A stretch of 32,750 nt of DNA from an uncultured Clostridia bacterium (GCA_947631315.1 CANRLA010000003.1:1-32750), one strand, 5' to 3'. Shown: positions 1 to 32,750, counted from the first letter of the stretch. Numbers and translations: made by a program. Notes: a model not told the origin generated them from the letters alone.

Positions 1-227
1 ACTAAAACTTTTAATGTTTTACCTGTTCCATTTGGAAGTACTACTGTACCTCTTACTTGTTGATCTGCATATTTAGAATCTACTCCTAATTTTACATGTA
101 ATTCAACAGTTTGGTCAAACTTAGTTTTAGGCATTTTTTCAATTATACTTAATGCTTCTTTTGCAGAGTATAATTTTTTTGAATCTACCATTTTTGCACA
201 TTCTTGGTATCTTTTTCCTCTTTTCAT
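1..227 (-). CDS. rplA: 50S ribosomal protein L1, N-terminal part (runs off window edge)
   Basis: Reverse complement reads [71 protein letters not shown], typical L1 N-terminus; directly follows rplK. Confidence 0.95.
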
Positions 228-281
228 TTTACCCTCCTTTGGTTTTATCGAAGTAATTACTTTACTTCTCCCAATTTAAAA

Positions 282-713
282 TTATTCTTCTACTGTAACA
301 CCCATTGAACGAGCTGTTCCAGCTACCATACTCATTGCTGCTTCTAATGAACCTGCATTTAAGTCTGGCATTTTTTGCTTTGCAATTTCTTCAACTTGTG
401 CCTTTGTTATTTTTCCAACTTTTTCTCTATTTGGCTTTCCTGAACCTTTAGCTAAGTTTATTGATTTTTTAATTAAAACTGCTACTGGTGGTTCTTTAGT
501 TATAAAGTCAAATGATTTGTCAGGGTGAACAGTAATAACAACTGGAATTATTAATCCTGCTTGTTTCGCTGTTCTATCATTAAATTGTTTTACGAAGTCC
601 ATGATATTAACACCACTACCTCCTAATGCTGGTCCAACTGGTGGAGCTGGAGTAGCTTTACCTGCTTCTATTTGTAATTTAATGATGATTTCTTTTTCTT
701 CTTTTTTAGCCAT
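282..713 (-). CDS. rplK: 50S ribosomal protein L11 (start [32 protein letters not shown])
   Basis: Canonical L11 sequence; start trimmed from the ORF track to MAKKE, with an SD upstream. Confidence 0.97.
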
Positions 714-784
714 TTTTAGCACCTCCTTTGGTTTGTATATTTAAAAATAATTTATATAAATCGTCAGATAACGATTATAAGCAT

Positions 785-1321
785 TTATTTAACTTTTTCT
801 ACCTCTGAAAAGTCTAGTTCAACTGGTGTTTCTCTACCAAACATTGATACTAATACTTTTACCTTTTTCTTTTCTTTGTTAATTTCAGTAACTGTTCCTG
901 TAAAGTCTGTAAATGGTCCATTGATTACTCTTATATTATCATTAACTTCATAGTCAACGTTTATTGATTGAGTTTCAAATCCCATTCTTCTAATTTCATG
1001 ATCTGTAAGTGGAATTGGATCCGTTCCTGAACCAACAAAGCCTGTTACTCCTCTAGTATTCCTAACGATATACCATGTTTCCTCTGTAACAATCATTTTT
1101 ACTAAAACGTAACCTGGAAATACCTTTTTTAAGTTAGTTTTTCTTTTTCCATCTTTTATTTCAATTTGCTCTTCCATTGGAACAATTATATCAAAAAAGT
1201 AGTCTTGTAACTCTCTGTTTTTAATGGTTTTCTCTAGGTCAGTTTTTACTTTATTTTCATATCCTGAATATGTATGAACTACATACCATCTTGGTTCTAA
1301 ATCATAATCTTTTTGAGACAT
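785..1321 (-). CDS. nusG: Transcription termination/antitermination protein NusG
   Basis: WYVVHTYSGYENKVKTDLE and KOW region VNDNIRVINGPFTDFTGTV. Confidence 0.97.
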   Translation of the reverse strand: MSQKDYDLEPRWYVVHTYSGYENKVKTDLEKTIKNRELQDYFFDIIVPMEEQIEIKDGKRKTNLKKVFPGYVLVKMIVTEETWYIVRNTRGVTGFVGSGTDPIPLTDHEIRRMGFETQSINVDYEVNDNIRVINGPFTDFTGTVTEINKEKKKVKVLVSMFGRETPVELDFSEVEKVK

Positions 1322-1357
1322 GTTTAGCCTCCTTATATAAAAATGTTTTATCCGTAC

Positions 1358-1924
1358 TTATTCTTCTACGCTAGTATCAGTCTCTTCTATAGGAACTCCT
1401 TCATTGCTTTCAGTGTTTGTATCTTCTTCATTTATAGAATTTTCTTCACTATCTGTAGCTATTGCATTTTCAGAAACTTCATTATTTACTGTAACTTCAT
1501 TTACTACATTTGATGAATTTTGCAATTTTTCAACTTGTTTTACTTCAAGTGTAGTTATTCCATCAAAAATAAGATCTAATACGAATACTAATAAAGAAAC
1601 AATTATAACTACAACAAGAACTACTACAGTATTATTAAATAATTCTTTTTTACTAGGCCAAATTATCTTTTTTAATTCTGCTTTAAAATCTTTAAACCAA
1701 TGTTTCTTATTAGCTTTTTTATCAGCTTTAGCTACTTTGGTTTGTTTATTAGATTCTTTATTTTTCTTATTATCTTTTACCGTATTTTTTGAAGTACTCT
1801 CAACTTTTGATACTTCTGTTTCTTCTTGTATTTCTTCATCTTTTACTTCTTCTAGTTTAGTATCTTTCTTTTCTACTACTTTTTTATTGTTCTTTACTTT
1901 CTTTTTATTGCTCTTTTTAGCCAT
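1358..1924 (-). CDS. secE: Preprotein translocase subunit SecE with long N- and C-terminal low-complexity extensions
   Basis: Core KKHWFKDFKAELKKIIWPSKKELFNNTVVVLVVVIIVSLLVFVLDLIFDGI is SecE; location between rpmG and nusG is canonical. Confidence 0.93.
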   Translation of the reverse strand: MAKKSNKKKVKNNKKVVEKKDTKLEEVKDEEIQEETEVSKVESTSKNTVKDNKKNKESNKQTKVAKADKKANKKHWFKDFKAELKKIIWPSKKELFNNTVVVLVVVIIVSLLVFVLDLIFDGITTLEVKQVEKLQNSSNVVNEVTVNNEVSENAIATDSEENSINEEDTNTESNEGVPIEETDTSVEE

Positions 1925-1948
1925 TTTGATTCCTCCTAAATACAAGAA

Positions 1949-2113
1949 CTATTTTGTTTCTTTGTGTGCTGTTGACTTTTTGCAGAATCTACAATATTTT
2001 TTTATTTCTAATCTATCAGAATTATTTTTCTTATTTTTTTCTGTAACATAGTTTCTATTGTGGCATTCTGTGCACTCTAAAGTTATATGTTCTCTTGCGC
2101 CTTTTGTTGCCAT
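1949..2113 (-). CDS. rpmG: 50S ribosomal protein L33
   Basis: [54 protein letters not shown] with paired CxxC motifs. Confidence 0.95.
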
Positions 2114-2146
2114 ATTAAATACACCTCCAGCATAAAAAATCTTTTC

Positions 2147-2174
2147 TAGCGTATGTGTCAATACACATACGCTA
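2147..2174 (-). promoter_or_regulatory. Perfect 12-bp stem-loop at the predicted 5' end of the rpmG operon mRNA
   Basis: TAGCGTATGTGT-CAAT-ACACATACGCTA inverted repeat immediately downstream of the -10. Confidence 0.7.
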
Positions 2175-2178
2175 AAAT

Positions 2179-2207
2179 ATTTTATCATAATTTTCAGTTT
2201 GTGTCAA
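2179..2207 (-). promoter_or_regulatory. Sigma-A promoter for rpmG-secE-nusG-rplK-rplA (TTGACA-N17-TAAAAT)
   Basis: Minus strand TTGACA CAAACTGAAAATTATGA TAAAAT. Confidence 0.8.
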
Positions 2208-2269
2208 CCCCCATTTCAAGAGTAGTTGGCACATTTCTTAACTTTGGTTCATATATCTCTTGCGTTTTA

Positions 2270-3151
2270 TTATTGTAATTGTTTTGCAACTTCTTCAGCA
2301 AAATTTTCTTCTCTTTTTTCTAGTCCTTCACCTTTTTCAAATCTTGCAAATTTTATAACTTTTCCATTTTTTTCTGCAACCATTTGTCCCACTTTTTTAC
2401 TTGGATCTTTAACGAATTCTTGGTCTAATAAACATATTTCTGAGTAGAATTTTCCTAGTCTTCCTGCAACGATTTTTTCTGCTACAGCTTCAGGTCTTCC
2501 TTCATTTATAACTTGTGCTTTAAGTATGTCTTTTTCTTTATCTAGTCTATCTGATGGAACTTCTTCTTCTGATAAGAACTCTGGTTTAGCTGCTGCAATT
2601 TGCATACATACATCTTTTCCAACTGTTTCGTCAGCACCTTCTATTTCAACTAAAACACCAATTTTTCCTTCTCCATGAATATAGCTTACTACCATTCCGC
2701 TTTGTGATTCAAATCTAACAAATCTTCTTATATTCATGTTTTCACCTATTGTTGCAATTTTGTTTGTTAATACCTCTTGTACTGTTAAATTTGCATCTTC
2801 TATTGATTTTTGTGCAAGTAATTCTTCTACATCTTTTGGATTATTTTGAGCTACTTGTTTTACAACATTTTTAACAAATTCCTGAAAATCTGCATTTTTA
2901 GCAACGAAATCTGTTTCAGCATTAACTTCAACTAATGCTCCGACTTTTTTATCATCACTAACGTATGCTGCTACTAATCCTTCTGCTGCTATTCTATCAG
3001 ACTTTTTAGCTGCTTTCATTATTCCTCTTTCACGTAATAATTCAATAGCTTTTTCTTCATTTCCATCTGTTTCTGTTAAAACTTTTTTGCAGTCCATCAT
3101 TCCTGCACCTGTTTTTTCTCTTAACTCTTTAACTTGACTAGCTGTAATCAT
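2270..3151 (-). CDS. tsf: Translation elongation factor Ts
   Basis: MITASQVKELREKTGAGMMDCKKVLTETDGNEEKAIELLRERG, canonical EF-Ts. Confidence 0.97.
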   Translation of the reverse strand: MITASQVKELREKTGAGMMDCKKVLTETDGNEEKAIELLRERGIMKAAKKSDRIAAEGLVAAYVSDDKKVGALVEVNAETDFVAKNADFQEFVKNVVKQVAQNNPKDVEELLAQKSIEDANLTVQEVLTNKIATIGENMNIRRFVRFESQSGMVVSYIHGEGKIGVLVEIEGADETVGKDVCMQIAAAKPEFLSEEEVPSDRLDKEKDILKAQVINEGRPEAVAEKIVAGRLGKFYSEICLLDQEFVKDPSKKVGQMVAEKNGKVIKFARFEKGEGLEKREENFAEEVAKQLQ

Positions 3152-3177
3152 ACTTTTATCCTCCTCATTTATATTTT

Positions 3178-3229
3178 TTAGATAGTACTAATTAGTCTAC
3201 CTTTTATAGATTAATTTCATACTATCTAA
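3178..3229. promoter_or_regulatory. Long two-part hairpin in the rpsB-tsf intergenic region
   Basis: Outer arms TTAGATAGTA/TACTATCTAA and inner arms AATTAGTCTA/TAGATTAATT. The T tract lies only on the plus-strand side, so it is not an obvious terminator for rpsB. Confidence 0.5.
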
Positions 3230-3249
3230 TTTTTTTATTATTTATATTT

Positions 3250-4038
3250 TTATTCTTCTACTTCTGATTCTTGTGTAGCAACTACTTCTTCCATAGATGT
3301 TGGTTCTTCTTTTATTGCTTCAGGTTCAGCTGGAACTTCTTCAGTTTCTAAACTTTCTCCTTGTTTTCCTTCTATGATAGCATTAGCCATAACATCTGTA
3401 ATTAATTTTACAGCTCTTATAGCATCATCATTTCCTGGAATAACGTAATCAACATCGTTTGGATTGCAGTTTGTATCAACTAATCCAATAATTGGGATAT
3501 TTAATTTTCTAGCTTCTTGAACTGCTATATGTTCTTTTTTAGGATCAACTAAAAAGATAATATCTGGAATTCCTGACATTTCTTTTATTCCACCTAAATT
3601 TTTATTTAATTTTTCCATTTCTTTTCTTAATAAAACAACTTCTTTTTTAGGTAATACTTCAAATGTTCCATCTTGTTCCATTGTTTCTAATTGAGTTAAT
3701 CTGTCAATTCTTTTTCTAATTGTTTTGAAGTTTGTTAATGTTCCACCTAACCATCTTTCATTTACATAGAACATTCCACTTTTTTCTGCTGCTTCTTTTA
3801 CGCAGTCTTGTGCTTGTTTTTTAGTTCCTACAAATAAAATTGTTTTTCCTTCTTCGGCTTGTTCTTTCATAAATTCATAAGCCTCATCTAATTTTTTAGA
3901 TGTCTTTTGTAAATCGATAATATGGATACCATTTCTAGCTTGGAATATATATTCAGCCATTCTTGGATCCCATCTTCTTGTTTGATGTCCAAAATGAACA
4001 CCAGCTTCTAGTAATTGTTTCATTGCAACTACTGCCAT
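3250..4038 (-). CDS. rpsB: 30S ribosomal protein S2
   Basis: [52 protein letters not shown] upstream of this internal Met supports the trimmed start. Confidence 0.96.
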
Positions 4039-4171
4039 TTTTAATTCCTCCTTTTTGTTTTTAACCTCCACAAATTTCTTCATATAAAACTACCTTTTCA
4101 GGCATCAATTTTATACTCCGTCTGTGTGTGTATTTTTCAACGTTTGTAATTATATCAAATAAAAGCTAAAA

Positions 4172-4200
4172 AATCAAGAGTTTTTGCAAAACTCTTGATT
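4172..4200 (-). terminator. Rho-independent terminator of the GHKL kinase gene
   Basis: AATCAAGAGTTTT-TGC-AAAACTCTTGATT, 13-bp stem, followed on minus by TTTTTTAGCTTTT. Confidence 0.8.
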
Positions 4201-4230
4201 AATTATTGAAATTTTAATTTATATTAATGT

Positions 4231-5511
4231 TTAGTATATTTCTAATTGTTGTTTAAATAATTTATCTCTACTTGTATATATCTGTATATTTTTATTTTTG
4301 CTTAGTATTTGCTTTACTTTCCATAGTCCTAGTCCGTGAGAAATCTTATCTTTTTTACTTGAAAATCCTTTTTCATATATTTTCTTTACGTCTATTAAAT
4401 AATTCTTATATGGATTTTCTATTATAATTAAATTTCTGTTGTTATATTTATCTCTTAAAAACTTTATACTTATCACTTTTGTTTCACAGCCTAAGCAAGC
4501 TTCTATAGCATTATCTATGAGTATTCCAAGTATTCTGCACAAATCATAAGTTGGAACTTTTAATGTATTTAAATCAATATATACTTCCAGTTTTATTTTT
4601 ATAGACTTTTTTTCCGCTTCTTTTATTTTATTATTAATTAGATTTAATATTGCTGGGTTAGAAATGATATCATTATTTATGCTTTGTTTTTCATTAATTT
4701 CTTGACATTCACTTATTATGGAATTATACATTTTATTTAATCCGTTAAAATCTTTTGCTCTGATATATCCACCTAGTCCTTGCATAATGTTGTTAAAATC
4801 ATGTTTAAATGCTCTAACACTATCATAATTTTCTTGTAGTCTTTTGTTAGTTTCTTCTAAATTTTCTATTAGTATTCTAGTTTCACTTTGATTAATCATA
4901 CTTAATATACTTCTTATAAAATTTACTAAATATGCTATTTGCATTAAGCTAAATAGTAAATATGTATAAATTGAAATATTTTCTAAATCTCCAATAATTT
5001 TTATTTTTGATATGAAAATTAAAATTATTGAACTTAGACTTATTATTGTTATTTTATTTTTTATTTTTTCATCTAAACATTCTTTTACTATAATTGAAAC
5101 CTTTTTATGTTTTATAAACAAAATTATAGCTAAATTTATTATAATTTCTGTCACATAAACTAAATTAATATTATTTATATATGTATTTTTTACAAAAAAT
5201 ATAATTTCTGATATTGTTTTTATTATTTCACAAAATAACACTGCTAAAAACAGCTTTTCTGATTTTATTTTCAAGAAAATTTTATATAAAAATAATTTTA
5301 TTAAAATGTCTAGTGATATATATATTTGAATTGGTAAAAATAACGATATTATTATTTTTAAAATAGATTGAACAATAAATAACTTTAATTCTCCTTTTTG
5401 ATGAATTTGAAAAATTTTAATTATCATTCGATTCTCTAAAAATATATTTATCAAATTTAAAAGTATAAATAATGCTATATTTATTGGATTGTTTTTTAGT
5501 TTGTTTAACAT
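4231..5511 (-). CDS. AgrC-like multi-TM sensor histidine kinase (GHKL ATPase)
   Basis: Hydrophobic multi-TM N-half; H box RAFKHDFNN, N box LGILIDNAIEA, G box HGLGLWKV. Start trimmed to MLNKLKNN, preceded by AAAGGAG. Confidence 0.85.
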   Translation of the reverse strand: MLNKLKNNPINIALFILLNLINIFLENRMIIKIFQIHQKGELKLFIVQSILKIIISLFLPIQIYISLDILIKLFLYKIFLKIKSEKLFLAVLFCEIIKTISEIIFFVKNTYINNINLVYVTEIIINLAIILFIKHKKVSIIVKECLDEKIKNKITIISLSSIILIFISKIKIIGDLENISIYTYLLFSLMQIAYLVNFIRSILSMINQSETRILIENLEETNKRLQENYDSVRAFKHDFNNIMQGLGGYIRAKDFNGLNKMYNSIISECQEINEKQSINNDIISNPAILNLINNKIKEAEKKSIKIKLEVYIDLNTLKVPTYDLCRILGILIDNAIEACLGCETKVISIKFLRDKYNNRNLIIIENPYKNYLIDVKKIYEKGFSSKKDKISHGLGLWKVKQILSKNKNIQIYTSRDKLFKQQLEIY

Positions 5512-5753
5512 TTCATATTCTCCTTTTATGGTAATATATTCCATTTTATAACATTTTTTTGTTATTTGCAATACTTTTTAACAATTTTTTACAATTTTTT
5601 GTATAGTTTTGAAATATTTAGTCGATAATTTTTTAATTTTGTATAATTTTGTTTTTTGAGGAAATACTAAAATTATAAAAATACTATGAACAACTTAAAG
5701 TTATGATGTTTACTATAGTATGTTTATAAAAATTTAAGAAAGGATTAAGTAAA

Positions 5754-6875
5754 ATGAAAACTAAAACAATTTTATTTTTAACTATATTATCTGCAGTTTT
5801 ATTTTTCGTTCCTAGTTTTTGTAATGCTGAAAGTATAACTGCAAATGATGATGCAAGTTTAAGAAGTGCTATAACTGGTGAAGGTACTTCTGTAGTAATT
5901 ACATTAGAAGATGATATTGATTTAGATGCTCCTATAGAGTTTACTGATAAAACTGTAACTATTAATGGTAATGGACATACAATATCTACATCTAAGCAAT
6001 TAGAAGATGCTTCATGGCCAAAGGTTGGAAATGCTACACTTCTTACTGCTGGTTCAGATACTGGAAAATTAATATTAAATAATGTTAATTTAAAAAATGC
6101 TCCAAAATATGGTGCTCAAGCATACAATGGTGGTACTCTTGTATTAAATAATGTTAATGTAACAGGTTGCGGATATGGAGGTATTATAACAAATGCTGGT
6201 ATCATTGAAGTTCAAAATTTAACATTAGGAAAAAATGGAGCAGATGACAATGTTGGTATTGAAATAGCAAAGAGTCAAAGTCTTGGTGCTGATAAAGAGC
6301 CTAAATTAATAATGAATGGTACTCTTAATTCAAGCCAAATGGAAAATGTTGTATATTTAGCAGTAAATGATAATTTAACAACTTTTGATGTTGAAAACAG
6401 TGAAACTACAACTGATAAGATTCTTGTTAGTGGAAATACAGTAGTTGTTACAGACCCACAAAATAATGTAAAATTCGTAAGTAACGAAAACTTCAAAGAA
6501 GGTTTAAAATTTGAAGGTGATGAGTTTGTTCCAAACATTACTGTAAGTGTTCGTATAATGTACAAAACTGTTGATACTCAAATAATGTCTAATTCTACTA
6601 TTTCTATGGATCAATTAAATGCATTAATTAATTTAGAAGAATTAGGTTATGGTGATTATACTCTTGATGGTTTCTATTTAGATGCTGATTTTAAAGAGAG
6701 TTTTAATTTTGAAACTCCTTTAACTGAAGACACTGTTATTTATGCAAAATTAGCTCCAAAAGCTGAAAAAGATGAAACTCCAAAAACTGGTGTTGAAAGT
6801 TATTTAGGATTAGCCTTTGCTATTTTAGGTACAGCAATCTTAAGTATAGTTGTTCTTAAAAACAAAGAATTCTAA
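5754..6875 (+). CDS. Secreted cell-surface protein with pectate-lyase-like repeats, InlB B-repeat-like segment and C-terminal TPKTG sorting signal
   Basis: Signal peptide MKTKTILFLTILSAVLFFVPSFCNA; IDLDAPIEFTDKTVTINGNGHTI; YTLDGFYLDADFKESFNFETPLTEDTVIYAKL; C-term ETPKTG-VESYLGLAFAILGTAILSIVVL-KNKEF. Confidence 0.8.
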   Translation: MKTKTILFLTILSAVLFFVPSFCNAESITANDDASLRSAITGEGTSVVITLEDDIDLDAPIEFTDKTVTINGNGHTISTSKQLEDASWPKVGNATLLTAGSDTGKLILNNVNLKNAPKYGAQAYNGGTLVLNNVNVTGCGYGGIITNAGIIEVQNLTLGKNGADDNVGIEIAKSQSLGADKEPKLIMNGTLNSSQMENVVYLAVNDNLTTFDVENSETTTDKILVSGNTVVVTDPQNNVKFVSNENFKEGLKFEGDEFVPNITVSVRIMYKTVDTQIMSNSTISMDQLNALINLEELGYGDYTLDGFYLDADFKESFNFETPLTEDTVIYAKLAPKAEKDETPKTGVESYLGLAFAILGTAILSIVVLKNKEF

Positions 6876-6892
6876 GAAATCATATTAGTTAT

Positions 6893-6913
6893 AGCCTACA
6901 TTAATTGTAGGCT
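6893..6913 (+). terminator. Probable terminator of the TPKTG surface-protein gene
   Basis: AGCCTACA-TTAAT-TGTAGGCT followed shortly by TATTTTATT. Confidence 0.5.
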
Positions 6914-7093
6914 GAACTATTTTATTAAATGCTAATTTTATTAATTTATCTATTCATCGAATGTATTATATTCTTTAATTAATTAATTTATTTATTATTT
7001 TTTATTCTTTGATTTATTAATGAGATAATTTACTAATTTAATTACTTCTAAGTACATATTTTTGCAAATAGAAAAGGGGATAAAATTTTTATT

Positions 7094-7897
7094 ATGAAAA
7101 ATAATTCAAAAAAATCGTTTCGTAAAATCGTTTATATTGTACTAATTATAATTGCTGTTCTTTCCGTTGTTTACATTATAAAATATTTCTATGATTATTA
7201 CACTTCTAAGAATCAAAGTAATCTACTAAATGAAGTTACAATTTCAGAGCAAACTAATTTTCTAATTGAAAATAATTTGCAAGAGTCAACCACTGAACCT
7301 ATTAAGTCTGAAAGAATTTTAAAATTGGAAGAACTAAAAAAGCAAAATGATGATATTATTGGTTGGGTTGAAATTGAAAATACTGACATTAATTACCCTG
7401 TCTTACAATCCGAAGACAATGATTTTTATATGAATCATAATTATAAAGGTGAGTTTTCTACTGCTGGTGCAATTTTTTTGGACAAAGATTATAACTGGAG
7501 TATTCCTAGTAGCAACCTTCTTATATATGGTCACAATATGAAAAATAGCACAATGTTTCAAAATTTACTAAATTATAATAGTATAGATTATTATTATGAG
7601 CATCCTATTATAAGATTTACCACCTTGCAAGAAGATGCCCAATATGAAATTATTGGTGCATTTTATTCTAAGGTATATTTTAAAACTGATACCAATGTTT
7701 TTAAGTATTATAAATTTATAAATGCTAAAAATGAAGATGAATATAACAGTTACATTCAAAATGTAAAAAAAGCTTCTTTATACGATACAGGAATAAGTGC
7801 TCAATATGGCGAACAATTAATTACTTTATCAACTTGTTCTTATCATACTGCTGATGGAAGGTTTGTTGTAGTTGGCAGAAAGAAAGTAGTTGAATAA
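7094..7897 (+). CDS. Class B sortase
   Basis: N-terminal TM anchor; DIIGWVEIENTDINYPVLQSEDNDFYMNHNYKGEFSTAGAIFLD; LLIYGHNM (His), TLSTCSY (Cys), GRFVVVGRK (Arg). Confidence 0.9.
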   Translation: MKNNSKKSFRKIVYIVLIIIAVLSVVYIIKYFYDYYTSKNQSNLLNEVTISEQTNFLIENNLQESTTEPIKSERILKLEELKKQNDDIIGWVEIENTDINYPVLQSEDNDFYMNHNYKGEFSTAGAIFLDKDYNWSIPSSNLLIYGHNMKNSTMFQNLLNYNSIDYYYEHPIIRFTTLQEDAQYEIIGAFYSKVYFKTDTNVFKYYKFINAKNEDEYNSYIQNVKKASLYDTGISAQYGEQLITLSTCSYHTADGRFVVVGRKKVVE

Positions 7898-7961
7898 TAA
7901 TTTAATTAATTTATTTTAATTAAATATTATTAAAAAGCAATTTATTTTGTAAAACATTAAA

Positions 7962-7989
7962 GCTCCTCCCTGATTATTCAAGGAGGAGC
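7962..7989. terminator. GC-rich hairpin between convergent genes (possible bidirectional terminator)
   Basis: GCTCCTCC...GGAGGAGC 8-bp stem plus inner TGA/TCA; no long T tract on either side, so weak as a terminator. Confidence 0.45.
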
Positions 7990-8089
7990 CTCATTGGTAA
8001 AAATTTAAAGTTTACACAAAGAATCTTATATTTTTTTATATTATTTTTATCTTAGCTTACTTTTATTATTTTTCTAAAATTCATTGTTT

Positions 8090-8998
8090 TTAATCTCTTT
8101 TTACTGTTTCTTTTTTATTTAGCAACTTAATTCTAACTAATAAGGTTATTGAAACTAATGCAAATATACTAATTAATATAAATGTTAAAATATCTATATC
8201 ACCTGTTTGTGGTAAAATGCCTGGTCTAACATCATCTTTTTTAGCATCATTTATATTAGTACTACTTCCGTTTTGATTTGCATTATTGCTACTTCCATTG
8301 TTTCCACCATTCTGACTTTCATCATTTTGGCTTCCACCATTTTGACCTTCGGCATTTTCGCCTTCGCCATTTTGACTTTCGCCATTTTGGTTTCCATCGT
8401 TTTGGCTTTCGCCGTTTTGATTTTCGTCATTTTGACTTCCACCATTTCCACCATTTCCATCATTTTCATCATGATTTCCGCTGTTTCCATCGTCATCGCT
8501 TCCTACTTTTTCTTGTATTGTTACTTTAACAGAAGCATCACTAGTTGCTATATCTGAAACTGCATTTGATCCTGAAAAATTAGTTAATTTAATTGTTGTT
8601 TCTCCTAATGCTGCATTTTCTTTTACTTTTAATTTAATTTTTCCTATATCTTGTGCTGTATTTACCACTTGACAGTCTTTAGTAGTACCTATAATTATTT
8701 TATTTTGATAAAATGGTTCATCCCATTTTTCAGTTCCTTCTGACACATCATATTCAAATATTGAAGAATCAAATTCTATATTAGATTTATAAGCTCCAAT
8801 ACCTTTTTCACCACTCTCTACAGATATATCGCTTAATGAAATAGTTAAAGTAAGTTCATCTCCTATGTGAACCTGAGAATGATTTGCACTTAAGCTTACT
8901 TTGTAGCTATCGTTTGCTGCTTTTACATTTGTACTAAGTGCTAGCATTGTAATTAATACTATAGCAATTACATTTATTCTCCTTATAATATTTTTCAT
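8090..8998 (-). CDS. Cell-wall anchored single-cohesin protein (signal peptide, cohesin domain, Q/N/G/S/E-rich linker, LPQTG sorting signal)
   Basis: VSLSANHSQVHIGDELTLTISLSD...GAYKSNIEFDSSIFEYDV...GKIKLKVKENAALGETTIKLTNF is cohesin-like; C-term ILPQTGDIDILTFILISIFALVSITLLVRIKLLNKK. Confidence 0.8.
   Translation of the reverse strand: MKNIIRRINVIAIVLITMLALSTNVKAANDSYKVSLSANHSQVHIGDELTLTISLSDISVESGEKGIGAYKSNIEFDSSIFEYDVSEGTEKWDEPFYQNKIIIGTTKDCQVVNTAQDIGKIKLKVKENAALGETTIKLTNFSGSNAVSDIATSDASVKVTIQEKVGSDDDGNSGNHDENDGNGGNGGSQNDENQNGESQNDGNQNGESQNGEGENAEGQNGGSQNDESQNGGNNGSSNNANQNGSSTNINDAKKDDVRPGILPQTGDIDILTFILISIFALVSITLLVRIKLLNKKETVKRD
8269..8492 (-). repeat. Degenerate tandem repeat encoding the QNGESQND-type linker of the cohesin protein
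   Basis: Repeated ccattttgactttcgccattttggtttcc-type units; protein GSQNDENQNGESQNDGNQNGESQNGEGENAEGQNGGSQND. Confidence 0.8.
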
Positions 8999-9032
8999 TT
9001 TTCTCTCCTATCCATTTGATTAATTTTATAAT

Positions 9033-12000
9033 TTAGTTATTTTTTCCTTGTGTTATTACTAATCTTTTTAATAATAATAAGTCTGTTACTGTAATTTCGC
9101 CATCTTTGTTTATGTCTGCTGCTATAAATTGATCATCTTTTAAAATCCAATCTTCATTTGTTCCTGCTACTAAATGTCTTGTCACTTGTAATATATCTGT
9201 TTCTGAAATCTCTCCATCTTTATTGGTATCTCCTAAGATATTTTCATCAGTTTCTCCTGGAGTTTTAATCCAATCAACATTAGCTACAGCTGTCCCTTGA
9301 TTTCCTGCTTCATCTTCAAATTCAAATGTGAAAGTTCCATTCTTTGTGAATGTATAGTTTCTAGCCATATTGTTATTTGTAATAATTATGTTTTCACTTT
9401 CATTTGCTAAGCTAACTGTTACTGGCTCTTCTGTTTCTTCTTGAATACTATATACAACTTCAGCTGTTGGTGCTGTTTTGTCTATCCAGCTAACCTTTGC
9501 TGTATGCTCTTTTATGTCTGAATCGTCAGCGTCATTAGCATCTTTATATCTGAATGTAAATTCATTATTTTCATTAAATGTATATGCTTTAGAATCGTGA
9601 TTTACTATTGCAACTTTCATGCTCTCTACTTCTTCTTCTGCGTTTGCATTTTGGTTAATCATGTATGGGTTAATTGTTGCAACTACATTTTTGTTTGTTG
9701 TTCTTGTTATATCATAAGATATATCACTTGCTATTATATTTCCATCTTCAAGATAATCTGCTTTTATAGATTTGTAAGCTATGTTGCTTGCTTTATCAAG
9801 AAGTTTAAATTGATAATTTCCACTTTCTTCAAATGTATATTCTAATGGGTTTGCTTTTACTTGTTTTAATCCTCTCATTGCTTCTTCTGCATCATCAGGT
9901 ATATCTTGAGCACTTATGCTAACTCCATTTTTGTCAAGATATTCTTCGCCTTTTACTTCACCGTTTTCCATTGTTGTTACATAATATCCAACATCTTCTG
10001 CTTTTCCTGTTGTATTTGTATATATTATTCTTGTGATTATTCCTTCTTCATTTAATTCTTCTACTTTATAAATATTTCCTGAAGCATTTAAGTAAGAAAT
10101 TTTATTAACTTTTCCATCATTTACTTCAACATAGTTTATCTTTTTATCTTCATTATCTAATAAGTAAACATCTTCACTTATGCTATCTAGTAAGATACGT
10201 AATTTTTTATTTCCATCTAATTTATAATTAACATCTGCTGTTGGTCCGTTTGTGTCTATCCAGTCTACCTTAGCATAAGCTGTGCCTTTATTTCCGTTCT
10301 TGTCTTCAAATTCAAATGTGAAGTCTGTATTTTCTTTAAATATATAAGTATCGCTTCCGTTATTATTTGTTATTGTAATTTCTGTACTTGGATTAACAAG
10401 TTTTGCTATTACATAGTCTTTCGTTAATTCTCTAGTACTATATTCTATTTCTGCTGTTGGTTTTGTTCTGTCAATTTTTGTTGTATCTTCATATAGATTT
10501 ATCATTGCTATTGATGCGAACATATCGTATGTTTCTAATCTTAATCTGACATATTTTGCTTTAACACTATCATCAAAATCTATTGTTCTTAATGCAATAT
10601 TCTTTTCAAAGTCTTCACTTTTCTTAACTTCTGTCCATTCTTTTCCGTCCATGCTTACTAATATTGTTGCATTTTTTATGTAATCTGGGTCATTATCTTT
10701 ATATTTTGTTTGTATAAATTCTACTGCTGATATATATTTTGGATAGTTTAATTCAACTGTAATATATGTGTCTACATTATTTTTTATAATATCTTCAGCA
10801 AAGTTTGTGTGCCATAATGTATGTATGTTTCCATCTATTGCATTTGGTGCATAATATGGTCTCTTACTATCAAGTGATTGAGTTGAATATCCTGTTCTTT
10901 CTTCATCTTCAGTCTTATTGTCCGGATAATCTTTAATTGATAAGTTTGAAACACTTATATATTTTCTATTCTCAGGTTGATTATCCTCAGTAAATTCATA
11001 TACTTCTGATGGTGCACTTGCAAGTTTATTTCCTGTAGGTGTTTGTCTTACTTGTAGTGTTTTATTTCCAGTTAAATCAGGTGAAGATGTTTTAAATGAT
11101 TTCCAGTTATCACCTTCTTTATAACGCCATTGTGTTTTTTCTATATCTATACCAATTAGACGATTTTCTAGGTCGTTAGCATATAAATTAGTTGGTAAAG
11201 TTTGCTCTTCTATCTCTATTTTGTATATATTTGCTTCTGAATAATCAGTTCCAACTATATGAACATATATGTCATTTTCTGCTGTAATACTGTTAACTTC
11301 GTCTTTGCTAAGTTTTAATTTATGTTCTGCATCTGCATCAAATGATACTTCTTTCCATTTACTCTTATCATCTATAGTGTCTTTTCCACTTAAGTTGTAG
11401 TCCCAACGAACACCGGTACCATCAAAACGACTTGATAATACTATTTTTTCTGCATCTACTCCGTCAAATGAGAAGCTTGCAAGTGATGTGTCTGTTTGAC
11501 CTAATAAGAAGTTTGCTACTGTTCTTGTTATTCCTGGTTGATATACTTTATATGTTGCAGGATCTTTCGCTGTGTCGTCACTTAAGTTCTTTCCTTGTGT
11601 TAATAAGTCTGTTTCTAAAAGTGTAAATCTAAATGAATAATCTACTGTTTTGATTTTTCCTTCAATTTGGTCTAATAAGTTTTTCATTGGTAGTGGATAT
11701 GGCATTAATGCATTTCCTAATTCTACTGCTAATTCATAGTAGTCTTTGTCCGCTTTCGCTAGACTTCCTTCGTATGCATTATATGTATTTATTAATCCCC
11801 ACCAAGCATCTATATTAATTTTTTGTACTTTTAATGCTTCTCTATAGATTTCTTCTTGTTTCTTTAAGTCACCTTTATATATATCTGCTGTCATCATAAT
11901 TTTTTCAGCTTTTTCATAATTTGCATAATCATTTATAGCTTCTTGTGATAACATCATATATGTTGCAGCCCAGCCACTAACATAAGAATCGTTACCCCAT

Positions 12001-13775
12001 CCTAAAGGCATTCTTGTTTGCATCTTTTCACTAGCTCCTGATTGAGCCCATCCTGATACGTCATTGTCCATTGACCAGTAACCTTTTCCATTTGCATCTT
12101 TTCTATAGTAAATGATTGCTGCGTGTCCTGGTTGACTTATAACTGATGCTGGAGTACCATGTGCTGCACGGATATGGCAACCTAATTTTGATATACCACC
12201 ACAAACTGCTCCTGTTCCATATGAGTTTCTCATACTCATCCATGCTTTATATACTTTGTCCACTACTGTTCCATCTTCTTTTACATCTCCTGTATATGAT
12301 ACATGGTATTCGCTGAATATTCCTTCAAATAATTTATCCCATTCAGCCATTTTCTTTTCAGGGTCATGGAAAATTGGATTATCAAAGTTTGGCCATACAT
12401 AAGCAATATATGTATGAGGTTGTAAATATTTTTCTGGATTTTCGTCTTTATGTTCATCTATTCTTTTTTGTGTATAAGCATTGAACCACTCTAATTCTTC
12501 ATCATCTGTAATGTTATTCATTACATAACGCATTTCTTCAACTTTTAATGCTTCAAACCATTGTCCTTGGTCTTGAGTTTCACTTACTTTGAATTTTCCT
12601 CCGTCATATAATTTCTTATATATTGCATAACGATTTACAGAATCTGATCTATTTGCAGGGTGGTCAATTTGAGCCCAATATCCAACTTTTGTTGCATGAG
12701 TTAATGAAAGTGAAATTGCCATCTTTCTATAAACATCACCTTTTGTTAAGCTTGGTTCCCATGGGTTGTTTGTTAGCTCTGTTTTATCAAAATCTTCATG
12801 ATAAGCATTGTAAAGTCTTGTAAGTTCTTTTATTGAATTATAGTAACTTCCGCCATCAGGTTCTCCACCTAATACATACAAGCGAAGAGTTTTTAAATCA
12901 TTCATTAACCATCTAACAGTTTCTTTATATTGTTCATCTTGTTTAACTATTGCTTGTAAAAGGTCATAACCTACTGCATTTACAAATGTTCTTTGTAATA
13001 AAGTTTGTTCATAATCATTTATTTGTTGTTCTAAAGTTTTGTCTTTTAATTCATTATCATATTGTTCTACTGTTTTAATAAAATCAGCATCTTCCATTGT
13101 AGGTTCTTCATATCCATCTTTATATAATCTCGGATTTGCATAAACAGCATGGTCTGAAGAATTGCTTCCAATACAATCACATTCTAATTTTAAATATTTT
13201 GCACCTGTAACATCTATTGTTAATTTTTCCGCATTTTTATCTCCTTTTAATGCGTTTGGATTTTCTGATGTTTTTAGTGTCCAGTTTTGTTTATCATCAG
13301 ATGTGTATATTTTGAATTTAACACCATTTCCTTGATTTCCACGACTTTCATCAATACCAACATATGTACTGAATTTATCAAATCCATAATCACCAATATC
13401 ATATACTAGTGTTGAATTTGCGTGCGCAGAAATTCCTTTTAAAAAGTATGTTTTTTCTCCATCTATTAATAAAGTGATTAGTCCATGGTTATATTTTGTT
13501 TCTAAGTTACTGTCTAATGTAATACTTCCCCATCCTACTTTTGAATCTTCTTTAATATATTCAATGTCAGATAAATATTTGCTCATCTCATTAGAAACTG
13601 TTGCTGCTAGATATTTACCTTCCTTTTCACTTAATGTTGTTGTCTCAGATTTTTGACTGATATTTAAGTATTGAGCACAGACTTTAATTGAAAAAAATAA
13701 AATAAAAAATAAAATAGAACTAGCAACTAGTTTGTTCAAAATTTTTTCTGTTTTAAATTTTAATTTGTTTTTCAC
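9033..13775 (-). CDS. Large secreted multidomain protein: NPCBM, central transglutaminase-like papain-fold region, F5/8 type C (discoidin), Ig-like repeats, C-terminal type I dockerin
   Basis: NPCBM-like DSKVGWGSITLDSN...LIDGEKTYFLKGISAHANSTLVYDIG; CGGISKLGCHIRAAHGTPASVISQPGHAAIIYY...YWSMDND with Cys/His/Asp order; discoidin-like APNAIDGNIHTLWHTNF...YVRLRLETYD; dockerin DTNKDGEISETDILQVTRHL...DINKDGEITVTDLLLLKRLV. GTG start after AAAGGGGG. Confidence 0.85.
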   Translation of the reverse strand: MKNKLKFKTEKILNKLVASSILFFILFFSIKVCAQYLNISQKSETTTLSEKEGKYLAATVSNEMSKYLSDIEYIKEDSKVGWGSITLDSNLETKYNHGLITLLIDGEKTYFLKGISAHANSTLVYDIGDYGFDKFSTYVGIDESRGNQGNGVKFKIYTSDDKQNWTLKTSENPNALKGDKNAEKLTIDVTGAKYLKLECDCIGSNSSDHAVYANPRLYKDGYEEPTMEDADFIKTVEQYDNELKDKTLEQQINDYEQTLLQRTFVNAVGYDLLQAIVKQDEQYKETVRWLMNDLKTLRLYVLGGEPDGGSYYNSIKELTRLYNAYHEDFDKTELTNNPWEPSLTKGDVYRKMAISLSLTHATKVGYWAQIDHPANRSDSVNRYAIYKKLYDGGKFKVSETQDQGQWFEALKVEEMRYVMNNITDDEELEWFNAYTQKRIDEHKDENPEKYLQPHTYIAYVWPNFDNPIFHDPEKKMAEWDKLFEGIFSEYHVSYTGDVKEDGTVVDKVYKAWMSMRNSYGTGAVCGGISKLGCHIRAAHGTPASVISQPGHAAIIYYRKDANGKGYWSMDNDVSGWAQSGASEKMQTRMPLGWGNDSYVSGWAATYMMLSQEAINDYANYEKAEKIMMTADIYKGDLKKQEEIYREALKVQKINIDAWWGLINTYNAYEGSLAKADKDYYELAVELGNALMPYPLPMKNLLDQIEGKIKTVDYSFRFTLLETDLLTQGKNLSDDTAKDPATYKVYQPGITRTVANFLLGQTDTSLASFSFDGVDAEKIVLSSRFDGTGVRWDYNLSGKDTIDDKSKWKEVSFDADAEHKLKLSKDEVNSITAENDIYVHIVGTDYSEANIYKIEIEEQTLPTNLYANDLENRLIGIDIEKTQWRYKEGDNWKSFKTSSPDLTGNKTLQVRQTPTGNKLASAPSEVYEFTEDNQPENRKYISVSNLSIKDYPDNKTEDEERTGYSTQSLDSKRPYYAPNAIDGNIHTLWHTNFAEDIIKNNVDTYITVELNYPKYISAVEFIQTKYKDNDPDYIKNATILVSMDGKEWTEVKKSEDFEKNIALRTIDFDDSVKAKYVRLRLETYDMFASIAMINLYEDTTKIDRTKPTAEIEYSTRELTKDYVIAKLVNPSTEITITNNNGSDTYIFKENTDFTFEFEDKNGNKGTAYAKVDWIDTNGPTADVNYKLDGNKKLRILLDSISEDVYLLDNEDKKINYVEVNDGKVNKISYLNASGNIYKVEELNEEGIITRIIYTNTTGKAEDVGYYVTTMENGEVKGEEYLDKNGVSISAQDIPDDAEEAMRGLKQVKANPLEYTFEESGNYQFKLLDKASNIAYKSIKADYLEDGNIIASDISYDITRTTNKNVVATINPYMINQNANAEEEVESMKVAIVNHDSKAYTFNENNEFTFRYKDANDADDSDIKEHTAKVSWIDKTAPTAEVVYSIQEETEEPVTVSLANESENIIITNNNMARNYTFTKNGTFTFEFEDEAGNQGTAVANVDWIKTPGETDENILGDTNKDGEISETDILQVTRHLVAGTNEDWILKDDQFIAADINKDGEITVTDLLLLKRLVITQGKNN

Positions 13776-13885
13776 AACAAAACCCCCTTTATATGATAAT
13801 ATTATTATATAAATTATAACATATTTTAGTATTTGTGTAAATATTTTTTACTAATCTTGTTGTTGTTTAGCAAATTTTTATTTGA

Positions 13886-15155
13886 ATTTCCGTTTTTTAT
13901 TAAAAACCTGATATAAGTGTGGTGATATAATATTAATATGTTTTCTTATGATGAAAGGAAAAATTATGAAAAAATGGAAACATATTAATTTTGAACAAAG
14001 GAAAACTATTGTATCAGGTATTACTCATAATAAAAAATTATGTGAAATTGCAACTATCTTGAATCTAGACCCAACTTCTATTTCTAAAGAAGTTAAAAGA
14101 AATCGTACTTTATCTAAATATGGTAGGACTTCTCAAGAATGCCCTTTATTATCTAGATGGCCTTACGTTTGTACTAATTGTAATAAAAAATATACATCTT
14201 GTCATTTTAACCAATATAGATATGATTCTAAGGTTGCTCAAAATAATGCAGATTGCAATCTAATTAACTCTAGAAAAGGTATTGATATTTCTTCTGAAGA
14301 CTTTAAAGAACTAGATCTTATTATTAAAAATGGTGTTGATAACAATAAATCAATTTACCAAATTAAAATTGAAAATTCTGATAAAGTAACAAAATCATTA
14401 ACTACTTTATACAGATATATTGATAAAGGTTATTTAACAACTAAGAAAATTGATTTACCTTTTGCTGTAACTTACAAAAAAAGAAAATATAAAAGTAAGT
14501 ACAACTACTCTGACAATATAATAGACAGAAGTAATCATACTTACCTTGATTATCTTGCATACATACATAATCACCCAAATTCGTATGTATGGCAATTAGA
14601 CTTTCTTGGTTCAATTAAGAAAGACTCTAAGTCTATTTTAACACTTTCTTTACCTAATTTGCAATTCTCTATCATTGAAATAATAAATCTTCCCAATTCT
14701 TCTAAAGTCGTTTCATTCTTTGACTACATTGAAAATAAAATTGGAACAGATGCTTTCTTAGATTTATTCCCTGTTATTCTTACTGATAGAGATCCTTGTT
14801 TTAATGACTATGATGGCATTTGTTTTTCAAAAAATACTGGCGAAGAAAGATGCAAGTTATTTTATTGCGACCCTTATGTGTCAAATCAAAAGCCAAATGT
14901 TGAGAACATTAATAAACAATTAAGAAAATTTTTTCCTAAGGGAAAATCTGTTGATAATTATACATCTAAAGACATAAAAGAAAAGAATTTTATACTTTTA
15001 GATACTCCTCTTAAATCTTTAGATTCATTTACACCAAAACAAGCTTTTATAAAAGTATTTAGTGAAGAATTATTTAATAACTTATTAAAATAATTCAAAT
15101 TAATTATAATCATAAGAAAACATATAAACTGAAATAAGTCTGAAAAAACGGAAAT
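13886..15155 (+). mobile_element. IS30-family insertion sequence (ends approximate)
   Basis: Transposase flanked by inverted repeats: ATTTCCGTTTTTT (13886-13898) vs AAAAAACGGAAAT (15143-15155), and ATATGTTTTCTTATGAT (13936-13952) vs its reverse complement (15109-15125). Confidence 0.7.
13966..15093 (+). CDS. IS30-family transposase
   Basis: HTH region KHINFEQRKTIVSGI...ATILNLDPTSISKEVKRNR; catalytic WQLDFLG, LTDRDPCF, KPNVENINKQLRKFFPKG. Confidence 0.9.
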   Translation: MKKWKHINFEQRKTIVSGITHNKKLCEIATILNLDPTSISKEVKRNRTLSKYGRTSQECPLLSRWPYVCTNCNKKYTSCHFNQYRYDSKVAQNNADCNLINSRKGIDISSEDFKELDLIIKNGVDNNKSIYQIKIENSDKVTKSLTTLYRYIDKGYLTTKKIDLPFAVTYKKRKYKSKYNYSDNIIDRSNHTYLDYLAYIHNHPNSYVWQLDFLGSIKKDSKSILTLSLPNLQFSIIEIINLPNSSKVVSFFDYIENKIGTDAFLDLFPVILTDRDPCFNDYDGICFSKNTGEERCKLFYCDPYVSNQKPNVENINKQLRKFFPKGKSVDNYTSKDIKEKNFILLDTPLKSLDSFTPKQAFIKVFSEELFNNLLK

Positions 15156-15290
15156 AAAGCCGTTTATTTGTCATGCTTATTTTTCTATATTTTAATTAAA
15201 ATTTAATATTTTTTTCAGCTTTATTTCCGTTTTATTACTTAAAAACTGTAATAAATCTGAATAATGCAAAAACCTTTTATTTTCCGGAAA

Positions 15291-17075
15291 TTACTCTGAA
15301 AATTTGCGATCTTGTTGTTGTTTTTCTACTTCTAAATATGGCAATAGCTCATTAAATATTTTTCCTCCAACCGGTGCTGCTACTCCACCTCCTTGATGAC
15401 CTCCTTCTCCTGTTGGATTATATAGTGTAACTAAAAGCACTACTTGAGGATTTTCTATTGGTGCAACTCCGATAAAAGATGTTACATATTTTCCAGTATT
15501 GACCCCATCTTCTGATGTTCCAGTTTTTCCTCCAATGTTATATCCTTCAACTTTTGCATTTTTTCCAGTTCCTTCTGCTACAACAGTTTGCATCATGCTT
15601 AATACATCTTTAGAAGTTTTCTCAGATATAACTCTTTCCCCTGTTTCTACAGGTATTTCTGTTACTTTAGGATTTCCATTTTCATCTTTTTCGCTACTAC
15701 TTATAATACTTTTTACTAAATGTGGTTTTATATAAACTCCTTTGTTAGCAATTGTGGAAAGCATTGTTACCATTTGAATTGGAGTTATTTCAAATCTTTG
15801 TCCAAACGCTATTGTTCCAAGTTCTACTGGTCCAACTTTTTCCTCTTTTAAGAATATAGAACCTGCTTCTCCTGGTATATCTATTCCAGTTGTATGAAAA
15901 AATCCAAACTTTCGTAAATAGCTATAATATGTTTTTACTCCCAATTTTTGTCCTAATCCAATAAATACTGGATTACAAGAATTCATTAATGCGTCTCTTA
16001 AACTTTCGCTTCCATGTGGTCTATAATATCTCCAGCATTTCATCTTTACTCCGGCAACATCAATATAACCCGTACAACAAAATTCTCCTGCTTTATCAGT
16101 AGTTGTTATGCCTTCTTCTAAAGCACTTGATGCAGTTACTAATTTAAAAGTTGATCCTGGCTCATAAGTATCTGATATTGCTTTATTTCTCCAAAGTGCC
16201 TGCATTTGCTTTGATTGATCTTCTTTTGATAAACTTTCATCTACTGCAAATGGGTCGTTTAGGTTATAATCAGGATATCCAGCCATAGCTAATATATCCC
16301 CATTTTGTGGATTCATTATTACAATGTTTCCACCATCTGTACACTTATTGTCTATACATGCTTCTTTAAGATGCTTTTCTGCTATTCCTTGAATTGTTGC
16401 ATCTATTGTTAAAACCAAATCATCACCATTTACTGGGTCTATATATTCTTCTGACGTATCATCAATTTGACTACCAGCTGCATCTGTTATTCTACTTATA
16501 TAACCTTTTGTTCCTTTTAAATTTTCTTCATATTTTGCTTCAATTCCTGAAAGACCCTGATTATCACTACCGCAAAATCCTATTACTTGAGAAGCTAGAT
16601 TATTGTATGGATAATATCTTTTTGTATCCTCATCTATGTTAACTCCCTGTGAAATACCATTTTCATCCAGCCATTCTCTTAGCATATTTGCCTTTTCATT
16701 ATCAACTTTACTAGCTATTTTCTCTATTGATGAACGCTTACTTACCTTTTTTAGTGTTTTTTCATAATCTAATTCAAATAGCTCTGAGAGCTTTCTTGCT
16801 ACTTTTTCTTTGTCCTGTATTACTGTTGGATTTACAGTTATTGTTTGAACTGTACTACTTACTGCTAATACTTTTTCTCCTGTTGCGTCATATATAGTTC
16901 CTCTTTTGGGATTTACACTTCTATCAGATGTTTGTTGTAAATATGCCCTCCTTTTAAGTTCACTTCCTTCTACAAATTGCAAATATCCTATTCTAAATAA
17001 TAATAGACACAATATTATTATTGTTAGTAACATCGAATTTCTCATCCTTTTTTTTAGTGACTTTTTTCCTATCAT
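15291..17075 (-). CDS. Class B penicillin-binding protein, FtsI/SpoVD-like transpeptidase, no PASTA tail
   Basis: STFK, SCN and KTGT motifs; N-terminal TM and PBP dimerization region RGTIYDATGEKVLA; lies in dcw context. Confidence 0.9.
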   Translation of the reverse strand: MIGKKSLKKRMRNSMLLTIIILCLLLFRIGYLQFVEGSELKRRAYLQQTSDRSVNPKRGTIYDATGEKVLAVSSTVQTITVNPTVIQDKEKVARKLSELFELDYEKTLKKVSKRSSIEKIASKVDNEKANMLREWLDENGISQGVNIDEDTKRYYPYNNLASQVIGFCGSDNQGLSGIEAKYEENLKGTKGYISRITDAAGSQIDDTSEEYIDPVNGDDLVLTIDATIQGIAEKHLKEACIDNKCTDGGNIVIMNPQNGDILAMAGYPDYNLNDPFAVDESLSKEDQSKQMQALWRNKAISDTYEPGSTFKLVTASSALEEGITTTDKAGEFCCTGYIDVAGVKMKCWRYYRPHGSESLRDALMNSCNPVFIGLGQKLGVKTYYSYLRKFGFFHTTGIDIPGEAGSIFLKEEKVGPVELGTIAFGQRFEITPIQMVTMLSTIANKGVYIKPHLVKSIISSSEKDENGNPKVTEIPVETGERVISEKTSKDVLSMMQTVVAEGTGKNAKVEGYNIGGKTGTSEDGVNTGKYVTSFIGVAPIENPQVVLLVTLYNPTGEGGHQGGGVAAPVGGKIFNELLPYLEVEKQQQDRKFSE

Positions 17076-17287
17076 ACCTACACATTTAAAATAAACGAAT
17101 ATAAATTCGTTGTATTTTTCTCCTTATAAATATTTAGATTTTAATAAAATCTATAAACTCTTTATAAAGATTATTATTTTGTTTTTAATTTTATGATTTT
17201 TGTTTAATTTATAATTTTAATAAATTTTCTCAATTTCTTTTTTAAGCTAAATTAATTTGCTATTGGTTTAAAAAAATTTTAACAATT

Positions 17288-17338
17288 AAAATAGACACTT
17301 TTTAGATGTAAACTTTGCATCTAAAAGCGTCTATTTTT
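17288..17338 (-). terminator. Strong ~20-bp imperfect hairpin between ftsL and ftsI
   Basis: AAAATAGACACTTTTTAGATG...CATCTAAAAGCGTCTATTTT with one G-T pair and one bulge. Confidence 0.6.
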
Positions 17339-17388
17339 CATTATTTGATTTCTATTATATTATTTTTTCTGTTTACTTTTTGGTGTTT

Positions 17389-17895
17389 TTATTGCTCTCC
17401 TTTAAGTGTTTTTAATAATTTTTGCCACCAGCTATCTTCTTCATTATTTTCTGTGTCTGTCGATGATTCAACATAGTCTTTCTTTTGAAGTGTAATATAA
17501 ACTTTTTGATTATTGTCTAATTTCTGCATTCCTAATTTTTCTTTTGCTGCTTGTTCAATATTATTAATGTTCATTCCTTGTTCTATGCTTACTTTAAGTT
17601 GTGCATTTTGTTTTTGAAGTTCGGCTAAACTTGCTTTCAAACTTTCTTTTTGTGAAAATCTTGAGTTTATTAGAGCATATCTATAACTTATGGTTAATAA
17701 CAACACGAATACTATTCCTATTTCTATAATATGCTTTACATTTTTTCTTTTTTCTATTACTTGTGCTTTTCTTATTTTTTTTCTAATATCATCTTTATTA
17801 TGTACAGTATTTTCTTTTTTCTTAGTTCTTTTTCGCACTGGTTCTATTGGTTCTTCTTTTCTAGGACTAGTTTCATACTCATAGTAATTAATCAT
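17389..17895 (-). CDS. ftsL: FtsL/DivIC-like cell division protein
   Basis: Basic N-tail, single TM, coiled coil SLAELQKQNAQLKVSIEQGMNINNIEQAAKEKLGMQ; sits between rsmH and the PBP gene. Confidence 0.8.
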   Translation of the reverse strand: MINYYEYETSPRKEEPIEPVRKRTKKKENTVHNKDDIRKKIRKAQVIEKRKNVKHIIEIGIVFVLLLTISYRYALINSRFSQKESLKASLAELQKQNAQLKVSIEQGMNINNIEQAAKEKLGMQKLDNNQKVYITLQKKDYVESSTDTENNEEDSWWQKLLKTLKGEQ

Positions 17896-17981
17896 AAGTT
17901 ATCACCTCTTTTCTCTTTAGGTTTAGTTTTGTTGCTTGCTCTCTATTTTCTATTGTTTTTTACTTTATGTTTTCCATTATT

Positions 17982-18914
17982 TTAGTTTTTTTCATTTTTT
18001 TCAAATATTCTTAATTTTGCACTCTTTGCTCTTGGATTTTCTTGTAATTCTTCTTTGCTTGCTTCTATCGGCTTTTTATTAACTATATTTCCATAAGATT
18101 TATAACCACATATGCAATATGGCAAATCCTTTGGGCAAGTGCATTTCCCTTGAGCATCATTATATGCATTTTTTACTGCTCTATCTTCTAATGAGTGGAA
18201 TGTTATTATACATAATCTACCATTTTGATTTAATACATCAATTGAATTTCTAACTGTATCATACAATGGCTTTATTTCATTATTTACTTCTATTCTTATA
18301 GCTTGAAATGTTCTTTTTGCTGGATGTCCATCTTTTGAAAATGGTTTAGATTTTTCAATAATATCTGTAAGCATTTTTGTTGTAGTTATCTTTTCTTTTT
18401 TTCTATATTCACAAATATTTTTAGCAATTGATTTCGAAAATCTTTCTTCTCCATATTCATAAATTATTTTAGCTAGTTCTTCTTCTGAATAATTATTTAC
18501 GACATCCATTGCTGTAAATTTTTGGCTTTGATCCATTCTCATATCTAAAATATTATCACTATTATAACTAAAGCCTCTTTCTCTTTCATCTAATTGATAT
18601 GATGATACTCCTAGGTCCAATAATATTCCATCTACTTTATCTATATTAAGTTCTTTTAAAATATTTTTTATGTCATCATGATTTCCATGTACTAATTTAT
18701 AGTTTTTAAAAAATTTTAATTTTTCCTCTGCTACATTTAAAGCATCTATATCTCTATCTATGCCTATTAGTAAACCTTTATTTGATAACTTTTCTATTAT
18801 TTTTATGCTATGTCCTGCTCCACCTATTGTACCGTCTACATATATTCCATCAGGCTTTATATTAAGACCTTCTATACATTCATCTAATAAAACAGGAATA
18901 TGTTTAAATTCCAA
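17982..18914 (-). CDS. rsmH: 16S rRNA (cytosine1402-N4)-methyltransferase
   Basis: MEFKHIPVLLDECIEGLNIKPDGIYVDGTIGGAGHS; TTG start with AGAGGTG SD. Confidence 0.96.
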   Translation of the reverse strand: MEFKHIPVLLDECIEGLNIKPDGIYVDGTIGGAGHSIKIIEKLSNKGLLIGIDRDIDALNVAEEKLKFFKNYKLVHGNHDDIKNILKELNIDKVDGILLDLGVSSYQLDERERGFSYNSDNILDMRMDQSQKFTAMDVVNNYSEEELAKIIYEYGEERFSKSIAKNICEYRKKEKITTTKMLTDIIEKSKPFSKDGHPAKRTFQAIRIEVNNEIKPLYDTVRNSIDVLNQNGRLCIITFHSLEDRAVKNAYNDAQGKCTCPKDLPYCICGYKSYGNIVNKKPIEASKEELQENPRAKSAKLRIFEKNEKN

Positions 18915-18940
18915 AATAACACCTCTTTATAATTCCATTA

Positions 18941-18966
18941 GTTGGCATATATAAATATATGCCAAC
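18941..18966. promoter_or_regulatory. Perfect 26-nt palindrome upstream of the rsmH RBS
   Basis: GTTGGCATATAT-AA-ATATATGCCAAC, 27 nt upstream of the start codon. Confidence 0.7.
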
Positions 18967-18976
18967 TTTACTTTTA

Positions 18977-19314
18977 TCTTTTGTTTAATTCTTTTGTATA
19001 TTTAAAAGTTCTTTAGTGAAATAGACATCTTTTGAATTTTACTATCTCATTTGTTCGAATCTTTATAATCATTGCTTATATTTTGAAATTTTTTCTTTAG
19101 TTTAGTTTTTCTTTTTTTCTTCTGTTAGGCGTTTTATTATGTGATTTTCATTTGTAAAATTTTTCTTTTGTTCAAAACTTATAATTTTCTTCTTTTGTAT
19201 TTTAAGTTATTCACTTTTTATCTTTTGTAAAAATTTTTAATCTTATCTTTTGTGTTTTTATGTTTTTTCTTATGTAAAGTTTAAAATTTTATCTTTTGTT
19301 AGCTTTATCTTTAG
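18977..19314 (-). repeat. Dispersed direct repeats, minus-strand CAAAAGA (fuller form ACAAAAGATAA), in the mraZ-rsmH intergenic region
   Basis: Plus-strand TCTTTTG at 18977, 18990, 19028, 19164, 19191, 19221, 19246, 19292, plus variants TCTTTAG and TCATTTG. Confidence 0.6.
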
Positions 19315-19339
19315 TATAATTTATATAAACTTTTGCAAG

Positions 19340-19780
19340 TTATATACCAAGCATTCCGAGATTTGCCATATTTTCAGCGATTTGATCTGCTGAAAGATTT
19401 TCTTCACTATTGTATTTCTTCCATTTGTCTTTATCCCAGATTTCAATTCGTGTTCCAACCCCTGTAATCATTACTTCCTTATCTAATTCTGCATATTCTC
19501 TTAAGTTCGATGATATAAGGAATCTACCTTGTTTATCAATCTCACATTCAATTGCTCCTGATAAGAAAAATCTAACAAAATCTCTAGCGTTTTTATTGGT
19601 TAGTGGTAATGTCTTTAATTTTTCTTCAAAGTTGTCCCATTCTTTTTGTGAAAATCCAAACAAACATCCATCTAGTCCTTTTGTTATTATGAATTTATCA
19701 CCAACGTCTTCTCTTAACTTAGCTGGCATTATTAATCTGCCCTTTGCATCTAGTGAATGTTCGTATTCGCCAATTAACAA
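19340..19780 (-). CDS. mraZ: Transcriptional regulator MraZ; start proposed at TTG ([16 protein letters not shown])
   Basis: [21 protein letters not shown]. The ORF-track GTG start overlaps the SD AGGAGGTG; a TTG four codons later has 9-nt spacing. Confidence 0.92.
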
Positions 19781-19797
19781 CTTCTTGTTCACCTCCT

Positions 19798-19825
19798 ACC
19801 ACTTTAAACCACTTTGTACCACTTT
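19798..19825 (-). promoter_or_regulatory. Three MraZ-type boxes, AAAGTGGT, in direct repeat with 10-bp period
   Basis: Plus strand ACCACTTT at 19798-19805, 19808-19815, 19818-19825. Confidence 0.85.
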
Positions 19826-19832
19826 CAACTAA

Positions 19833-19861
19833 ATTTTAATACAACAAAAAATAAAATGCAA
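19833..19861 (-). promoter_or_regulatory. Sigma-A promoter of mraZ (TTGCAT-N17-TAAAAT)
   Basis: Minus strand TTGCAT TTTATTTTTTGTTGTAT TAAAAT just upstream of the MraZ boxes. Confidence 0.75.
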
Positions 19862-19983
19862 TAGTTTTTATTAAAAATTTTTTATATTTTTAATAAACTT
19901 TTGCATTTTTTATTTACTATATTTTTTATTGTTTTCAATTATTTATTATGCAATTCTTTCATTATTGCATTTTTTATTTCTTA

Positions 19984-20946
19984 TTACTTTATTTTTCTAT
20001 TAGCCTTATCAAAAGTAATATCTCTGTTCTTTCTTCTATCTATTACATAAGTACTTCCATAAATTGTCTTTGCTAGATGCTTTACTGCAGCTCCAGCTTC
20101 ACCTATTTCTAGTGTATTTTTGAATCTACCTACTGCTACATCTACAACACCAATTGAAATTGATGTTAAAGGATATTGTTCCATTATTCCTCTTCTATTT
20201 TCTACCTCTAAGTATCCTCTTTCTAAATCTTCCTTATTAAAGAATTTTGCAAGTCCTGCATCAAATTGTGTAATTATTGATTGACTGATTTTTTCGTAAT
20301 CCTCATCCTCTGTAATTGCTATAAAATCGTCCCCTCCAATATGTCCAACAAAATTTTTTTCATTTTCTTCTTTTAATATATTGTCCTGTATTACCTTAGC
20401 GGTAAATTTAATTATTTCGTCTCCATTAGAAAATCCATAAGTATCATTATAAGCCTTGAAATTATCTAAATCTATGTAAAGCATTGCAAATTCTTGCTTA
20501 TTCGAAAGCCTTTTTTTCATTTCTGCTTGAATTTGCACATTTCCTGGAAGTCCTGTAAGTGGACTTACCATTCTATTTGAATTTAATAATCTCATTATAT
20601 TTTTTATGTTATAATATAGTATTTCTTTATCTATTGGTTGTTCTAAATATAATTCTACTTCATTTTTTAATATTTCAACGATGTGTGATGTATCTTTATT
20701 TGAAGATACAATAATTATAGGTGTAATTGAATTGTCTTCATCGCTTCTTACATTTTTACAATATTCTATTATGTCACCTTGTATATTATCTTCATTTATA
20801 ACTAATATATCTGGAATATTTTTTAATACTATTTCAAATTGTTTCGGTACTATCTTTTTTATTCTTATTTCTTTGTCATTTTTAAATGTTTCTTCTAATT
20901 TTGCTTTTAAATCATTTTCTTTATCAACTACATAAATGTATTTCAC
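19984..20946 (-). CDS. GGDEF (diguanylate cyclase-type, GGDDF) protein with degenerate receiver domain
   Basis: SPLTGLPGNVQIQ...LYIDLDNFKAYNDTYGFSNGDEII...VGHIGGDDFIAI; N-terminal receiver-like fold. Confidence 0.88.
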   Translation of the reverse strand: MKYIYVVDKENDLKAKLEETFKNDKEIRIKKIVPKQFEIVLKNIPDILVINEDNIQGDIIEYCKNVRSDEDNSITPIIIVSSNKDTSHIVEILKNEVELYLEQPIDKEILYYNIKNIMRLLNSNRMVSPLTGLPGNVQIQAEMKKRLSNKQEFAMLYIDLDNFKAYNDTYGFSNGDEIIKFTAKVIQDNILKEENEKNFVGHIGGDDFIAITEDEDYEKISQSIITQFDAGLAKFFNKEDLERGYLEVENRRGIMEQYPLTSISIGVVDVAVGRFKNTLEIGEAGAAVKHLAKTIYGSTYVIDRRKNRDITFDKANRKIK

Positions 20947-20966
20947 GATAAAGCTCCTTTCTTATG

Positions 20967-21971
20967 TTACATTTCAACAGTAACTTCACCTGTTGCAGGA
21001 AGTCCATTTACATTCACTACAGTAACAGAAATTGTATGTGTACCGCTCGTAACCTCCCAAGTAACAGATATTTCCTTTTGATTTATCGGTGTTTCACCAC
21101 TATCTCTAGTTTCACCATCTACAGTCATAGATACTTTACTGATTCCTTCATCATCTTTAGCATTTAATATAATTTTTAATCCATCTCTTGATAAAGTGAA
21201 TGTTGGTTTCGTATCTCCAATAATACTTTCTGTTCTTGTTTCTCTATTTCCTTCTTTGTCTACAGCAATTATTGATAATTTATTTTGTCCTGATGGAACA
21301 TCTATATTAGTATTAATTTCTGTTGGATTATCTTCTTTTTCTACTCTTACAGCTTCATCATCATTCCAGCTATATGTTATATAATCTATTTCTGTATCAT
21401 CATTTGCTTTGATATTAAGCTTTGTTCCACTAATTGCTATTTCTATTGTAGGCTTGTTTACATCTGAACTATCATATAAATATTGTTTATGAAAGTTTTT
21501 CTTATTACCAAAATTATCTGTTACTGTCATTCTTAATATGTTGTTTCCATTTGGAATTTGAATAACTGTTTCTAATGAAAGAGTACCATTTCCTTCTATT
21601 GTTACTGGTTCTCCGTCATTCCATTTATACATAAACTCTTTAATTGGATATTGTTCTGATGAGACTGTTATTTTGGTTTCTTTTCCCATTCTATCTGCCG
21701 TAATTTCAACATTATCTATAATTTTTTCTCCGCTATTTTGTATTATTGCATAAGTTGATTCGCCTATTAAAATTAGACCAAACAATATAATACTTATACA
21801 AAATATTTTTATTATTTTTGAAATATCTGCTTTATTACTTGTAGCATTTGCTCTTCTTATTGTTTCATTTTGTATAGGTATTCTTTCTACTTTTACTTCA
21901 TTTTTTGTTTCTATTTTTTGTTCATTTACTTTCTTTTGTGGTTCTCCACCCATTGATAAAATTTGGTTCAT
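20967..21971 (-). CDS. Single-pass membrane protein with tandem Ig-like extracellular domains
   Basis: TM IIKIFCISIILFGLILIGESTYAII; repeats such as KPTIEIAISGTKLNIKANDDTEIDYITYSWND and KPTFTLSRDGLKIILNAKDDEGISKVSMTVDG. Confidence 0.75.
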   Translation of the reverse strand: MNQILSMGGEPQKKVNEQKIETKNEVKVERIPIQNETIRRANATSNKADISKIIKIFCISIILFGLILIGESTYAIIQNSGEKIIDNVEITADRMGKETKITVSSEQYPIKEFMYKWNDGEPVTIEGNGTLSLETVIQIPNGNNILRMTVTDNFGNKKNFHKQYLYDSSDVNKPTIEIAISGTKLNIKANDDTEIDYITYSWNDDEAVRVEKEDNPTEINTNIDVPSGQNKLSIIAVDKEGNRETRTESIIGDTKPTFTLSRDGLKIILNAKDDEGISKVSMTVDGETRDSGETPINQKEISVTWEVTSGTHTISVTVVNVNGLPATGEVTVEM

Positions 21972-22011
21972 TATTTTTCCTCTTTAATTTTTATATTGCT
22001 TGCATTATAGC

Positions 22012-22032
22012 ATATTGATTTTTTTTAGTAAA
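22012..22032 (-). promoter_or_regulatory. Sigma-A type promoter (TTTACT-N17-TATAAT) of the Ig-like/GGDEF gene pair, coordinates approximate
   Basis: Minus strand TTTACT AAAAAAAATCAATATGC TATAAT. Confidence 0.6.
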
Positions 22033-22179
22033 CTTTTTTTACTATTTTATTAAATATTTTTTACTATTTTTTATTTTTTTATACTATTTTGCTATTAATA
22101 CAAAGATTGAAAACAAAGTAATGATAAAAATATATTGGTACAATATATATTTTTTAATACAATGATAGAAATATATTTA

Positions 22180-22217
22180 AAAAATACAAGATATGTATTT
22201 CAATATCTTGTATTTTT
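22180..22217 (-). terminator. Terminator of the 1571-aa TED adhesin gene
   Basis: AAAAATACAAGATAT...ATATCTTGTATTTTT stem downstream of the stop codon. Confidence 0.7.
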
Positions 22218-22235
22218 ATTTACATTAACTTATTT

Positions 22236-25200
22236 TTAAACTACATATTTTTTTATAATTAATGCTCCCGCTCCAAATATTAACACTGCTCCTGCAATTA
22301 TTGCTATATATGTTTGTGCTATACCTGTTACTACTGTTAGTATTACTGGTGCATCATCCATATCGTCTTCTCCGTCTTTTTTATTATTTGGCGTTGAATC
22401 TATATCAGGTGAATCTGATGGATTACTATCTTTACTTATTTCTGCTACATTTATTTTTAGATTTAAGTTTTCATCTCCATTTATCCATGTTAGCAATACT
22501 TCTACCGTTGCTGATTCTCCTGGTTGTAATAGTGTGTCTTTCAATTGGTCTGTTACTATCTTTCCATTTTCTTCTCTCCACTTTGGATTATCTGCTTGAT
22601 TAAATTTTAATCCTTCCGGTATATAGTCTGATATCTCTGTTGCGTATCCTTCTATCTCTCCTTCGTTTGTTATTCTTATCTGATATCTAAATTTTACTAT
22701 TGTATTTTCTATTCTGTCTTTATTTAGTTCTACTTTTACTACTGGCTCCGGGTCTTGCTCTGCATAATGGTCTGTATCCATCTCTTTTTGTATACCATCT
22801 TCTATTAATATTGCTTGACTTACCCATTTTCTTAATGCTAAATCAAAATATTTTACATATAGATGTTCTACATCTTGGTCGTCTTCCCCTTCATTCCATT
22901 CATTTGGTGTTGAGTCTGTATCGTCTACTTCTTCTCCTTCTTCGTCTGTATCTTTACTTATCTGTGCTTTATTCGTTATTGTTCTATCTGATGTGTTTGG
23001 TTCTGTTACTCTAAATGCTATCTTTACATCTTTATAATCAGGTGTGTCCATTGTCGTTGGGTCAAATCCTTTTAATAGATTCTCTCCTTTTACTTTTTCA
23101 TTTTCTTTTGATAAATAATCGGTTGCTATCGTTTCTGCTTTTTTTATTTCTGTTGTTATATTTCCGTCTTTATCATACATTATCCATTTATATTCTTTAT
23201 TTATTTCATGGTCTTGTATAAATTCTAACCCTGCTGGTATATCATCTTTTATCTCTGCTGCATAGCCTGCTTGGGTTCCTTCATTATATACTCTTATTGT
23301 GTATGTTACTACATCGTTATTTGCTACTCTTACTGGATCTTTTGGATGTGTATATTCCATATTTGTTATTTCTTTTCCATCAACTATTGTTCCATATTTT
23401 GATGTATCCACTTGTGGTACTCTTGTTGTTATTTCCTCGTCATTTACTCCTGTTATAAATTTTCTTAATGCTAAATCAAATTTTTCTAATATGATTTTTT
23501 CAAAGTCATCATCGTCTTCTTGTCCTTCATAATGATAATCTTTGTCTGTTAAATCTTCTTTATTATCGTCATTTCCTTTATAATTTGGAAGTTCTGAATC
23601 ATTTGGAAGTTTTACTTTCTCATCATTATCTCTATCCGGTATATTATATTCATTATTGCTTGCTGTTATTTCTGCTATATTTGTGATTTTCTTAGAAACT
23701 TCTGTTGTATTTTTTACTTTGCATCTAACTTGAATATCCTTATAATCTAAGGTTCCTTCTCCATTAAATCCTTTTAATATATTTTCTTCACTTTGAGCTT
23801 TTGATAAATATGTTGTCTTTATTGTTCTTCCTGTTTCATCACTACTATCTAAAGTCCATAAATATTTTTTGTTCATTTCATCATTTGGTAAGAACTCTAG
23901 TTCAGGTGGTAAGTGATCTACTATCTCATCTGCATATCCATCAACTTGACCTTCATTATATATTCTTAATGTATATGTTACTATATCACCTACTTTTACT
24001 TTTATTGGTTCTTTTGAATGCTTATAATCTGCTGTTTTTTCTCCATTTAATAATGGTGAAACATCTACAGTTGGTGCCCTATCATACTCTCCATTTGTTT
24101 TTAATTCAGTTTCATTTACAGCTGTTATAAATTTTCTTAATGCTAAGTCAAAATTTTTAATATATACTTTTTCAAAGTCATCATCATCTTCTTCGCCTTC
24201 ATAATAATGATTACTATCACTTAAATCGTCTGGATTTGTATTTTTTCCTTTATAGTTTTCCATATTATCTTTATTTACATTTGGGCTGTTTGATGGCTGT
24301 GAATCTATATCACTTCCATTTGTATTGTCTTCTGTATCATAATCATTACTAATATATGCTACATTTGTTAAAATACCATTATTACCCATCATAGCTTCAT
24401 AATTAACTTTACAATCGATTTCTATTGTTTCATAATCTAAATCCCCATCAAATGTTTTTAAATCTTTTGCTTGGTCTTGGATTTCAAATATCACTCTATT
24501 TGTATTTTCATTATATTGTATTTTATAGGTATTTTTTTCTTGACCATCAGAACCAGTTGATGTAACAGTTCCACTACTTAATAACACTAATCCTCTTGGT
24601 AGTTGGTCTATTATTTGACTAGCATATCCTGTTTTTTCACCTTCATTGTAAATCGTTATGTTGTAGGTTACTTTATCATTATTTTTTACCAAAATAGGAT
24701 CTTTCTTATGATTGTAATCTGCTGTTGTATCTTGTTTACTTTCTAATCCTGTGTCATTTATATTTGGATTTCTAGATGGAATATTTAAGTCTTTTAATAA
24801 CACATCATTTATTTTTGTTATATATTTTCTTAATGCTAAATCAAATTTTTTATAAGTATTTTTTATAACGAATCCGCTTCTAGAATTTCCTGTAATTTGT
24901 GCAGTATATCCTCGAGGTAAATCTTTTTCTATAACTGTATAAAATATCTCTTGCCCATCTTTATCTGTATCAAGATCTGTAAATGTATATTGCCAGTTAT
25001 TTCCCTCATTTAAAGTTGCTTCGTTTTTAACTTCACCATTAGCTAGTAATTCCACTACTACTGATGATGGTCTCGTACTTTGAGCATTATCTGAATCATC
25101 CCAAACCTTTTTAACTGATACTTGCGTTTTATCTGTTTTATGATAATTTGTTATAGTAAATCCGTCTGTTTGGTTTCCTGATACTGTTTTAGTATATTCA

Positions 25201-26951
25201 GGTATTTCAGTTTTTTCTCTTACCGTATAAACTATTTCACGGCGATCACTATTATTTTTTTGTAAATTTGTGAATGTATGTTTCCAGTTATTACTTGCAT
25301 TTAATTTTACTGTTTGACTTACCTCTCCATCAGCTAGTAATTCCACCTCTACTTCTTCCAGTCTTAATCCGTCTTGGTCATTATTATCAGACCAAATTTT
25401 TTCTACTGGTATACTTATGTTTGTAGTTATATGAGTATTAGTAATTGTATAACCACTTGCAGCATCTCCAGTTAATGATGATGTATAACCATTTGGTGTA
25501 TTTGCTTCTTTAACGGTATAGTTTATTACCTTTCCTGATTTATCATATTTATCTAATCCTAAAAATGTATATGTCCAGCTATTACCCTCATTAAGTTCTA
25601 TTGTTTCACCTTTTTGCACATTATCCGCTAATAACTGCACTTTTACATTTTGCGGTCTTATATTATCTTGATTGTTAGAATCTTCCCATACTTTAGTAAC
25701 AGTTATATTAGTAAGGTCAGGTTTTAATGTTTGTGTATCATCAGCACTAAAGTTAATCTTTTCGTCTTTAATTTCTACAACTGGTTGATTTGATGTATTA
25801 GAATTTGATGGAGTAGACCAATAAGTTATTTCTCTATTAATATTTAATGCTGAAATGCTAATTTTTATATCAGTATTGTTTTTTATTGAATTTACAGGTA
25901 CTTGAATATAAAAGTTATTTCCAATTGTTGATTTTATTTTATCACTTATGTTATTACCTGTTATTTCTACCTTACTACTATTTAAGATTTTAATATCTGT
26001 TTGTGTTATAGCGTTTGCAGTTACTGTTGCACTAAAATTTGTATAGTTATCACTATTTTTTGTTATTTTATAAGGTCCTATTACATAATGTCCGTTACTA
26101 TTCTCTATTGTTACTCCATTTTTTATTAATGTTAATGCTTGATTTGATGTGTTTGATGTATAAGTTTTGTGTCGTTCTGGCTCTGATATTAGATAATCAT
26201 ATAATGCATCTATTGGACACTCCTCTTCATCATAACTATATTTACTACATATATCTACTTTGTTTGCACCACCATTTTGTGTGCCTACATAAAAAGTTTC
26301 TGCTTTAGTAGGTTGGTACTGACCATTTGCATTTGTTATATACCATATTGCAGCTTGTTGTATAACTTCTATCAAATCTTTAAACTTTTGTTCTTTTGAA
26401 GAATTATTTTCAGCTGTCATTCCTGTTAAGAAAGCATCTTTATTCAATGAATCACCATATGAATCTTTAACTTTACTTAATAACGTATTAACTGAATCTT
26501 CATCTTCAGGTATGCAAATATTATCTAAAAGCCATAGTAATTTATTATAATTTTCTCCCTGTGGAAATACGCTTTCACTATTGTATGGAGAGGAGATTTT
26601 CGATTTATCTTTGAAATCAAAATATTGATTATATTGTACTATACTACTTTGCGAATTTTCTGACCCAAATCCAATTCCATCTTTTATACAATATAATGCT
26701 TCGCTAGTATTTTTAGGAGATGTTCCACCAGCATCAGTATATTCAACTATTTTAATTATTGGTAAAGGTGCACTACTACCACCGTTCTTTCTTCCTGAGG
26801 TGTAATAACCTGTTGGTCTGCCATTTCCTTTGCCATATAGGCCTAGATATTTTCCAGGCGTGGTACTTTGTGCAAAATTGGAATTACAAAATAGTATTGC
26901 AATTGTTATAAAAAAAGTTAGTAATAATCCTATTTTTTTAGTTTTTTTCAT
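22236..26951 (-). CDS. Cys-Gln thioester-domain surface adhesin: signal peptide, TED, 3 CnaB-type repeats, 4 FDLALRK-type stalk repeats, C-terminal TM
   Basis: TED signatures ALYCIKDGIGFG and VIQQAAIWYIT; CnaB VTKVWEDSNNQDNIRP, VEKIWSDNNDQDGLR, VKKVWDDSDNAQSTRP; FDLALRKYIT/KFIT/KFIT/KWVS; C-term TM with KK, no LPXTG. Confidence 0.87.
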   Translation of the reverse strand: MKKTKKIGLLLTFFITIAILFCNSNFAQSTTPGKYLGLYGKGNGRPTGYYTSGRKNGGSSAPLPIIKIVEYTDAGGTSPKNTSEALYCIKDGIGFGSENSQSSIVQYNQYFDFKDKSKISSPYNSESVFPQGENYNKLLWLLDNICIPEDEDSVNTLLSKVKDSYGDSLNKDAFLTGMTAENNSSKEQKFKDLIEVIQQAAIWYITNANGQYQPTKAETFYVGTQNGGANKVDICSKYSYDEEECPIDALYDYLISEPERHKTYTSNTSNQALTLIKNGVTIENSNGHYVIGPYKITKNSDNYTNFSATVTANAITQTDIKILNSSKVEITGNNISDKIKSTIGNNFYIQVPVNSIKNNTDIKISISALNINREITYWSTPSNSNTSNQPVVEIKDEKINFSADDTQTLKPDLTNITVTKVWEDSNNQDNIRPQNVKVQLLADNVQKGETIELNEGNSWTYTFLGLDKYDKSGKVINYTVKEANTPNGYTSSLTGDAASGYTITNTHITTNISIPVEKIWSDNNDQDGLRLEEVEVELLADGEVSQTVKLNASNNWKHTFTNLQKNNSDRREIVYTVREKTEIPEYTKTVSGNQTDGFTITNYHKTDKTQVSVKKVWDDSDNAQSTRPSSVVVELLANGEVKNEATLNEGNNWQYTFTDLDTDKDGQEIFYTVIEKDLPRGYTAQITGNSRSGFVIKNTYKKFDLALRKYITKINDVLLKDLNIPSRNPNINDTGLESKQDTTADYNHKKDPILVKNNDKVTYNITIYNEGEKTGYASQIIDQLPRGLVLLSSGTVTSTGSDGQEKNTYKIQYNENTNRVIFEIQDQAKDLKTFDGDLDYETIEIDCKVNYEAMMGNNGILTNVAYISNDYDTEDNTNGSDIDSQPSNSPNVNKDNMENYKGKNTNPDDLSDSNHYYEGEEDDDDFEKVYIKNFDLALRKFITAVNETELKTNGEYDRAPTVDVSPLLNGEKTADYKHSKEPIKVKVGDIVTYTLRIYNEGQVDGYADEIVDHLPPELEFLPNDEMNKKYLWTLDSSDETGRTIKTTYLSKAQSEENILKGFNGEGTLDYKDIQVRCKVKNTTEVSKKITNIAEITASNNEYNIPDRDNDEKVKLPNDSELPNYKGNDDNKEDLTDKDYHYEGQEDDDDFEKIILEKFDLALRKFITGVNDEEITTRVPQVDTSKYGTIVDGKEITNMEYTHPKDPVRVANNDVVTYTIRVYNEGTQAGYAAEIKDDIPAGLEFIQDHEINKEYKWIMYDKDGNITTEIKKAETIATDYLSKENEKVKGENLLKGFDPTTMDTPDYKDVKIAFRVTEPNTSDRTITNKAQISKDTDEEGEEVDDTDSTPNEWNEGEDDQDVEHLYVKYFDLALRKWVSQAILIEDGIQKEMDTDHYAEQDPEPVVKVELNKDRIENTIVKFRYQIRITNEGEIEGYATEISDYIPEGLKFNQADNPKWREENGKIVTDQLKDTLLQPGESATVEVLLTWINGDENLNLKINVAEISKDSNPSDSPDIDSTPNNKKDGEDDMDDAPVILTVVTGIAQTYIAIIAGAVLIFGAGALIIKKYVV
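22300..23592 (-). repeat. Large direct repeat, copy 1 (partner 27294-28586, constant offset 4994)
   Basis: Near-identical nucleotides with no indels; 22408-23060 appears identical by eye to 27402-28054. Confidence 0.9.
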
Positions 26952-26992
26952 TATATATTCCTCCGTTTAAATTGACCCATTTATCCAAAATA

Positions 26993-27021
26993 ATTATATA
27001 TAAGCAATTTGTAAAAATCAA
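26993..27021 (-). promoter_or_regulatory. Promoter of the 1571-aa TED adhesin (TTGATT-N17-TATAAT)
   Basis: Minus strand TTGATT TTTACAAATTGCTTATA TATAAT. Confidence 0.75.
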
Positions 27022-27160
27022 TCATTTTGTATTTCAAATATATTTCAAGAATATTTCTTTTATGTTACTTTTATATTGTTATTATTTGCTTAAAAATATT
27101 TTTTATTATTAATATTTTTTATAGTACAAAAAATCAAACATAAAAAATGTCCATAATAAA

Positions 27161-27203
27161 AAAAAACCAAAATGCTATTTTATCTCTAACATCTTGGTTT
27201 TTT
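27161..27203 (-). terminator. Terminator of the 1259-aa TED adhesin gene
   Basis: AAAAAACCAAAATG...CATCTTGGTTTTTT; T-rich on the minus-strand 3' side. Confidence 0.75.
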
Positions 27204-27229
27204 CATAATATAAATTATATTTCTTTATA

Positions 27230-30200
27230 TTAAATTACATATTTTTTTATTATAAACGAACCTGCAGAAATTATTAATATTGCACCGGCTATTATTGCTA
27301 TATAATTTTGTGCTATACCTGTTACTACTGTTAGTATTACTGGTGCATCATCTATATCATCTTCTCCGTCTTTTTTATTATTTGGTGTTGAATCTATATC
27401 CGGTGAATCTGATGGATTACTATCTTTACTTATTTCTGCTACATTTATTTTTAGATTTAAGTTTTCATCTCCATTTATCCATGTTAGCAATACTTCTACC
27501 GTTGCTGATTCTCCTGGTTGTAATAGTGTGTCTTTCAATTGGTCTGTTACTATCTTTCCATTTTCTTCTCTCCACTTTGGATTATCTGCTTGATTAAATT
27601 TTAATCCTTCCGGTATATAGTCTGATATCTCTGTTGCGTATCCTTCTATCTCTCCTTCGTTTGTTATTCTTATCTGATATCTAAATTTTACTATTGTATT
27701 TTCTATTCTGTCTTTATTTAGTTCTACTTTTACTACTGGCTCCGGGTCTTGCTCTGCATAATGGTCTGTATCCATCTCTTTTTGTATACCATCTTCTATT
27801 AATATTGCTTGACTTACCCATTTTCTTAATGCTAAATCAAAATATTTTACATATAGATGTTCTACATCTTGGTCGTCTTCCCCTTCATTCCATTCATTTG
27901 GTGTTGAGTCTGTATCGTCTACTTCTTCTCCTTCTTCGTCTGTATCTTTACTTATCTGTGCTTTATTCGTTATTGTTCTATCTGATGTGTTTGGTTCTGT
28001 TACTCTAAATGCTATCTTTACATCTTTATAATCAGGTGTGTCCATTGTCGTTGGATCAAATCCTTTTAATAGATTTTCTCCTTCTACTTTTTCATTTTCT
28101 TTTGATAAATAATCTGTTGCTATCGTTTCTGCTTCTTTTATTTCTGTTGTTACATTTCCTTCTTTATCATACATTATCCATTTGTATTCTTTATTTATTT
28201 CGTGTTCTTGTATAAATTCTAATCCCTCTGGAATATCATCTTTTATCTCTGCTGCATAGCCTGCTTGGGTTCCTTCATTATATACTCTTATTGTATATGT
28301 TACTATATCATTATTTGCTACTCTTACTGGATCTTTTGGATGGGTATATTCCATATTTGTTATTTCTTTTCCATCAACTATTGTTCCATATTTTGATGTA
28401 TCCACTTGTGGCACTCTTGTTGTTATTTCCTCGTCATTTACTCCTGTTATAAATTTTCTTAATGCTAAATCAAATTTTTCTAATATGATTTTTTCAAAGT
28501 CATCATCGTCTTCTTGTCCTTCATAATGATAATTTTTGTCTGTTAAATCTTCTTTATTATTATCATTTCCTTTATACTTTGGAAGTTCGCTATCTTGAGG
28601 CATTGTAACATTTTTTTCGTTATCTCTATCAGTTAGATTCTCACTATTACTACTAATTGTAATTTCAGCTATATTGGTTATTTTCTTTAATGTTTGTGCA
28701 GTTGGAGCAACTTTGCATCTAATTTGTATCTCTTTATAATTCAATGTAGAATTTGTTTGCTCAAATGCTTTTATAATATTATCTTCATCATGCTCTTTTG
28801 ATAAATATTTTGTTCTAATCGTTCTTTGTGTTCTATCTGAGCTGTCAATTGTCCATAAATATTTTTTGTTTATTTCATCATTTGGTAAAAATTCTAATTC
28901 AGGTGGTAAGTGATCTACTATTTCATCTGCATATCCATCAACTTGACCTTCATTATATATTCTTAATGTATATGTTACTATATCTCCTGTAGAAACACTG
29001 ACAGGTGTTTTTACATGTTCATAGCTTGCTGTTGTTTCTCCATTTAATAATGGATTTATATCTACTTTAGGCTCTCTATCATATAATCCATTTGTTTTTA
29101 ATTCAGTATCATTTACAGCTGTTATAAATTTTCTTAATGCTAAATCAAAATATTTTCCCTGTAATACTAAGTCTTCAAAATCATCATCATCTTCATATCC
29201 TTTACCTTGCGTAGATGTTCCTGGCGAATATGAATCTTTATTATCATTTACGTTTTCAGGTATTGAGTCCCTATCTTGAGCATTTGCATCATTATATGTT
29301 TCTGTTATTTCTGCCACATTTTTTAAATGTGTATCTGTTGTTTCTACAGAAGCTGTAACTCTACATTCAACTTGAACATCTTTATAATCTAAAACATATT
29401 GTCCATCCTTAGGATTTTTATCAAATGCCTTTATCAAGTTTCCTGCTTGATTTCTTTGTTTTGATAAATAATTTGTTCTTATTATCTTATTATCATTTGA
29501 GTCTACTGTCCATCCATAAGTTGCATTTATATTGCTTTCATTTTGTGGTACTAATTCTAATCCATTTGGTAAATAATCTGTTATTTCTTCAGCATATCCA
29601 TCTATTTCACCTTCATTGTAAACTCTAATAGTGTATATAACTTTGCTTCCTACACTTACTGGTAGTGCATTTTTTACATGTGGCTTTTTAGCTGTTGTTC
29701 CATTGTCCAACGCTGAAGCATCTCCTGTTGCTAAAGCTTGTAAATTTTGATTTGTAATTTGTGGTTCTCTTGAAGGTGTTACATCTTTTCCATTTATTTG
29801 TGTAATGAATTTTCTTAATGCTAAATCAAAATTAGGTTTTGTAATATTTTTTGTATCTTCAAAGTTAATTACTACATTATTTTTTTCGATAATAACTACT
29901 GGTTGTGTTGTAGAAACTTGATTTGAAGATGCTGACCAATATGTTAATGTTTTTTCCTCTTTCTCTGCTGATATTCGTATTTTTACTTGTGAAACTGAAG
30001 TATTTGAAGGGAATTGTATATAAAATTCTTGTCCTATTGCATTTTTTATTTTTTCTGTTGTTGTACTTCCTCCAAATTCAGTTCTATTGCTATCAACTAT
30101 TTTAGCTGTATCTATTTCTGATTGACCATTTAAAACTTTTGCATCAAAACTTGCATATTGGTTTATATTTTCTGCTGTTAATTTATATGGTCCTACAAAA

Positions 30201-31009
30201 ACATCTCCGCCGTCAAATATTATTGTTGCTTTATCTTTTTCAAGATTGATTGAATTACTACTTGATATAGATTCATATTGATAGTCACTATTTAGTTCAG
30301 CTCCCTTAATTAAATATTCATAAATTTTTGAAATTGGACTATCTGTTTCATCTACTTCATATTTATCTCCTAAACTTGTCGATGTTCTACCATTGTCATC
30401 TGATACATGAAATGTATCATTCTTATTAGGTTCATACTCATCTCCACTATTTGTTATATACCATATTGCTGTTTGTTGAATTACTTCTAAGATATCTTTT
30501 TGTTCCTCTGCATCTGTCACATATTCTGTAAAATCAGTTGCCTCAGCTTTTTCTAGTAAAGTATTTACTGATTTACTATCTTCAGGGATACATATATTAT
30601 CTAATATCCACATTAATTTATTATAATTATTATTTGTAGGAAGTGCGCTTTTATATGTTGAATCTATTGAGTTAGGATTCCTTAAGTCAAAGTATTCTGT
30701 ATAATGTACTATTGGTTGAGAGCCACCTGCTCCAAATCCAACTCCATCTTTTAGACAATAAATAGCTTCATTATTATTTTTTTGAGTATTTCCATTTTGA
30801 TTATCATATTCGACTATTTTTATTATAGGTAATTTATTACCATTATTTTTTCTACCTGATGTATAAAAACCTGTAGGTCTACCATTTCCTTGTTCATATA
30901 ATCCTAAATACTTGCCATTAGTTGTATTTGCTGCAAAACTGCTTGTATTAAAAACTAGCATTGCAATTAAAAATAAAAATACAATTAATAAATTTTTAAA
31001 TTTTTTCAT
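27230..31009 (-). CDS. Paralogous Cys-Gln thioester-domain surface adhesin without CnaB repeats; 4 FDLALRK-type repeats and C-terminal TM
   Basis: TED signatures AIYCLKDGVGFG and VIQQTAIWYIT; N-term GKYLGLYEQGNGRPTGFYTSGRKN shared with the neighbour. Confidence 0.87.
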   Translation of the reverse strand: MKKFKNLLIVFLFLIAMLVFNTSSFAANTTNGKYLGLYEQGNGRPTGFYTSGRKNNGNKLPIIKIVEYDNQNGNTQKNNNEAIYCLKDGVGFGAGGSQPIVHYTEYFDLRNPNSIDSTYKSALPTNNNYNKLMWILDNICIPEDSKSVNTLLEKAEATDFTEYVTDAEEQKDILEVIQQTAIWYITNSGDEYEPNKNDTFHVSDDNGRTSTSLGDKYEVDETDSPISKIYEYLIKGAELNSDYQYESISSSNSINLEKDKATIIFDGGDVFVGPYKLTAENINQYASFDAKVLNGQSEIDTAKIVDSNRTEFGGSTTTEKIKNAIGQEFYIQFPSNTSVSQVKIRISAEKEEKTLTYWSASSNQVSTTQPVVIIEKNNVVINFEDTKNITKPNFDLALRKFITQINGKDVTPSREPQITNQNLQALATGDASALDNGTTAKKPHVKNALPVSVGSKVIYTIRVYNEGEIDGYAEEITDYLPNGLELVPQNESNINATYGWTVDSNDNKIIRTNYLSKQRNQAGNLIKAFDKNPKDGQYVLDYKDVQVECRVTASVETTDTHLKNVAEITETYNDANAQDRDSIPENVNDNKDSYSPGTSTQGKGYEDDDDFEDLVLQGKYFDLALRKFITAVNDTELKTNGLYDREPKVDINPLLNGETTASYEHVKTPVSVSTGDIVTYTLRIYNEGQVDGYADEIVDHLPPELEFLPNDEINKKYLWTIDSSDRTQRTIRTKYLSKEHDEDNIIKAFEQTNSTLNYKEIQIRCKVAPTAQTLKKITNIAEITISSNSENLTDRDNEKNVTMPQDSELPKYKGNDNNKEDLTDKNYHYEGQEDDDDFEKIILEKFDLALRKFITGVNDEEITTRVPQVDTSKYGTIVDGKEITNMEYTHPKDPVRVANNDIVTYTIRVYNEGTQAGYAAEIKDDIPEGLEFIQEHEINKEYKWIMYDKEGNVTTEIKEAETIATDYLSKENEKVEGENLLKGFDPTTMDTPDYKDVKIAFRVTEPNTSDRTITNKAQISKDTDEEGEEVDDTDSTPNEWNEGEDDQDVEHLYVKYFDLALRKWVSQAILIEDGIQKEMDTDHYAEQDPEPVVKVELNKDRIENTIVKFRYQIRITNEGEIEGYATEISDYIPEGLKFNQADNPKWREENGKIVTDQLKDTLLQPGESATVEVLLTWINGDENLNLKINVAEISKDSNPSDSPDIDSTPNNKKDGEDDIDDAPVILTVVTGIAQNYIAIIAGAILIISAGSFIIKKYVI
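27294..28586 (-). repeat. Large direct repeat, copy 2 (partner 22300-23592)
   Basis: See copy 1. Confidence 0.9.
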
Positions 31010-31050
31010 TTTCTACTATCTCCATAATTTAATTTCAATCATACATTTTT

Positions 31051-31079
31051 ATTATAATATATTTTGTTCATAAAATCAA
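31051..31079 (-). promoter_or_regulatory. Promoter of the 1259-aa TED adhesin (TTGATT-N17-TATAAT)
   Basis: Minus strand TTGATT TTATGAACAAAATATAT TATAAT. Confidence 0.75.
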
Positions 31080-31090
31080 GGTTTTATCAA

Positions 31091-31119
31091 TATTTTCACC
31101 AATTCGTAAAGTGAAAATA
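31091..31119. promoter_or_regulatory. Inverted repeat upstream of the 1259-aa TED adhesin promoter
   Basis: TATTTTCAC-N11-GTGAAAATA, about 12 bp upstream of the -35. Confidence 0.5.
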
Positions 31120-31173
31120 AAATTACTTGAAAAATATTAACTATATATCAATATTTTGATAAAATAAATATAA

Positions 31174-31228
31174 TGTAAAAAAAATGACAAAATTTTAACT
31201 TAATGTTAGAAATTTGTCATTTTTTTCG
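31174..31228 (-). terminator. Terminator downstream of the ORF6N gene (approximate limits)
   Basis: AAAAAAAATGACAAAATTTTAAC...GTTAGAAATTTGTCATTTTTTT; T-rich on both strands. Confidence 0.65.
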
Positions 31229-31404
31229 TTTGGAGGCACACTCCGGTTTTATATTTTTAAAAGCACAGTAATATCAACATTTCTTTTTGATAATTCTTTA
31301 AATTCATTTATAGATAAATTACTAAAATTTGTATTTTTAGTTTTCTTTATATATTTAATCATAGCATATTGTAAAAAATAAAATACTTAGCTTATATAAA
31401 GGTA

Positions 31405-32382
31405 TTAAAAATTAATTATTTTATTTATATTTTCTATAAACTCCATTCCCTCTATCTTATTAATCCCAAAGCATTTTTTTCCTAAATCTTTAAGTGATGC
31501 TCCACAATGATAAAGTTCTTTGTTATCTATAATAATAAACCTATCATGGAATTTATCTGTGCGTGCTATTTTTAATACCCCATATTGCTCATTAAACTTC
31601 TTAATATCTAGTTTTGTTAGATTACAATTTTGTGAAGTTAAAATAATTGCTTGGACATTCTTATTTTTCTTTTGTAGCATTTTAAGAATAGTATCATCTA
31701 TATAATTATCTATTATTACTATTTTACTTTGAGCTGTTTTTATAATATCAATTATTAGTTCATAGGCATCATATATTTGTCCCTTAAAAAATATTTTTTG
31801 TTTAAATTCTTGTTCTTTATTCTTTTGTAATTCATTAAATACTTGATTGAATTTATTATCATGTTCTAATAATTTATATTCAACATTTGTTAATCTTTCA
31901 AAAACTTGTCCATTTATGGAAATAAATTTTCTCATTTCAACAAATGCATTCATTATGTTTATACTTACTTGAACTGCAATTTCATTTCTTAATAGACCCG
32001 AAAGCATTGCTATACCCTGTTCTGTGAACGCATAAGGTATATATTTTTTACCTCTATGTTTACTATTTTCATTTTTGAAACTGGTCGCAATTTGCGACCA
32101 GTTATTTTCTTGTTCTACATTTGAAACTACAATTGGCGATTTTAAATTTTCGATTTCTGTTTCTGTTAGCTGAAAACAAAAATTTTCTGGAAATCTTTCC
32201 TTATTTCTAGTAACTGTTTCATTTATTCTTTTAGTTTGATAATGATATAACATTGCTACGTCGCTATCTAGCATAACTTGTTTTCCTCTAATGCAATAAA
32301 TTAAATTCTTAATATCAACTGTTTCATATTTTACTAAATTTAAGTCATTATTCATTGGTTCAATATTGGTGTGATTATTCAT
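31405..32382 (-). CDS. ORF6N-domain protein with C-terminal PLD-like nuclease domain
   Basis: ORF6N: NLIYCIRGKQVMLDSDVAMLYHYQTKRINETVTRNKERFPENFCFQLT...YAFTEQGIAMLSGLLRNEIAVQVSINIMNAFVEMR; C-term KIVIIDNYIDDTILKML...DKFHDRFIIIDNKELYHCGASLKDLGKKCFGI. Confidence 0.85.
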   Translation of the reverse strand: MNNHTNIEPMNNDLNLVKYETVDIKNLIYCIRGKQVMLDSDVAMLYHYQTKRINETVTRNKERFPENFCFQLTETEIENLKSPIVVSNVEQENNWSQIATSFKNENSKHRGKKYIPYAFTEQGIAMLSGLLRNEIAVQVSINIMNAFVEMRKFISINGQVFERLTNVEYKLLEHDNKFNQVFNELQKNKEQEFKQKIFFKGQIYDAYELIIDIIKTAQSKIVIIDNYIDDTILKMLQKKNKNVQAIILTSQNCNLTKLDIKKFNEQYGVLKIARTDKFHDRFIIIDNKELYHCGASLKDLGKKCFGINKIEGMEFIENINKIINF

Positions 32383-32420
32383 AAATAACTTGATTCCTTC
32401 CTTGTGTAAACTTTGCTCAT

Positions 32421-32449
32421 ATTATAAAACATATGTTTGTAAAAGTCAA
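32421..32449 (-). promoter_or_regulatory. ORF6N promoter (TTGACT-N17-TATAAT) with a palindromic operator in the spacer
   Basis: Minus strand TTGACT TTTACAAACATATGTTT TATAAT; AAACATATGTTT (32427-32438) is a perfect palindrome abutting the -10. Confidence 0.75.
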
Positions 32450-32682
32450 TATATTTATACAAATAAATTATATTATATATTCCATAAAAAATATTAAAAT
32501 CAAAACCAAGCATTCGAACTGGAGGAGTATTTTTTATATATAAAAACCATTATTCAAAAAGTTCTTATTTGTTAATATTTTTAAAAATGTTAATGTAGTT
32601 TTGGAAAATTGAGAAAAATTGAAAGAAATCATAAAGAAATGGAAATGCTTGATATAAAAAGCTTTAGACAGTTAATAAATAT

Positions 32683-32701
32683 CCTCCGGCTTAGCCGGAG
32701 G
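32683..32701. other. GC-rich perfect hairpin at window edge, possible end of an IS200/IS605-type element or structured RNA
   Basis: CCTCCGGC-TTA-GCCGGAGG in otherwise AT-rich DNA, followed by GCCTAAAAGGC; no ORF seen inside the window. Confidence 0.35.
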
Positions 32702-32750
32702 TATTTTACTCATAACGCCTAAAAGGCTATATTACAAGCAGAGCCTCAAG

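Follow-up and report, generated by a model that had tools for sequence, protein, structure and literature searches.

We found that two adjacent genes of an uncultured Clostridia bacterium very probably encode a two-component, non-cellulosomal surface tether, in which a large dockerin-tailed protein (the payload) would be held by a wall-anchored protein with one cohesin. Cohesins and dockerins are best known from multi-enzyme cellulosomes. The genes lie in the window, the whole 32,750-nucleotide stretch analysed here, which is contig C3 of a 1.35 Mb genome (76% complete). The tether interpretation is well supported by the conserved adjacency of the genes, the replacement of the anchor in relatives, and the matched swapping of dockerin and cohesin types. 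These features, like the domains themselves, can be read directly from the sequences; from the same material we infer that the dockerin and the cohesin of the pair physically bind each other. An earlier, sequence-only reading of this stretch had proposed both open reading frames and their 34-nt spacing on the same strand, and both were confirmed (Table 1).

Table 1. Features of the gene pair and of the neighbouring sortase gene (window coordinates)
Feature	Coordinates	Strand	Details or evidence
Class B sortase gene, convergent to cohesin gene	7094..7897	+	PF04203 E 2.5e-12; TIGR03064 175 bits
Single-cohesin anchored protein, 302 aa	8090..8998	-	
Hydrophobic C-terminal helix, then tail with basic residues	8135..8191	-	sequence reading
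LPQTG sortase motif, residues 262-266	8201..8215	-	sequence and TIGR01167
Asn/Gly/Glu/Ser-rich linker, residues about 163-263	8210..8512	-	sequence reading
Cohesin domain	8525..8884	-	PF00963; AF2 pLDDT 94.8; Foldseek cohesin matches
Spacer, 34 nt, payload stop to cohesin start	8999..9032	-	
Payload ORF, 1580 aa, GTG start	9033..13775	-	order: signal peptide, NPCBM, conserved core, F5/8C, Ig-like repeats, type I dockerin
C-terminal type I dockerin, two calcium-loop repeats, residues 1514-1572	9060..9236	-	PF00404 E 1.8e-10
F5/8 type C (discoidin-like) domain, residues 972-1091	10503..10862	-	PF00754 E 7.1e-18
Conserved payload core, residues 215-960	10896..13133	-	no Pfam family in window protein
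Putative active-site stretch Cys525/His551/Asp572	12060..12203	-	invariant columns C311, H337, N357, D358 and secondary structure
NPCBM/NEW2 carbohydrate-binding-type domain, residues 66-217	13125..13580	-	PF08305 E 1.3e-27
Predicted payload signal peptide, residues about 1-35	13671..13775	-	sequence reading

The 302-aa protein has the signal peptide, LPXTG motif, hydrophobic stretch, and positive tail of a sortase-anchored surface protein. Its cohesin domain (residues 40-158) matched PF00963 with an E-value of 4.2e-8 and 33.9 bits against a cut-off of 24.1, and the AlphaFold2 model of the domain, aligned with 43 relatives, reached the pLDDT given in Table 1. The top Foldseek matches of this model were cohesins, with E-values down to 5e-8, so that the N-terminal part of the protein has the fold on which the sequence-only reading had staked its claim. 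The nearest fold by TM-score was 2vo8, the Clostridium perfringens GH33 cohesin (0.80/0.85); the ScaE cohesin 2zf9 ranked 42nd in Foldseek (TM 0.60/0.48), and the C. perfringens cohesins thus fit better, in fold comparison only. A phmmer search of the window cohesin against the PDB sequences returned no cohesin, and the kinship is visible only when folds are compared. The sorting signal consists of LPQTG, a hydrophobic stretch, and NKKETVKRD; TIGR01167 scored 16.4 bits, barely above its cut-off of 15.9, and the Pfam Gram_pos_anchor profile stayed below its own (14 vs. 20). The secreted cohesin protein with an LPQTG signal that the sequence-only reading had described was confirmed. With a single cohesin, an LPXTG motif, and no dockerin, the protein would work like an anchoring scaffoldin of the ScaE type.

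The payload ends, as had been proposed, in a two-repeat type I dockerin, which scored 41.3 bits with PF00404 (cut-off 22.9) and has both DxNxDG...D calcium loops intact. Its best solved sequence relatives are the dockerins of XynY and CelS of C. thermocellum. The payload had also been described as having binding regions and no glycoside hydrolase, and Pfam agreed on both counts: it recognised the NPCBM and F5/8C domains but found no glycoside hydrolase.

Could the payload core be an enzyme? The AlphaFold2 model of the core reached a pLDDT of 88.9, and a fold search of the PDB returned nothing with E < 0.001, menin matching only weakly (probability to 0.66). Pfam gave no match to the core in the window protein; in the payloads of 65 relatives, it returned mainly sporadic TPR matches and weak, unrelated ones. 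The transglutaminase family PF01841 appeared neither in the window protein nor among the families listed for these 65 relatives, and the identification of a transglutaminase by profile was rejected. On the other hand, 65 sequences, from relatives 53-86% identical to the window protein, all keep Cys525, His551, Asn571, and Asp572, and the predicted secondary structure places Cys525 at the start of a helix and His551 and Asp572 on the following two strands. A cysteine at a helix start with histidine and aspartate on successive strands is the layout of transglutaminase- or papain-like enzymes, and we interpret the core as a putative cysteine enzyme of this kind. The "transglutaminase-like region" of the sequence-only reading thus keeps its invariant Cys/His/Asp residues and fitting secondary structure but gains no family match. 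Alternatively, the payload may be an adhesin, its NPCBM, F5/8C, and Ig-like repeats binding targets and its Cys-His-Asp core being structural or inactive. The large share of the protein taken up by binding and Ig-like modules would suit an adhesin, as would a core that belongs to no enzyme family in Pfam and matches no PDB fold significantly, but the invariance and enzyme-like placement of the three residues speak against it; we hold an adhesin to be possible rather than probable.

To find relatives, contigs were scanned with the payload core, and the best 80 of 412 were kept; these are mostly metagenome-assembled Clostridia, many from samples labelled Lapin. Among these best 80 of 412, the payload ended in a dockerin in 63 cases and in its own LPXTG or transmembrane tail in 12, and was cut off or broken in the remaining 5. 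A gene for a single-cohesin protein, in nearly all cases one with an anchor tail, lay 4-155 nt downstream of 48 of the 63 dockerin payloads compared with none of the 12 self-anchored ones (Fisher p 6.7e-7). PF00963 matched 43 of the 44 cohesin domains scanned, namely the window's and those of 43 neighbours. The payload tree requires no fewer than 9 switches between dockerin and self-anchored tails. When adjacency was compared in independent phylogenetic pairs, all pointed in the expected direction but were too few (median sign test p 0.125). The clearest exchange took place within the window's own clade: in L143, sister to the paired payload L111, a linker with LPYTG replaces the dockerin and there is no cohesin gene.

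The remaining 15 dockerin payloads of the best 80 have no adjacent cohesin, and in one of their genomes (that of L159) no cohesin was found. In several relatives (L094, L119, L144, L096, L113), the cohesin ORF is truncated or has no clear LPXTG. At L075/L119 (G054:C2, about 50400), a break within the linker splits the cohesin gene, whose remainder lies in another same-strand ORF, owing to either a mutation or an assembly error; the cohesin ORF of L094 is also short. Separately, a 623-aa frame with three cohesin matches (G027:C6:17018-18193) marks a relative with a true multi-cohesin scaffoldin.

Sortase genes accompany some of these loci. The profile search gave 10 sortase matches in the window genome, and 16 of the 80 relative loci have a sortase resembling the window's class B enzyme close to the payload; in several of these, e.g., L093, L108, and L115, the gene is convergent and comes right after the cohesin gene. 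Next to the sortase gene in the window, at 5754-6875 (+), is a gene for a 373-aa protein with a putative pectate-lyase-like adhesive domain and a Listeria-Bacteroides repeat-like match. Two more large surface-type proteins are encoded at 22236-26951 (-) and 27230-31009 (-), one with Cna_B/DUF11 repeats and the other with a thioester domain and DUF11 repeats. Directly upstream of the payload gene and divergent from it is an IS30-like transposase gene (13948-15093, +; NCBIfam 63.9 bits, below the cut-off of 80), a possible vehicle for module exchange.

Four dockerin types were distinguished: A (the window's, TDLLLxKRHLV), B (DILQINKHRL), C (TDLADAIQ), and D (NDLAKIKLHL). The type of the adjacent cohesin equalled that of the dockerin in 49 of 49 pairs. 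Across these pairs, the payload tree requires 9 or more changes of dockerin type, and the cohesin tree, which is divided cleanly by dockerin type, only 3, the fewest possible. The partial correlation of cohesin with dockerin distances, given the payload, was 0.92, and none of 5000 permutations was as high. Mean cohesin identity was 0.51-0.86 within types and 0.18-0.26 between them; the HMM that found the type B and C cohesins was seeded mainly from types A and D. The swapping can be seen by comparing L100 with L103: their payloads are 73-95% identical over most of the sequence preceding the dockerin, whereas their dockerins are 27% and their cohesins 29% identical.

Neighbouring dockerin and cohesin sequences could, however, stay matched by linkage alone, and the genomes in which type D modules are unlinked therefore matter. 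Where a type D payload had no adjacent cohesin, a type D cohesin was present elsewhere in 13 of the 14 genomes searched (at least 103 bits), compared with 1 of the 11 genomes whose payloads anchor themselves (p 3.5e-5). That lone genome (G165, apparently the same as G044) has a second, dockerin-tailed copy of the payload. If the matched types reflected mere block recombination of neighbouring sequence, with no dockerin-cohesin binding, adjacency in all 49 pairs and a breakpoint at the dockerin in L100/L103 would be expected, but not the presence of the unlinked cohesin in genomes that need one and its near absence from those that do not. Self-anchored payloads, moreover, are never followed by a cohesin gene, and cohesins are known to bind dockerins. 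We consequently regard block recombination as very improbable.

In most genomes with an unlinked type D cohesin, the cohesin adjoins a different, upstream dockerin-tailed protein, which has the payload's dockerin type and most often an internal cohesin; hence, the anchor may be shared there. This arrangement, in which the protein preceding the anchored cohesin ends in a dockerin and often has a cohesin of its own inside, is the usual one at the unlinked type D loci L192-L205 and suggests one shared anchor with a monovalent adaptor in type D lineages.

Could the window's cohesin also be an anchor common to several dockerin proteins, that is, a small surface scaffold rather than the payload's private partner? 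The window genome does contain further dockerin proteins. Its contig C9 has two further Pfam dockerins and a second cohesin. Two SH3 proteins encoded there end in dockerins; a 1305-aa protein on the same contig matches a transglutaminase weakly, contains an internal stretch that by eye resembles a cohesin, and has a weak dockerin, and 48 nt after it comes an anchored cohesin protein. HHalign found nothing in common between the payload and this transglutaminase-like protein (probability 0.5%). The proposal that the pair is unique in its genome was thus rejected, and with it the sequence-only reading's "self-contained" pair in the sense of the genome's only cohesin-dockerin system. Sharing is further favoured by the type D lineages, where the payload's dockerin type recurs on the protein directly upstream of the anchored cohesin. 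However, in the assembled part of the window genome, type A modules occur in the C3 pair only; the other dockerins (ADLLKIQKHLL, NDYLIIKDYI, MSDIALVLSSYR) are strongly divergent, each with its own downstream partner gene, and the low cohesin identity between types compared with that within them also argues against a common anchor, which we consider unlikely for the window. The earlier claim that one cohesin tethers one large protein is accordingly retained for the C3 pair, where adjacency, anchor replacement, and matched swapping agree with it, but not as a universal rule, since type D anchors frequently lie unlinked and may serve more than one protein.

The difference from a cellulosome, which had also been pointed out, held. 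All cohesin matches in the assembled window genome (76% complete) are single, with no multi-cohesin scaffoldin among them, and no dockerin-bearing plant cell wall glycoside hydrolases were found, the C9 dockerin proteins being SH3-containing or transglutaminase-like. A cellulosome was rejected on the grounds that the payload has no glycoside hydrolase and that no multi-cohesin scaffoldin was found in the assembled sequence. Elsewhere in this genome, L011 (G000:C40; 542-5301 and 6012-10774) consists of near-identical tandem copies of a sortase, a small wall-type protein ending in FDQTG and a hydrophobic tail, and a 1034/1035-aa protein with a sub-threshold dockerin match; the two large proteins diverge beyond their common N-terminal part.

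The C3 pair is part of a family-wide cohesin-dockerin theme: within the window's bacterial family, 137 of 146 genomes have dockerins and 53 of 60 have cohesins. Only 18 of 73 family dockerins have an adjacent Pfam cohesin. In 20 further, mostly cohesin-less loci, nearly all have a membrane-type partner gene bearing a short beta-domain, and in most a dockerin-tailed protein resembling a cell-wall hydrolase is immediately followed by the membrane-type protein. The N-terminal domain of the partner is sometimes a Pfam cohesin (L191) and usually the shorter beta-domain, whose relation to cohesins is doubtful. HHalign of the beta-domain against the cohesin profile gave 93% with all 20 rows and 86%, with only 22 columns aligned, after removal of the true cohesin L191 and six other rows. 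At L010 (G000:C9, 2140-9845) and L172-L190, dockerin-tailed SH3 proteins, apparently cell-wall hydrolases, have, within about 40 nt downstream, a membrane-type protein with an N-terminal beta-domain of about 95 aa and no Pfam cohesin call. This domain is possibly a new dockerin receptor. More tentatively, this small-genome gut Clostridia lineage might anchor many secreted proteins non-covalently by exchangeable, mutually orthogonal dockerin/socket sets, with the beta-domain sockets included as the new receptor.

In the mechanism that we propose for the pair, the 1580-aa payload would be secreted, dock on the wall-anchored cohesin through its C-terminal calcium-binding dockerin, and so be kept at the surface. 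The sortase would act on the cohesin protein, target glycans or glycoproteins would be bound through the NPCBM and F5/8C domains, and the putative transglutaminase-like cysteine centre in the core would provide catalysis. In relatives, the same payload would be held either through one of four types of matching dockerin/cohesin set or through an LPXTG or membrane tail of its own; as judged from these architectures, sets and tails appear to be interchangeable solutions to one anchoring problem.

How does this system compare with known ones? ScaE of Ruminococcus flavefaciens is, like the window's protein, a single LPXTG-anchored cohesin; it is covalently linked to the wall and receives the dockerin of CttA, a non-enzymatic binding protein, or of the scaffoldin ScaB (PMC2930009). 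What ScaE attaches, however, is the entire cellulosome of the sca cluster, whereas the window pair involves a single NPCBM/transglutaminase-like/F5-8C payload; each payload is immediately followed by one anchor gene, and there are at least four types that can be exchanged. The same paper describes dockerin-bearing transglutaminase-like proteins in strain FD-1, with group 4b dockerins and a five-gene tandem array (PMC2930009); like the putatively transglutaminase-like payload, they are secreted proteins with a C-terminal dockerin, a likeness in architecture. The FD-1 array lies in a genome with a very large cellulosome, and the available text reports no dedicated adjacent anchor (PMC2930009).

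The C. perfringens glycosidases resemble the window pair in using cohesin and dockerin without cellulose degradation, and 2vo8 is the nearest fold to the window cohesin by TM-score. Their modules, however, sit on enzymes and join glycosidases pairwise (PMC12997984), whereas the window cohesin protein is a wall anchor with no enzyme domain. The Limousia mucinolysome is, like the window's, a gut cohesin-dockerin system with an LPxTG-anchored cohesin protein, cSca5 (PMC12997984), but it has multi-cohesin scaffoldins carrying mucin-degrading glycoside hydrolases, none of which were found in the window system. A 2024 genomic survey lists single-cohesin proteins whose function is not known and LPxTG- or TM-anchored (nonSLH) cohesin proteins, some from presumably non-cellulolytic bacteria; its available part does not describe a gene pair with a large payload or anchor swapping (PMC11557425). 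In the literature searched, we did not find the payload family, the gene-pair architecture, or the matched anchor swapping described.

Cohesin-dockerin attachment would here be a modular alternative to covalent LPXTG anchoring. The relatives amount to a natural domain-swap experiment, in which near-identical payloads have plugs and sockets that are different yet matched, or have none. Such natural swaps make cohesin-dockerin specificity and the costs and benefits of detachable anchoring directly testable, and they provide protein engineering with at least four pairs that are candidates for orthogonal use.
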